A stretch of DNA of 64,000 nucleotides from Puniceicoccaceae bacterium (GTDB lineage: Bacteria > Verrucomicrobiota > Verrucomicrobiia > Opitutales > Coraliomargaritaceae): assembly GCA_902587165.1 (NCBI GenBank), contig CACIKF010000001.1, positions 1 to 64,000 of the forward strand. The letters are read 5' to 3'. Shown in pieces: positions 1 to 64,000 of this stretch (the first letter of the stretch is position 1; each line of letters starts with the position of its first letter). The position numbers and the translations under genes are program-made. The notes under the pieces were generated by a model that was not told where the DNA came from, did no database searches, and was given only the letters and a program-made list of their open reading frames with translations.

Positions 1-598
1 CGCCGACCATCCCGAGCGCTAAGACAAAGGAAATCGCGCCGCCGGATTCATACGCAAGAAATGCGAGCAGTCCCATCAGCAAGAGGCCGATACCGCCTGC
101 TAGGCCATCGAGGCCGTCGATCAAATTGATCAAATTCATGATCGCTACAATCCAGATGACGGTCAACCACATGCTGAAGAATCCGAATTGAAGGACCACA
201 TCAGTGAAGGGAATCGCGACCCGATCAATCGATAGCCCAAATTGATAGGCCATCACTCCAATGATAATTTGAGTGAGAAATTTAACCTTGGCTCCAAGCG
301 GGTGAAAGTCGTCTATAAAACCTAATAGGAACGAGGCAGCAGCCCCCACGAAGATACCGTAGTGGATCAAAGAATTATTGTCCTGATCATCTAAATAAAT
401 GAAGCAAAGTAAGTAGGTAAGCGCAAAGCCCATGACGATTCCTAAGCCACCTATGCGAGGAATCACTCCGGTATGCGTGTGATGGTGCTGTGGATCCCCA
501 TCGCCCCCTTGCCCCATACCAGAGAGCAGGCACAGATGGATGATTAGCCAAGAGGTCAGGCAGCCAAGAAGAAGGAAAAATAGTAAGGGTAAAAGCAT
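1..598 (-). CDS. WecA/MraY-family polyprenyl-phosphate sugar-1-phosphate transferase, C-terminus cut off by the window edge
   Basis: About 199 N-terminal residues are present and the frame runs off position 1. The family moves a sugar-1-phosphate from a UDP-sugar to undecaprenyl phosphate in the inner membrane. Visible are an N-terminal hydrophobic helix (residues 1-27), further membrane segments, the Asp pair in GFIDDFHP (about 94-100), and the family catalytic block MNLINLIDGLDGLAGG (about 154-169). A His-rich stretch (HHHTH, about 38-42) followed by PRIGGLG matches the usual first cytoplasmic loop. The block resembles WecA/TagO more than MraY, so O-antigen or wall-polymer initiation is likelier than lipid I synthesis. 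The substrate cannot be told from sequence. The start is the ATG at 598-596; no clear ribosome binding site precedes it. Confidence 0.85.
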   Translation of the reverse strand, partial: MLLPLLFFLLLGCLTSWLIIHLCLLSGMGQGGDGDPQHHHTHTGVIPRIGGLGIVMGFALTYLLCFIYLDDQDNNSLIHYGIFVGAAASFLLGFIDDFHPLGAKVKFLTQIIIGVMAYQFGLSIDRVAIPFTDVVLQFGFFSMWLTVIWIVAIMNLINLIDGLDGLAGGIGLLLMGLLAFLAYESGGAISFVLALGMVG

Positions 599-614
599 CG
601 TGGGACGATGTGTA

Positions 615-642
615 GTAATACTGCTGCGTTAGTCAGTATTAC
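615..642. promoter_or_regulatory. Perfect 9-bp inverted repeat upstream of the WecA-like gene
   Basis: GTAATACTG at 615-623 and CAGTATTAC at 634-642 form a perfect inverted repeat with a 10-nt spacer, starting 17 bp upstream of the ATG at 598. Its place fits an operator or a 5' leader hairpin for the minus-strand gene. No regulator can be assigned, so the role is inference. Confidence 0.4.
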
Positions 643-841
643 ATGAAAATGAGATGCTAGTTTAGAGCAAATGAAAAGAGAGTTACGCCCAAGAGCGAGC
701 AACTGAGGGTTTATCCAATATCTTGCGTCTCTACTATCCACGCTTCCGCCCTTGGTCGTTCGGGAAAATTCCGAGACTTTTGAGCGCTTACGTCGCAATG
801 AATGATGACTGGCATAAACACGCAGATTGCGTGGCTTGAAC

Positions 842-865
842 TTGGAGTCCCGCCTTTAGGCGGTT
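842..865. repeat. REP-like hairpin element, copy 1
   Basis: TTGGAGTCC is followed by CCGCC-TTTA-GGCGG, a perfect 5-bp stem at 850-863. A second, diverged copy with the same TTGGAGTCC lead-in sits at 32350-32370. Intergenic place, small GC-rich stem and shared flank fit a dispersed palindromic repeat. There is no T-run, so it is not a good terminator. Confidence 0.45.
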
Positions 866-897
866 CCCTTAATGAAAAGGAATACTCTTTCGGCTTT

Positions 898-1482
898 TTA
901 AATAATGGTTTCTTGGTCCGTGGGTTCTTTATCAAAAAATTTGGCTCCGCCGAGCACAGCCATGACGATGGGCATTAGTTTACGGGTGCGCTTTTGCCAA
1001 GAACGGAGCGTTCCAAGACGACTGAGTGCATGGTCACGTGAGGCTCGATCGCCTTCCTCTTGAATGAGTGCCTCGATGTTGTCCAATCGCTGAGAACCAG
1101 AAAGGAGGTGAGGCTCAAATTGGTCTTTAATAAAGCCACGCACGAGTCGTTTCATGGAAAGCTCAGGCTGGTAATGGTCGCGGCGACTGCCGGGCACGTA
1201 GTGCAGTTTGACTGCCCCGAGTTGGCGCAAGACCTTTAGCCCCTGGCTGACAGAACCCTTACTAATCTGCAAGCGCTCGACAAGCTCATCAAAACTCAGC
1301 GCTTCGGGTGTACAAAAAAGGAGTCCGTATATCTCGCCAATCGATCTCGGTAAGCCGATCAAGCTGGCCGCTCGCACAAAGACGTCGATCGTTGACGTCT
1401 CCCATGCGGATAAAGTTGGGGTATCTGACTGTGTGGCAGGCATTTTTGTAGTGATCAAATCTGAAAATGATCGAAATCTCAT
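898..1482 (-). CDS. GbsR/MarR-type transcriptional regulator
   Basis: A 194-residue DNA-binding protein of the GbsR branch of the MarR fold, whose members often control osmoprotectant or related metabolic genes. Family features seen are LGLPRSIGEIYGLLF-like text before the helix-turn-helix (here LIGLPRSIGEIYGLLFC, about 41-57), the recognition region LQISKGSVSQGLKVLRQLGAV, then a basic wing with GSRRDHY. The longest frame begins at a TTG (1491) lying inside a perfect inverted repeat. I prefer the ATG at 1482; an ATG at 1443 is also possible, and none has a good ribosome binding site. It is divergent from the SDR gene at 1616 with the operator-like repeat between them, so autoregulation and control of that gene are a reasonable inference. 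The ligand is unknown. Confidence 0.85.
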   Translation of the reverse strand: MRFRSFSDLITTKMPATQSDTPTLSAWETSTIDVFVRAASLIGLPRSIGEIYGLLFCTPEALSFDELVERLQISKGSVSQGLKVLRQLGAVKLHYVPGSRRDHYQPELSMKRLVRGFIKDQFEPHLLSGSQRLDNIEALIQEEGDRASRDHALSRLGTLRSWQKRTRKLMPIVMAVLGGAKFFDKEPTDQETII

Positions 1483-1483
1483 T

Positions 1484-1505
1484 TTGTTCAAGTTTTTTTG
1501 AACAA
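1484..1505. promoter_or_regulatory. Candidate operator, perfect 8-bp inverted repeat
   Basis: TTGTTCAA (1484-1491), a 6-nt spacer, then TTGAACAA (1498-1505) make a perfect dyad immediately upstream of the regulator's ATG. For the divergent SDR gene, a -10-like TATACT lies at 1529-1534, with only a weak -35. A dyad between a GbsR-type gene and a divergent target is the usual arrangement for this family. Binding itself is inference. Confidence 0.6.
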
Positions 1506-1615
1506 AGTTTGCAGTTCTCCAAAAAGGCTATACTTTCGTCATCGCGTCGATTCATCTTAAATTCGCGCCTTGATGATAAGATGTAATAAAAGTTAGCAAA
1601 CTACGATCAAGCCAT

Positions 1616-2365
1616 ATGCAGCATGCAAAAAATCATTTAATAGGAGGAATCACAGGTGGCATTGGATCCGAACTCGCAGTCAAGCTAGGTGCCGAGGGCG
1701 ACTGCGTCGCTGGATATGCACGGAAAGCCGCTGCTTATGACTCGTTCAGCCCGCAGGACGGATTCATGCTCAAAACTTGTGATGCGACCGATCCTAAAGC
1801 CTTGGAGACTGTAATTAATGAGTTTCAAAAGGATCTGGGATCGATCGACAGTTACACGCACGCCATCGGTTCTATCTATTTAAGACCCGCCCACCTTACG
1901 CCAGTCGAGGATTGGTTCCAAACCATACAAACAAACTTGAGCAGTGCATTTTACGCTTTGCGCAGCGTGACTAAAATCATGGCAAAACAAGGCCATGGTT
2001 CTTGCCTTTTCTTCAGCACCGCTGCGGCTCAGACGGGAATAGCTAACCACGAGGCGATTGCTGCAGCCAAAGGTGGTATTGAAGCCATGGTGCGAGCGGC
2101 GGCGGCCGGCTATGCTTCGCGTGGTCTACGCATTAATGCCATCGCTCCTAGCCTAACAGATACCCCACTCAGTCAAGCCATAGTCGGTAGCGAGCAAGCA
2201 CTGGAGATTTCCAAGCGTATGCACCCAACGGGGGCTATCGGCGAAGCATCCGACGTTGCTAGTCTCGCCGCATGGCTGCATTCCGATCAGGCAAAGTTCG
2301 TAACTGGGCAGACATTCGTCATCGACGGCGGCATCTCCAAAATTGTGCCTAAGCCTAAGGCTTAG
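1616..2365 (+). CDS. SDR-family protein lacking the usual catalytic tyrosine
   Basis: A 249-residue Rossmann-fold protein of the short-chain dehydrogenase/reductase family. The nucleotide-binding glycine motif reads GGITGGIGSE (about 10-19). The catalytic Ser region is FFSTAAAQTG, and the C-terminus has the typical TGQTFVIDGG. Where the YxxxK motif should be, the sequence reads IAAAK: the Lys is kept but Tyr is replaced by Ile. A normal SDR acid-base mechanism is therefore doubtful, although NAD(P) binding looks intact. It is divergent from the GbsR-type regulator, which likely controls it. The substrate is unknown. The Met at 1616 is the first in the frame and sits close before the glycine motif, as expected. 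Confidence 0.8.
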   Translation: MQHAKNHLIGGITGGIGSELAVKLGAEGDCVAGYARKAAAYDSFSPQDGFMLKTCDATDPKALETVINEFQKDLGSIDSYTHAIGSIYLRPAHLTPVEDWFQTIQTNLSSAFYALRSVTKIMAKQGHGSCLFFSTAAAQTGIANHEAIAAAKGGIEAMVRAAAAGYASRGLRINAIAPSLTDTPLSQAIVGSEQALEISKRMHPTGAIGEASDVASLAAWLHSDQAKFVTGQTFVIDGGISKIVPKPKA

Positions 2366-2436
2366 GACGGGTGATTGCCCACGCTAATCTCAGAATTGAC
2401 TATGCAAAGCATGCTAAACTAGCGTTATCTATATTG

Positions 2437-2450
2437 CGAAATATATTTCG
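2437..2450. promoter_or_regulatory. 14-bp palindrome upstream of pdhA
   Basis: CGAAATATATTTCG is a perfect palindrome about 90 bp upstream of the pdhA start. A second GCGAAAT half occurs at 2474-2480. The position suits a transcription factor site for the pyruvate dehydrogenase operon, but no regulator of this kind is encoded nearby. The role is inference. Confidence 0.35.
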
Positions 2451-2537
2451 TGCTTTAATTTACATATTTTTTGGCGAAATTCCGGGTTTTTTCCTTGTCA
2501 TGTAGCACTGTTCTGGGCACAAATACGATTTAAGTAT

Positions 2538-3644
2538 ATGGCTACTACCAAAAAGAAAACCACAGCTGCCGCCAAGAATGCCGGAGCTAAATTAAAGAAC
2601 TTCGCGACAGCACCGATCAACAAATCGCTCTCCAAGGATGAGAAGATTGATCTTTACCGTATGATAGTGGGCATCCGTCGCTTTGAAGAGCGATCACTGC
2701 GTGCCTACAATCAAGGTAAGATTGGTGGCTTCCTCCACCTTTATATTGGGCAAGAAGCGGTTGCCGCTGGAATCGTCTCCCTAATGGAGAAGGATGACCA
2801 TATTATCACCGCCTATCGTGACCACGGACACGCGCTTGCAGTCGGCATGTCCATGAATGAATGTATGGCCGAGATGTATGGCAAGCACACTGGTTGCTCC
2901 AAGGGCAAGGGCGGCTCCATGCACTTCTTCGCCCCTGATAAAAATTATTGGGGTGGCCACGGTATTGTCGCTGGGCAAACTCCACTCGGTGCGGGCCTTG
3001 CCTTCGCACTTAAATACAAGGGGTCAAAAGGCTGCGCGATGGCTTTTCTTGGAGACGGTGCAGTGAACCAAGGCTCCTTTATGGAGACACTCAACCTCGC
3101 CTCGCTCTGGAACATTCCTGTTGTTTTCGTCATTGAAAACAACGGCTACTCAATGGGCACTAGTCTTAAACGTTCGTCTGCTGAAGAGAACCTCGCCCAC
3201 CGCGCAGACGGCTTCGACATGGAATGGGAAGTCTGCAACGGTCACGACGTCTTCGAAGTTCGCGAGGTCGCTAACCGAGCCATGATACGAGCACGCGAGG
3301 AGCACAAACCTTTCTTATTGGAGATTCGCACCTATCGCTATCGAGGACACTCTGTGGCCGATGCCAATCATGAGAAATATCGGACCAAAGAGGAAATTGA
3401 GGAATATAAACGCACGAAGGACCCCGTCAACGTGGTCAAACAGCACTTACTTTCCGATGGAACTCTGACCGAGGAATTAGCCAAGAAAATCGATCAAGAA
3501 AAGAAAGACGAGGCCGAAGCATCTGCGAAGTTTGCCGACGAAAGCCCTGTCGCTCCACGCAGCGAAATTCAGACCGACGTCTACTGGGAGGTCGACAACG
3601 ATTCCGAGGGCGAGCTCAAGGGTACCTACTTCTTTAATGACTAA
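2538..3644 (+). CDS. pdhA: Pyruvate dehydrogenase E1 component, alpha subunit
   Basis: The thiamine diphosphate-dependent alpha subunit of the alpha2beta2-type E1, which decarboxylates pyruvate and acetylates the lipoyl group on E2. The 368 residues match the short alpha family, preceded by a Lys/Ala-rich, likely disordered N-terminal tail of about 30 residues. The ThDP/magnesium motif starts at GDGAVNQG (about 172-179) and ends at ENN (200-202). The substrate-side YRDHGHAL (about 93-100) and the loop YRYRGHSVAD are present. It heads the operon with pdhB and pdhC. No E3 (lpd) gene is in the cluster, so dihydrolipoamide dehydrogenase must come from elsewhere. The acetoin or branched-chain version is a less likely alternative. 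Confidence 0.93.
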   Translation: MATTKKKTTAAAKNAGAKLKNFATAPINKSLSKDEKIDLYRMIVGIRRFEERSLRAYNQGKIGGFLHLYIGQEAVAAGIVSLMEKDDHIITAYRDHGHALAVGMSMNECMAEMYGKHTGCSKGKGGSMHFFAPDKNYWGGHGIVAGQTPLGAGLAFALKYKGSKGCAMAFLGDGAVNQGSFMETLNLASLWNIPVVFVIENNGYSMGTSLKRSSAEENLAHRADGFDMEWEVCNGHDVFEVREVANRAMIRAREEHKPFLLEIRTYRYRGHSVADANHEKYRTKEEIEEYKRTKDPVNVVKQHLLSDGTLTEELAKKIDQEKKDEAEASAKFADESPVAPRSEIQTDVYWEVDNDSEGELKGTYFFND

Positions 3645-3733
3645 TGAGGAATGAATGAGGACGTATGCCGCTCGTAAGGAAGAAGCGCTGGACTACTCAC
3701 TCAACGAATCAACCACTAAACTTTACAACTAAA

Positions 3734-4711
3734 ATGCCACTCATAACATACCGCGAAGCCATCAAGCAAGCACTCGACGAGGAAATTCAACGCGACGAGA
3801 ATGTCTGCATCATGGGCGAAGAAGTCGCTCAATACAATGGTGCTTACAAAGTTACCGAAGGCCTCTGGGCCAAGTACGGTGACAAGCGCCTGATCGACAC
3901 ACCTATCTCTGAAGCAGCCTTCTCTGGTCTCGCCATTGGCGCCTCTATGCTCGGCATCCGTCCCGTCGTTGAGATGATGTTTATGTCGTTTAGCTATGTG
4001 GCGATTGATCAACTTTTTAACAATGGTTCATTCTGCCGCTACATGTCCGGCGGCTTGATGAATGTACCGATCGTAGTGCGCGGTCCTGCCAATGGTGGCA
4101 CTAGCGTTGGGGCAACTCACTCGCACACACCAGAAAACATGGTAGCCAATCACCCCGGTTTGAAGGCCGTCTGTCCTTCCAATGCCTACGACGCCAAAGG
4201 GCTCATGAAAGCCGCAATCCGCGACAATGACCCTGTCTTTGTCATGGAAAACACTCTTCTCTACGGCGAGAAGTGGGAAGTCCCAGATGAAGAATACATC
4301 GTCGAACTTGGCGTCGCCAATATTCTGAAGGAAGGCACCGACCTGACGATTGTTTCGCACGGTCGCTGCGCAATGCTCTCGCTACAGGCCGCCAAAACAC
4401 TCGAGGAGACACACGGTATTAGCGTTGAGGTCGTCGACCTTCGCTCCATCCGACCGCTCGATGAAGAAACTATTCTTAGCTCAGTGAGAAAAACCCATCG
4501 CGCGCTACTGGTCGAAGAGAACAAACCTTTCTGCGGGGTAGATGCACAAATCTCACATATTATTCAGCTCAAAGCCTTCGATGATTTGGACGCCCCCATA
4601 CGCCGTGTCTCTGCTATCGATGCGCCAAACTTTTACTCAAAAGAACTCGAAGACTGGCAGCTACCCAACGAAGAGCGCATTATCGAAGGAGCCCTCAAAG
4701 CGATAGCTTAA
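3734..4711 (+). CDS. pdhB: Pyruvate dehydrogenase E1 component, beta subunit
   Basis: The beta partner of the E1 heterotetramer, about 325 residues, the usual length. I start it at the ATG at 3734, giving MPLITYREAI, the typical E1-beta beginning; the 23 extra codons back to 3665 look non-native. Seen are the ThDP-side glutamate region IMGEEVAQYNGAYKVTEGL, the GLAIGASMLGIRPVVE segment, and the C-terminal transketolase fold with DLRSIRPLDEETI. It follows pdhA by about 90 bp and precedes pdhC by 33 bp, consistent with one transcript. Confidence 0.93.
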   Translation: MPLITYREAIKQALDEEIQRDENVCIMGEEVAQYNGAYKVTEGLWAKYGDKRLIDTPISEAAFSGLAIGASMLGIRPVVEMMFMSFSYVAIDQLFNNGSFCRYMSGGLMNVPIVVRGPANGGTSVGATHSHTPENMVANHPGLKAVCPSNAYDAKGLMKAAIRDNDPVFVMENTLLYGEKWEVPDEEYIVELGVANILKEGTDLTIVSHGRCAMLSLQAAKTLEETHGISVEVVDLRSIRPLDEETILSSVRKTHRALLVEENKPFCGVDAQISHIIQLKAFDDLDAPIRRVSAIDAPNFYSKELEDWQLPNEERIIEGALKAIA

Positions 4712-4744
4712 ATAACTTTCACACTCACTTTCACTTTTTATAAT

Positions 4745-6037
4745 ATGGCTACACTCATCGACATGCCCAAACTAAGCGACACCATGACGGTGGGTACGCT
4801 TGTCAAATGGTTAAAAAACGAAGGCGACCCAGTCGCTAGTGGCGACATGATCGCCGAGGTCGAGACCGACAAAGCAACGATGGAAGTCGAGTGTTTTGAC
4901 GACGGTGTTTTAATCAAACAATACTGTGGCGTCGGAGACGAGGTCGCAGTCGGTGGTGCCATCGCTGCTGTCGGAGAAGCTGGTGAGGAAGCGCCCGCGG
5001 CGGAAACCAATACAGCCGCAACAGCCACTCCAGAGCCAGAACCCGCCCCTGTCGCCGAGATGCCCACGCCGGCACCTGCAGCTCCAGAGCCTACGCCTGA
5101 GGTCGTCCCGGAACCGGTCGCAGCCGCCAGCACAACAGGCAGCCGCATCAAAGCCTCTCCACTCGCTAAGAAAATTGCTGCCGAAAAAGGCCTAGACCTG
5201 GCCACGATTCATGGATCGGGTCCGAGTGGCCGCATCGTCAAGGCCGACGTCGAAAATGCCCAAGCTAGCGTAGCCACTCCAGCAGTCGCTCAAGCTGTTA
5301 GCCCAGAGCCTGTCGAACTGGCAGCAACACTTGAAGCTATGGAAATCCCAGTTTCCAATATGCGTAAAAGTATCGGCAAGGCCTTGGTGACCTCCAAGAC
5401 GCAAGCCCCGCACTTCTACCTACAAATTGAAGTCAACGGCGCACCACTCGCAGCGCTTCGTAAGGAGCTAAATAGCAAGTTAGCCAATCTTCCCCCCGAG
5501 CACGGCGGGACTAAATTCTCAGTCAATGATCTCACTCTCAAGGCAGCTGCCGAAGCGGTGCGCCGCGTCCCTGCAATCAATCGCTCATGGGAGGGTGAAA
5601 CCATTCAGCAACATCCAAACGTGCACCTTGCTTTCGGCGTCGCAATCGAAGACGGCCTCGTGACTCCAGTCATCCGCTCTGCCGAGACGAAAGGTCTACG
5701 CGAAATTGGTGCAGAAGCCAAGGCACTGATCAAAAAAGCGCGCGGGAAGAAGCTCACCCCCAATGAAATGAGTGGCTCTACCCTCACCGTGACGAACCTC
5801 GGCATGTTTGGTATTTCCGACTTCTACGGCATTATCAATCCCAACAATGCAGCCATCCTAAGCATCGGTGCGACGATCAAGAAACCAGTCGTTAATGAAA
5901 ACGACGAAATCGTAATCGGCCAGGTGATGAAGATCGGTCTCTCTGGCGACCACCGAACGATCGACGGTGCAGTCGGCGCACAGTATCTACAAGCGCTCAA
6001 GGAAATTCTTGAGTCGCCCTCCATTATGTTGGTCTAG
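4745..6037 (+). CDS. pdhC: Dihydrolipoamide acetyltransferase (PDH E2)
   Basis: The core of the pyruvate dehydrogenase complex; it transfers acetyl from lipoyl-lysine to CoA. Domains in order: one lipoyl domain (about 1-80) with the lipoylated Lys43 in ETDKATMEVE; a long Ala/Pro/Glu linker (about 82-135); a peripheral subunit-binding domain (about 137-172, ASPLAKKIA and GSGPSGRIVKADV); and the catalytic domain with the active-site GDHRTIDGAV motif near the C-terminus. The length of 430 matches single-lipoyl E2s. It is the last gene of the pdhABC operon and is followed by a strong terminator. Confidence 0.94.
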   Translation: MATLIDMPKLSDTMTVGTLVKWLKNEGDPVASGDMIAEVETDKATMEVECFDDGVLIKQYCGVGDEVAVGGAIAAVGEAGEEAPAAETNTAATATPEPEPAPVAEMPTPAPAAPEPTPEVVPEPVAAASTTGSRIKASPLAKKIAAEKGLDLATIHGSGPSGRIVKADVENAQASVATPAVAQAVSPEPVELAATLEAMEIPVSNMRKSIGKALVTSKTQAPHFYLQIEVNGAPLAALRKELNSKLANLPPEHGGTKFSVNDLTLKAAAEAVRRVPAINRSWEGETIQQHPNVHLAFGVAIEDGLVTPVIRSAETKGLREIGAEAKALIKKARGKKLTPNEMSGSTLTVTNLGMFGISDFYGIINPNNAAILSIGATIKKPVVNENDEIVIGQVMKIGLSGDHRTIDGAVGAQYLQALKEILESPSIMLV

Positions 6038-6064
6038 CTCTGAAGTCGGAGGATAGATTTATAT

Positions 6065-6093
6065 AAAGCCCGCGATTCATCGCGGGCTTTTTT
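6065..6093 (+). terminator. Intrinsic terminator after pdhC
   Basis: A 10-bp perfect stem, AAAGCCCGCG / CGCGGGCTTT, with loop ATTCAT, runs into six Ts. It closes the pdh operon. Confidence 0.9.
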
Positions 6094-6165
6094 GCGCATA
6101 ATGAAAACACCGAGCTTTCAAAACTAATGTGGACACAAACTCAGACGCCTTTAAACACTTAGGAC

Positions 6166-6444
6166 ATGGAAAAGACTGATCCTCTTATCTCAGTACAAAT
6201 CTCGGTTTACGCACTAGATGGACAGGTGCGCGAAGCCGTTCACTGCTACCTCGACGCACTTGATGCGACGGGTATCGATCGCGATACAGGTACGATGTCC
6301 ACCGTAGTCTGGGGCGAGGCAGCCGCAGTTTGGCCCGCACTTCAATCCGCATACGAAAGCGTTGCTACAAAATACAAAGTCATTGTAAATACAGTGATGT
6401 GCAACGCTGCTCCTCTGCCCGCACGTGCATCCGGTCGCCGCTAG
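6166..6444 (+). CDS. Small YkoF/MTH1187-like protein, candidate thiamine or hydroxymethylpyrimidine binder
   Basis: 92 residues. The pattern ISVQISVYALD near the N-terminus, GTMSTVVWGE in the middle (about 46-55) and VNTVMCNAA towards the end resembles the small YkoF-related family, whose characterised members bind thiamine or its pyrimidine part. No signal peptide or membrane segment is seen, so it is cytoplasmic. It sits between the thiamine diphosphate-dependent pdh operon (separated by a terminator) and def, 28 bp before def. The family call is from pattern memory and the ligand is inference; the wider MTH1187 family also has members of unknown ligand. Confidence 0.6.
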   Translation: MEKTDPLISVQISVYALDGQVREAVHCYLDALDATGIDRDTGTMSTVVWGEAAAVWPALQSAYESVATKYKVIVNTVMCNAAPLPARASGRR

Positions 6445-6472
6445 TTACTTTTAATAGCTTCTTACTTCAAAG

Positions 6473-7051
6473 ATGATCCTACGAATCACCCAATACGGAG
6501 AGCCCATTCTCCGCAAAGTCGGCGAGCCAATCACCGAATTTGATCAAGCGCTTGCAGAGTTAGCCGAGGACATGGTCGACACGATGTATGACGAGGAAGG
6601 AATCGGACTCGCCGCCCAGCAAGTCGATCGCGCCTTACAAATCTGCGTAATTGATGTGCGCCCGCCCGAAGGTGTCGAAGTCCCTTTCAATTATAATTAT
6701 GACGGCAAGCACCCGCCACTCGATTTGATCATGCCAATGGCCATCGTGAACCCAAAAGTCACAATCATTGACAAAACAGAAGATGTCTACGAAGAGGGCT
6801 GCCTCTCCTTTCCCGGGGTCAACGGCAAAGTAGATCGCCCAATAGGCGTGCGTTGTGAGTTTCAGGACACCGAGGGTAACTCGCACGTAATCGAAGCGGA
6901 CGGACTACTCGGGCGATGCATCTTACACGAAGTAGACCACCTCAATGGCAAGCTCTTCATTGACCTCATGCAAAAGCGCGACCTCAAGAAGAATGAAACA
7001 AAAATCAAGAAGCTCAAACGAGAGAGTCGTGATTTTTTGAAGGGCAAGTAA
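6473..7051 (+). CDS. def: Peptide deformylase
   Basis: Removes the formyl group from the N-terminal methionine of new proteins, as a metal enzyme in the cytoplasm. All three family motifs are seen: GIGLAAQQ (about 43-50), EGCLS (108-112, metal-binding Cys110) and HEVDH (152-156, two metal-binding His and the catalytic Glu). 192 residues, with a Lys-rich C-terminal tail. An insertion around 66-85 (VEVPFNYNYDGKHPP region) is longer than in the E. coli enzyme. It ends 7 bp from the convergent lactonase-like gene. Confidence 0.95.
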   Translation: MILRITQYGEPILRKVGEPITEFDQALAELAEDMVDTMYDEEGIGLAAQQVDRALQICVIDVRPPEGVEVPFNYNYDGKHPPLDLIMPMAIVNPKVTIIDKTEDVYEEGCLSFPGVNGKVDRPIGVRCEFQDTEGNSHVIEADGLLGRCILHEVDHLNGKLFIDLMQKRDLKKNETKIKKLKRESRDFLKGK

Positions 7052-7058
7052 GCCCAAG

Positions 7059-8168
7059 CTAGTCATTGAGTAATATGCAGATTACATTAGGCACGGTGAT
7101 CACGCTATCTCTAGGATAAGTCAGTACGCCGGTCGCCGCATCCACCTCTAGAACTGTAACTGTATTTGAATGCGCACCCGCTGCGAGCAACCAATGTCCA
7201 GATGTATCTAGATTTATATTACGAGGCCATGCCCCACGGATTGGCTCGATATCCGTCACGTATAACCGCCCCGTTTCAGGGTCAATCTGGAACGCAGTCA
7301 CACTATCGTGCCCACGATTGGCAGCATAAACAAACTGCCCCTTGGGGTGCACTAGGATTTCGGATGAGGAGTTAAAGCTCTCTTTAGCTTTCATCGAATC
7401 ACTCAGTGTCGAAGTGGTCGAGACTAACTCTGCTTTACCCTCGTCTCCATCGTAGGTAAAAGTTGAAACCGATAGGCTCAATTCGTTGAGCAAGAAGATG
7501 AATTGCCCGTCGGCTGAAAACTTCATGTGCCGTGGCCCGCCTCCAGGGACCGAGTCAACTGCACCAACTCGCTTAATCAAAAATTGGTCGAGCTGGATCT
7601 GGTAAATTACAATCTGATCGAGTCCGAGATCAGGCACGAATGCGAACCGCCCATCAGGCGAGAAACCGACCCAGTGAGGATGTGGTGCACTTTGTCGCCT
7701 TGCTACGACACCTGAAGCTCCCTCGTGTTCGACTGTCTGGCTACATGCTTCAACGTGCCCGTCTTTACCTAGGGGGAAGACCGCAACAGAGCCACCTCTA
7801 TATTGAGCAGTTAGCAAAAATTTGCCAGATGGGTGCACACTGATATGCGCCGCACGGCCATCAGGGATGAGTTGAAAATTCAACAATTCAAGTTCGCCAT
7901 TGTCTAAAATATTATAAGCTAAAACGGCAGGACCTTCTACTGGATTGGCGATGGCATAGAGCCTCGTCCGGTCAGGATGGAAAGCGAGAAAGCCGGGCGC
8001 TTTGACCTCTGCGGCTATCGTCGCCGATGAGAGCTTGCCTTTTTTCGTGTCGAGGCTGGCGCGATAAATTCCTTTGGCTTCACCCCCGCCAGTTCCAAAA
8101 TAAACATCGACCACATCGGCGTGGAGAATATGCAAGAATAGAAGAATTAAGGGCAGTATGGCTTTCAT
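7059..8168 (-). CDS. Secreted lactonase-family seven-bladed beta-propeller protein
   Basis: 369 residues. The N-terminus ([17 protein letters not shown]) looks like a signal peptide, so export is likely. Repeated blade-like text ([94 protein letters not shown]) matches the Pgl-type lactonase family (cycloisomerase-like). Cytoplasmic members hydrolyse 6-phosphogluconolactone; with a signal peptide a different, periplasmic lactone or a non-enzymatic role is just as possible. It follows ftsQ on the same strand by about 110 bp but is not obviously part of that operon. Confidence 0.8.
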
Positions 8169-8277
8169 TCTGATAATGATGTGTAGTCGATGCTATAAAT
8201 TTCAGAAAATTGAAGCTGCATGCCGATTCGTCTAAAATCTACGCTTTTAGTCTCAGGCAATGGTATTAGTCAGGGAA

Positions 8278-9216
8278 TTAAAAAGTGCTAATGCGTCCAC
8301 TCTCAAATTGAACGGCGGCATCTTTGGGGAGTGTCAAATCAATCCGTTTGATCGCAGGATTTCCCCGTGATTGAACGTAGTTGAGAATAACTGCCAAGCG
8401 ATCAAGTTGCTGCGCAAAACTGGTATTAAATCCGAATATGATACGTGGCACCATCGACGAGCGTACTTCGATCACTTGCCCTGGGAGCTCAGGATTACCG
8501 GAATAGTGCTTCAGAGAAACCAGTTTCCATGTCTTGTAAAAATTAGACTGTGTATGACGTGTCTCTTCGAGGAGTTCGGCGACTTGGCCAATACCTCGCA
8601 TCGGCGAGATCCCACCTTCGGGGTGTCGGTAAGGAAGGACGAAAGGTAGCTTATTTAAAGTCGCTCTGGGGTAGCCAATACCTTTGTAAATAGTGCCCTC
8701 GCGAGAAATAATACGGACTCCAGCTTGCTCCTTGGCACCCATCACACGCATACGAAGGACAGGTTCGTGCTCCTTTATATCGATCTTTAATGCGTTGGGA
8801 AACTGGCGCTCAATGGAGGCCGACTTGACCTGACCATGCGCTTCAAGTTGCTGCTTCATGGTGTGGATATCGATCTCCATCATGGCGGTGTCGCGACGCA
8901 ACTCGACCACCGTACTAAGCCACGATGCAGGCAATACTCCGTTCGTATCAAAAAGAATTTTCTCCACCGGCTTTGAGGGAGTCGTGATTTGAATAGGTTC
9001 CTCTCGTTCGTTAAACGCGACAATCGCCCAAACGACAGCGCTGATAAAGAGAACAGCAACAAGGAAGACGCCCAATAACTTAAAGGCTTGCACTTGACGA
9101 CGCTTGCGCGATTGCGACGAGTTGATGCGCGTGCGTTTACTCCCTCCGTCTAATCCACGCCAAGTTTGGTTTTCACCTGCTGAGGTGCTACCTTTATTTT
9201 TACTGCCTCCGATCAT
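8278..9216 (-). CDS. ftsQ: Cell division protein FtsQ/DivIB
   Basis: 312 residues with the single-pass layout of FtsQ: a basic cytoplasmic tail (about 1-45), one membrane helix (about 46-68, LLGVFLVAVLFISAVVWAIV), then a POTRA-like domain whose hallmark is QVKSASIERQFPNALKIDIKEHEPV (split here as VKSASIERQFPN and LKIDIKEHEP). It bridges early and late divisome proteins in the periplasm. It overlaps the end of ddl by 4 bp, so the two are translationally coupled. In most bacteria ftsA and ftsZ come next; here a lactonase-like gene does. Confidence 0.85.
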   Translation of the reverse strand: MIGGSKNKGSTSAGENQTWRGLDGGSKRTRINSSQSRKRRQVQAFKLLGVFLVAVLFISAVVWAIVAFNEREEPIQITTPSKPVEKILFDTNGVLPASWLSTVVELRRDTAMMEIDIHTMKQQLEAHGQVKSASIERQFPNALKIDIKEHEPVLRMRVMGAKEQAGVRIISREGTIYKGIGYPRATLNKLPFVLPYRHPEGGISPMRGIGQVAELLEETRHTQSNFYKTWKLVSLKHYSGNPELPGQVIEVRSSMVPRIIFGFNTSFAQQLDRLAVILNYVQSRGNPAIKRIDLTLPKDAAVQFESGRISTF

Positions 9217-10139
9217 TCGGTTCCCCCCTTTTGGAAACGAGCGATTGCCGGTGCCACCAGCTCGGTGGCAAGTTGCTCAAAGTTGTAGCCGATGCAGCTT
9301 GCGCTCTTCGGAAGAAGGCTGGTCGCGGTCAGACCAGGTAGAGTGTTGATCTCCAGGAAATTTGGGCATGCCCCGTCAAGTAAGAAGTCAATTCGGGCAA
9401 AGTCGCGGCAACCGCAGGCGCGAAATAGTTGCTCGGCATGGTCTTTTACCTTGGCCTCAACTGCAGGTTCTAGGTCGGCAGGGAAATGATACTCCGTCGA
9501 AGCAGTTGTGTATTTGGCTTTATAATCGTAAACACCACTCTGGCTGACGATCTCGACTACGCCCATGGCGACTCCTTTGAGTATGCCGACAGTGAGTTCG
9601 CGACCACGAATCCGCTGTTCGATTAGCCAATTACCAGAACGTATGCCTGAGAGCGTGACGCCAAGTGCGGAACGGTGCTCGGTGAAATGGAGCCCGACAC
9701 TGCTACCTTGATCGGTGGGCTTGATCACTAGCGAGGTACCGAGTTGATTGATCACGGCATCAGCTAAAGGTGCGGAAGAGCCTTCAAAGTTCACCGCTTC
9801 TGGCACAGCGATCTTGAGCTTGCGAGCGATCGTCTTTGTCGCGGCTTTATCTATGCAAAGGCGACTGGCAACGGTATCACTGCCGCAATAGTGGATCTTA
9901 GCCCCTTCCAAAAGAGCTTGCAGTCGACCATCTTCACCAAAGCTACCGTGCAGGGCTGGAAAGACGATATCCGTATTTGAATTCAAAGATTTGGGCAAAG
10001 CCTCTGAAGCTAGAATAAGCGACTCCACTTCGAAATTTGTTCCTAATGCCTGCGCGATGGCTTCGCCGCTTTGCAGGGATACTTCGCGTTCGGAACCGAC
10101 GCCACCATAGAGAACAACTACTTTGGGAGCTTTAGACAT
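9213..10139 (-). CDS. ddl: D-alanine--D-alanine ligase
   Basis: An ATP-grasp ligase that makes D-Ala-D-Ala for the peptidoglycan stem. I start at the ATG at 10139 (308 residues, normal for Ddl); the longer frame begins with TTG at 10193. Seen are VVLYGGVGSEREVSL at the N-terminus, FPALHGSFGEDG (about 80-91), the ATP-grasp segment VIKPTDQGSSVGLH, and the metal/phosphate-binding end FLEINTLPGLTATSLLPKSA. It lies between the murC/murB fusion and ftsQ. Confidence 0.93.
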   Translation of the reverse strand: MSKAPKVVVLYGGVGSEREVSLQSGEAIAQALGTNFEVESLILASEALPKSLNSNTDIVFPALHGSFGEDGRLQALLEGAKIHYCGSDTVASRLCIDKAATKTIARKLKIAVPEAVNFEGSSAPLADAVINQLGTSLVIKPTDQGSSVGLHFTEHRSALGVTLSGIRSGNWLIEQRIRGRELTVGILKGVAMGVVEIVSQSGVYDYKAKYTTASTEYHFPADLEPAVEAKVKDHAEQLFRACGCRDFARIDFLLDGACPNFLEINTLPGLTATSLLPKSASCIGYNFEQLATELVAPAIARFQKGGTE

Positions 10140-10217
10140 AGGGGATTTCTTTGATGCAGAAGAACAGAAATGGCTTCTCCGCTCCGCTTCCAAATAAGAA
10201 TTGTCCGAGAAGTGCCA

Positions 10218-12479
10218 TCATTCGCTCAAAACTTCATCCCAAGACTGACCGACAAGCAAGACTTCGGGTTCTAAAATATAACCAGACTCAGCTTTCACTT
10301 TAGCACGCACTTTTTGCACGAGTTCGATCACATCGGCAGCCGATGCACCACCATGGTTCACGATAAAGTTACCATGCACCTCGGAGACCTCCGCCGCGCC
10401 AACCGACATACCTTTAATTCCATATTCGTCGATTAGTTTACCGGCATAATTACCCTCCGGATTCTTGAAAATGCAGCCCGCGCTCGCGCCGCGTGGCTGG
10501 CTCTCTTTCCGCGAGCTCGAGTAGCTATCTATCCGGCCACGGATAGATGCCTCGGAATCGCCAACAGCACTACAGAGCACGGCACCGAGGGCGATGCCTC
10601 GACTGATTTCTTCAACTTTGCGATAACCGAAGTGGAAGGCCTCTTTGGGTAAATCCTGATAGCAGCCGTGCTCATCGATAAACTGAACACGCTCAACCAC
10701 GTCGAACATCCAACTACCCATGGCACCTGCATTCATGCGGAGCGCCCCACCAACTGCGCCAGGAATGCCTTCCAAAAACTCAAACCCAGCTAAGCCGTTC
10801 TTCGCAGCAAAGCCGCAGATTTCTTTGAGGCGGCCTCCTGCAGAAGCCCAAATGCGACCATCACCGAGTGAAACTACCCTGCGCCATGCGGGCGCAGAGA
10901 AGCGGATAACTAAGCCATCAAACCCATGGTCGGAGACCAGAAGATTCGAGCCGCGGCCAAGGCAAAAGGTCTTTAACTCGTAGAGCTCTGCTGCGCGCAG
11001 GAGAACAAGTAAATCGCTAAAGTTGCCTGGTTCGGCATAGAAGCGAGCAGAACCGCCGATACGAATAGTAGTCTTGTTGGCGAGTGGCTCGTGAGACTTG
11101 AGTTTGCAATCGGGAGAGACGCGGGGCGCGAGGTAGTCTGCCCATGCAGCGTCTAGGCTAGCAGCCTCGCCTGCAGGCCCGGGCGATGCGGCTTGGCCGA
11201 CCGAAGCCAAAGCTCTGAGCCAAGAAGTGAAGGCAGCTGCAAATTCTTCGATGTCACCTGCACCGACGAAGGCTAATTGTGATGGCGATTCTTGGATTGC
11301 ATCCTGGAGCTGGCGCATACCTCCCAAGGACATTTCAATTTCAACGGGTGCTCGATCCGTAAATGCATTTGCTAGATCTGAAGTTTTGCCGCCTGATAAT
11401 TCGGACTCGTGCGCCGCATAAACAGGTAAGAGGTAAACGGCATCGGCACCTTGTAAAGAATGGGCAAAATCAGACTTAAATTGGAGCGTCCTAGAATAAC
11501 GATGCGGCTGGAAGACGACAAGGAGTTGTTTATCTGGCTCCTTAGTTCGAAGGCATCCGATCAAGGCATTGATCTCGGTGGGATGGTGCGCGTAGTCTTC
11601 GACCACCGTAAGCTGCTCATCCTCATAGAGAATGGCTTGGCGACGCGCCATCCCAGGGAAAGTTGACAGCGTATCGCTTTTTAATGGCTGATAGAAGAAG
11701 GAAAGTACGGCGGCGGCAGCATCGCCGTTGACCTTGTTAAAAATCCCACCCGAGGAGGGATCAAGACCCAGGCGCTTGGCGGCACCATCGAAGGTTTGTA
11801 TTGTAGCTCCGCCTGTCGGCTTTAGATGGAATGAATTAGGCAGCAACAATTTTTGTTTTGTGTGCTTGAGTAAACGAAGAAACGCAGCGTCAAGTTTCGC
11901 AGCATCGCCATATTGGTCGGCATGGTCCCAATCCAAATTAAGCACAAGTGTCACTTCGGGCGCAAACTGATCAATTGTGCCATCACTTTCGTCCACTTCT
12001 GCAACAAGCCAATCGCTTTTGCAAAAATGAACGGGCGACGTCGAGTTATCCGAAAAGAGGCCACCTAATATATAATTCGCCTCAAGCTGACAATGCTGCA
12101 GACCGTGAGCAATCATGCCAGAGGTGGTGGTCTTACCGTGGCTACCGACCACAGCGATCAGCCGTTTGCTTTGCGCGATCTCGGCGAGCATTTCGCCACG
12201 CCTAAGCAAACGAAGCCCTGCCTTACGAGCGGCGACTAAGATCGGGTGGGATTGCGGGACAGCGCTTGAATAAACGACCGTAGTGAAGGCGCTGACTTGT
12301 TCGGGGAAAATAAAGTCTTCAAGCGCGACGCCTGCTTCGTCTAGCCAGCGGCGAACGCACTCTTGAAGGTGCGCATCGTATCCAGAAACTGAGTAACCTG
12401 CTCGCGACATCCAACAGGCGAGCGGCGCCATTCCCATACCACCAACTCCAACGAACAAATATCTGTCTGTCTCACCCAT
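10218..12479 (-). CDS. murC/murB: Fused UDP-MurNAc--L-alanine ligase (MurC) and UDP-MurNAc dehydrogenase (MurB)
   Basis: A 753-residue fusion of two consecutive enzymes of peptidoglycan precursor synthesis. The MurC half (about 1-450) starts with YLFVGVGGMGM and has the ATP loop GSHGKTTT (112-119), the Mur ligase DESDGTIDQF segment and the DYAHHPTEI motif. A variable linker (about 435-465) follows. The MurB half (about 467-753) has the FAD-binding LGRGSNLLVSD and GIPGAVGGALRMNAGA, the proton-donor position AGCIFKNP (Cys about 669, Ser in E. coli MurB), and the C-terminal catalytic LEPEV. Each half has the motifs I would expect for activity. It overlaps the murG stop by one base. MurB acts before MurC, so channeling is possible but unproven. 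Confidence 0.93.
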   Translation of the reverse strand: MGETDRYLFVGVGGMGMAPLACWMSRAGYSVSGYDAHLQECVRRWLDEAGVALEDFIFPEQVSAFTTVVYSSAVPQSHPILVAARKAGLRLLRRGEMLAEIAQSKRLIAVVGSHGKTTTSGMIAHGLQHCQLEANYILGGLFSDNSTSPVHFCKSDWLVAEVDESDGTIDQFAPEVTLVLNLDWDHADQYGDAAKLDAAFLRLLKHTKQKLLLPNSFHLKPTGGATIQTFDGAAKRLGLDPSSGGIFNKVNGDAAAAVLSFFYQPLKSDTLSTFPGMARRQAILYEDEQLTVVEDYAHHPTEINALIGCLRTKEPDKQLLVVFQPHRYSRTLQFKSDFAHSLQGADAVYLLPVYAAHESELSGGKTSDLANAFTDRAPVEIEMSLGGMRQLQDAIQESPSQLAFVGAGDIEEFAAAFTSWLRALASVGQAASPGPAGEAASLDAAWADYLAPRVSPDCKLKSHEPLANKTTIRIGGSARFYAEPGNFSDLLVLLRAAELYELKTFCLGRGSNLLVSDHGFDGLVIRFSAPAWRRVVSLGDGRIWASAGGRLKEICGFAAKNGLAGFEFLEGIPGAVGGALRMNAGAMGSWMFDVVERVQFIDEHGCYQDLPKEAFHFGYRKVEEISRGIALGAVLCSAVGDSEASIRGRIDSYSSSRKESQPRGASAGCIFKNPEGNYAGKLIDEYGIKGMSVGAAEVSEVHGNFIVNHGGASAADVIELVQKVRAKVKAESGYILEPEVLLVGQSWDEVLSE

Positions 12480-13606
12480 TATGTGGCAGGCTCCTGATTT
12501 TCGGTTTTCGCTATGGCTTGTGAGTTGCAGAGCGCGAGTAAATCGTCGGCGATTCGTTCGCTTGAATCGAAACGGTCCAAACGCTCTAGCTTAGACTTAA
12601 ACTTGGCCAGCGCTTCGTCGTTAAAGATCAAGTCAAGCACTAACGAGCTAAGCTCGTTAAGCTTATCTTGAGAAAGTGAAATACCCGCACCATGTTGCTC
12701 GTGGCTAAGTGCATTGGCCTTCTGATGGTCGTCGGCGGCATAGGGATAAGGCACCAAAATGGAAGGTACGCGGCAACGAATGATCTCCGCGATAGATCCT
12801 GCGCCTGCTCGAGAAACAATTAGATCAGCCGCGGAAATCACGTCGCCCATGCTGCTAGAAAAAGGCACAAATGTTGCCGTAGTATCAGCACCACCCTTCC
12901 CTCTTTCATGAATCGTGCGGGCGGTGCTATTACCCAGACCAGTCACGCAATAAACGGAAATTCCGGCTTTGGCCAAGAGTCCGAAATTTTGCTTAATCCA
13001 TTCATTCAGCGCACTGGCGCCTTGGCTACCGCCAATGACGACGAGTAATTTATTGGGCACGCTAAGGCCGAGGCGTTTCCGGGCATCGGCTTTAGGTGAA
13101 TGTTTGATATCCTTGCGCACCGGGTAGTCAAAATGGCGAATACTCTCTGACGGCACACCCCGTAGACGAACGCCATCCGGCAAGTAAATGCGTGTGGATA
13201 AATGTTTGATCATACGGACGGCTTTGCCTGGATGACAATTGGCCTCATGGAGTGCAACAGGGATACTCTTACTCCGAGCGGCTAGGCCAAGTCCGAGCGA
13301 GAGAAAGCCGCCAAAGAGCAGTACTAAGTCTGGCGCTTGATCGCGAAGCATGCGACATGATGTAAAGAAGGCAGAAACCAATGAGCCGAGAAATGCGAGG
13401 CGCTGAAAGATACCACCCGTGAAGGCGCGACCAGGCATTTTGATGAAATCGAGATGGCTATACTTTTCAACGAGGGCAGAATCGACCTGCTTATGGCTGA
13501 TCAGCAATAGGCAAGCATGGCCTCGTTCTCGTAGGACTTCTGCCACCGCAATTCCAGGGGCGAGATGGCCACCGGTGCCACCACATGCTATAATTATCTT
13601 ACTCAT
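12479..13606 (-). CDS. murG: UDP-GlcNAc:MurNAc-pentapeptide-lipid GlcNAc transferase
   Basis: Converts lipid I to lipid II on the inner face of the membrane. 375 residues in two Rossmann halves, with the G-loop ACGGTGGHLAPGIAVAEVL at residues 7-25 and the C-domain donor-binding GGSQGASALNEW (about 190-201) and SRAGAGSIAEI (about 262-272). A hydrophobic patch (FLGSLVSAFFTS) around residue 70 fits membrane association. It overlaps ftsW by 4 bp and the murC/murB fusion by one base. Confidence 0.93.
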   Translation of the reverse strand: MSKIIIACGGTGGHLAPGIAVAEVLRERGHACLLLISHKQVDSALVEKYSHLDFIKMPGRAFTGGIFQRLAFLGSLVSAFFTSCRMLRDQAPDLVLLFGGFLSLGLGLAARSKSIPVALHEANCHPGKAVRMIKHLSTRIYLPDGVRLRGVPSESIRHFDYPVRKDIKHSPKADARKRLGLSVPNKLLVVIGGSQGASALNEWIKQNFGLLAKAGISVYCVTGLGNSTARTIHERGKGGADTTATFVPFSSSMGDVISAADLIVSRAGAGSIAEIIRCRVPSILVPYPYAADDHQKANALSHEQHGAGISLSQDKLNELSSLVLDLIFNDEALAKFKSKLERLDRFDSSERIADDLLALCNSQAIAKTENQEPAT

Positions 13607-14745
13607 AGTTCACGCTGCCCCCGCAGCGCCGGTAACTCCCAAGAACGAAAACCGTTTAGGATAATGCCCGTGAGCACAAACATGAAGACGAGATTAGAGC
13701 CTCCGTAGGAAATGAACGGCAGCGACATGCCCTTGGTCGGCAAGCAGCCAGTGACCACTCCGATATTAATGAGCGCCTGAAAAGTGATGAAAAGGAGCGC
13801 ACCCATAACGAGTAAATACTGATACAAGTTCGGTGCGCGCTTGAGTTGGAGGACACCGACGAAAAAGAGCGTCATAAAAAGCAAGACGACTCCAGAGGTA
13901 AAAAGAAAACCGAGTTCTTCGCCGACGATAGCAAAAATGAAATCGGTATGCGCCTCGGGGAGGAAAGACATTTGTTGGCGTCCCGAACCGAGGCCGACTC
14001 CATGGATGCCACCTGCCCCAAAGGCTAAAATGCCCTGCCAAAGCTGGTAGGCGCTATCGCTCCGATTTCCTTCAACATCTAAGAATGAGGTGATGCGGCT
14101 GAGGCGGATCGGATCGTGATAAACTGCCACCGAAAAGAGCGAAAGCGCGGCAAAGGCAGTGGGGATGAGGAACTTGAGTCTGACCCCTGCTAGAAACATT
14201 AAGCAACCGCCTACAGCGCCACAGAGAAAAGCAGTGCCATAGTCTGGTTCTAATATAATTAGACTGCAGAAGATGGCGAGTAACACGCAGGGATAAAAAT
14301 AGCCTTTGAGAACACGGTTGAAATCGCGACGGTAGGTGGCGAGATAGTGTGCCATAGAAAATATAAGACCGAGCTTACCTATCTCAGAAACTTGTAGGCG
14401 CATAAAGCCAAAGTCCATCCAGCGACGCGCCCCATTGACCTCGACTCCGATTCCGGGAATAAGCACGAGTGCAAGTAAGAGGACAGAACCCGCAGCGAGC
14501 CAGTAAGCGTATTCACGAAGTGCCTCTAGGTTCACCATCATAGCAATGCCACCAGCAATCGTAGCCAAAACTAGCCAAATTAGCTGCTTCTTAAGTAAGA
14601 CCGTCGGGTCGGCGTGCATCGATTGCGAAGCACTGAAAAGAATAACTAGCCCGAGGAAGGTGAGCCCTATAACTATTAGGATAATGAAAAGCCCGATCGG
14701 CGGGATACGCCAAGATGAATTAGGCGTAGCCGTGCGGGCGCTCAT
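13603..14745 (-). CDS. ftsW: SEDS-family peptidoglycan polymerase FtsW
   Basis: 380 residues, about ten membrane helices. It polymerises lipid II at the division site together with a class B penicillin-binding protein. Family features seen: VILFSASQSM near the N-terminus, INGARRW-type text (EVNGARRWMDFGFMRLQVSEIGKL in pieces around 110-135), LEPDYGTAFL, and GLPLISYGGS-type text near the end (MSLPFISYGGSNL). Its place in a mur gene cluster argues for FtsW and not RodA. The usual partner ftsI is not in the window. Confidence 0.92.
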   Translation of the reverse strand: MSARTATPNSSWRIPPIGLFIILIVIGLTFLGLVILFSASQSMHADPTVLLKKQLIWLVLATIAGGIAMMVNLEALREYAYWLAAGSVLLLALVLIPGIGVEVNGARRWMDFGFMRLQVSEIGKLGLIFSMAHYLATYRRDFNRVLKGYFYPCVLLAIFCSLIILEPDYGTAFLCGAVGGCLMFLAGVRLKFLIPTAFAALSLFSVAVYHDPIRLSRITSFLDVEGNRSDSAYQLWQGILAFGAGGIHGVGLGSGRQQMSFLPEAHTDFIFAIVGEELGFLFTSGVVLLFMTLFFVGVLQLKRAPNLYQYLLVMGALLFITFQALINIGVVTGCLPTKGMSLPFISYGGSNLVFMFVLTGIILNGFRSWELPALRGQREL

Positions 14746-14792
14746 TATGGATTCTAGTGTCTCTCTGTTATTTTTAAGTGAGACGCAATAGA

Positions 14793-15941
14793 TTACTCTG
14801 CGTCTAGGCGAATGACTGGAATCTCAACAGCACCTTCAAACATTTCGTCGGGCTCGATTTCGGTGGCTTCACCTTCCACTAAAGGATCCGATTCGATGAC
14901 CTTGATCTCGATGGGGCCCGTGCTTGTGGTTGGGGATGGACTCGCTTCTGGAGCTGGTTCAGTCATAAGAGTCGAGGAGGCCTCTGTCGTGGTGGTCACA
15001 AGCTGTGCAGGTGGATCAACATTGGCAGTGGAACTAGAACCGCTAACCTTGAGGACTTTCCCGACTTGAAGCTTACGAGGATCAGTAATGCCATTGAGGG
15101 CAAGTAGTTCATCGGTGGTCATGTCGTATTGACTAGCGATTTTGCCGGGATATTCGCCAGATTTGACGGTGTGTGTGCGCGCACCAGAAGCGCTGAAGCT
15201 CGGTGCAGTGGAACTACTTGAAATACTGTCAGATGGCGCGGCTGACATGGAGGACGATGTGCCGGTGCTACTACTAGAAACGGGAACAACGAGCTTATCA
15301 CCTACGCGGATGAGGTCAGAGGAAAGCCCGTTGGCCGCTTTAATCGCGCGGACGGATGTGTCGAACTGATTCGCGATCTTAGAAAGACTGTCGCCGCGCT
15401 TGACCATATACTCAGTGCTGCCTTGGTTGAAGGAAGTGGGCTGATACGTGTCGGGGCTCGGCGCGGTGACCGTGGCGGTGCTACCCTCGACAGGAATCTG
15501 AAGCTGTTGGCCGATGCTAAGAATGGAAGTCGTATCCAAGCCGTTGGCGGCGTAGAGTTCGTTGAGCGAGACATTGGAGCGTCTGGCTATAGTCCAGAGG
15601 TTATCGCCTTTTTTAACCGTGTAAGTCTCAAAAGAGGGGCCCGCGACTGGGACGGTTTGACCTCCATCGGAGAGGGGTGCGACAGGAGTAATCGCGTCAA
15701 ATTCGCTGAAGTCATTGTCATCTGGTGCTGCGCTACCATCGTCAAACCCAGCATTGAAGGCAGAATCCAAACCTGAACCAGAGCCTTGGCCTATTGCCTC
15801 GATCAAACCGCCCGAAGTGCGCTCCTGCGAATATGTTCGCGTTGGCGGTTGCTTCGTACGGCAACCGGGTTGAACCAATAACATTGCGATCACACCTAGG
15901 TGGAGACCGATGACACATCCGAATATTTTAGATACTTTCAT
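14793..15941 (-). CDS. LysM-repeat lipoprotein inside the division/cell wall cluster
   Basis: 382 residues. The N-terminus is a lipoprotein signal with a lipobox-like LVQPGC (Cys about 27). Three LysM peptidoglycan-binding repeats follow: YTVKKGDNLWTIA (about 107 on), YMVKRGDSLSKIA (about 180 on) and HTVKSGEYPGKIA (about 258 on), separated by Ser/Thr-rich linkers. The C-terminal tail is acidic and Pro/Ser/Glu-rich, with no catalytic domain. It probably tethers the envelope to peptidoglycan. It lies between murD and ftsW on the same strand with short gaps, so it is likely co-expressed with division genes. Confidence 0.85.
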   Translation of the reverse strand: MKVSKIFGCVIGLHLGVIAMLLVQPGCRTKQPPTRTYSQERTSGGLIEAIGQGSGSGLDSAFNAGFDDGSAAPDDNDFSEFDAITPVAPLSDGGQTVPVAGPSFETYTVKKGDNLWTIARRSNVSLNELYAANGLDTTSILSIGQQLQIPVEGSTATVTAPSPDTYQPTSFNQGSTEYMVKRGDSLSKIANQFDTSVRAIKAANGLSSDLIRVGDKLVVPVSSSSTGTSSSMSAAPSDSISSSSTAPSFSASGARTHTVKSGEYPGKIASQYDMTTDELLALNGITDPRKLQVGKVLKVSGSSSTANVDPPAQLVTTTTEASSTLMTEPAPEASPSPTTSTGPIEIKVIESDPLVEGEATEIEPDEMFEGAVEIPVIRLDAE

Positions 15942-15975
15942 AATAAAATGGGTTAAATAACTTTAGTGAGCGACA

Positions 15976-17241
15976 CTAATTGGGCTTGTGGGCGTTCTTC
16001 AAACTTAAAACCGTATCATTGAAGCTTTTTCCGCGTGCAGCGAACGAATCAAATTGATCGTAACTGGCAAAGCCGGGGCTAAACAAAACATTCGCCTGCG
16101 GGATCTTCGCCGCGAATTCGGCAGCGGCGGTAATCGCATGGTCCAAGCGCTTGTGAATATGCACCGGCTCTAGGTAACTCTTCAAGGCCTTGGCCAAGCG
16201 CTCAGCCACCTCCCCGTAAAGTATCGCGATATCGATTCGAGTGCCCACCTGCTGAGCGAAGGCTTCAATATCACCGCCCTTGGCGCGCCCACCTCCAATC
16301 CAGACGATGGGACGATCGATCGACCTTAGTGCGCCAAGAGTCGCATGAAAGTTGGTCGCTTTCGAGTCGTTCCAGAAGCGGGCACCTCCACACTCAGCCA
16401 CCACCTTGAGACGATACGGCGGGAGCAAAAACGCATTGGCCGCCTCAATCAACACGGCGGGCGACATATTCATCAAGTGCCAGAGTTCAACCGCTAGTGA
16501 GAAATTTTTCGAATAAGGGAATCGCTGAAAGACTGAGTCCGCATCGAGCTGAAGGGCCAGCTCTGTGGCCTCATGAGCGATGCTATAGCCTTCGAATGCT
16601 TTGCGCTGGTTCGCCATCCAATCTGCGACCTGGGAGCCTAGAACACAGATACCATTGCACTTCAGGCAATTAAAGAGTCTCGCCTTCGCTTGAAAATAAC
16701 AAGTCATTGAACCATAGCGATCCAGATGATCTTCGGCAAAATTTGTCCAGAGGAGACCGTCGAGTTGCAAGTCATCCGCTAGTTCCGCTTGAAAAGAGCT
16801 AATCTCTAGAACGACGTAAGCCTCCGATTGATTCGCCTCTGAGAGTACGGCATCCGAGAAGGGGTAGCCTATGTTTCCCGCCGCCAAACTGACCTGTCCT
16901 GAGAGGCTGAGGGCATTATCGAGCAAAGCAGTTAAAGTACTTTTACCATTGGTACCTGTAACCCCAATTATCTTACCCTCCCAATAACGGGCGGCAAAGG
17001 CAATTTCGCTCAAGCAGGGATTAGTCGAACCTTCAGCTAAGATCCGCCAAGGGTGCTCTGCCGCGAATCCTGGGCTAAACACAAAGCATTCGAAGCGCTC
17101 CAAATCAGGGGCTTCAAAAGTTGCTTGATCGCCTTCTCCCGCTTCATCGATTAGAACGACACTCAAGCCTTTGGCTTCTGCGAGGCGACGTGCAGCCTGA
17201 GCGCTCAGACCCGCGCCGAAAATGGCATATTGTTTCGACAT
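15976..17241 (-). CDS. murD: UDP-MurNAc-L-alanine--D-glutamate ligase
   Basis: Adds D-glutamate to the peptidoglycan precursor. 421 residues with the Mur ligase layout: an N-terminal Rossmann domain (YAIFGAGLSAQAARRLAEA), the ATP loop GVTGTNGKSTLTALL (about 94-108), the NFAEDHLDRYGSM motif (about 187-199), FWNDSKATNFHATLGAL (about 290-306), and the C-terminal LFSPGFASYDQFDSFAARG that is typical of MurD. Upstream is tsaD, downstream the LysM lipoprotein. Confidence 0.94.
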   Translation of the reverse strand: MSKQYAIFGAGLSAQAARRLAEAKGLSVVLIDEAGEGDQATFEAPDLERFECFVFSPGFAAEHPWRILAEGSTNPCLSEIAFAARYWEGKIIGVTGTNGKSTLTALLDNALSLSGQVSLAAGNIGYPFSDAVLSEANQSEAYVVLEISSFQAELADDLQLDGLLWTNFAEDHLDRYGSMTCYFQAKARLFNCLKCNGICVLGSQVADWMANQRKAFEGYSIAHEATELALQLDADSVFQRFPYSKNFSLAVELWHLMNMSPAVLIEAANAFLLPPYRLKVVAECGGARFWNDSKATNFHATLGALRSIDRPIVWIGGGRAKGGDIEAFAQQVGTRIDIAILYGEVAERLAKALKSYLEPVHIHKRLDHAITAAAEFAAKIPQANVLFSPGFASYDQFDSFAARGKSFNDTVLSLKNAHKPN

Positions 17242-17269
17242 TGGGAAAATTTAATCGAATTTTTTGATT

Positions 17270-18292
17270 CTATGCGAGCCGCAGGGCGGGCTCGATACTA
17301 AAATCGTCATAAGAGATCCCTTCCGTATCGGCGTAGGCTGCAAAGGCGATCATAGCAGCGTTGTCGCCCGTGTGTCGGGGCTGGGCGATTAGGCACTCCA
17401 TACGATGGCGCTTGGCGAGGCGCTCCATCGCCGCGCGGAAAGCTCTGTTATTCGAGACGCCGCCAGAGAGTCCAAGACTACAGTAGCTTCCAGCTTGGAT
17501 CAGATGTTTGGTCTTGCCTAGGAGTTGATCGATCACCGCGCCTTGGTAGCCTGCACAGATGTCGGGCATGGCGGCGGCTAGCTCGGCATCGCCCATCTTT
17601 TCGAGGCGATAGCGCAAGCTAGTCTTGAGCCCAGAAAAGCTGAAACGCCGCTCGTTGCGTGGGGCGATGGCCTTGGGAAAGTCGAAAGTCTTTGGGTCGC
17701 CATCTGCGGCTAAGCGCTCGACTTGCGGGCCACCTGGATAGGGCAAGCCAAGGAGTTTAGCACCTTTGTCCAAGGCTTCGCCCGCCGCATCGTCGACCGT
17801 CTCAGCTAAGACAATGAGACGTTTATCTACATTAATTTCAAAAAGTATAGTGTTACCGCCGGAAACGATAAGGCCAAGGTGTGGTAAGAGTCCGGAGAAG
17901 GCTTCGGTAAATTCCTCTGGCGATTCTTGATGTAGCCCGATAAAGGGTGAGTAAGCGTGACCACGTAGGTGGTTGACCCCAACAACAGGCAGGTTCCAAG
18001 CTAGCCCAAGGCTACGCGCAAAAGCGATCCCCAGCGCGAGGCAACCGGCAAGGCCGGGGCCATTGGTCACGGCTATTTGCGAGATCTCGCCACGATCCGC
18101 ACCGATACCAGCCGCTTCAAGCAGCGGAAAAAAATTCTTCAAATGCTCTCGACTGGCCAGATCGGGCACGACGCCACCATACTCTTTATGCAGATCAATC
18201 TGACTATGCACCCACTCGCCCGCCATCCCACTGGCGGGGTCAAACCGAGCCAGCGCGGACTCGTCGCAAGAACTTTCAATCGCCAATATCAT
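17270..18292 (-). CDS. tsaD: tRNA N6-adenosine threonylcarbamoyltransferase
   Basis: The catalytic subunit for the t6A37 modification of ANN-decoding tRNAs. 340 residues of the ASKHA fold. Seen are the start ILAIESSCDESALA, SREHLKNFFPLLE, the metal site HLRGH (in NHLRGHAYSPF), the ATP-binding GLIVSGGNTILFEI region, and the C-terminal ARHTGDNAAMIAFAA-like segment (here PRHTGDNAAMIAFAAY). It begins the minus-strand run that leads into murD. The partners TsaB, TsaC and TsaE are not in the window. Confidence 0.94.
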   Translation of the reverse strand: MILAIESSCDESALARFDPASGMAGEWVHSQIDLHKEYGGVVPDLASREHLKNFFPLLEAAGIGADRGEISQIAVTNGPGLAGCLALGIAFARSLGLAWNLPVVGVNHLRGHAYSPFIGLHQESPEEFTEAFSGLLPHLGLIVSGGNTILFEINVDKRLIVLAETVDDAAGEALDKGAKLLGLPYPGGPQVERLAADGDPKTFDFPKAIAPRNERRFSFSGLKTSLRYRLEKMGDAELAAAMPDICAGYQGAVIDQLLGKTKHLIQAGSYCSLGLSGGVSNNRAFRAAMERLAKRHRMECLIAQPRHTGDNAAMIAFAAYADTEGISYDDFSIEPALRLA

Positions 18293-18380
18293 CTTTTGTA
18301 TTAGTCAGAGTCAGAAGATAGGAGTCAGAAGTGGAAAGACTTTTCTTGTTTCCCGAAGATTGAGCGGCAAGGTTTCAACA

Positions 18381-19367
18381 GTGCAAAAAACGATTACAGA
18401 TATCATACGCGATCGCTGCGAGGCCGCGCCGATCAGTTATCGCGACTATATAGAAGCGACACTTTACACGGAAAACTTCGGCTACTACACCCAAACGGCC
18501 AAGCGCGTTGGGCGTAGCGGACAACACGATTTCTACACGGCTGAAAGCCTTGGGCGAGTCTTTGCAGAACTCGTCACGGCGGCAGCAGTCGACCTACTCG
18601 GTGAGGAGAAATCGACGTCCATTACCTTCGTCGAGATCGCGGCAGAACCGGGCACGTCTTTGTTGAGCCATTTGGAGAGCCACCCCTTTGGCGGCGAGCA
18701 AGTCATTCGCCAAGGAGAGCCCATTCAGCTAGACGGCAGCGTAATTATCTTCGCCAACGAGTGGCTAGATGCCCTGCCTTTTCACAGGCTAATATTTCGT
18801 GGCAGTGCGTGGCGCGAACGCGGAGTTAGTCTTAATGCCGATGGTCAACTCGTCGAGGTATTGCTCGATCAATTAACGCCCGAAGTAGCCGCCATGGCCA
18901 AGCGCCTACCCGCACAAATAGAAGACGGCTACGAACTTGACCTGCCACTACAGGCTGAAGCCGCACTTGCCGATCTTCTCGCACAAGACTGGTCGGGGCT
19001 GATCCTGCTTTTCGACTATGGGCGCACTTGGACATCACTGCTGCAGGACCATCCCTCGGGCACAGCTCGCACCTACAAAAAGCACATCCAAGCCAACGAC
19101 TTACTAGAAGCACCTGGTGCCTGCGACATCACTTGCGATATAAACTGGACACCGCTTCAGGCACAAATGGAAGCGGCGGGGCTTCAATCAGTGAACCTAG
19201 AAAGCCAAGAGTCCTTCATCGTGAAACGGGCGCAACGAGCCGCCGAGGCCATCGTTTCTGGCAGTGCAGGTGACTTTAGCCCTGATCGGCAGACACTCAT
19301 GCAATTGATTCACCCAGCCAATATGGGGCAGCGATTTCAGGTTTTATGGGGGCTACGGGAGAATTGA
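18381..19367 (+). CDS. MidA/NDUFAF7-like SAM-dependent methyltransferase
   Basis: About 328 residues from a GTG at 18381, which has AAGG a suitable distance upstream; a TTG at 18360 would add 7 residues. The N-terminal pattern YIEATLYTENFGYYTQTAKRVG followed by GQHDFYTAESLGRVFAEL matches the family that includes mitochondrial NDUFAF7, an arginine methyltransferase for complex I assembly. Further family marks are FVEIAAEPGTSLLSHL, FANEWLDALPFHR and LLFDYG. The bacterial substrate is not known. The gene is divergent from tsaD. Confidence 0.75.
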   Translation: MQKTITDIIRDRCEAAPISYRDYIEATLYTENFGYYTQTAKRVGRSGQHDFYTAESLGRVFAELVTAAAVDLLGEEKSTSITFVEIAAEPGTSLLSHLESHPFGGEQVIRQGEPIQLDGSVIIFANEWLDALPFHRLIFRGSAWRERGVSLNADGQLVEVLLDQLTPEVAAMAKRLPAQIEDGYELDLPLQAEAALADLLAQDWSGLILLFDYGRTWTSLLQDHPSGTARTYKKHIQANDLLEAPGACDITCDINWTPLQAQMEAAGLQSVNLESQESFIVKRAQRAAEAIVSGSAGDFSPDRQTLMQLIHPANMGQRFQVLWGLREN

Positions 19368-19467
19368 TTCTCAAATTTCACCTCTGAAGATTTCTCGAAA
19401 AAACGCTTGCTAGGTGCACTTTCACCCCTACTTTCCAGCCTTTCAATTTTTCAACGAAGGAACTCTC

Positions 19468-19698
19468 ATGTCACGTATTTGCGCAATCACAGGAAAACGA
19501 CCCTCCAAGGGTGGTCGTATCATCCGTAAAGGTCTCACCAAGAAAAGCGGTGGTATCGGTACCTCTCTAGTTAAGAACACACGGCGGAAATTCCGTCCGA
19601 ATGTTCAGCGCATCCGAGTCAAGCTGCCAAGCGGTGAGGTCAAGCGCATGTGGGTTTCAGTTAAGGCGATCAAGGCTGGTAAAGTTACCAAGGCTTAA
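19468..19698 (+). CDS. rpmB: Large ribosomal subunit protein bL28
   Basis: 76 residues, starting at the ATG at 19468 with GAAGGAA upstream; a longer in-frame extension back to 19414 is not native. The beginning MSRICAITGKRPSKGG and the middle NTRRKFRPNVQ are typical of bL28, and the protein is strongly basic. Only one Cys is present, so it is of the zinc-free kind. It is monocistronic, followed by a strong terminator. Confidence 0.95.
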   Translation: MSRICAITGKRPSKGGRIIRKGLTKKSGGIGTSLVKNTRRKFRPNVQRIRVKLPSGEVKRMWVSVKAIKAGKVTKA

Positions 19699-19714
19699 TC
19701 CCCAAAAATTTAAC

Positions 19715-19751
19715 AAAAGCCCCGAAAGTCCTCAGACATCGGGGCTTTTTT
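19715..19751 (+). terminator. Intrinsic terminator after rpmB
   Basis: An 11-bp stem, AAAAGCCCCGA / TCGGGGCTTTT, with a 13-nt loop, leads into a T-run, 17 bp after the rpmB stop. It may also serve the convergent xerD gene from the other side, since the A-run precedes the stem. Confidence 0.88.
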
Positions 19752-19810
19752 ATGACCTGATCCCAATAAAGCCAGATCAGTCGCTGCTATAGCCTAAGTC
19801 AACTCGCACG

Positions 19811-20740
19811 CTAATTCTTCACTCTCGGATGGTAGAGCGCATGTTCATCCGCCAGGCGCTGCGAATTCACTGAAGTATAAATCTGTGTGGTCGAAATATC
19901 CGCATGACCAAGCATTTCCTGAATCGCTCGCAGATCGGCACCACCTTCGAGTAGATGGGTGGCAAACGAATGCCGCAACAAGTGCGGCTTAACCGTTTTC
20001 TTAATTCCCGCCCTTCGGGCATGTTCTTTGATTAAAACCCAGATCATCTTACGGGAGATCACCCTGCCCTGCTGACTGAGAAAAAGCTCACTCCCTGTTC
20101 GAGGTTTGATGAAATGAGGACGCCCACCTGCGATATAATTCTGCACCGCTTTCACCGCTGCATTACCGATCGGCGCGACCCGCTCCTTCGAACCCTTGCC
20201 GAAGACACGTACATAACCCTCTTCGAGGTTTATACTTTGCAGAAGTATGCCGCAAAGTTCAGAGACTCGCAGACCGCTACTGTAGAAAAGCTCTAAGATC
20301 GCACGGTCTCTCAAGCCATGGGGGGTCACCGCCGAGGGTGCATTGAGGAGTTGCCCCACCTCTTCCCGCGTCAGCGTATCAGGTAAATTTCGCGATAGTT
20401 TCGGCGCACCAAGCAGCTCAGTGACATCATCCTTGCGAATTTTCTCGTGGACGAGGTGCTTGGCAAACATTCGCAGCGTAGAAAGCTTACGCGCCTGACT
20501 GCTTCGAGCAAAATCCGCGCGGCTCAGGCTCGTCATCCAAGCCGAAATTTGTGCCGACTGCACACTTGCCCAATCCGCGACGCCTTCATCCACCAAAAAT
20601 GCCACACACTGCACCAGATCTCGCGCGTAAGCACTCAGTGTATTTTTTGAGAGCCCACGCTCTAACTCTAGCCAAACCAAGAAACTCTCAAGCGGTTCCA
20701 CAAACGCGGCAGGTATCTTTTCAAAAGGATCGTTCGGCAT
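19811..20740 (-). CDS. xerD: Tyrosine recombinase XerD/XerC type
   Basis: Site-specific recombinase that resolves chromosome dimers at dif. I start at the ATG at 20740 (309 residues); ATGs at 20758 and 20755 add a few residues. The N-terminal SAM-like DNA-binding domain (ERGLSKNTLSAYARDL) is followed by the catalytic domain with all residues in place: Arg in YSSGLRVSELCG, Lys in FGKGSKERVAPIG, HLLRHSFATHLLEGGADLR (His and Arg), LGHADISTTQIYTSV (His and the Tyr nucleophile). It is not next to phage or transposon genes, so a housekeeping Xer protein is the best reading. XerD versus XerC is less sure. Confidence 0.88.
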   Translation of the reverse strand: MPNDPFEKIPAAFVEPLESFLVWLELERGLSKNTLSAYARDLVQCVAFLVDEGVADWASVQSAQISAWMTSLSRADFARSSQARKLSTLRMFAKHLVHEKIRKDDVTELLGAPKLSRNLPDTLTREEVGQLLNAPSAVTPHGLRDRAILELFYSSGLRVSELCGILLQSINLEEGYVRVFGKGSKERVAPIGNAAVKAVQNYIAGGRPHFIKPRTGSELFLSQQGRVISRKMIWVLIKEHARRAGIKKTVKPHLLRHSFATHLLEGGADLRAIQEMLGHADISTTQIYTSVNSQRLADEHALYHPRVKN

Positions 20741-20814
20741 CGATCCACAAAACATCATCCTTAAAACATGTGCCTTGCAAGCCTGTAGAGGAATCTCACA
20801 ATTATCAACATCGA

Positions 20815-22113
20815 ATGACTAGCGACGAACATAACGTTAAACCTACCGACCTACGGGGTATACTGAAATATGTCCCCATGTTTAGGGATCATGTCTTCGT
20901 GCTTGCACTCGACGGTAGCCTCGTCGCGCATGAGAATTTTCAAAACGTGCTGCTCGACATCGCCGTGCTACGCTCGCTCAACATCAAGGTCGTGCTCGTG
21001 CACGGCGTCGGCCAACAACTTAATGCACTTGCTAAGCAAAAACAAACTACGATCAGTGACCCACACGGTGAACTAAGGACTGACGCAGTGACTCTCGAAC
21101 TCGCAAGCGAAGCCGCCGCCATGGTTAGCCTTGAAGTCATGCAAGGCCTCACTCGCAACGGCCTACGTTGCGCCACTTGCAACGGTGTGCGGAGCAAAGA
21201 AATCGGCATGGTCAAAGGTAAAGACCAACTCAACAGCGGCGCGGTCGATAAGCTCGACGATGTGCTCTTTAATAAACTGCTCGACACTGATACTATACCA
21301 GTAATCACACCGATCGCCTTTAGTCGTGAAGGCACCCCACTTAGGATCAACTCCGACCTACTCGCCTCTGAACTAGCTTCCAAGCTCAACGCATCCAAGT
21401 TGATCTATATGACAACACAAGATGGCTTACAGATCAACGACCAACCACTGACAAATCTGCCTGTCGCTAAGCTAGAAGGCCTACTAGAGACAGCCACCGA
21501 ACTAATACCCGAGCGCTTACTTAGCAAAGTCGAACACTCGGTCAAAGCAATCAAAGCTGGCACGCCCCGCGCGCACATTCTTGACGGACGCCTCTTCGGC
21601 GCACTACTTAACGAAATTTTTGACAAGGTTGGCATCGGAACAATGGTTTACAGCAACGACTACCAATCCATTCGTCGCGCCGTCACTACGGATGCCCATT
21701 CGATTTACAATATCACACAAAACGGCGTCCGCACGGAGAGCCTGCGTGAGCGTTCGCAAGAATCCATCGAAGCTACGATTGCTGACTATCTTGTCTACGA
21801 AATTGACGGCAGCATTGTCGCATGCGTCAACCTTAAGATCTACGATAGCGGCGACATAGCCGAAATCGGTAGTGTCTATGTGCAAGCCTTCTACCAAAAC
21901 AAAGGCGTCGGCCGAAAGTTGGTCGAGTTTGCCTGCGCAGAAGCACAAAAGCGCGGCTCCAAGCGCGCGATCGCTATGACGACACAGGCTAGCAAGTTTT
22001 TTTCTAAGGTCTGCGCCTTTGAAGAGGGGACGATCAATGACTTGCCGGCTGAGCGGCGCGAAGACTATGCACAGAACGGGCGTAACTCTAAAGTGCTCTA
22101 CCTCGATCTGTAG
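20815..22113 (+). CDS. argA: N-acetylglutamate synthase (amino-acid N-acetyltransferase)
   Basis: First step of arginine synthesis: acetyl-CoA + glutamate to N-acetylglutamate. The 432 residues from the ATG at 20815 match classical ArgA (about 440); the open frame extends back over the divergent xerD start but that part is not native. An N-terminal amino acid kinase domain (LNIKVVLVHGVGQQLN, about 45-60) is followed by a C-terminal GNAT domain with the acetyl-CoA loop VQAFYQNKGVGRKLVEFA. It is followed closely by an unknown 109-residue gene. Confidence 0.92.
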   Translation: MTSDEHNVKPTDLRGILKYVPMFRDHVFVLALDGSLVAHENFQNVLLDIAVLRSLNIKVVLVHGVGQQLNALAKQKQTTISDPHGELRTDAVTLELASEAAAMVSLEVMQGLTRNGLRCATCNGVRSKEIGMVKGKDQLNSGAVDKLDDVLFNKLLDTDTIPVITPIAFSREGTPLRINSDLLASELASKLNASKLIYMTTQDGLQINDQPLTNLPVAKLEGLLETATELIPERLLSKVEHSVKAIKAGTPRAHILDGRLFGALLNEIFDKVGIGTMVYSNDYQSIRRAVTTDAHSIYNITQNGVRTESLRERSQESIEATIADYLVYEIDGSIVACVNLKIYDSGDIAEIGSVYVQAFYQNKGVGRKLVEFACAEAQKRGSKRAIAMTTQASKFFSKVCAFEEGTINDLPAERREDYAQNGRNSKVLYLDL

Positions 22114-22133
22114 TTAAATGAAGGATACAATTA

Positions 22134-22463
22134 ATGGACCTCTACCATACCACGGATTCTAAGGGCATCTCCGAGCTCTACCCAACAGCCGAGAAGATGC
22201 GGGAGCTACTAGATAGCCTCGATGCGCGAGGTGCCTACGAAGCCGAACACCCTGACGTCTCCCTTGTGCACGACCCCAGCGGGTGGACACTCTCCGTCTA
22301 TCCGAGCGGAATCGTTACCTTTGAAAATTTCGACGAAGCGGACGACATACCCCGCTTCATGAGTGGCGTCACCCGCAATCAAGCACTCGAACTATGGTTA
22401 GAGCTTTCACGAGGCGAAATACATCAAGTGAAAAGCCGCCCCTGGCTAAGAAATGAAGCCTAG
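22134..22463 (+). CDS. Uncharacterised 109-residue protein downstream of argA
   Basis: I do not recognise a family. The gene begins 20 bp after argA with AAGGAT at a good distance from the ATG, so it is likely translated from the argA message. The protein is acidic, soluble and without signal peptide or membrane helix. A distinctive middle part, GWTLSVYPSGIVTFENF (about 51-67), looks like a beta-hairpin, flanked by helical segments. It ends 16 bp before the convergent phosphopantetheinyl transferase gene. A role linked to arginine synthesis is only inferred from position. Confidence 0.6.
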   Translation: MDLYHTTDSKGISELYPTAEKMRELLDSLDARGAYEAEHPDVSLVHDPSGWTLSVYPSGIVTFENFDEADDIPRFMSGVTRNQALELWLELSRGEIHQVKSRPWLRNEA

Positions 22464-22479
22464 AGCAAAAAGTGGCATG

Positions 22480-23190
22480 TTAACTTGCGGACACATCGAA
22501 ACCTGGCATCCAACACAAGCTCACCACGTAGTCATCCACGACACGAAAACGAAATCTTAAGCGCAGAAGTTCTGGTTTAAAGCGCGCATCCATTTCAATT
22601 ATCTTCGCTGCGCCGTTAGCCAAATCTACCTCTAGAGCCAGATCCCTAAAATTGCCTACGGCGCGCCATTTTGGAAATTGAGCTTTATAAAAGGCCTCCT
22701 TCAAACTAAATAGAATTGAGGCTTTCAGCTGATCGCTACTTGCGAAACTTTCCTCGATCGGATGTAGCACCTTGTTGATCGCACCTGCACTAAGGCGATT
22801 GATTTTCTCTAAATCTAAGCCGAGTAGGAGGCAGTCTGCTGAATTGGCGGCCATGGCCATCACAACTCCGCGGCAATGAGAGATCGAACCGACCACACCC
22901 TCTGGCCACTGGGGTATACCGTCGGCATCGGGCAGCAAGCCCGCGACTCCCACTCCGAGTGAATCGAGTGCGCGACGAGCGCACATTCGTCCCCTCGCAA
23001 ACTCGCGCTGCCGGTGCGGCGTCCAAGACTCAACGAGTTGCCGCTCTTCCGGCAAGAGCTCATCTAAGTGTTGGTCAATCATTGCCACCTCCAAGGCTGC
23101 ACCCATTGGAGCAAGCGCTTGAGCCACTTCACGTAGCTGGATTATGGTTTTTTCGGGAGACATCGGCACCACAGAATCGCTAGTATCCAT
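22480..23190 (-). CDS. 4'-phosphopantetheinyl transferase, EntD-like
   Basis: Transfers phosphopantetheine from CoA to carrier proteins. I use the ATG at 23190 (236 residues); the longest frame starts with a TTG at 23229, and an ATG at 23163 is also possible. Seen are RQREFARGRMCARRAL, GVVGSISHCRG (the EntD-type block), the magnesium-binding GLDLEKI and the catalytic FSLKEAFYKAQFP. No NRPS or PKS is in the window, so the carrier protein is unknown; fatty acid ACP or an unlinked pathway are both possible. Confidence 0.88.
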   Translation of the reverse strand: MDTSDSVVPMSPEKTIIQLREVAQALAPMGAALEVAMIDQHLDELLPEERQLVESWTPHRQREFARGRMCARRALDSLGVGVAGLLPDADGIPQWPEGVVGSISHCRGVVMAMAANSADCLLLGLDLEKINRLSAGAINKVLHPIEESFASSDQLKASILFSLKEAFYKAQFPKWRAVGNFRDLALEVDLANGAAKIIEMDARFKPELLRLRFRFRVVDDYVVSLCWMPGFDVSAS

Positions 23191-23362
23191 ATATGGCAAG
23201 CCACCGTATCCACCTCCCTGCAAGACCAAGCGAGGCAGCCAAGCCCGCTACTTTTCGCTCCATGATCCTTAGAGCCGCCTACCAGGGCGAAGCCGCCATG
23301 AGTAAGTTCCCTAAATGGTCTGGCATTGACCTCTCACGCTAAGTTTCTCTCACTCTCACAAC

Positions 23363-24181
23363 ATGAAGCTTAGCGATTTCGACGCCTACCGCATCACTAA
23401 GATGCAAAACAATCAGTTGGCCAAAGTTCAATCTGACCCCTGGCCAGACTTACCTATCAGTAAGCAAGAAGCAAGGAAGGAGCTGAGCGCCCTACATGAA
23501 CGCCTTGCTGACCTACAACAACGATTCTTCGTAGACCGCCGCAAAAAGTTACTCTTCGTGCTCCAAGGCATGGATACCAGCGGTAAGAATGGCAGCATCC
23601 GCCACGTATTCCGAGGGGTAAATCCACAGGGTGTCCATGTCGCCAGCTTTGGAAAACCCTCTACCCGTGAACTGTCGCACGATTACCTCTGGCGCGTCCA
23701 CAAGCGAACCCCGTCAAAGGGCGAGATCATGATTTTCGATCGTAGCCACTACGAGGACGTGCTGTCCGTCCGAGTCAACAAGCTCAAGCCCAAAGCCGTC
23801 TGGCGTAAACGCTACCGGCATATAAACGACTTTGAACAGCTCTTAAGCGACGAGAATACCGTTATTATTAAATTCTTCCTTCACATCGATCGTGATACCC
23901 AGAAGCAACGCCTCCAAGAGCGCCTTAATACGCCATCCAAAAATTGGAAATTTGATGAGTCCGACCTACTAGCCCGCAGTAAATGGGCCGATTATGTGAC
24001 TGCCTATGAAGAAGTTTTTTCCAGAACGAGCACCAGTCATGCCCCTTGGTATGTGATTCCTGCCAATAAAAAATGGGCGCGTAATCTTCTCGTCGCTCGT
24101 ATCGCTGTCGCTTGCCTCGAGGACATGCAGCTTAGTTACCCAGAGGTCGATTACGACCCTGCCGAAGTAGTCATCGATTAA
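23363..24181 (+). CDS. Polyphosphate:nucleotide phosphotransferase, PPK2 family
   Basis: 272 residues; uses polyphosphate to phosphorylate AMP, ADP or similar nucleotides. The Walker A region is LQGMDTSGKNGSIRHVF (about 70-86), followed by GVNPQGVHVASF; the Walker B region is IMIFDRSHYEDVLSVRV. This pattern fits the single-domain polyP:AMP/nucleotide group more than PPK1. It is probably monocistronic, divergent from the phosphopantetheinyl transferase gene and upstream of rplU. Confidence 0.88.
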   Translation: MKLSDFDAYRITKMQNNQLAKVQSDPWPDLPISKQEARKELSALHERLADLQQRFFVDRRKKLLFVLQGMDTSGKNGSIRHVFRGVNPQGVHVASFGKPSTRELSHDYLWRVHKRTPSKGEIMIFDRSHYEDVLSVRVNKLKPKAVWRKRYRHINDFEQLLSDENTVIIKFFLHIDRDTQKQRLQERLNTPSKNWKFDESDLLARSKWADYVTAYEEVFSRTSTSHAPWYVIPANKKWARNLLVARIAVACLEDMQLSYPEVDYDPAEVVID

Positions 24182-24318
24182 TTAGTATAATTTTTACATA
24201 ATCAAATTAATTGTGAGATGGACGAAGCGACCCTGCAAAAGCCCTCCAAAAACCTGAAAATACCCAAAAAAACGTCTTGATTTCGGTAGCTAGCACGATT
24301 TGCTCTCCACCTTTTCCC

Positions 24319-24633
24319 ATGAAAGCCACTATCAAAACACAAGGTCGCCAATTCACTGTAACTGAAGGCGATGTCCTCAAAGTAAACGCCTTCCCTGAAA
24401 CGAAGGCTGGAGACTCTGTAGACATTAACGAAGTCCTCATGATCGGCGAAGGTTCTGATGCTCGCTTTGGCGCCCCTCTCGTCGAAGGTGCATCGGTCAA
24501 GGTCACCATTCTCGAAAACAAGAAGGACAAGAAGGTAGTCGTCTTCAAAAAGAAGCGTCGCCAAGGTTACAAGAAACGCCGCGGTCACCGCCAGCACCTC
24601 TCTGTGATCAAAGTCGAATCCATCAAAGGATAA
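24319..24633 (+). CDS. rplU: Large ribosomal subunit protein bL21
   Basis: 104 residues from the ATG at 24319 ([18 protein letters not shown]), the normal length; an in-frame extension to 24277 is not native. The C-terminal basic part [18 protein letters not shown] is the bL21 rRNA-binding signature. It is followed 29 bp later by rpmA, the usual pair. Confidence 0.95.
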
Positions 24634-24662
24634 TTTTCAACCCTCCTAGGAGATACTAAAAA

Positions 24663-24917
24663 ATGTCACATAAAAAAGGACAAGGAACTTCACGTAACGG
24701 ACGCGATAGCAACGCGAAGCGCCTCGGCGTTAAGAAATTTGGCGGTGAGACAGTCGTCGCGGGCAACATCATCATGCGCCAACGCGGCACACGTTACCAT
24801 CCTGGCGCCAACGTCGGAATGGGTCGCGACCACACCCTCTTTGCTCTTAAGGATGGAAACGTTGCTTTCGATAAGCTACATCGCAAGATAAACGTAGTCG
24901 AGGCTGCCATTGCTTAA
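24663..24917 (+). CDS. rpmA: Large ribosomal subunit protein bL27
   Basis: 84 residues. [16 protein letters not shown] at the N-terminus and the core [15 protein letters not shown] are diagnostic. The N-terminus has no Firmicutes-type cleavable leader. It is the second gene of the rplU-rpmA operon, with CCTAGGAG upstream of the ATG. Confidence 0.95.
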
Positions 24918-24951
24918 AGCGATCTCAGGGCAAACAATTCATCACACTTTT

Positions 24952-24995
24952 AAATCCCGCCTTCGAGTGAAGCGGTTTTATTGTGGCAGGGATTT
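24952..24995 (+). terminator. Possible hairpin downstream of rpmA
   Basis: AAATCCC-GCC (24952-24961) and GGC-A-GGGATTT (24985-24995) pair with one bulge, and an inner CGCTT/AAGCG-type pairing is possible. It lies 35 bp after rpmA but lacks a T-run, so its termination strength is doubtful. Confidence 0.35.
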
Positions 24996-25072
24996 GTTAG
25001 TCAACACGCTCTCTCCATTCTGAGTAGCAAGATGTGTATCTTTCTATTTATGGGCTGCCTTATCTGCTGCAA

Positions 25073-27337
25073 CTAAGACATATTCATCGGATCCACGTCG
25101 ATCAGATCAATCACTTTTTTATCCATTTTAAACTGCTCCCTCAGTTTGGCTAGTTGAGAGATCACGCGACTGGCACTGGGAGCGAAATACCAGAGCTGAA
25201 AACGATACTCGTCGCGGATCTTTTCAATGGGTGCAGGTGCAGGGCCTCTGATCTCTAGCTGACCTTCCATATTCTCTTCGAGGACTTTGAGCCATTGCTC
25301 GATGTAGAAATTCACCTTATCAGGGTTGCGTCCACGGAAAAGGTGGCGGATCAGGTGGCGGAAAGGTGGGTAGTTGAACTCACGACGTTGCTCTAATTCT
25401 TCGAGCTGAAAACCATCGAAATCGGACTTTCTCGCAAACTGAATGGGCGGCGCGTGCGGCGTGCTGGTTTGTATCACGACCTCACCCGCACGGTCACCGC
25501 GACCTGAGCGACCAGATACTTGCACGATGAGCTGAAAAGTACGCTCGGCTGCGCGGAAGTCTTCAACGTGCAAGGATTTATCGGCATCGACTAGGCCGAC
25601 TAAGGTGACATTGGGGAAGTCTAAGCCTTTGGCAATCATCTGCGTGCCGACGAGAAGATCAATTTTACCTATTCGAAAGTCATTGAGAATTTTTCGGTAA
25701 AGATTTTTCTTCGACATCGAATCCGCATCCATGCGCACAATTTTGGCGCGAGGGAGGATTTTTTGCACAATGTCTTCAATCTTTTGTGTGCCCAAGCCCT
25801 TCTTACGGATATTAAGCGATTGGCACTCGGGGCATTTGTGCGGGGCCTCGCGCACCTCAGCGCAAAGGTGACAGCGGAGCTTACCGTCCGTACGGTGAAA
25901 AGTCATGGGGATACTGCAATGCTCGCAGGTCGCTACGTAGCCGCAATCCGGACAGAGAATACTGGTGGAAAACCCGCGGCGATTGAGAAAGAGGATGCTC
26001 TGCTCTTTCTTTTCGAAGCGGTCGACCAGCTTGTCCGCAAGCGTTCGGGAAATGGACGAAGCCCCCTTGCCTTGTAGCGCTTCGCGGCGCATGTCGACAA
26101 GGTGAATCTTAGGCAGCTGACGATGATCGACGCGGTTGAGGATTTTATCGACGGCGTATTTGCCGCGTTCCACGTTGTAAAGCGACTCGAGCGAGGGTGT
26201 GGCCGAGCCTAACACGCAAACGGATTTGTTGATTAACGCACGATAGACGGCGACATCGCGCCCATTGTAACGAGGCGAATCCTCTTGCTTGTAGGACGGT
26301 TCGTGCTCCTCGTCCACAATCATGAGCTTGAGATTTTGTACAGGAGCAAATACCGCCGAACGGGCACCTACCACGACATGAGCTTCGCCACTAGCGAGCG
26401 CCTTCCAAGCATCGTAACGCTCTCCCTCAGACAAATGGCTATGCCAGACGACCGTATGAACGCCACGCGCTTCAAGTCGCGCGCGAACGCGCCCGACAGT
26501 TTGCGGCGCGAGGGCAACTTCGGGCACCAAAAAAATCACACCACCGCCTTCAGCCACGATTTTTTCGACGGCATTAAGGTAGACTTCTGTCTTGCCCGAT
26601 CCAGTGACGCCATGGAGCAAGCGTACGCTGAATGTTCCTGCGGAGATAGCCTGATGGATGGCAGCCACAGCGACATCTTGTTCCTCCGTAAGTACGGGGC
26701 GCGTCTCAGTTACGACGGTCTCCTGATCGCCTAGTTCGTCCTCATAGGCGATGCGTTCTTCTTCGGTGTCAGTCTCGCGGAGGAAGCCCTTTCTCACGAG
26801 GCCATCACAAGCCGAAGCGCCTATCTTCATAGCTTTGAGGATGTCGGCGCGCGGTAGTGGCTTCACTTGCTGGCTGATAAATTTAAGAATCGCAGCTTGC
26901 TTGGGCGCACGCTTCTCGAGTACGGCAAGCTCCTCGACAGTCGGGGCTTTGCCTTTTGAGATGTAGAGGCGGGTCTTGGGCTTCATCCCCTTGCGAATAG
27001 CAGCAGGGATCATCGTCTCCAAGATAGCCTCAGGAGTCGCGGCATAGTATTGCTGTGCCCAGCGAAAGAGCTCCATCAAATCGGGCGGTAGCACTGGATA
27101 AGGCTGCACGAGTTCGAAAAGCATTTTCAACTTACCTGGCGGCACGACTTGCTCCGTACCGAATCGAAGAACGACACCTAGTTCACTTCGCCGGCGCAGC
27201 GGGATACGAACCAATGAACCGACTTTGATCCGCTCATGGCAGGTCGGCGGCACCGCGTAGGCTAATACCCTATCAAAGCCGGACAGGGCGATGACTTCGA
27301 CAATGGCGATGTCGTGGATTGGCTCAGATTTGGGCAT
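25073..27337 (-). CDS. priA: Primosomal protein N' (replication restart helicase)
   Basis: 754 residues; recognises stalled forks and reloads the replicative helicase. An N-terminal 3'-DNA-binding domain ([10 protein letters not shown]) is followed by helicase motifs: Walker [18 protein letters not shown] (about 242-258), DEEH (about 338), [10 protein letters not shown], and motif [17 protein letters not shown]. Eight zinc-binding Cys lie in [17 protein letters not shown] and CPEC (about 465-510). Appears complete. The downstream neighbour rpmA is convergent. Confidence 0.95.
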
Positions 27338-27420
27338 CGAGTAGATTTTTAAAGACTCCAGCTACCGCGGCAAGCGCAAGTCACACTGTCGTCTCCAGAT
27401 GGAAACGTTCTCATGGGTGT

Positions 27421-27786
27421 TTAGCCAATCCCCAAATCAATCAATAACTCTTGGAAGCCTGAATAATTCCTCAAGTCCTTGAGGTCGGGATCGTGCTGCA
27501 TCCAATGGAAATCTTTATAACCAAGCGAAATCGCCGAGCGCAGCACTTTGACTGCCTCCGCCTTACGTCCTTTTAGGCTGAGACTGCATGCTAAATTGTA
27601 GTGCACGGTGGGGTCTCCGGGATCGAGCCGCACGAGCTTACGATCCATCTTCAACCCAGCATCAATACGCCCAGCCTTCGTGTAAATATGAGCTAACGCA
27701 GAAGCTACGCGCAGATCTTTAGGCATGCGCTTATGCAAGCTTTCAAAAAAACTAAGTTCAAACTCTAGATTAGGTTGTGACGCCAT
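27421..27786 (-). CDS. TPR-repeat protein
   Basis: About 121 residues from the ATG at 27786; an upstream in-frame start at 27807 adds 7. Two tetratricopeptide-like units are visible: DLRVASALAHIYTKAGRIDAG and DPTVHYNLACSLSLKGRKAEAV (with the Asn-Leu-Ala-Cys core), followed by a C-terminal segment with HDPDLKDLRN. No signal peptide. Probably a small protein-interaction adaptor. It lies between priA and the DEAD-box helicase, all on the minus strand. Confidence 0.75.
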   Translation of the reverse strand: MASQPNLEFELSFFESLHKRMPKDLRVASALAHIYTKAGRIDAGLKMDRKLVRLDPGDPTVHYNLACSLSLKGRKAEAVKVLRSAISLGYKDFHWMQHDPDLKDLRNYSGFQELLIDLGIG

Positions 27787-27831
27787 AGGACGGGTGAAGC
27801 AGATCAAAAAATCGCAAAAAAGCAGCCTGAC

Positions 27832-28947
27832 CTACTCGGCCAAAGTGAAGTTAAGCCCAAGCGACTGTTCGAGCTTAGTAATTTGCCCTCGCTCGCTTGC
27901 TTCGATCAGCGTAAGTGATACACCTTTTCTACCCGCACGCGCGGTACGACCACAGCGATGCGTATAATACTGAATCGCATCGGGTAATTGGTGCTGAATG
28001 ACAAAGGCCAGCCCCTCAACATCAATCCCGCGTGCGGCCACATCCGTGGCGATGAGAAACTGGATGCGTTCCTTCTTAAAGCCACGCATCACCTTATCGC
28101 GGTCCTTCTGACTGAGATTACCTTGTATTACGCCGATAGAGAGGCCAACTTTCTCCAACTCTTCACCCATACGAATTGCACCAGCGCGAGTGCGACAAAA
28201 AATAAGACCGCGTTCGTTGCCCTGCTCTTTAAGATAGTTGATAATAAAGGCATCCTTCTCCTCGCGCGCGCACAAAGCAAATTGATGATCGATATTAAGA
28301 TTGACTATCTGCTTGGGCTCTACTTGCAGGCGGTGCGCATTGGCAGACATGTTGTCTTGGATCAACCCCTCAACGCGCTTCTGGAAAGTCGCAGAAAAAA
28401 GCCAAGTGGCCTTGCGGTCGGGGGTCTCCTTAAAGATCGCAGCCAACTCTTGCTGAAAGCCCATGCTAAGCATCTCGTCGGCCTCGTCGAGTATGAGGTA
28501 TTTGACGCCATCGAGCTGGAGGCCTGACTTAAGCAAATCCATAAGCCGCCCAGGTGTTGCCACAAGAATCGGCGTTGGACGGCTAAGGCGCTGAATCTGG
28601 TCTTCGATCTTATCACCCCCTGCAACGACTTCCACGAAGATCTTTGGATTGCAAAATTTGGTGAAGCGGAAAAGTTCTTTGCCTATCTGCTTGGCGAGTT
28701 CACGCGTCGGCGCAACAATAAGGCCTTGGATCTGGTCAATCGCGGTGTCGACCTTCATCAGTAGTGGGACACCAAAAGCGGCTGTTTTTCCCGTGCCAGT
28801 CTGCGCTTGTGCAATAAGGTCACTGCCCGCACCAAGCAGAAAGGGAATTGCCGAAGATTGAACGGGTGTAGGTATTTGGATACCGAGACCATCGAGGCCT
28901 TGCACGAGATCAGCGCGCACGCCGAGAGTTGCGAAAGTTTCTGGCAT
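27832..28947 (-). CDS. DEAD-box RNA helicase
   Basis: 371 residues, just the two-domain helicase core. Motifs: Q motif GIQIPTPVQSSAIP, I AQTGTGKTAAFG (about 49-60), Ia PTRELAKQIG, II DEADEML (about 155), III SAT, IV GLIFCRTRAGA, V ATDVAARGIDVEGL, VI HRCGRTARAG. There is no C-terminal extension like that of CsdA or DbpA, so the RNA target cannot be guessed. It lies 10 bp downstream of mgtE on the same strand. Confidence 0.92.
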   Translation of the reverse strand: MPETFATLGVRADLVQGLDGLGIQIPTPVQSSAIPFLLGAGSDLIAQAQTGTGKTAAFGVPLLMKVDTAIDQIQGLIVAPTRELAKQIGKELFRFTKFCNPKIFVEVVAGGDKIEDQIQRLSRPTPILVATPGRLMDLLKSGLQLDGVKYLILDEADEMLSMGFQQELAAIFKETPDRKATWLFSATFQKRVEGLIQDNMSANAHRLQVEPKQIVNLNIDHQFALCAREEKDAFIINYLKEQGNERGLIFCRTRAGAIRMGEELEKVGLSIGVIQGNLSQKDRDKVMRGFKKERIQFLIATDVAARGIDVEGLAFVIQHQLPDAIQYYTHRCGRTARAGRKGVSLTLIEASERGQITKLEQSLGLNFTLAE

Positions 28948-28957
28948 CGGAAAAAAG

Positions 28958-30307
28958 TTAAGATAAAATAACCGTTGCGATCGAAAAATAGATCATAAGA
29001 CCCAGCACGTCCATAATCGATGTGATCAGCGGACTACTCGCGGCGGCGGGGTCGATTTTTAAACGACTAAGAATGAATGGTAACAGTGCACCAAAGGCGT
29101 TGGCCACGAAAACAATTGTGATCATACTTAGGCCAACAATGATAGCGATCTGATAGTCACCTCCGTAGAGCTTACTGACGACAGCTGCAATCGCCGCCAT
29201 TGCCGCACCAAGGATCAAGCCTACAAAGGTCTCCTTGCTCACCGCCTTAAACCAGTCCTTCAAATCCAAATCACTAATCGCGAGCGCACGCACCATGAGC
29301 GTAGCTGACTGCGATCCGCAGTTACCGCCACTTGCAATAACAAGAGGCATGAATAGCGCGAGCGTAATAAACTCTTTTACATAGTCTTCGTAACTAGAGA
29401 TGACACCAGCAGAGATTAAATTAACGAATATCAAAATCATCAACCACCCGATACGCTTACGGAAGAGTTGGGTTGGACTAGCCGCACTGTAGCTCGTCTC
29501 TAGCGGCGCGACAGCTACACCCTTTTGGAAATCTTCGGTGGCTTCTTCTTCCGCGACGTCCATGATGTCATCAACAGTAACGATACCCACAATAACGCCA
29601 TCAGAGTCTACCACTGGAAGCGCATTGACATCGTAGCGCTGGATTTTTTCCACCGCGACTTCGCGATCGTCATAAGCAGAAAGGCTGATGAACTGGTAGT
29701 TGAGCATCTCAGAAATGACGGAGCTCGGAGGCGCCATGATGAGCTGGCGCATGCGCAGAATATCGACAAGTAGCCCGTTCGAGTCCGTCACGTAAAGAAG
29801 GTTAAAGACCTCGCTATCGCGGCCATACTTGCGGACATGTTCAAGCGCATGCTCACAAGTCCATCCAGCACGAAGGCGTATGTATTCGGGCGTCATCAAT
29901 CGCCCCACACTTTCTTCGGGGTAGCCTAGCAGCTGGCGCGATTCCTTCAAATCCTCAGGACTCAATAGTTGCATTAGTTGGCGAGTGACAGTGGCCGGTA
30001 GTTCTTCGAGTAACGCGGTGCGGTCGTCGGGGTTCAGATTGGCAAGTAGTTCACGAGTATCCGAATCAGTGAGAGCTTCGAGGAAAGTATCCTGATCATC
30101 AGGCTCAAAAAATGCAAAAATATTAGCCGCTCTTGGTCGTGGCAGCGCTCGATAGACCATGATCTGCTGTGGCTTGTCCAGGTGTAAAATGTAGTCGGCC
30201 ACCTCGGGATCTGCCCAGTTAAGCAACTCCTCGGAGATGGCCTTGATATGCCCAGCGGCAATCAAGGGTTTCATCTTGGAATCAATCTCTGTGAATTCTT
30301 CGAGCAT
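28958..30307 (-). CDS. mgtE: Magnesium transporter MgtE
   Basis: 449 residues from the ATG at 30307, the usual length; the longest frame begins at a TTG (30379). Domains in order: an N-terminal MgtE_N superhelix (about 20-130, with [14 protein letters not shown]), two CBS domains (about 130-255, including [15 protein letters not shown] and [26 protein letters not shown]), then five membrane helices (about 285-449, with the [22 protein letters not shown] pore segment). The CBS part senses magnesium and gates the channel. I saw no M-box riboswitch in the short leader. Confidence 0.93.
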
Positions 30308-30484
30308 CACTTGCTCTGTGATATAAGTCGCTGGTCTAGAGTAAAGCGGGAAAGTCAGTGCTTTAGATCGAAGCTCCAATCCTGAGCCTTAAATATGCCG
30401 TCGTTCGATGGCGGCAGCGATGGTGAGGATTCAACTAACAGCTAATACTGGCAATCGAGCATGTTCGACAGAATAATTCTTAGC

Positions 30485-31123
30485 TTAAGGTGCCAATCGC
30501 TCGGGCGTCCATTGCCCTTCTGCCGAAAGGCGATAGATAAATCGGTCGTGCAAACGGTTCGGTCTGCCCTGCCAAAACTCGAAGGACTCCGGTACGATAC
30601 GGTATCCGCCCCAATTATCAGGAAGCGGCACTTTGCCGTCGGCGAACCGGCGCTTCAATTGATCGAGCTTAGCCTCGAGGATACTTCTTGATGAAATGAC
30701 CTCACTCTGCGGCGAGGTCCAAGCACCGAGTTGGCTACCGAGTGGACGACTTAGGAAATATTTGAGCGATTCCGCTTGGGGAATGCGTTCGACCCGACCG
30801 ATCACATTAACCTGCCGTTGCAAGGGCATCCACAGGAAGTTCGCGGCAGCCTGTGGGTTAGATTCTAGCTGCCTTGCTTTACGACTTTCGTAATTCGTGT
30901 AAAAGGTCAGGCCTTTCTCAGAGAAATCCTTTAGCAAAACAATGCGTGTACTAGGCACACCTTTTGGATCAGCGGTAGCAAGGCACATTGCATTGGGCTC
31001 CTCGAGGTCACAGTTCTCTGCCTCACGGAACCACTTTTCAAACTGCGCAAAAGGGCAAGCCAGTAGATCGCTTTCGCTAAAACTGCCTTTGGTGTAACTT
31101 TGCCTGAGGTCGGAGAGATCCAC
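30485..31123 (-). CDS. pdxH: Pyridoxamine 5'-phosphate oxidase
   Basis: FMN-dependent oxidation of pyridoxine or pyridoxamine phosphate to pyridoxal phosphate. The 212 residues match the family. Seen: [20 protein letters not shown] (about 46-65, FMN binding), [23 protein letters not shown] and the C-terminal [18 protein letters not shown]. Monocistronic by appearance, between mgtE and trxB on the same strand. Confidence 0.95.
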
Positions 31124-31167
31124 TTATTTAGATAGGTTAAAAACTAAAATGAAGAAACGCTGAAATT

Positions 31168-32097
31168 TTATTCGTGCTCTGCTAACCAGCGTTCGGCTTC
31201 AATCGCAGCTTGGCAGCCCATACCAGCGGCGGTAATCGCTTGGCGGTATACGTGATCGACGCAGTCGCCGGCAGCGTAAAAGCCTTTGTATTTAGTTTTC
31301 ACTTGGCTGCCAGCCTCTGGAACGATGTAGCCATCGCCATCACGCTCTAGCATACCCTCAACGAAGTCTGTATTAGGAATGTGCCCAATTGCGATAAAGA
31401 CGCCCTTGCAGGGAATCTCTCGTTCTTCACCTGTTAGCGTGTCTTTGACCATCACTGCACGAGTGAAGCCCTTTTCGTCGGCCAAGATCTCGCTAGGTGC
31501 GGCATTCCAGGCCATCTCGATCTTTTCGTGGGAGGTCGCGCGGTCAGCCATGATTTGAGAGGCGCGTAATTCATCGCGACGGTGGATCAAGGTGACTTTC
31601 GAACAAAAACGTGTAAGAAAGAGCGCCTCTTCCGCAGCAGAGTCTCCCCCTCCGACCACAACCACATCCATATCGCGATAGAAGGCACCATCGCAGGTCG
31701 CACAAGTCGTCACGCCTTTGCCACCATACATTTCGCTCTCGCCGGGTATGCCTAGTAGGCGCGGACGCGCACCTGTGGCAACGATGACTGTCTTGGTCTC
31801 GAAGACTTTATCACCTGCGTAAAGTTTCTTCACGCCGCCCTCGACCTCGATCTTGTCGACCTTGGCGTGCTCGTAGCGAGCACCGAAGCGGGCAGCTTGC
31901 TTGCGAAGATTGTCCATCATCATGAAGCCGTCGATTCCCTCAGGGAAACCAGGGAAATTCTCTACCTCCGAAGTGGTCGTAAGCTGGCCACCAGGTTGAG
32001 AACCCTCAAGGACTAGTGGATTAAGTTGAGCGCGACCTGTGTAGATGGCTGCAGTGAGTCCGGCGCAGCCGGTGCCTAATATAATAACGTCTTCCAT
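31168..32097 (-). CDS. trxB: Thioredoxin-disulfide reductase
   Basis: 309 residues from the ATG at 32097 ([19 protein letters not shown]), the normal start; 39 further codons back to 32214 are non-native. The FAD loop GTGCAG (8-13), the redox CATC motif (in [11 protein letters not shown]), the NADPH loop [12 protein letters not shown] and the C-terminal [23 protein letters not shown] are all present. It reduces thioredoxin with NADPH. Confidence 0.95.
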
Positions 32098-32413
32098 AAT
32101 CGTAAAATTCGGTATCAATTTGTGAAAAGAAGCAGAAGATGAAGCCATAGAGCTGATTCTCAACCATAATTTGAACTTCTCAGCAGGTTTGCCTTTCCGG
32201 ACGAGCGTTCTCAATCATAGAAGCAGTGAAATGCCATACCGCTTCGGCTGGGTAGTATCAAAATCAAGTGCGGTAAAGGTAAAGATTCTAGCAGAAGCAA
32301 AGTAGCCACGCTTTCTGGCAACTCTTTTCTAGATAAATCCATTTTCTAGTTGGAGTCCTGCCCTCGGGCGTTTTTATCAACATCACTCACGACTCCCTAC
32401 TAAGAACTCATAC
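32098..32413. other. Intergenic region between divergent trxB and parE, 316 bp
   Basis: No gene-like frame other than a non-native extension of trxB. The region must hold the promoters of both divergent genes but none stands out to the eye. Near parE it contains the second copy of the TTGGAGTCC hairpin repeat. Confidence 0.5.
32350..32370. repeat. REP-like hairpin element, copy 2
   Basis: TTGGAGTCC, then TGCCC-TC-GGGCG, then TTTTT. It shares the TTGGAGTCC(C/T)GCC lead-in with the element at 842-865, while the stem bases have changed in a compensating way. The Ts make it terminator-like on the plus strand, but no plus-strand gene ends before it. Confidence 0.45.
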
Positions 32414-34273
<1,860 letters not shown>

Positions 34274-34280
34274 AAACGGC

Positions 34281-34295
34281 AGAAGTGTCGCTTCT
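34281..34295. repeat. Small hairpin after parE
   Basis: AGAAG-TGTCG-CTTCT, a 5-bp perfect stem 7 bp after the parE stop. No T-run follows. It could be a stabilising 3' hairpin or a fragment of a dispersed palindromic repeat. Confidence 0.3.
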
Positions 34296-34447
34296 AATAC
34301 TGCGAGTGGATTCTACCAATTACATGCGCCCTTCGGCTTCCGTAGAGCAAATCTGGAGAAAATCTATCTTGCTACTCAAGGGATTTTTTTAGTCGAAGCA
34401 AGGGGAGTAGCCTTTTTGAAAAAACATTTGATGGACAAAATTCATTA

Positions 34448-35800
34448 CTAAATTCGCGCCCTCATAAAGGCTTTGATCGCTGCGGGGGACGGTATAACAC
34501 TGTGTTTGACGATCTCTTTGGACTTCAAAACTTCGAGCGATGCGTGCGTCGAATTCTCGCCAATAGCAGCCTGAATCGTGTCGGGGAATTTCGCCGGATG
34601 TGCGGTGGCTAGGATAATTTCCTTGCCTTCAAAACCTTGCTCGAACCCACAGGCAGTATGGGGATCAACAACGTATCCATACTTCGAATACACATCTTTA
34701 ATGATCTGTTCGATCTGGGCGTCGTCGCTTCGTGAGCTTGTGAACCCAGTGCTATCAAAGTTTTTGAAGACGTATTTGCCCTTCTCCTTGAAGGTCTGTA
34801 TGATATCCCGAACTTTTTTAGGGTCGCAGCCTTCTGCGTAGTAGAGAAAGCGCTCAAAGTTCGATGCGACTTGTATATCCATAGAAGGGGCGACGCTAGG
34901 GGCGACCTCGTCTAACTGGTAAGTCCCGGCCTGAAATAAGCGATGGAGGATATCGTTTTGATTCGTCGCTACACGAAAACCCTTGATCGGCAAGCCCATG
35001 CGCTGGACCAACCAGCCGGCGAGGACGTTGCCGAAGTTTCCCGTGGGTACGACAAAAGTGATGTCGTCGCGCACATCTTCAGGTAGACGAAAGTAAGCGG
35101 ACAGGTAGTAAACGCACTGTGCCAGGATGCGGGCAAGGTTGATTGAATTGACCGCAGAAAGCCCGACTTCAGCGGCGAATTCACGGTCTTCGAAAACAGT
35201 CTTCATCGCCGTCTGCGCATCGTCAAAGCTACCCTTGATCGCCAAAGGGAAAACGTTGCCCGCCCCTGTGCAGGTCATCTGACGCTCTTGCAGCGGCGAG
35301 ATCCGGCCATCGGGATAGAGGATAAAGGTAGTGACACCGTCTTTGCCGAGCAGGCCATGGATAGCGGCGGCTCCGGTATCTCCTGATGTGGCACCAAGAA
35401 CGGAAATGCGGCTTCTAGTACGCGCGATCTGTGATTCGTAGAGATTACCTAGCAATTGGAGTGCGAAATCTTTAAATGCGAGCGTAGGGCCGTGAAAAAG
35501 CTCCAACACGTAACGATTGTCGTCGAGCTTAACGATGGGCGCGATGTCAGCGTGATCGAATTTGGTATAACTGCTCGCGACAACTTCTTTTAGCTCCGCA
35601 GAATCGATGTCGGTCGCAAAGATGGCGAAGAAGGCTTCACAGAGTTCAGCATAGCTCAGTTTTGACCACTCGCCCAAGTGTGGCCTTAGATTGGGGAGTT
35701 CCTCTGGCAGGTAAAGCCCGCCATCAGGCGCGAGACCTTGCGCGACTGCAGTAGAAAAAGAAACGGCGTGAACTTGGCCGCGTGTGCTGATGTATTGCAT
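34448..35800 (-). CDS. thrC: Threonine synthase
   Basis: Pyridoxal phosphate enzyme that converts O-phosphohomoserine to threonine. 450 residues of the longer ThrC class. The PLP lysine lies in LFHGPTLAFKDFALQLLG (about 103-120). The substrate/PLP block SVLGATSGDTGAAAIHGL and the PTGNFGNVLAGW phosphate-binding loop are seen. It is the next gene after lysC on the same strand (163-bp gap), linking two steps of the aspartate family. Confidence 0.95.
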   Translation of the reverse strand: MQYISTRGQVHAVSFSTAVAQGLAPDGGLYLPEELPNLRPHLGEWSKLSYAELCEAFFAIFATDIDSAELKEVVASSYTKFDHADIAPIVKLDDNRYVLELFHGPTLAFKDFALQLLGNLYESQIARTRSRISVLGATSGDTGAAAIHGLLGKDGVTTFILYPDGRISPLQERQMTCTGAGNVFPLAIKGSFDDAQTAMKTVFEDREFAAEVGLSAVNSINLARILAQCVYYLSAYFRLPEDVRDDITFVVPTGNFGNVLAGWLVQRMGLPIKGFRVATNQNDILHRLFQAGTYQLDEVAPSVAPSMDIQVASNFERFLYYAEGCDPKKVRDIIQTFKEKGKYVFKNFDSTGFTSSRSDDAQIEQIIKDVYSKYGYVVDPHTACGFEQGFEGKEIILATAHPAKFPDTIQAAIGENSTHASLEVLKSKEIVKHSVIPSPAAIKAFMRARI

Positions 35801-35963
35801 TCTTGTGAGTTTGTAGGCACAGCAAAAGAGTCAACCCGCAATTACCCCCTCGTTCAGTTGGGATATCATTAAACTATGCGGGAGGGAGCCGACAAAATCC
35901 GGCCATCTGACATTTTCATAGCACTTGCGTGCAAAGCCCTCTAGTTAGAGGCCGAGGAATCGT

Positions 35964-37178
35964 CTAGGCCCCAAGCCCGAATGCTGTATGGACAAGGCGT
36001 GCGGCATCTTCGGCTTGTTCCGGTTCGATACCGACTGAGATTTTAATCTCGGATGTACTGATAAGCTGAATGTTCACATTACCCTTGGCCAAAGACTCAA
36101 AAAGTGTCGCAGCGACGCCAGAATGCGAACGCATACCAACGCCGACCACCGAGACTTTGGCAATATCGCTTACCTCAAAGAGCTTTCCAGCGGCCTCGTC
36201 GGGGAACGATTCAGTCACGGCTTTTTCGGCGCGAAGGACATCCTCTCGAGGTACCGTGAATGTCATATTCGCCTTACCATCTCGGCCAAGGTTTTGTACG
36301 ATCATATCGACACTGATACCCGCTGCGCCAAGCACTTGAAAGAGCTTGGCGGCTGTACCGGGGCGGTCTGGCAAATCGCTGACCACGATCTTAGCTTGGT
36401 TTTTATCGAGTGCGACGCCGCTGACGACGACATCTTCCATGGAGGCGGCTTCTTCTTTCACAATAGTACCTGGGTTGTTGTTGAAACTGGAACGGACTTC
36501 AAAAACGACGTCGAACTTCTGCGCAAATTCGACGGCGCGGTTTTGCATTACTTTGGAACCAGAACTGGCGAGCTCGAGCATCTCCTCATAGGAGATCTCA
36601 TCGAGCTTCTTAGCATCAAGCACTAAGCGAGGATCAGCAGTATAGACGCCGTCAACATCGGTGTAAATTTGGCAAAGATCGGCTTTGAGCGCCGCCGCGA
36701 TAGCGATGGCGCTGAGATCGGAACCACCGCGGCCTAGTGTGGTAATTTGGCCATCGGGCGAATGGCCTTGAAAGCCCGCAAGGATGATGACTTTGCCAGC
36801 ATCAAGTTGCGCTTTGAGGTCTCCCCCAGAAATCTGGGTAATGCGTGCGCGGGTGTGTGAAGGATCGGTCAAGATGCCCGCCTGAGAACCTGTGCGTGAG
36901 ACCGCAGGTACACCAATAGCATGGAGCGCCATAGCAGTTAGGGCTATAGTTTCTTGCTCGCCCACAGTGAGGAGCATATCCATCTCACGCTCATCTGGAT
37001 CTGGATTGAGCGCTTTAGCACGGCCAATTAACTCATTCGTCACGCCGGAGCGCGCAGAAACGACGACCACGACTTGGTGACCCGCATCATAGGTCTCTTT
37101 GACTCGCTGCGCGACGTTTTGGATCCGATCGACATCTCCGACCGAAGTGCCGCCGTATTTCTGAACGATTAGGGACAT
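35964..37178 (-). CDS. lysC: Aspartate kinase
   Basis: First step of the aspartate family pathway (lysine, threonine, methionine). 404 residues: kinase domain with VQKYGGTSVGDVDRIQ (4-19), GRGGSDLSAIAIAAAL and TDVDGVYTADPRLV, followed by two ACT domains (about 265-400) with VVSDLPDRPGTAAKLF and VVGVGMRSHSGVAATLFESL, the allosteric part. Feedback inhibition by lysine and/or threonine is typical for the family. Upstream is a region with long inverted repeats. Confidence 0.95.
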   Translation of the reverse strand: MSLIVQKYGGTSVGDVDRIQNVAQRVKETYDAGHQVVVVVSARSGVTNELIGRAKALNPDPDEREMDMLLTVGEQETIALTAMALHAIGVPAVSRTGSQAGILTDPSHTRARITQISGGDLKAQLDAGKVIILAGFQGHSPDGQITTLGRGGSDLSAIAIAAALKADLCQIYTDVDGVYTADPRLVLDAKKLDEISYEEMLELASSGSKVMQNRAVEFAQKFDVVFEVRSSFNNNPGTIVKEEAASMEDVVVSGVALDKNQAKIVVSDLPDRPGTAAKLFQVLGAAGISVDMIVQNLGRDGKANMTFTVPREDVLRAEKAVTESFPDEAAGKLFEVSDIAKVSVVGVGMRSHSGVAATLFESLAKGNVNIQLISTSEIKISVGIEPEQAEDAARLVHTAFGLGA

Positions 37179-37210
37179 TTAATAAAAAGCTAAAACTTTA
37201 AAGATTTGGA

Positions 37211-37370
37211 AAGGTTGAAGAAGATAGGGACGCTTAAGCAATACTAGCAAGGCGAAGTTTCAAGGAAAGATCCTTGGGAACGCCGAGCTCAATCTCTACT
37301 CTTTTGGAGCGTAGTGCCAAGATGGTGCCGAAACTGCGTGCTGTGTTCCAGGAAACAAACTTTCAACCTT
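37211..37370. repeat. Long-range inverted repeat between lysC and pyrH
   Basis: AAGGTTGAA (37211-37219) and TTCAACCTT (37362-37370) are perfectly complementary over 9 bp, with a further G-U pair inside. Nested within is the perfect 6-bp hairpin CAAGGA-AAGA-TCCTTG (37261-37276). Such an enclosing stem could close a structured leader, most plausibly that of lysC on the minus strand, but no known riboswitch class matches by eye. Confidence 0.35.
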
Positions 37371-37424
37371 CTAGCAAAGACATAGGTTGACGTGGTAGAC
37401 AAAAGTGGGTTTAAGAAGCTTTTA

Positions 37425-38165
37425 ATGACTGCTACTGAAGAATCGTCCCAAAACCCAAAATACAAACGCATCATCCTCAAACTAAGCGGGGAAGTGCTAC
37501 GCAATAACGAAGATGGTGAACCCATCGATCCAGCGATCCTCAAAGCGATTTGCGAAGAGGTCAAAAAAGTTTACTATATCGGTGTTGAAATCGGCCTCGT
37601 GATCGGTGGCGGCAATATCTTTCGCGGCCTCAGTGGCGCCGAGATGAAAGGCGTCGACCGCACCACTGGTGACTACATGGGTATGCTCGCCACTGTGATC
37701 AACGGCCTCGCACTAATGGACTGCCTTGAAAAGCTCGGCGTGACCGTGCGCCTGCAAAGTGCCATACCCATGGATAAGCTGGCCGAGCCGTTTATCCTAC
37801 GACGCGCTACCCGGCACCTTGAGCGCGGCCGTGTAGTGATTTTCGCTGGGGGCACTGGTAACCCTTACTTCTCGACCGATACAGCCGCAGCGCTCCGTGC
37901 CAGCGAGATCGGTGCGGACATGCTGATGAAGGCGACCAAGGTCGACGGCATCTATAACAAGGATCCAAAAAAGCACGACGATGCAGTCAAATACGACCAC
38001 GTGCCCTACGTCGACGCCCTGCGTGAGCGCCTTGAGGTTATGGATTCAACCGCATTTTCTCTTTGTATGGAAAACCAGCTTCCTATTCTCGTTTTCAGTA
38101 TGCGCGAGCCTGGTTCAATCTATCGCGCCGTAATGGGCGAAGAGATCGGCACACTGGTCAACTAG
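37425..38165 (+). CDS. pyrH: UMP kinase
   Basis: Phosphorylates UMP to UDP; hexameric amino-acid-kinase fold, typically GTP-activated and UTP-inhibited. 246 residues from the ATG at 37425 with AAGAAG upstream; a GTG at 37392 is less likely. Seen: [13 protein letters not shown] (about 13-25), [43 protein letters not shown] (about 143-158) and [14 protein letters not shown]. The frr gene follows 33 bp later, the usual pair. Confidence 0.95.
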
Positions 38166-38198
38166 CCCCTGCTCTTAAAAAATTTAACTTCTTACACC

Positions 38199-38756
38199 AT
38201 GCCAAAAGAAATCATCAAATCTATGAACGCCGACATGAAGAAGGCGGTCGATCACACGCTCCACGAATTCAGCAGCCTCCACACCGGCAAAGCTACGCCC
38301 GCAATGCTCGACGGTGTCCGCGTCAACGCCTACGGTAGTACAGTCAGCCTGAAAGAAGTCGCTGCGGTGACAACGCCGGATGCTCGTACCATCATGGTGC
38401 AGCCTTGGGATAAGAGCGTGATTAAAGATGTGGAAAAAGGTATCCAAGAAGCCAACCTTGGCCTAAACCCCATTATCGATGGCGGCATCCTCCGCGTGCC
38501 TGTGCCCGAACTCACTGGTGAACGCCGCCTAGAGCTTGCTAAGACAGCCGGCGGTATGGCCGAAGACGGACGTGTTCGCATACGCCAAGGTCGTCGTGAT
38601 GCACTCGACCTTCTTAAGTCTGCCAAGAACGACGACGGCCTACCCGAAGATGATTTTAAACGCCACGAAAAAGAAGTGCAAAAAGCCCACGACGACTATA
38701 TCTCCGAGATCAATGAGCACCTGACTCACAAGGAAGCTGAATTGAAGAAAGTCTGA
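38199..38756 (+). CDS. frr: Ribosome recycling factor
   Basis: Splits post-termination ribosomes with EF-G. The 185 residues match the family. Seen: helix 1 with ALHEFSSLHTGKATPAML-like text, then GSTVSLKEVAAVTTPDARTIMVQPWDKS (in parts, about 48-75), AILRVPVPELTGERR-type text and the long C-terminal helix with VRIRQGRRDALDLLK. Cotranscribed with pyrH. Confidence 0.95.
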   Translation: MPKEIIKSMNADMKKAVDHTLHEFSSLHTGKATPAMLDGVRVNAYGSTVSLKEVAAVTTPDARTIMVQPWDKSVIKDVEKGIQEANLGLNPIIDGGILRVPVPELTGERRLELAKTAGGMAEDGRVRIRQGRRDALDLLKSAKNDDGLPEDDFKRHEKEVQKAHDDYISEINEHLTHKEAELKKV

Positions 38757-38808
38757 CCCCGTAGATAGGAAGCAGAAGGCAGAACCATCTATCCTCTGAT
38801 CTCTAAAA

Positions 38809-39873
38809 ATGCTCACTACAGCCAAACGCATCGTCATCAAGCTCGGCACAGGTGTGTTGACTTCTGGTATCGGGGAATTGGACACGGCGCGCATCGCAAG
38901 GCTTTGCGATCAAGTCAACGCACTACGCCAGCTTGGCATTGAGGTAATCCTAGTCAGCTCAGGCGCAGTGGGTCTCGGCATGGGAAAGCTTAAACTGGAG
39001 AAGCGACCAAAGGACTTAGCCACCCTACAAGCTTGCGCCGCCCTCGGCCAAAGTATCTTAATTAACAACTGGCAACAATGCTTCGACCCACATGATCTGA
39101 CCGTTGCCCAGATTCTGCTGACCCGCGAAGACCTGCGCGCGCGCCACCGGCACAATGCAGTCTGCAACACTATCGGGCGACTACTAGCGAATGGTGCCGT
39201 GCCCATCGTCAACGAAAACGATACGGTCAGCGCCACCGAGATTAAGTTTGGCGATAACGACACCCTCTCTGCACTCGTGGCTAGTGTGGTGCATGCGGAC
39301 ATGCTCTTTATACTATCCAATATCCCCGGATTGATTGACATCCAAGGCACGGGCGAGGTGGTGCCAGTAATCGATACCATTACCGACGAAATCGAAGCAA
39401 TGGCCCATGGCACCAAGCAGGAGACCTCGGTCGGCGGTATGGTCAGTAAACTCTCTGCAGCCAAGATCGCACAACGTGCAGGCTGCGCAGTCATTATTGG
39501 TAGTGGTGGTGATTCGACACTTTTCAAGAAGCTGCTCGATGGCGAAAGCGTGGGCACCTATTTCGCGCCCAGCGAAGTGCCTGTAAAATCACACAAACGC
39601 TGGATTGCGATTCAAGACCACACACATGGCGCAGTTAATGTAGATGCGGGAGCGGTCGAAGCGATCCTCAATCGAGGCAAGAGTTTACTAGAAGCTGGAA
39701 TCACTAGCTGCGAGGGAAACTTCGAGGGCGGCGATGTCGTGCAAATTTGCGCCCCCAATGGCGATGTCATCGCGCATGGCGTCATCGACTTCGACATGGA
39801 ACTCATCAACAATGACTCACCTGTGCTCGAAGCTAGGGTGGTCGTGCACCGAAACAATTTAGTGCTATTGTAA
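38809..39873 (+). CDS. proB: Glutamate 5-kinase
   Basis: First step of proline synthesis. 354 residues: an amino acid kinase domain with RIVIKLGTGVLTSG (6-19), ILVSSGAVGLGMGKL (about 46-60), PIVNENDTVSATEIKFGDND (about 138-157, in part the glutamate site) and KLSAAKIAQRAGC, followed by a C-terminal PUA domain (about 275-354). ProA is not in the window. Convergent with the MBL hydrolase gene. Confidence 0.94.
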   Translation: MLTTAKRIVIKLGTGVLTSGIGELDTARIARLCDQVNALRQLGIEVILVSSGAVGLGMGKLKLEKRPKDLATLQACAALGQSILINNWQQCFDPHDLTVAQILLTREDLRARHRHNAVCNTIGRLLANGAVPIVNENDTVSATEIKFGDNDTLSALVASVVHADMLFILSNIPGLIDIQGTGEVVPVIDTITDEIEAMAHGTKQETSVGGMVSKLSAAKIAQRAGCAVIIGSGGDSTLFKKLLDGESVGTYFAPSEVPVKSHKRWIAIQDHTHGAVNVDAGAVEAILNRGKSLLEAGITSCEGNFEGGDVVQICAPNGDVIAHGVIDFDMELINNDSPVLEARVVVHRNNLVLL

Positions 39874-39913
39874 AGCTGTAGGGTCTTCACAAGTGAATCC
39901 CCTTAGCTTGCAA

Positions 39914-40696
39914 CTACCAACTAACTCGAAGCCCATCATAGGCCAAATGTACCGACTCGGGTAGCGAGGCCTCGGTCTGCTCGTGATCGACCATGTAGGT
40001 CATGTGGGTAATAAACGAGATCGCCGCACCCATTTCTTGCGCGATTTGAGCCGCTTGATCGATCGTCATGTGCGAGGGATGCGGGTTCGGGCGCAAGCCA
40101 TCGAGGATAACGACGTCGGATCCTTCAGCAATGAGACGGGCTTCTTCGCCGACTTCATTGCAATCAGTATAATAAGTAAACTGTTTGCCCGTTTCTGCCT
40201 CAGTAAAGACGAGACCGAGCACTTGAATTTTACCGTGTGGTAGCAGGACTGATTCGACCCTGCCGCCTGGCAAGTCCAAGGTCTTAGGCATGGACTCCAG
40301 CTGAAATGCTGGGTAGCCGCGGACCAAGGGTTTATCTAAAATTGCGTAAGGAAAAATCTGCCTGACTCGCTCCAAGCCTTCGACAGTACTGTAGACTGGA
40401 AGAGCATTGCCACCGTTCAAATCACAGAAACGGCGTAAATCATCCATCCCCAGGATGTGATCTGCGTGTCCGTGAGTAAGAATAAAGGTATCAACTTGAT
40501 CGAGCCCATGCTGGATGCACTGCATGCGGAACTCGGGCGCCGCATCGACTTGGATGTGGTGACCGCCCATCTCGACATGGATCGATGTGCGAGTACGCCA
40601 GTTCTTAGGATTGTCCAGATCGCAGCCATCACCCTCGGGTTGCGCAATCATAGGCACGCCTTGTGAGGTGCCAGTTCCTAGAAAAATAATATCCAT
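39914..40696 (-). CDS. MBL-fold metal hydrolase, PhnP-like
   Basis: 260 residues from the ATG at 40696 (MDIIFLGTGTSQGVP); 12 codons upstream are non-native. The metal-binding motif THGHADH is at about 73-79, preceded by IQVDAAPEFRMQ; a later PHPSHMTIDQA His and the final THMTYMVDHEQ complete the metal site. The fold and the GTGTSQGVP start match the PhnP/RNase Z-related phosphodiesterase branch. It follows oleD on the same strand by about 85 bp and may share its transcript. The substrate is unknown. Confidence 0.82.
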   Translation of the reverse strand: MDIIFLGTGTSQGVPMIAQPEGDGCDLDNPKNWRTRTSIHVEMGGHHIQVDAAPEFRMQCIQHGLDQVDTFILTHGHADHILGMDDLRRFCDLNGGNALPVYSTVEGLERVRQIFPYAILDKPLVRGYPAFQLESMPKTLDLPGGRVESVLLPHGKIQVLGLVFTEAETGKQFTYYTDCNEVGEEARLIAEGSDVVILDGLRPNPHPSHMTIDQAAQIAQEMGAAISFITHMTYMVDHEQTEASLPESVHLAYDGLRVSW

Positions 40697-40780
40697 GCAA
40701 GAGGGGATGTCGCGAAGTATCCGAGCTGGCAACTCATCCCGGCGAGTTTGGCCAAATTTTTCGACCAGCTATGCCAAAGC

Positions 40781-41782
40781 TTAGAATCCACGTGCTTTCA
40801 GGTCTTCGATGGTCGCCTTCAGCGCTGTTTCCATATCAACGGTAGCCTTGTAGCCAAGATGCCTATTCGCCACTTCAGTGTCAAAGTAGTGATCTTTAGC
40901 CAGCTCGACCGCGACAAAGCGGGTGATCGGGGGTTCGCCAGGTTTAGAGAAAACCTTCCAAACGCATTCAGCAACGGCTCCCGCCGCATAGGCTAAAAGG
41001 AGCGGCATTCGCTTTGTTAATGGTGGATGACCTAGGCCCTCAAGTATCTGGTTAAGCCATGACCAAAGTTCTACTGGTTCACCCTGCGAAATGAAGTAGG
41101 CCTGCCCAGCACAGGTTCCTGCGTTGCGAGATTCCAGGGCATCCAGTGCGTTTAAATGTGCCGCTGCCACATCGTCGACGTAAGAGACATCGACTCGGTT
41201 TGTACCCTCACCGACAATCTTTAAGCGCCCCGCTTTCACGCTTTCAATCACGCGCGGCAAAAGGTGAGGGTCGCCAGGACCGAAGATCAGGTGAGGGCGC
41301 AATGCGAGAACCTTGAGCGTATCGCAATTAGCGGCTAAAGCTTCTTTTTCAGCGATCGCCTTAGTGTGCGCATAGTAGCAGAGCCAGTTGCGCCCATAGG
41401 GCATCTCTGGCCCGCCGCCCCGAATCGGCTGCCCGTTAAAGACGACACTCGGCGTGCTCGTATAAACGAGGCGAGCGATGCCCTCGGTCCTGCAGGCCTC
41501 AAGCACGTTACGTGTGCCGACCACATTCGGCTGATAAAAACTCTCCCAACTGCCCCACACCCCTGCCTTAGCCGCGACATGGAAGACCGCATCCATCCCA
41601 AAACAAGCCTCTCTCACGTCAGTGGGATTGGCCAATTCCCCGCAAATGACTTCAACGCCTTTCTGCTCCAAAGCTGGCTGTGCTGAGCGCCCGAACGAAC
41701 GAACTTGGTAACCGCGGGCTAGTAAGCGATCGACCAGATAGCTACCAACAAATCCCCCGCCCCCTGTGACTAATACATTCAT
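40781..41782 (-). CDS. oleD: 2-alkyl-3-oxoalkanoate reductase OleD
   Basis: An extended SDR / 3-beta-HSD-type reductase. In olefin biosynthesis OleD reduces the beta-keto acid made by OleA to a beta-hydroxy acid. 333 residues: NAD(P) loop VLVTGGGGFVGSYLVDRLL (3-21), VFHVAAKAGVWGSWESFY (about 66-83, very OleD-like), Ser in LVYTSTPSVVFNG, active-site YYAHTKA (about 135-141) and LRPHLIFGPGD. It starts 9 bp after oleC on the same strand. The pairing with OleC makes this call much firmer than a general epimerase call. OleA and OleB are not next to it. Confidence 0.85.
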   Translation of the reverse strand: MNVLVTGGGGFVGSYLVDRLLARGYQVRSFGRSAQPALEQKGVEVICGELANPTDVREACFGMDAVFHVAAKAGVWGSWESFYQPNVVGTRNVLEACRTEGIARLVYTSTPSVVFNGQPIRGGGPEMPYGRNWLCYYAHTKAIAEKEALAANCDTLKVLALRPHLIFGPGDPHLLPRVIESVKAGRLKIVGEGTNRVDVSYVDDVAAAHLNALDALESRNAGTCAGQAYFISQGEPVELWSWLNQILEGLGHPPLTKRMPLLLAYAAGAVAECVWKVFSKPGEPPITRFVAVELAKDHYFDTEVANRHLGYKATVDMETALKATIEDLKARGF

Positions 41783-41791
41783 CGAATAAAA

Positions 41792-43411
41792 TTATTTCAG
41801 CGCAAATTTCCGCGCAAGCGACAAACGATGGATCTTAGCATTATGCCTTACATCCACAGGGAAGTTTGCCTCAAAAAAGAAGTCTTTGATTGCAACTGTC
41901 TGTGTATTTTTTTGCCCAAGCTCTCTGAGTGACTCAATGAAGCGCGCGCGCTCTTCAGTTGACTTAGGAAAAGCAGACTTTTCTGGTTCGATCACGATAG
42001 CAGGTCGTCCCTGGCACAAATCGATCAAGGCAGAGCGGTAGACCCATGGATGTGCGTTAAAAATAGCTTCGCAACAATCGGTATACATCGCACCCACTTC
42101 CGTCATTACTCGCTCTAGTTTACGACCACAAAACCAGAGTCGATCCGAATCATCTAGCCGACCCATATCCCCCATACGATGCCACTGCTTCGCGCCATCC
42201 ACGATCTTCGAGTCCGCATCTGCTTCGGGTAAATAATCGTAGCCGCGAGTGACCGAAGCACCTTGAACAATAATCTCTCCTATCGAACCTGCGGGCAATT
42301 CCACTACCTGCTCAATCGTAGCAATTGGGCCCTCGGTCGGCTCTACAATGCGTATCAACACATTGGGTAAGGGACGCCCCACGCAAGTCCCCTCCCCTTT
42401 TTGTGTGCGGACGGCGGTCTGCTCTAACACCTCCCTCGCAGAAATCGAACTCACAGGCAACGCCTCTGTTGCTCCGTAAGGGGTATGGATTTCGCCATTG
42501 GGAATAATCGCGCGCATCTTCGCCATCAGCGCTGGCGGCACCGGCGCACCCGCGATCAAAATGCGACGAATTGTAGGCAAAGTAATCGATTTGCGCTCGC
42601 AATACCGTGCGATCTTAATCCACAGAGTGGGTGAACCAAAACTATTCGTTACCGAATTCTGCTGGATCGCACGCACGATTTGCTCTGGGTCGACGGAGGC
42701 TGGACGGCTTGGATTCATATCTGGCACTACGGTGCACATGCCCAGCGCCGGATTAAAAAGTGCAAATACTGGTAACATCGGCAGATCCACCTCGCCCGGC
42801 TCGATTCCATATTGGCGGCGAATCGCCTCCACTTGTGCAAGAAACATTCCATGCTCATAGAGCACGCCTTTGGCCGCACCAGTCGAGCCAGAGGTAAATA
42901 AAATTGCCGCCAGTTCATCTTCCGCAGAATCAACCACCTCGAAAGCACCATGACCTTTAAAACCACCAATCTGTTTTTCGAAGCCACGCCCTACGCAGAT
43001 CTTAATGTCGACCCCACTAAAGCTTGGGCGGAATAAACAAGCGCTCCAAATGGCTGGCGGAATGCCGACCAGTGCCTTTGGTTTTGAGTGACGCACACAA
43101 CGAAGAAACTTTTTTAAGCCCATTCCTGGATCGATCACGATCGGTACCGCGCCCATCTTAAAGAGCGCAAAGACAATTCGAATCAAATCCAGTCCGGGCC
43201 GTAACATCAATAAGACCCGCGAGCCACGCCGCATACCTTTCGTGAAGAAATAATGTCCTGCGGCCGAAGCCTCCGCTTCCAATTCAGCAAAGCTACGCTC
43301 TGTATATCGGATCGCCCCATCGCTATCATGACTGAAAGGAGCACGCACCGCAGCCGCTGTCGGTTGAGTGACCGCTTGCTGAGCAAGGAAATGAGCAACG
43401 TTAAAAGCCAT
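41792..43411 (-). CDS. oleC: Acyl-adenylating beta-lactone synthetase OleC
   Basis: 539 residues of the ANL superfamily. Known OleC enzymes turn beta-hydroxy acids into beta-lactones with ATP. OleC-like features: VLLMLRPGLDLIRIVFALFKMG with PIVIDPGMGLKKF just after it (about 67-110), the P-loop LFTSGSTGAAKGVLYEH (about 172-188), HTPYGATEALPVSSI (about 313-327) and the GDMGRLDDSDRLWFCGRK hinge region. The PGMG and YGATEALP blocks distinguish it from ordinary acyl-CoA ligases. Downstream is oleD; upstream is divergent ppx. The products would be long-chain beta-lactones or, with OleB, olefins. Confidence 0.87.
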   Translation of the reverse strand: MAFNVAHFLAQQAVTQPTAAAVRAPFSHDSDGAIRYTERSFAELEAEASAAGHYFFTKGMRRGSRVLLMLRPGLDLIRIVFALFKMGAVPIVIDPGMGLKKFLRCVRHSKPKALVGIPPAIWSACLFRPSFSGVDIKICVGRGFEKQIGGFKGHGAFEVVDSAEDELAAILFTSGSTGAAKGVLYEHGMFLAQVEAIRRQYGIEPGEVDLPMLPVFALFNPALGMCTVVPDMNPSRPASVDPEQIVRAIQQNSVTNSFGSPTLWIKIARYCERKSITLPTIRRILIAGAPVPPALMAKMRAIIPNGEIHTPYGATEALPVSSISAREVLEQTAVRTQKGEGTCVGRPLPNVLIRIVEPTEGPIATIEQVVELPAGSIGEIIVQGASVTRGYDYLPEADADSKIVDGAKQWHRMGDMGRLDDSDRLWFCGRKLERVMTEVGAMYTDCCEAIFNAHPWVYRSALIDLCQGRPAIVIEPEKSAFPKSTEERARFIESLRELGQKNTQTVAIKDFFFEANFPVDVRHNAKIHRLSLARKFALK

Positions 43412-43484
43412 CTTCTGAATATAAGAGTATGTAGCGCATTCCGCTGTGACGGCTAGCGTTTTTTGAAGAATAAAGGCTCAGCTC

Positions 43485-43542
43485 TGGGCGGAGGCTAGAG
43501 CGCCCACTCGCAGTTAGCTATAAGGATTGGTAGCCTCCGTCC
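43485..43542. repeat. Alternative hairpins in the oleC/ppx intergenic region
   Basis: GGGCGGAGGCTA (43486-43497) pairs with TAGCCTCCGTCC (43531-43542) over 12 bp with one G-U, loop 33 nt. The same left arm, as TGGGCG (43485-43490), can pair instead with CGCCCA (43501-43506). The two structures exclude each other. The region is upstream of both divergent genes; it could be a leader switch for ppx or a dispersed repeat. Confidence 0.4.
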
Positions 43543-43594
43543 TGCATCTCCATCCATTCTTGACGAATCCATTTCCGACCCATGCCATAAGCTT

Positions 43595-44548
43595 ATGCCA
43601 GATAATGTTGCAGTCATCGATGTGGGCAGTAACTCGATCAAGTTACTGGTCGCTCGTGCGGGAGCTAAGCCAAACAGTCTCGAAACACTCTGCAGCAAAA
43701 CCATCGAGACGCGAATCAGCGGTGGGATCAGCAGTAAATTGCCTAGCTTAAACGAAGACGCAATCACCGCGGGTACTACCACGATCGCCAAACTGCAAAA
43801 CATGGCGCAAAACTACCAGCCAGATCGCACTGTAGTTGTAGCAACGAGCGCGGTTCGAGATGCCATTAACGGCGATGACTTCGTACAAAACGTTGCAGAA
43901 GCCACGGGTTTACAGATGCGTACACTCAGCGGCACGGAAGAGGCCAACTATATCGGGCAAGGGATCAGTTGCGACCCTGTCATTGGGGGCATGACAAGTT
44001 TTATTCAGACCGACATTGGCGGAGGCAGCCTCGAACTCATTCGCTTTGAAGCCGGTCAGATTCAACAAGCCATCTCCCTGCAACTCGGCGCAGTCCGACT
44101 GACCGAGCGTTTCGTAGAAGACGCAGATGCCCCACTCACCCTAAAAATCGAAGCATCCATCCGTAGATACGTCACCGAGCAACTAATGAGCAGCGACTTC
44201 GACTTCAGCCCCGCCGAACTCCCGCTCATAGGGACGGGTGGAGCCTACGCCGTAAGCCGCGCCATGCTCGTCGCCGAAACGGACTCTGACATCGAGCACT
44301 CCTTACCGCATCTCGAACGATCTACTCTCAGCCAGTTAAAGAATAAGCTCGCCCCACTCCCGCTTCGGGAGCGCTTCAGTATCCCACATCTCCCCGCCGC
44401 CCGTGCCGACATCATGCCCACCGCATTGATCACTATTGATGCCTTGCTCGAAGTCGCCAACCGCTCCAGCCTAACCCACTCCTTCTATAATCTCCGTTAC
44501 GGAGTCGCTGCCAATCTGCTAAAGCAACAAACGAAGTGGCGACTTTAG
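43595..44548 (+). CDS. ppx: Ppx/GppA family phosphatase
   Basis: 317 residues, the two-lobed ASKHA core without the C-terminal helical domain of the long E. coli Ppx. Seen: [18 protein letters not shown] (6-23), [16 protein letters not shown] (about 86-101), [15 protein letters not shown] and the phosphate loop [13 protein letters not shown] (about 142-154). It hydrolyses polyphosphate and/or pppGpp. A PPK2 gene lies 19 kb away; the two are not linked. Confidence 0.9.
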
Positions 44549-44613
44549 TCGCCCTATTTCAACATTTCATATCCAACTTACAAGTGGCTGAAGCCCCTAC
44601 TGCCCAGTCCATT

Positions 44614-45189
44614 ATGGCCAAACTCTACTTCTACTACTCTGCAATGAACGCGGGCAAAAGTACTGTACTCCTTCAGTCCAGTCACAATTACCACGAACGT
44701 GGCATGAAGACCCTCCTGCTCACGCCTGTCATTAATCAAAGAGACGGTAAGGGCAAAATCGCGTCTCGAATCGGGCTGTCGAAAGAAGCTAAGTCCTTCA
44801 ATCAAGAAGACGATTTACTGCTCCTCATTAACACCACCCACGAACAATATCCCATCGCCTGCGTCTTGATCGACGAAGCCCAATTTCTGACCCGCCCTCA
44901 AGTCGAGCAGCTGGCCAAAGTGGCTGACCAAGCTGGCATACCTGTCCTCTGCTACGGCCTTCGCACCGACTTCCAGGGCAATCTATTTCCGGGTAGCGCG
45001 GCCCTCCTCGGCTGGGCAGATAACCTGATCGAGCTCAAGACCATCTGCCACTGCGGTCGCAAAGCTACCATGAATCTCCGTACCGACGCCGAAGGCAAGC
45101 CGATCAAAGAAGGCGAACAAGTCGAAATCGGTGGCAACGAACGCTATGTCGCTATGTGTCGAAAGTGCTTTGTCGAAGCAATGTCTTAG
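44614..45189 (+). CDS. tdk: Thymidine kinase, type II
   Basis: 191 residues from the ATG at 44614 ([16 protein letters not shown]), which places the ATP loop [13 protein letters not shown] at the very N-terminus, as in the family. VLIDEAQFL (about 84-92) is the Walker B / catalytic Glu region; [17 protein letters not shown] is the lasso/flap part. The zinc Cys are in CHCGRKA and CRKC near the C-terminus. Salvages thymidine to dTMP. The frame extends back over the ppx stop but that part is non-native. Confidence 0.95.
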
Positions 45190-45222
45190 CGGCTCTCCAC
45201 TTTCTGCACCTCAATTCAACTC

Positions 45223-46062
45223 ATGAACGAATACGAACTCATCGACAGCGGCCACGGGCGCAAGTTGGAACGCTTCGGCAAGATCACCCTTGACCGTCCC
45301 TGCGCGCAGGCCGTCTGGAACCCGAGCAAGCCTGCCCTCTGGAAGCAGGCCGATGCCTTCTTCACCCGTAAGCAAGGTCTCGAATGGCGCGGCCGCGACA
45401 AGCTACCCGACTCTTGGATCGCAGAAGTCAAGGGCGTCAAAATGAAGCTCTCTACCACAGACTTCGGCCACCTAGGCGTCTTTCCTGAGACCCGTGCCAT
45501 GTGGGAATGGATACGTGACACCCTCAAAAAGGAAAGCACTCAGCGTCGTGAGCCACTCAACTTCCTCAACCTCTTCGCCTACTCTGGTGGTGCCACCCTT
45601 GCCGCAGCACAAGGCGGCGCTCATTGCTGTCACGTTGACGCCTCAAAAGGTATGGTCGCATGGGCACGAGAGAACGCCAAACTGAACGGACTTGAAGGCC
45701 ACCCTGTCCGCTGGATTGTGGACGACGTCAATAAGTTCCTTGCCCGCGAGATTAAACGCGGCCGCCGCTACGATGCCATCCTTCTTGACCCACCGTCCTT
45801 TGGTCGCGGAAAAGGCGGCGAGTTCTACAAGATCGAGCACGCTCTCTTAGAAACCTTGCAACTCGTACGAAAAGTAATGAGCGATCAGCCCTGCTTCCTT
45901 TACCTTACCAGCCACACACCCGGCTTCACTCCAATTGCATTGAAAAACTTGATACAACAGCTAATGGACAAAGGCCGACTAGATTGTGGCGAGATGCTCT
46001 TGACAGGAAAAGAGAGCGCCTTCGACGTCCCCAGCGGCACTTGGGCTCGGTGGGAGAGGTAA
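45223..46062 (+). CDS. RlmI-like SAM-dependent methyltransferase (23S rRNA type)
   Basis: 279 residues. Domain features: an N-terminal part with [30 protein letters not shown] (about 88-107), then the Rossmann SAM loop [19 protein letters not shown] (about 124-142), [20 protein letters not shown] and the catalytic [11 protein letters not shown] (about 192-202). It resembles RlmI/RlmK-type m5C methyltransferases without a PUA domain. The substrate base is not certain. Confidence 0.82.
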
Positions 46063-46233
46063 TTGCAACAAGCATCGCCTTTGAGTAGCGCGCCTAGGCT
46101 TGGTGGTCTCAGAGCAGCCCACACAGCAAGGCGGATAGGAGGAAATACCAGCAAATGATCGCAGCGGGGATATTATCTTGATGTCTAACTTATTATTTAT
46201 TTTTATCTTTATGCCAAGATTATTGCGAAATTT

Positions 46234-46686
46234 TTATATCTTTTTCAATTTCTGGCTTCGCTGACCTAATTTACGCATGAGGCCAGCGAATTGAACGCGC
46301 TCATCCCCTGAGAATTCGATAAACAACTCATCCAGATCCTCGGCATGCGCAACAAAGGCCTCTTGGATCAAACTCATACCCTCATTAGTCAAATGAACCA
46401 GCACGACTCGGGCATCGCCTTCACTTCGCTCACGGATAACTAGACCCTTTTTCTCAAGTCGCTGAACGGCCGTCGTCATCGATCCACTCGTAAGCAGCAC
46501 TTTTTCCCCGATAGCATTGACTGGTAAAGAGCCGTTATGGAGCAATACCTCAAGCACAGCGTAATCAGAAAGACTAGCAAAGCCTTGCGCAGCGATACTC
46601 TGATGGTCATAGCGCATAACTGCATGCGAAGCTTTCCAAAAAAGAAGGAATAAGTGTGAACCGGAATTTTGGTAAATTTTTGGCAT
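46234..46686 (-). CDS. MarR-family transcriptional regulator
   Basis: 150 residues with the winged-helix core: FASLSDYAVLEVLLHNGSLPVNAIGEKVLLTSGSMTTAVQRLEKKGLV in parts (about 38-85), then the wing RERSEGDARVVLVHLTNEG. C-terminal helices give the dimer interface. A perfect 20-bp palindrome lies 20 bp upstream of its start, so autorepression is likely. The ligand and other targets are unknown; an upstream flavoprotein gene on the same strand is a candidate. Confidence 0.9.
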   Translation of the reverse strand: MPKIYQNSGSHLFLLFWKASHAVMRYDHQSIAAQGFASLSDYAVLEVLLHNGSLPVNAIGEKVLLTSGSMTTAVQRLEKKGLVIRERSEGDARVVLVHLTNEGMSLIQEAFVAHAEDLDELFIEFSGDERVQFAGLMRKLGQRSQKLKKI

Positions 46687-46705
46687 AAGCCAACACTATA
46701 TCTAA

Positions 46706-46725
46706 ATAACTTGACGTCAAGTTAT
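46706..46725. promoter_or_regulatory. 20-bp perfect palindrome, candidate MarR operator
   Basis: ATAACTTGACGTCAAGTTAT reads the same on both strands. It sits 20-39 bp upstream of the marR start, where promoter elements are expected. Size and AT-rich arms suit a dimeric MarR protein. Confidence 0.7.
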
Positions 46726-46860
46726 AATTGGGAATTTGCGACACCTTTTTGCAAATTTTCCCACAAACGGGAAATTTTTCCTCTCGACTAGTCGCCGTCG
46801 CTTATGAGCTTTAACTGCCCTACAGTAGGTGTGGGGCGAGATACAAGCCATACGGCTGAC

Positions 46861-48321
46861 CTAAACAGCCTTTGCTTTTTCGTAGAGCCACTTATCCATC
46901 TTGTTGGCAGTAATGACGCCATAATTCATGGTGCCAAGCCAGCCAGACATAATGATACCGACGGAACCAGCGTGATAAAGTCCTTCGATCTGGTCTGAGA
47001 GCTCCATCGAGACCTTGAGACCTTCAAACTTGGTGCCAAAAGAAGTGCCCTGCATCGACTTAGTGTAGTAGTTCACTGTACGTGGGGTCGCCGCTTCGAT
47101 GTGGTCAATCTTGTCGCGCACGCCAGGAATAAAGGACTCTAGGCTACTGACGCATTCCTCGCACATGCGGGCCTTTTCGGCCTGATATTCCTCTTCGGAG
47201 AGGTCGTTCCACTCATCCCATTGGGCGTTAAGCGAGGCCACCACGGTGTAACGATCTTGGGAGAGATGCGGGCGCGTCTCTGGATAGTAAACCGAAAAGG
47301 TGTGGCTGCTCGTTTTGATCGAGGTCAGCTCGCCGATGGAATACTCGGCTGCTTTAGAGGTGAAGACGAGGTCGCCGATATTCGGAATCGTTTCGCCCTT
47401 TTTGATGCCCATGTAGACTTGGCAAGAGCTGGTATTGTTACGCACAGCTTTAGCAGTGGCGACGAAGTCTTCGCTAAACTTATTTTCGCCCACGAGGTAT
47501 TCGATCGTGTTGCGGACGTTTGCGTTGGAAAGCACTGCTTTACATTTTATGCTACGAACGGGGAATTCTTCTTCGCCCGTATTCTGGCTGCGCACGCGGA
47601 TACCGACGACTTTGTTATCGTCCACATCGACGCCCTCGACCAGTGCGCATTTGCGTACCTCGCAGCCGTTATTTTTAAGCTCGGCTACCATTTTTTTAAT
47701 TAGGGTATCAGTGCCGCCCTGAAAGGTGAAGACCCCTTTACTCATGAAGTTGGAAAAGACAATGCCGTAAGTGATGGCTGGGTCATCAACGTGCGATCCA
47801 TTGGCGTAGGAAATCGGCTCCATCAAAAGACGGTGCACATCGCTGCGCCCTGGGAAAAACTCTTCGAACATTTCACCCGTAGTCTGCGTGTTATCATCAT
47901 AGAAGTTCATCTGGCGCAGATGCGTGTAGAAAGCCTCCACTTTATCGCGGTCTACCTTGAAGTCATTGACCAAAATATTAGTGAAATCTTCGCGATCAAA
48001 AGATGTCCAAACATTCATCTGCGGGTTGATGAAGCGAACATCCTTGAGCTGATGAATTGAGTCGGCGATCTCTTTGGTCCAATACTTACGGCAACTTTTG
48101 ACCATTCCATAAGGGAAGCCGTGCAGGGAGATATCGAAAATGTGGCCACCCGGGCGTTTGAACCAGGTAGCGAGGCCACCGAATTGATAATGATGCTCCA
48201 GCAGCAGCACCTTGTGCCCATTTTTCGCAAGATAGTTCGCCCCAGTCAGTCCGCCCAAGCCAGAACCCACGACTACGACGTCGTATTCATCTTCGATACC
48301 TTCAAGCCAATCTTTTGCCAT
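46861..48321 (-). CDS. FAD-dependent oxidoreductase, phytoene desaturase/retinol saturase-like
   Basis: 486 residues. FAD-binding start [32 protein letters not shown] (in parts, about 12-43), then the [25 protein letters not shown] region, [18 protein letters not shown] (substrate cap) and the C-terminal [24 protein letters not shown]. This is the CrtI/RetSat amine-oxidase-like fold. No other carotenoid gene is nearby, so carotenoid, retinoid and other polyunsaturated substrates are open. No signal peptide. It lies between isochorismate synthase and marR on the same strand. Confidence 0.8.
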
Positions 48322-48399
48322 AATGTTTAAAGTTTAGAATATTGAAATTAGGGCTTAGACGAAGCGCGACAAGCGCGTAGATCTGAAATCACTCATATA

Positions 48400-49827
48400 T
48401 TATGAGCTGGAGAGTACGTCGAGCAAAGCACTCAGTTTCATCTCAGTCTCGCGCATCTCTTTATCGGGATCGGAGCCTTCTACTATGCCAGCGCCTGCAT
48501 AGAGGCAAGCCTGCTTGCCCTCGATCAATGCGGAACGAATGCCGACCACCATTTCGCCCTCATTTAGGTGATTGAACCAACCGACCACACCCGCGTATAA
48601 GCCGCGGTCGATTTGCTCCAAGTCGGTAATGCAGGGTAGCGCCGCTTCACGCGGGGATCCACCTACAGCTGGAGTCGGGTGCATTTCGGGTAAAATGTCG
48701 AGCAAGTGAACAGCCTCGCCTACTTCTGCTTCAATCCGAGTCCTTAGGTGTTGAACATTTGCAAGGAGTAACAACTGGGGATTGGACTCGGCCTTGCCCT
48801 CGACACCAACTTTTTCGAGACGCCTGAGGATGGAATCGCGAACGCAGATGTGTTCGCGCAGATCTTTACCACTTTCGAGTAAAGCACGGGCATGTTTAGC
48901 GTCCTCGCTGGCGGTCTGCCCACGTGGCGCAGAACCAGCGATCGCCTCGGTCAACAAGCGGCCATGCCTGATCTGAAGCAGGCGCTCGGGCGTCGCCCCG
49001 ATAAAGCTACTGGACGTATCTCCCGAAAAAGAAAAGGTGAAGCAGCCCGCGAAACGCTCCCGCAGGCGGTTCAAGGCATCGAGCGGCTGCCATGGGCGAT
49101 CCCCAAGCAATTCGATACTGCGCGCCAGCACAATCTTTTCATAGGCACCCTCCTTGATCGCTTCGAGCGCACACTCAACAGCATTGGGATACACCTCTGA
49201 GGCCAGCTCGCGACGCGACTCAATCTTTGGCTGGGGCGATGGCTCTTTCACCTCGTTTGGCAGATAGTCAAAGGCGCCAAACTTACGATAAGCTCCCCAA
49301 ACTCGCACAACCAAGCTATCGATATCGGTATCGGCCTCGATTTTGAGATTGGCGACCGCACCATATTTGCCTTTATAGCGAGACACTTGCCAGCGCGGGA
49401 GAAACACGGTAGCGGCAGGAAAGGCGGCTCCTTCCGAGACGGAATCATCAAAACTAAACGCGGTAAAAAAGTGCGGGCCGGTAAAAGCTTCGCTTAGATC
49501 ACCCACCGCAATGGTGTTCTCAAGTATCTCTTCGGCAAAGGCTTTGACCAAAGCGAAACGCTCAACTCCATTGAATCGCCCCTGTATCACCGCCTCAGCC
49601 GCGGCGACCGCTTCGTCGTCAGCTGCCCGTTCGATATAGCAATGTAACTCTTCAGGCTCGTAGATTGACTGCAGCACCGCCAGCGGCGCAATATGCTTTA
49701 CTGCCAGCGAGATACTTGCGATCTGAAAATGCCCCTTGGCCCGCGCCGTATCGCGGCAAGCCTCTAGAAATTGACGCAGCGCACCCTCATCGCGCTCGGG
49801 TAACATACTGGAGGGGATAATCTGCAT
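48400..49827 (-). CDS. menF: Isochorismate synthase
   Basis: Converts chorismate to isochorismate for menaquinone (MenF) or catecholate siderophores (EntC). 475 residues from the ATG at 49827; the frame starts at a TTG (49845) and an ATG at 49806 is also possible. Seen: [42 protein letters not shown] in parts (about 280-310), and [16 protein letters not shown] (about 388-403), followed by [11 protein letters not shown] and [18 protein letters not shown]. No other men or ent genes are adjacent. The MenF reading fits the long N-terminal domain. Confidence 0.88.
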
Positions 49828-49979
49828 CCAAAATAGAGAAATCAAGAAGCCTCAAACCGCAACCTCTGTCTTGTTTGTTTCAATCTTAGTCCTGAGCGCG
49901 AAGAAGACTGAATTCAAAAGTAAGATTACGATTAAGAATTTGCCCCAGCCTAAGTTCTAACTTCTAACTTCTTACAAAT

Positions 49980-51953
49980 ATGTCTCCTTTCCCAGAAATC
50001 GATTTTAAAGCCGAGCTCAACGATGAGCAATACGCAGCTGTAACCGCACCCCCAGGCCCAGCACTCGTGCTAGCCGGTGCGGGCTCGGGAAAGACCCGCA
50101 CCCTTACCTATCGTGTGGCTTACCTTCTACATCAGGGCGTGCAAGCTTACGAGATCCTCCTACTGACCTTCACCAATAAAGCCTCCCATGAGATGCTGGA
50201 ACGGGTCGAAGACCTTACTGGGGTTCCTCGCCGCGCACTTTGGGGCGGCACCTTTCACAGTATTGCTCAACGAATCCTTCGCGTGCACGGCGACCTAGTC
50301 GGGCTCAAGCGTAACTACACCATCCTCGACCAGGGCGAAGCAGAATCGATTCTTAAAAGCGTCATTCAGACGACCGATGGCAAGTTCATCAAAACCAAGA
50401 ACAACCCGAAACCCAAAGTCATCGCTGATCTGATCAGCTACGCTCGCAACACCTGCCGCCCGCCGCGCGAAGAAGCTGACAATCGTTACCCTTTTCTCGA
50501 AGGCATGGCATCAAAGATCGATCAATTCTATAAGGCTTACATGAAGGCCAAGCTCGACCAGCAAGTAGTCGATTACGATGATCTGCTGGAATACTTCCTG
50601 AAGCTCCTCCGCGACCACCCAGAGATTCGTCGGCAATACCAAGACCGTTTTAAGCACGTTCTTGTCGACGAGTTTCAGGACACTAACCGTTTACAGTCCG
50701 ACATCGTCGACCAATTGGCTGGCCACCACCAAGTCATGGCCGTGGGCGACGATGCGCAGTGTATCTACACTTGGCGCGGCGCAGACTTCGACAACATTAT
50801 GCAGTTTGAAGAGCGCCACCCTGGCGCTAAGATTCACAAGATCGAGACGAACTACCGCAGTTCGCCCGAGATTCTCGATTTTGCCAATGCTGTGCTCGCC
50901 TCACAGCCTTCGGGTCTTGGCTTCTCTAAGGAGCTTCGCCCCGTAAAAGCCAAGCGCGAGCGCCCCTACTTCGTCCCTGTCATGGATACACGCGGACAAG
51001 CTAAGTTCATTATCGAGCGGATCGAAGGTCTGATCGACGAAGGCCGCCAGCTCTCCGACATCGCCGTGCTCTATCGTGCACACTTTCAGGCGATGGATTT
51101 ACAGATGGAACTAAGCCGCCTGAACATCGACTACCAGATCACCAGCGGCGTTCGCTTTTTCGAGCAAGCTCACATCAAGGACTTTGCCGCTCAGCTTCGC
51201 TTCGCCTCCAACCCTGCCGACGTCTCGGCCTTTGCTCGCTTTTCCTGTCTTCTGCCCAAAGTTGGCCCCAAGACTGCCGAACGCATTCATAAGTTTACCC
51301 GCGAACGAGCCGAAAAGCTGGAAAAGAATTTCTGCGATGTGCTCGTCTCCGAAGAAGTGCTCAAAAAAGTACCTGCTGATGCCAAGGAAGAGTGGCCATC
51401 GCTTGCCGAGACGATCCGAGAAATCTCCGCCGCGCTGACCGAGCAGTCACCCGAAGAAATTATCCAGCTCGGTCTTGATGGCTGGTATAGCAGCTACATC
51501 CGTGAGATCTACCCCAACTGGACGGACCGCGCCGATGACCTGCAAAGCCTCGTCAGCTTCGCCAGCCGCTACGAGACGATGGAAGAGATGCTCGCGCAAT
51601 TAGTGCTACTCGCCTCCGAAAGCAACGAGCGCAGCCCCGAAGAGCAGCGTAACTGCCTTCGTCTGACGACTATCCACCAAGCTAAAGGCTTAGAGTTCCC
51701 CGTCGTCTTTGTGATCGGCCTCGCCGACGGCACTTTCCCGCTCAAACGAACAATTGATGAGGGGGACCTCGAAGAAGAGCGGCGCCTCTTCTACGTCGCA
51801 GTCACACGCGCTATGGAGGAACTTTACCTTAGCTATCCCATGCTCAACAACCAAGGCAACCAAGTCATGCGTCTCAACCCAAGCCGCTTTATCCAAGAAG
51901 TCGACCCAAGTCGATATGAGACCTTAAGGGTGGCGCCGGCCCGGCGCTATTAA
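49980..51953 (+). CDS. UvrD/PcrA/Rep-type DNA helicase
   Basis: 657 residues, somewhat short for UvrD (about 720) and nearer to Rep. Motifs: Q motif [28 protein letters not shown] (about 32-43), Ia [21 protein letters not shown] (about 224-232), [64 protein letters not shown]. The C-terminal Tudor-like extension of UvrD/PcrA is absent. It ends 37 bp from the convergent atpC. Confidence 0.9.
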
Positions 51954-51990
51954 TTCGCACAATAGGTAATGTCGCTCGTATCGAACCCTG

Positions 51991-52401
51991 CTACCTTCTA
52001 CGGCCCTTGGCCAGTTTCTGGGCGATGAGGAACTGAACACTCTTTTCGAGGGCCTCAAGCTGTTCGTAATCGACACCTTCTTCCTCAGCGATACGAAGGG
52101 CTTCTTGCGCTTTATTTTGTGCCAGTTCAACTGCGCCGAGGTCGATTTCGGCGACGTCTATGGCGGCTTCGGTTAATACGGAGATCGTATTACCCAAGAC
52201 CTTAGCAAAGCCGTGATCGACGGCGATGAACTCTGTGCCGCTCTCCTTGATGACCTTTAACTCGCCAGCGACGATCTTCGTCACAATAGGAATGTGCCCG
52301 GTTAAAATACCGGCTTCACCCGACTCGGTCGGTAAGACGACTTGACTGGCCTCAGTGCTGAGAACTTTTGCGTCAGGTGTAATGATTTCTAGAGTGATCA
52401 T
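51991..52401 (-). CDS. atpC: ATP synthase subunit epsilon
   Basis: 136 residues: an N-terminal beta-sandwich (LEIITPDAKVLSTEASQVVLPTESGEAGILTGHIPI in parts) and a two-helix C-terminal part with NKAQEALRIAEEEG. It couples rotation of the central stalk and can inhibit ATP hydrolysis. Last gene of the atp operon. Confidence 0.93.
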   Translation of the reverse strand: MITLEIITPDAKVLSTEASQVVLPTESGEAGILTGHIPIVTKIVAGELKVIKESGTEFIAVDHGFAKVLGNTISVLTEAAIDVAEIDLGAVELAQNKAQEALRIAEEEGVDYEQLEALEKSVQFLIAQKLAKGRRR

Positions 52402-52469
52402 TGTGATTGATTTAGGATTTAGGAAATGGCTTCTTCCTTCCTATTTTTTATACAGAAGATTGCTGCCGA

Positions 52470-54816
<2,347 letters not shown>

Positions 54817-54856
54817 TTATTTCAGAGTTGAGAGGAGGAAAGACTAATGCCAGCGA

Positions 54857-56401
54857 TTAAGCGGAAAACCCAGTCTTCCACTCTTCGAGTGATGACTTTA
54901 AAGCTACTTCGGATTCGTCACTAATTGCTTTGTCGCTACGGATTCCATCCATGACCTTAGAGCCCCGAGTCTCGAGGAACTCGCGGAGGCTAGAAGTCGC
55001 TTCAACTATTTTTGCGACATCAATCGCATCGAAGAAACCATTTTGCACAGCATAGATCAGAGACGACTGCACTTCGACAGGGATGGGATTGAAAGCAGTT
55101 TGCTTGAAGAGCTCAACCACACGTGCGCCACGCTCAAGCTGAGCCTTTGTCTTCGCGTCGAGATCAGAACCGAACTGAGCGAATGCTGCAAGCTCGCGAA
55201 ACTGTGCGAGCTGAAGCTTCACCTTACCAGCTACCTTCTTGATTGCCTTGATCTGGGCCGCAGAACCAACGCGAGACACGGAAAGACCGACCGATACCGC
55301 TGGGCGGATGCCTTGATTAAACAAATCAGTCTCGAGGAAGACCTGCCCGTCGGTAATCGAAATCACATTGGTAGGAATGTAAGCCGAAACGTCACCTGCT
55401 TGTGTTTCAATAATCGGAAGCGCTGTAAGTGAACCATTACCATTATCCTCATTCACACGAGCCGAACGCTCGAGAAGGCGTGAATGGAGATAAAAAACAT
55501 CACCAGGATACGCTTCACGCCCTGATGGACGTTTCAGCACCAAGGAAATTTGACGATAGGCAACCGCTTGCTTGGAAAGGTCATCATATACGATGAGAGC
55601 GTCCATGCCATTGTTCATGAAGAACTCCCCCATCGATGCGCCAGAGAATGGTGCGATGTATTGGTTGGCAGGATTGTCACCAGCAGAAGCAGCAACAATA
55701 ATGGTGTATTCCATCGCACCGGCCCTCTCAAGGACAGCAATGGTGCGAGCAATGTTCGAATTCTTCTGACCTACGGCAACGTAAATTGAGTAAACAGGCC
55801 GGAAGTTTTCTGGGAAAGTTTCGTCTTCGTTACGATGCTGGTTATTGATCTTCGCCTGATTGATGATCGTGTCGATCGCGATAGTAGTCTTGCCCGTCGA
55901 GCGGTCACCAATGATGAGCTCGCGTTGACCGCGACCGATGGGAATCATCGAATCGATCGACATGATGCCCGTCTGCATCGGCTGATCGACAGATTTACGT
56001 GGAATAATACCAGGTGCGACTTGATCCACCGGATAGGTTTCGCTGGAGTTGATTGGACCCTTGCCGTCGATTGGATTACCAATCGCGTCAACCACGCGGC
56101 CAAGAAGCCCCATGCCAACAGGCACGGAAAGTAGGCGTCCAGTTGTGGAGGCTTCATCACCTTCCTTCAACTTGGAGTAGTCGCCTAAGATAACGCAACC
56201 GACTTCATCTTCTTCAAGATTCAAGGTGATTCCGAAGACGCCCTGACCGAAATCGATCATTTCGTTGTACATTGCACCGGACAAGCCCTCAAGCTTGGCG
56301 ACGCCATCTGCGATGGCCACGATTCGACCGGTGTTGGATTTGACAGCGCCAGCTTGGAAGCTAGCGATTTCGTTTTCAATTTGTTCGACTATAGAGCTCA
56401 T
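54857..56401 (-). CDS. atpA: ATP synthase subunit alpha
   Basis: Non-catalytic nucleotide-binding subunit of F1. 514 residues. Walker [17 protein letters not shown] (about 170-185), [15 protein letters not shown], Walker [18 protein letters not shown], then arginine-finger region [17 protein letters not shown] (about 360-376). Preceded by atpH and followed by atpG. Confidence 0.96.
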
Positions 56402-56442
56402 GAGAAACTGTTGTTAAGAGAAGTGTAAAGATTAGATAGTTG

Positions 56443-56838
56443 TTAGTTAACACTTTCAGCGAGGCGCTGAAGACGACCGGCTACGGACGCATCATAGACA
56501 TCGTCGCCCACGCGCACACGCACGCCAGCTATCAAAGAAGTGTCTGGTTGAGTGACCGCATTGACTGGGCGCTTGTAAAGCTTTGAAAATTGCGCTTCGA
56601 TCGCCCTCAGTGCATCGTCGCTTAAGCCGGTAGGCGTTGAAACGACCGCGGTCTGGAGAGCGACCTCACGGCGAAGATAGTTGAGGAAAGTCTTGAGGAC
56701 TGCAAGGCGATGGCGGTGCTTCACCTGTTGGAAACCAGCAAGGACCTCAGCCACTTTGGATCCAGTCACAACTCCGTTGTCCATCGAAAGCTCAAGGAGC
56801 TTCTTGGCTAACTTAGTGATCTTTTGGTCGCGCTTCAT
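56443..56838 (-). CDS. atpH: ATP synthase subunit delta, N-terminally short
   Basis: 131 residues against about 175-185 in most bacteria. The C-terminal domain is normal: TPTGLSDDALRAIEAQFSKLY, then DTSLIAGVRVRVGDDVYDASVAGRLQRL. The part that remains in front (KLLELSMDNGVVTGSKVAEVLAGFQQV) aligns with the second half of the usual six-helix N-terminal domain, so roughly 50 residues are missing. The gap to atpF is only 21 bp, so there is no room for the lost part upstream. Delta links F1 alpha subunits to the b stalk. Identity rests on the C-terminal motif and the operon position. Confidence 0.85.
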   Translation of the reverse strand: MKRDQKITKLAKKLLELSMDNGVVTGSKVAEVLAGFQQVKHRHRLAVLKTFLNYLRREVALQTAVVSTPTGLSDDALRAIEAQFSKLYKRPVNAVTQPDTSLIAGVRVRVGDDVYDASVAGRLQRLAESVN

Positions 56839-56859
56839 ATCAGTAGAAAAATGTGCCGC

Positions 56860-57519
56860 TTAGTTGCCAGCGCTAGACAATTCTTTGGCAGCGGAATCAG
56901 AGAATGTTTGCTTCTCTGCGTCCGAAAGGTCGCGAGATAATACAGTTGCCGAAGTTGCGACTACGAGCCGCGCGACTTCTTGACGGACATCGGAAAGCAT
57001 CTTTTGGCGCTCCAGCTCAGTCGCTTCACTCGCCTTGCGGATGATTGCTTCAGCTTGTGCCGCAGCTTCTTGTGTTTTCTGTTCAATCATCTCCTTCGAC
57101 TGTTCGCGAGATTCTGCCAAGATAGCTTGTGCAGCTACAGCGGCTTCCTTAATCTTATCGGCACGCTCACGCTCAGCAGCAGCGAGTTGCACTTTCATTT
57201 CTTCAGCATACTGAAGACCATCGGCAATTTTTTGTTGGCGCTCATCCAAAGTCGCAGCAATTGGTTTGACGGCAAATTTGTAGAGAACAAAAGCGACAAT
57301 GCAGAAATTAACCATCTGCGCGATCAGTGTTGGCCATGAAATACCGAAATTACCAGCCAGTTCGGAGATCACTCCCCCGCCTTCCGCAGGTTCAACGCTT
57401 TCGGTATGCTCGACATCTGCGCTAGTACTAATGTGCGAATCAGCGTGAAGGTCTTCCGCTGAAAAGAGTCCCAGCGGGAAGGATAACGCGAAAAGCAAAG
57501 TGATAAAAGTAGCCTTCAT
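56860..57519 (-). CDS. atpF: ATP synthase subunit b with N-terminal signal-like extension
   Basis: 219 residues, longer than the usual 155-170. The first 20 residues ([20 protein letters not shown]) resemble a cleavable signal peptide, followed by an acidic 40-residue segment. Then comes the true b membrane helix (about 61-82, [21 protein letters not shown]) with the [19 protein letters not shown] start of the coiled coil, and a long Ala/Glu-rich helix to about 190. With signal cleavage the acidic segment would lie in the periplasm, an N-out/C-in layout. Peripheral stalk of FoF1. Confidence 0.88.
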
Positions 57520-57543
57520 TATTAGGAGAGTTGTTCAGTATTC

Positions 57544-57589
57544 TTAAAAGTGCCGACGGCCCAGCGAGGACCGTCGGCAAGACTTTTAA
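57544..57589 (-). promoter_or_regulatory. Strong hairpin between atpE and atpF
   Basis: Inner stem TGCCGACGG / CCGTCGGCA (57551-57559 with 57571-57579) is perfect, and an outer stem TTAAAAG / CTTTTAA (57544-57550 with 57583-57589) adds 7 bp across a 3-nt bulge. It lies directly after the atpE stop, in the sense of transcription, and ahead of atpF. No poly-U tail follows, so it could stabilise or process the atpE message, or partly attenuate, giving the excess of c subunit that Fo needs. Confidence 0.6.
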
Positions 57590-57597
57590 AGAGTAAA

Positions 57598-57816
57598 TTA
57601 GCCAGCCATCTTACCAAGGAAGATAGCAAAGAAGACGATCGCTTCAGCAAAAGCCATAGCGATAATCGACTGAACAAGTACTTTAGTCGCCGCTTCAGGA
57701 TTGCGACCGACAGCTTCACAAGCTTTAAAGCCAATGAGACCAATACCGAGAGGAACGCCGATTGCTGCTGCTGCCACGTTAATGTTTCCAGAGATTTCTG
57801 CGATTAGATTGAACAT
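57598..57816 (-). CDS. atpE: ATP synthase subunit c
   Basis: 72 residues, two membrane helices joined by the loop EAVGRNPEA. The ion-binding carboxylate is Glu58 in MAFAEAIVFF. The Na+ ligand positions known from Ilyobacter (a Gln in helix 1 and a Ser/Thr after the Glu) are occupied by Ile and Ala here, so a proton-type ring is inferred. Between atpB and atpF. Confidence 0.95.
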   Translation of the reverse strand: MFNLIAEISGNINVAAAAIGVPLGIGLIGFKACEAVGRNPEAATKVLVQSIIAMAFAEAIVFFAIFLGKMAG

Positions 57817-57904
57817 AATGTTTATCGTTGAGTTTTGTATTTAGTGATTTTCTGTGCCGTCCACGACTTACTACATGGTCCCGAACACCGAAAGGATATA
57901 AAGT

Positions 57905-58744
57905 TTAATGTGCTTCTTCGTCGTGATTAGTCATCAAGCCGATATAAATGGCAACAAGGAGAGTAAAAATAAGTGCTTGGACCACGCCAACAAGGACCTC
58001 GTAAAGGTAGAAAGGGATCGGGACTAGGTAAGGTGCCATGCCCGTCATACTGGTCAAAAGATTCTCACCCCCAAATACATTACCAAACAAACGAAAAGAA
58101 AGTGAAATCGGACGAAACGCGATCGAAACCACTTCGATGAGACCAACCATGAGGAAGATGGGTGCCAATATAAGGTAAATTGCTTTAGGTGTTTCTTTTT
58201 TATCCGCCTTATTGCCAAAGAGCTCCCAAACAAAGAACTTGGGACCAGCGATCTTTAGACTGATAAACAGCCACGCGATCATTGCCACGAGTGCCATGCC
58301 GAAAGTTGCGTTTAGATCTGCACTGGCAGGGCGCATCCAATATTTTAGATGGCCGTGGTCATCATAAAAACCAAAGACTCCTACCCCTGGAATCAAACCA
58401 CTCCAATTGTGAATCATGATGAAGATAAACAAACCAATGAGTAGTGGAAATGCCATCGAGAAGGCCTTTTTGCCTACAATGGGAAGCAGCAGGTCGCGTA
58501 AGCCACCCACTAAATTTTCAACAACAGCTTGCCCCTTTCCTGGGACTAATTTCGGGGTGCCCACCGAAAACCGAATCACTAGTATGAGAAGAATCGAGAT
58601 TGCCCAAGTAGTCAGTATCGAATTGGTTACTGGTAGACCAAATATCTCCGTCAATTTATAGGGGGACGGACTCACACCATCCGCTGCGCTGAGAAACGAT
58701 GCACTGCTTAAAAAAGCTAAGACTGTGAGTAGTAATTTGTTCAC
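57905..58744 (-). CDS. atpB: ATP synthase subunit a
   Basis: 279 residues; stator half-channels of Fo. The N-terminus ([20 protein letters not shown]) looks like a cleavable signal peptide, then about six membrane helices. The essential Arg lies in [18 protein letters not shown] (near residue 215). The GLVP-like [13 protein letters not shown] segment is about 117-129. The start is a GTG at 58744. First gene of the operon; no atpI is seen upstream. Confidence 0.93.
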
Positions 58745-58932
58745 TAAGAACTTATGTTTTAAAATGTAAAATTCTCGGCTATAACAAGAAGAGAATTTAG
58801 ATGGCGACCCATTCTCTGCGCGTCAACACCTAGTTGGCCTTCAAAGCCCAAGATTAGATAAACTTATAAGGTTTATAATTTAAGCGATTCTTCTAACCTT
58901 GCCAAGCCGCGAATATTGGCAATTTTAAAACT

Positions 58933-59166
58933 ATGGCCGAGCTCACAAATCTCACTGATCGCATCTCTCATCTGCGCGACCGCGAGGGCAGCTCGCCCGT
59001 CGTGCAGGGTGGCGTTCGAGAACCAAATCAGCCAATCAAACCATCTCGACGGAAGCTGCCAGAACGACACTTCGCCAATGATTATTTCATAATCTTCGTC
59101 TACGCGCTGTTAGGAGTCGCCATGGTCACCCAGTTTGCACTGCTTGTTTGGCTGGATGTAGTTTAG
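58933..59166 (+). CDS. Small membrane protein of unknown function, divergent from atpB
   Basis: 77 residues, no family recognised. The first 50 residues are hydrophilic and basic (SRRKLPERHFANDY just before the membrane part), and the C-terminus is one clear membrane helix (about 51-73, FIIFVYALLGVAMVTQFALLVWL). This tail-anchored layout and its absence of shadow-like composition make it a probable real gene. It is transcribed away from the atp operon and ends 24 bp from the convergent trmB. A link to the ATP synthase is only positional. Confidence 0.6.
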   Translation: MAELTNLTDRISHLRDREGSSPVVQGGVREPNQPIKPSRRKLPERHFANDYFIIFVYALLGVAMVTQFALLVWLDVV

Positions 59167-59190
59167 CCAATGCAGTGCAGCATCCCTCAA

Positions 59191-59790
59191 TTACTTTCGC
59201 TTGGCCACGACAGAGTGATACTCGTCCATTAGGCCCTGAAAGTAGGTTTCACTCTCGTATGGCCACTGGGCCGCTTCATCGATTTCCCATTCAGGGTGTT
59301 CGCTTAGGTGCTCAAGCGTCCAATCAAAATACGGGCGATCGTCCGAGCGGAAGCAAAACTCCCCTCCCCGATCTGTGCGGCGAGCCACTTCGTCTAAAAA
59401 ACCCAGCTGCACCATGCGTCGACGGTGGTGTTTCGCCTTAGGCCAAGGATCGGGGAAAAGCAGGATAGTGCGGTCAAAGCGTATGGCTTCAGGTAGCGCA
59501 CCTAGGAATTCGCTAAGCTCAGCCTTGTAGAAATGGAGATTTTGCAAGCCGCGCTTGGCCTTCTTCTCATTGCCCTTGCGTATACGCCAAGAGATTAAGT
59601 CGATTCCTATACAAAAGACACCAGGGTTAAGCTCGGCGTAGTCCGTCAACCAGTGCCCGTGTCCGCAACCCGCTTCGAAGAGTATGCGGTCAACGCCCGC
59701 CAAGTCCGCACGGCATCTTCCAAGCAGTTCGGCTTTACGGGCGGCTTGTTTTGCTAGTTCGCGAGCGTGGGCTTCAGTAATTTCAGTCAT
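59191..59790 (-). CDS. trmB: tRNA (guanine-N7-)-methyltransferase
   Basis: Makes m7G46 in tRNA. 199 residues from the ATG at 59790; the 15 codons before it overlap a terminator and are not native. SAM loop [11 protein letters not shown] (about 38-48), GIDLISWRI, and the catalytic [17 protein letters not shown] (about 110-126), which is diagnostic. C-terminal ETYFQGL (near the end) fits the TETYFE-like family tail. Confidence 0.94.
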
Positions 59791-59796
59791 TTTAAT

Positions 59797-59823
59797 GAAA
59801 AACCCGCCAATGCGGCGGGCTTT
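59797..59823 (-). terminator. Intrinsic terminator after the ferredoxin gene
   Basis: On the minus strand: CCCGCC-GCATT-GGCGGG followed by TTTTT. It ends the ferredoxin transcript and lies just ahead of the trmB start, implying that trmB has its own promoter or receives read-through. Confidence 0.75.
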
Positions 59824-59852
59824 GAAAATACACATTTTAAAACGAGCCTAAT

Positions 59853-60095
59853 CTATGCCTGCTGCTCGCCGTCTTCGCCAATCGCCTCAACCGGGCAGCC
59901 TTCGAGGGCCTCCATACAAAGATCCGTCTCTTCTTGCGAAGTCGGTTGCTTGTAGACGAAAGAGTAGCCTCCGTCTTCGTTACGGGTAAAATTTTCTGGA
60001 GCCGTTTCACGGCAAAGATCACAATCGATGCATTGTTCATCGACGTAAAATTTACCCTTTACGTTTTCTGGCCATTTTTCGTCTAGTTGTGCCAT
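59853..60095 (-). CDS. Ferredoxin, single [4Fe-4S]
   Basis: 80 residues from the ATG at 60095 ([14 protein letters not shown]); a TTG-type extension of 16 codons is not native. Cluster cysteines: CIDCDLC (about 23-29) and the distant CP in EGCPVEAIG; one more Cys (about 60) could form a disulfide as in Thermotoga-type ferredoxins. The acidic C-terminus EDGEQQA is typical. The redox partner is unknown. Divergent from grpE. Confidence 0.87.
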
Positions 60096-60163
60096 GGTTC
60101 GAAAAATCCTTCTTTTACTCAACGAGTCAAGAGGAAGCGGCAAGAAAACGCAGGTTTCAATAC

Positions 60164-60191
60164 TTGGACTGCGTTCTTGAATTTTTACAAT
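60164..60191 (+). promoter_or_regulatory. Candidate sigma-70 promoter for grpE-dnaJ
   Basis: TTGGAC (60164-60169), a 16-nt spacer and TACAAT (60186-60191), about 78 bp upstream of the grpE ATG. No CIRCE element or heat-shock sigma consensus was seen in the same stretch. Confidence 0.5.
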
Positions 60192-60269
60192 TTATCCTCA
60201 CACTGCCGCGCTAACTTTAAGAATGGCGTTCACATTACTGCCCACAAAGACCTAAATTTTCAATCTATC

Positions 60270-60848
60270 ATGACGAAACAAGACGAAGACATATCTGAGG
60301 AAACCAATGAACCCACTGTCGAAGCGACTGAGAAAACCGAAGCCCAAGAAGCTTGCGACGAAGCCAACGAGCCCGTGCTGACCGACCTAGAAAAAGCTCA
60401 AGCCGAAGCAGCCGAGATGAAAAGTCGTTACTTACGCTCAGTTGCTGACATGGAAAACTATCGCAAGCGCATAGCCCGCGAGAAGCAGGACATTATCCGC
60501 AGTGCGGCGGCCAATGTCGTCGAATCGCTCCTTCCAGTAATCGACAACATGAAATTAGGCCTACAAGCCGCCGAGAATCATCCTGAGGCAAAAGACGTAA
60601 CGCTCGGCTTTAAGATGGTCGACGAGCAGCTGAAGAAATCGCTATCCGAGCAAGGCCTCGAAGAGCTAGTTCCCGATGGCGAAGCCTTCGATCCCAATCT
60701 ACACGAGTGTATTGCGCAACAGACTTCCGACGAAATCAAAGAGGATAACGTCATACAAACCGTGCGCGCTGGCTACCGTCTCAACGATCGCCTCATCCGC
60801 GCGGCCAACGTAATCGTATCAAGTGGCCCTTCAAAGGAGAAAAACTAA
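60270..60848 (+). CDS. grpE: Nucleotide exchange factor GrpE
   Basis: 192 residues from the ATG at 60270; the frame's earlier 61 codons overlap the ferredoxin gene and are not native. An acidic, disordered N-terminus (about 1-45) is followed by the long coiled coil with [20 protein letters not shown] (about 54-73), [16 protein letters not shown], and the C-terminal beta domain [12 protein letters not shown] with [21 protein letters not shown] (in parts). Releases ADP from DnaK. dnaJ follows 6 bp later. Confidence 0.94.
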
Positions 60849-60854
60849 AGCAAT

Positions 60855-62012
60855 ATGGCGACTGGCTATTACGAACTTCTGGGTGTCTCTCGTGACGTCT
60901 CCGATTCCGACCTTAAAAAGGCTTACCGCAAACAAGCGGTCAAATATCACCCAGACAAAAACCCAGGCGACGAAGCCGCCGAGGCCAAGTTTAAGGAAAT
61001 TTCCGAAGCTTACGACGTGCTTAAAGACGGCGAAAAGCGCGCTGCCTACGACCGCTACGGACATGCCGCTTTCAAGCAAGGAGGCATGGGCAATCCCAGC
61101 GGTGGTATGGGTGGTGGCATGGGTGGCCAAGATCCCTTCGACATCTTCCGTGAAGCCTTCGGGGGCGGAGGCGGCGGAGGGGGCGGTATCTTCGAAGAAT
61201 TCTTCGGCGGAGGGGGCGGTCAATCTACAGGCGGGGCAGCCCACGGTTCCGACTTACGCTACGATCTAGAAATCTCGCTCGAAGAGGCGGCCAAAGGCAC
61301 TGAGAAGGAGATCAAGTATCGCCGCCCCGTTACTTGTAAAAAATGCACTGGCTCCGGCGCAGAGCCTGGCTCAAAAAAGGTAACTTGCAGCACTTGTCGT
61401 GGCACTGGCCAGGTGACCTCCAACCGTGGATTTATCAGCTACCGCCAAGTCTGCCCTGAATGTCAAGGCACGGGGCAAAAGATTGAAAATCCCTGCAGCA
61501 ATTGCCGTGGTGAAGGACGTGTAATGGATAGCAGCTCCGTCAAGGTGCGCATCCCCGCAGGCGTCTTCACTGGTTCGAAGCTCCGCTCTGCAGGTAAAGG
61601 CGAAGCCGGTCAAATGGGTGGTCAGTCAGGTGATCTTTACATAATGATTCACGTCAAAGAGCACGAGCTCTTCGAACGTCACGATAACGATCTCTTCTGC
61701 GAAGTCCCTATCAAGTTCACTCTTGCAGCGCTAGGCGGTTCAATCAGCGTGCCCACCCTATTCGGTAAAGGCTCGCTCAAGATTCCTGTAGGCACTCAGA
61801 CAGGCACCACCTTCCGTCTGAAGGAGCAAGGCGTCCCCGCTCTGCGTGGGGGTCGCAAGGGCGACCTGCTCATCCGCGTGCAAGTTGAGGTGCCGACTAA
61901 GCTCACTAGTAAACAAACTGCCAAACTCGAGGACTACGCAGAGGCCTGCGGCGACCCCGCCAACCCCGTAGGCGAGTCCTTCGTCGAAAAAGCCAAGAAG
62001 TTTTTCCGGTAA
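60855..62012 (+). CDS. dnaJ: Chaperone DnaJ
   Basis: Full type I J-protein, 385 residues. J domain (about 4-70) with HPDKNPGD, a very Gly-rich G/F region (about 75-130), then four zinc CxxCxGxG motifs: [24 protein letters not shown] and CSNCRGEG (about 158-223), and the two client-binding barrels. It delivers clients to DnaK. dnaK is not in this cluster. Confidence 0.96.
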
Positions 62013-62049
62013 AATTTGATTACTCCTTCTTATAATTCGTCATTCTTAA

Positions 62050-62643
62050 ATGCCTTATCCAATCGTCATCCTGGGCTCCGGCCGCGGAACAAACGCAGAG
62101 GCGCTCCTCAAGTCGGAATCGAAAAAGAACCTCGGCGCGGCCAAGATCGCCGCAGTGATTAGCGACCATGAGGATGCTGGCATTCTAGCGCTTGGGAAGA
62201 AATACAAAGTGCCCGCGATCTTCCTCGATCCAGGCCGTAAGGGCGCACGCCTGACTGACGAAGCGGAGCAGGTCTACATTAAGCGCATCCAGAGCTTCTC
62301 ACCAAAGTTGATCGTGCTCGCAGGCTTCATGCGGATAATAAAACGCCCCTTCATTGACGCCTTTAAAGGACGCGTGATCAACCTGCACCCTAGCCTCCTG
62401 CCAAGTTTTCCTGGTATGAGCGGCATCCAACAAGCCTTCGAATACGGCGTGAGAATAACAGGTTGTTCCATACATTGGGTCACTCCTGAAATCGATGCGG
62501 GACCGATTATCGATCAGAAAGTTGTGCGCATTGAAGAATCGGACACACTTGGAATTTTAACCAAGAAAGTTCACCTCGCAGAACACGCACTACTACCTGA
62601 TGTCGTCACCCGCCTAAGCAAAGGCGAAATATCCGCGCCCTAG
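62050..62643 (+). CDS. purN: Phosphoribosylglycinamide formyltransferase
   Basis: 10-formyl-THF-dependent step of purine synthesis. 197 residues. [15 protein letters not shown] (5-19, phosphate loop), the catalytic Asn-His-Asp set in [13 protein letters not shown] (about 115-127) and [12 protein letters not shown] (about 149-160). 38 bp after dnaJ and 41 bp before prmA, all on the same strand. Confidence 0.94.
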
Positions 62644-62684
62644 CCATCTCTGAGAGTCCCGCTAATAATTACTTTCACTCACAG

Positions 62685-63584
62685 ATGAGCAAGCAAGTCG
62701 AACTCCGCGCCGGTATTCCTGAGGAAATGGTCGATCCTCTCGAGGACTATTTCTGCGAGACTGAATCTCCCTACTGGGGGATCATGCAAAAGGAGGTTAC
62801 CGATCCTTACGAACTCTTCGGCATCTTCCCCGACGAGGCGACCGCGAGCGGCGCCCTCGCGGTGCTGCGCAAAGATTTCAAAAGTCTACCCATAGATTTT
62901 GAGCTAGCCGAGATTGTCGATACCGACTGGCAAAACGCCTACAAAGAGTTCGTTAAACCATGGAGCGACCGCCAACTTCACTGGATCCCACTTTGGGGGC
63001 GCGACAACATCGAAGCACCCTACGACGCAGCCGTCGTCTACCTCGATGCAGGCATGGCCTTCGGCACAGGTGCGCACGAAACCACGCGCCTCTGCGCAAG
63101 TCGTCTCCAGGACTATCGCGATGCCCATGCCGACCAGCTCGATACGACTGAAGTGATCGATGCCGGTTGCGGCTCTGGGGTGCTGGCGCTGTCCGCTTCG
63201 GCGCTCGGCTTCAAAAAGATTCTCGGCTTCGACTTCGACCCCGAAGCGATCACGGTTTGCCACAGTAACTCGGCTGAGAACGCCCATCTCGTTAAACCCG
63301 AGTTCGTAGTCGCCGACCTAGAAAAAGGTTTTGCCGGGGGCCGCCAAGGCGATCTCGTTTTGGCCAACATCCAGACCGATGTACTCATTCCCCACTGCGA
63401 CCTCCTCGTCAGGGGCGTCAAAGCTAGCGGTATTCTCGCTCTAAGCGGTATTTTGACCAAGGAACTGGATCAAGTAAGGGCGCATTTCATAAAGCAATTT
63501 GCCGCGCAGCGCCCTGAAGCTGGAATCGCTAACGATAGTCGCGAAGACGGCGAATGGGGCGATTTGCTATTTACTTTGTCATAA
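62685..63584 (+). CDS. prmA: Ribosomal protein L11 methyltransferase
   Basis: Trimethylates L11. 299 residues: an N-terminal substrate-recognition part, then [16 protein letters not shown] (about 123-138), the SAM loop [15 protein letters not shown] (about 156-170), GFDFDPEAI, and the [12 protein letters not shown] (here replacing the usual NILA.PL) motif before the C-terminus. The first and second domains match PrmA length. A general SAM methyltransferase is the fallback. Confidence 0.88.
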
Positions 63585-63701
63585 GGGCTAGTTCCCGACC
63601 CTAGACAGTATCATAAGCAAACTGCCTGATGACGGAACTTCAACACAACAATACGATTCCGTGCTTGCGGAACAAAAGAAGACTCTCACATAATACTACA
63701 T

Positions 63702-64000
63702 ATGCAGAGTATTGGGGAACGACTAGAAGAAGCACGTAAGCGAAAGGGCATTTCTCTGCGCGAAGCAGCTGAGGCGACCAAGATCCGCAGTGACTTCCTT
63801 GGGTATATCGAACAAAGTAAGATGGATTTCTCTCTGCCCGAGATCTACAAGCGCGGATTCCTTAAAAACTATGCCCGCTATCTAAAGTTGGACTATGATA
63901 AGATCATGACCGACTACAACGCTCAGCAACTAAGCAAATCTCGCCTTGGCAAAAAAGCTGGCTCTGAGTGGTTCGGCCAAATGGAGGTCAAAAAAACTGA
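63702..64000 (+). CDS. RodZ-like helix-turn-helix protein, 3' end beyond the window
   Basis: About 99 residues are present. The N-terminus [29 protein letters not shown] is the usual Cro/C1-type helix-turn-helix of RodZ, followed by [30 protein letters not shown]. In RodZ the domain binds MreB at the membrane; the expected membrane helix would lie past position 64000. The start is the ATG at 63702. It could also be a soluble regulator, but the [13 protein letters not shown] pattern favours RodZ. Confidence 0.8.

Follow-up and report, generated by a model that had tools for sequence, protein, structure and literature searches.

A compact ATP synthase delta subunit with an internally deleted N-terminal domain as a lineage trait in one class of Verrucomicrobiota

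The window, i.e. the whole stretch of 64,000 nucleotides that was analysed, carries an ATP synthase operon with the gene order atpB-E-F-H-A-G-D-C, and all features described here lie on its minus strand. The a subunit is encoded by atpB (57905..58744), the c subunit by atpE (57598..57816), the b subunit by atpF (56860..57519; 219 amino acids) and the alpha subunit by atpA (54857..56401; 754 bits against TIGR00962). Judged by eye, AtpF (57349-57519) and AtpB (58680-58744) both begin with a signal-peptide-like sequence. The delta gene atpH (56443..56838), identified from its open reading frame, the family profile PF00213 and an AlphaFold2 model, starts with ATG and encodes a compact protein of 131 amino acids. 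It has the gene position of the PF00213 family, between atpF and atpA, and is separated from atpA by 41 bases. The atpF stop codon is located 21 bases upstream of the atpH start codon and the atpH frame is open for just 7 codons above its ATG, so nothing is hidden upstream. A reading made from the sequence alone had described this delta as short and without upstream space for a lost piece, and it was right on both counts: in one comparison set, full-length deltas of the phylum have 177-188 amino acids.

PF00213 (OSCP) matched AtpH with 61.8 bits (cut-off 22.3), but the match covered only residues 46-129, corresponding to positions 87-171 of the 172 in the profile. Against the ATP_synt_delta equivalog TIGR01145 the protein scored 50.1 bits, below the cut-off of 57.5. 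The AlphaFold2 model (pLDDT 90.6) has helices at residues 2-17, 26-37 and 44-62 followed by the C-terminal domain, and its N-terminal piece reached pLDDT values of 84-94 by block. The best structural matches of the model were the solved delta subunits of P. aeruginosa (Z 11.0, 127 residues, rmsd 5.5) and E. coli (6oqr; VIA Z 10.9, 124 residues, rmsd 5.8), the latter alignment extending from residue 2 to 130 of the model and from 2 to 174 of the E. coli protein; delta of Bacillus PS3 (6n2y) gave a Z of 10.4. The C-terminal b-binding domain (residues 63-131; 56446..56652) is present according to both the PF00213 match and the structural matches over residues 61-131. AtpH is a variant of the PF00213 delta/OSCP family and not a typical member.

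The position of the loss was deduced from alignments of short and full-length deltas. When 15 short deltas (one of them cut) were compared with 12 full-length deltas by hhalign, both ends aligned and the gaps fell inside. Segments were examined with hhalign on 70 short and 36 full-length deltas and 150 column shuffles. With residues 1-40 as the query, residues 1-26 aligned without gaps to residues 1-26 of the full-length form at a score of 32.5, which none of the 150 shuffles reached (mean 10.4, best 16.7). With residues 39-70 as the query, residues 45-69 aligned to full-length residues 91-115 at a score of 17.2, the best of 150 shuffles being 17.1. Among deltas in which our script could place both the start and the GG motif of the C-terminal domain, the distance between them was approximately 100-105 residues in the short and 145-151 in the full-length proteins. 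An N-terminal truncation or a misplaced start was rejected because of the end-to-end alignment and the short open frame.

Taken together, the alignments show that the loss is internal and comprises approximately 46 residues, which by alignment correspond to helices 3-5 of a six-helix N-terminal domain. These helices were assigned from the sequence alignment and the six-helix count given in the literature, and the missing ones were numbered with what we take to be the helix boundaries of E. coli delta. The six helices of the canonical delta/OSCP N-terminal domain are described in the available part of a review; the AlphaFold2 model of AtpH has only three. Residues 2-17 (56788..56835) are the equivalent of canonical helix 1 according to the model and hhalign. 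The second helix of the model (residues 26-37; 56728..56763) sits directly after the helix 1 match and is called canonical helix 2 by continuity only. The junction at which about 46 residues are absent was placed by hhalign at residues 38-42 (56713..56727), and R42 at this junction is invariant in our alignment A4. The third helix (residues 44-62; 56653..56709) corresponds to canonical helix 6 by the model and hhalign. AtpH thus shares with canonical delta/OSCP (6oqr, 6n2y) its gene position, its C-terminal domain and, by sequence, its first helix, but has 131 instead of approximately 175-190 residues and by alignment lacks helices 3-5. The earlier suggestion that the first part of the N-terminal domain is missing was not confirmed: the first helix is there, as the gap-free alignment of residues 1-26 indicates.

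The N-terminal piece was also predicted on its own (pLDDT 80.4). Foldseek returned 27 rows, none with E ≤0.001 and none a delta, and in a VIA comparison with 64 chains the best match was an anti-sigma factor domain (Z 4.8) and no solved delta appeared. This means that the three-helix cap is either remodelled or too small for a fold search.

Among 56 close genomes, that of the window included, 53 had a delta match. The sole full-length match belonged to an extra gene in a genome of the same genus (G003; handles for genomes, loci and families are ours), which also possesses a short delta. G003 shows 7% contamination, and its extra delta, found with a piece of the operon on a 4-kb contig (L002:1-3035), is probably a contaminant. 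Apart from this copy no normal-length atpH turned up in the close relatives, and the original observation stands. In a class-wide sample a delta match was found in 137 of 139 genomes; six were full length and all six belonged to family f85. An additional match in G385 covers positions 98-165 only and was missed by a profile of the short delta, hence it probably represents b from a second operon. The short-delta profile matched 127 of 130 class genomes. In 121 of these the match ran over almost the full length; in those of f85, six in number, it began only at position 18-30. Within the class, full-length deltas were confined to these six genomes and the extra copy of G003.

In a sample of 288 genomes from the phylum, 172 had a delta match, and the full-length ones among the matches listed were labelled as belonging to the same phylum, none to the host's class. 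The 116 genomes without a delta match (at least 90% complete) presumably have other ATPase types. A further scan for relatives used a query from this group and is hence no test of other phyla; the best 80 of its 323 relatives were all titled Verrucomicrobia or subgroups thereof, one of them Akkermansia muciniphila. In 79 of these 80 loci delta had 130-132 amino acids (two with a GTG start), and in the remaining one (L148) the script had picked an internal start.

A tree of 59 alpha sequences placed all 35 rows with a short delta on one branch (SH-aLRT 99), and this sampled tree supports a single origin of the short form. Three members of f85 branched outside this clade. The f85 loci (L161:1-3701, L162:1-2514, L163:1-3501, L164:1-3601, L165:1-3601 and L166:1-3601) carry a full-length delta and a long alpha, and their operon was possibly replaced by transfer. 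Conversely, families f33, f71 and f77, which belong to other classes, carry a short delta and a short alpha (L076:1-2901, L077:1-2801, L078:1-2801 and L080:1-2701). Because they are nested within the clade of the host's class in the alpha tree, their operon was probably transferred. One locus from another class (L079:1-2801; two delta matches in the genome) encodes a delta of 147 amino acids with a smaller internal deletion and yet a long alpha N-terminus. That the short delta has the anatomy of an internal deletion and at the same time is a lineage trait of the class seems to us almost certain.

A second peculiarity was noted at the N-terminal helix of alpha (residues 1-30; 56312..56401), which is approximately 6 residues shorter than in enzymes with a full-length delta. 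A script set the start of alpha at the last Met lying 28-40 residues ahead of a conserved DG motif; some genomes were fetched twice, and the counts leave out L079, four N-ATPase-like loci and L004, in which the motif reads DS and the distance is 31 by eye. Of 130 short-delta loci, 129 had the nearest Met 30-31 residues before the motif, and in the remaining one (L028) alpha begins 30 residues before it, by eye. In long-delta loci the distance was 35-38 residues (37 of 37), and in f85, with its full-length delta inside the class, it was 38 in 6 of 6 loci. Every short-delta locus examined thus showed an alpha shortened by about 6 residues. Since the short forms make up one clade in the sampled tree, this pairing of alpha and delta counts as one evolutionary event, and covariation as replicated evidence was discarded for the same reason.

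The available text on OSCP describes helices 1 and 5 and helices 4 and 5 as holding two of the three alpha N-termini. For E. coli, the part of PMC5214741 available to us states that the peripheral stalk contacts all three alpha N-terminal helices via three different interfaces. With helices 3-5 gone, the first two of these anchors should be removed or crippled and the third left, and we consider it likely that the double alpha clamp has been lost. The proposal that the missing helices normally hold the alpha N-terminus therefore agrees with the OSCP literature as far as helices 5 and 4 are concerned, but those missing are the internal helices 3-5 and not the first ones.

Among the solved structures is the ATP synthase of Chloroflexus aurantiacus (PDB 9itj, 9itk and related entries), whose entries contain on average two copies each of delta and a, four of b and ten of c (12 delta chains in 6 entries, 72 b in 18, 36 a in 18, 180 c in 18 and 18 alpha in 6). 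It provided the best PDB matches for both AtpB and AtpE. For a of the window the E-value was 2.8e-29 (next 8.6e-20) and for a of G074, a second member of the class, 3.2e-30 (next 4.6e-16), whereas with a control a from a full-length-delta relative in the phylum C. aurantiacus came last of 18 (6.9e-8). For c of the window it was best with 1.9e-7, followed by 1.9e-5, in a search that had no control sequence. For b of the window C. aurantiacus led in a near tie (3.8e-15, next 1.1e-14), and the control b preferred Bacillus PS3 (3.9e-14) to C. aurantiacus (7.9e-12); the comparisons of a and b involve one control genome. In direct comparison a of the window scored 132 bits with a of G074 and 39-59 bits with a from eight full-length-delta loci, several of which were cut at the locus edge. 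Among solved a subunits, that of C. aurantiacus is by a clear margin the nearest in sequence to a of the window.

C. aurantiacus delta has 157 amino acids, and in the state 2 entry both listed delta chains have only 69-70 residues modelled. The short-delta profile placed it first in the PDB, narrowly (68.3 against 64.6 bits), but delta of 9itj was not among the six hits of a PDB search with the single delta sequence of the window and ranked 24th in a fold search with its model. Alpha of the window showed no special closeness to C. aurantiacus alpha. A reduced delta N-terminal domain is common to both enzymes, though to a different extent, approximately 22 residues being absent in C. aurantiacus and approximately 46 here. 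The C. aurantiacus deletion lies roughly before helix 5; it is known from its matches and not from full sequences, hence the rough placement. The alpha N-terminus is unshortened there, approximately 5 residues longer than in the window by the alignment offset (residue 21 of the window corresponds to residue 26 of the chain).

Other ATPases that do without a complete delta N-terminal domain differ from the present one in organisation. N-ATPases (TIGR03321) have no atpH and a long b with a delta-like C-terminus, and they too are devoid of a full delta N-terminal domain. In the window, by contrast, delta has a gene of its own and the C-terminal end of b is ordinary. Members of family f24 possess a second ATPase operon (L167:1-3501, L168:1-3501, L169:1-3501 and L170:1-3301; b open frame of 249-259 amino acids) in which b ends in a domain like the C-terminal one of delta, without a delta N-terminal domain. 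This operon looks like an N-ATPase, and a b subunit with such an end might also allow more than one stalk. In an engineered Bacillus PS3 enzyme, as described in the available text of PMC12229609, removal of delta residues 2-104 and fusion of the remainder to alpha resulted in up to three stalks, and each stalk came with an a subunit. The conclusion drawn there is that the N-terminal domain of delta keeps the enzyme to a single stalk, and a natural delta-alpha fusion in Acidaminococcus fermentans is also noted (PMC12229609). As described there, the engineered enzyme (9jc1) and the Acidaminococcus fusion likewise lack the delta N-terminal domain, which occupies the three-fold axis; in the window only an inner part of this domain is lost, and separate genes encode delta and alpha instead of a fusion.

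In the best explanation, to which as a whole we give about even credence, AtpH is a functional delta (OSCP) subunit and belongs to a separate lineage of F-type ATP synthases. An ancestral internal deletion removed approximately 46 residues (helices 3-5 by alignment) from delta, and the remainder is a three-helix cap (helices 1, 2 and 6) on an intact C-terminal domain. The computations show this deletion, its spread over the class, the single clade of its carriers in the sampled tree, the shorter alpha N-terminus that accompanies it and the clear affinity of a to C. aurantiacus a; what follows goes beyond them. The C-terminal domain would still tie a b2 stalk to one alpha N-terminus, and the clamp on the three-fold axis of the head, which holds the other two alpha N-termini, would be lost. 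Because it is the N-terminal domain of delta that limits the number of stalks to one, each head would then probably have two (or more) delta-b2 stalks with matching a subunits. For more than one stalk per head we see the chances as evenly poised; a point against it is that in the engineered enzyme delta had to be fused to alpha by design, and here the two are separate. More tentative, and falling just short of an even balance, is the extension that nearly the whole class has two or three stalks and as many a subunits by way of the delta deletion and the trimmed alpha.

Alternatively, the enzyme may have one stalk as usual, with the cap atop the head and helix 1 alone gripping the shortened alpha N-terminus, in which case the paired shortening of alpha would be the compensation. 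It fits this arrangement that helix 1, one half of the alpha groove, is retained with its conserved positions, that alpha is short wherever delta is short, and that confidence in the N-terminal piece is good within the whole model. On the other hand, the alignment indicates the loss of helix 5, which makes up the rest of the groove and contributes to the second alpha site, and the solved enzyme nearest in its a subunit carries two stalks. We take the single stalk to be a serious possibility, which we doubt slightly more than we credit.

It is very unlikely that AtpF or another protein supplies the missing helices, so that a clamp would be put together again from several parts. AtpF with its 219 amino acids does exceed E. 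coli b in length, and the sequence-only reading had concluded that the peripheral stalk may be built differently. A change in stator attachment is indeed plausible, but the length of AtpF does not provide the compensation. Residues 64-213 of AtpF match a b subunit of normal length (residues 6-155 of E. coli b), residues 1-57 constitute an N-terminal extension with, by eye, a signal-peptide-like start, and the C-terminal end is ordinary. In profile coordinates b ended at a median of 190 in 103 short-delta cases (range 189-203) and of 189 in 30 long-delta cases (range 185-200). Compensation by AtpF for the lost helices was ruled out on the basis of the b alignment and these end positions. With a profile built on the complete N-terminal domain, matches appeared in 30 of 144 genomes of the phylum; every one of these was labelled as outside the host's class, none belonged to f85, and the genome of the window gave no match. 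In six genomes of the host's class a search for a split-off N-terminal-domain gene gave nothing better than E 0.0102, the controls being 2.5e-32 and 1.4e-39 (the latter with a row in the profile). For recognisable pieces a split gene was ruled out by these searches, which covered the six genomes and the class members of the 144-genome sample; such a profile sees related pieces only, and an unrelated replacement is invisible to it.

A sequencing error, a misassigned start or gene decay, with the length itself as the sole point in its favour, can be practically discounted. The length is constant across the host's class, where the near-universal short form speaks against the sequencing error considered earlier and its class-wide spread rules out recent decay. 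In many loci, moreover, delta starts close to the point where atpF ends or overlaps it, positions are conserved all along delta and the predicted fold is confident (pLDDT 90.6).

A literature search of titles and abstract starts, with few subscription journals, yielded no report of a shortened delta in these bacteria; with most subscription journals outside its coverage, it also yielded no paper on the C. aurantiacus ATP synthase. The short delta is a new form. For C. aurantiacus, structures of an F-ATPase that contains two delta and four b subunits are already in the PDB, which makes the multi-stalk reading less novel but more plausible. If this reading is true, the enzyme would be a natural counterpart of the engineered enzyme with a high H+/ATP ratio, making ATP at low proton-motive force, and the C. 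aurantiacus enzyme would gain a much wider setting. The questions raised are how many stalks and a subunits a natural F-ATPase has and whether the H+/ATP ratio is raised. The natural loss of approximately half of the delta N-terminal domain makes the idea that this domain limits the number of stalks testable in cultured organisms.
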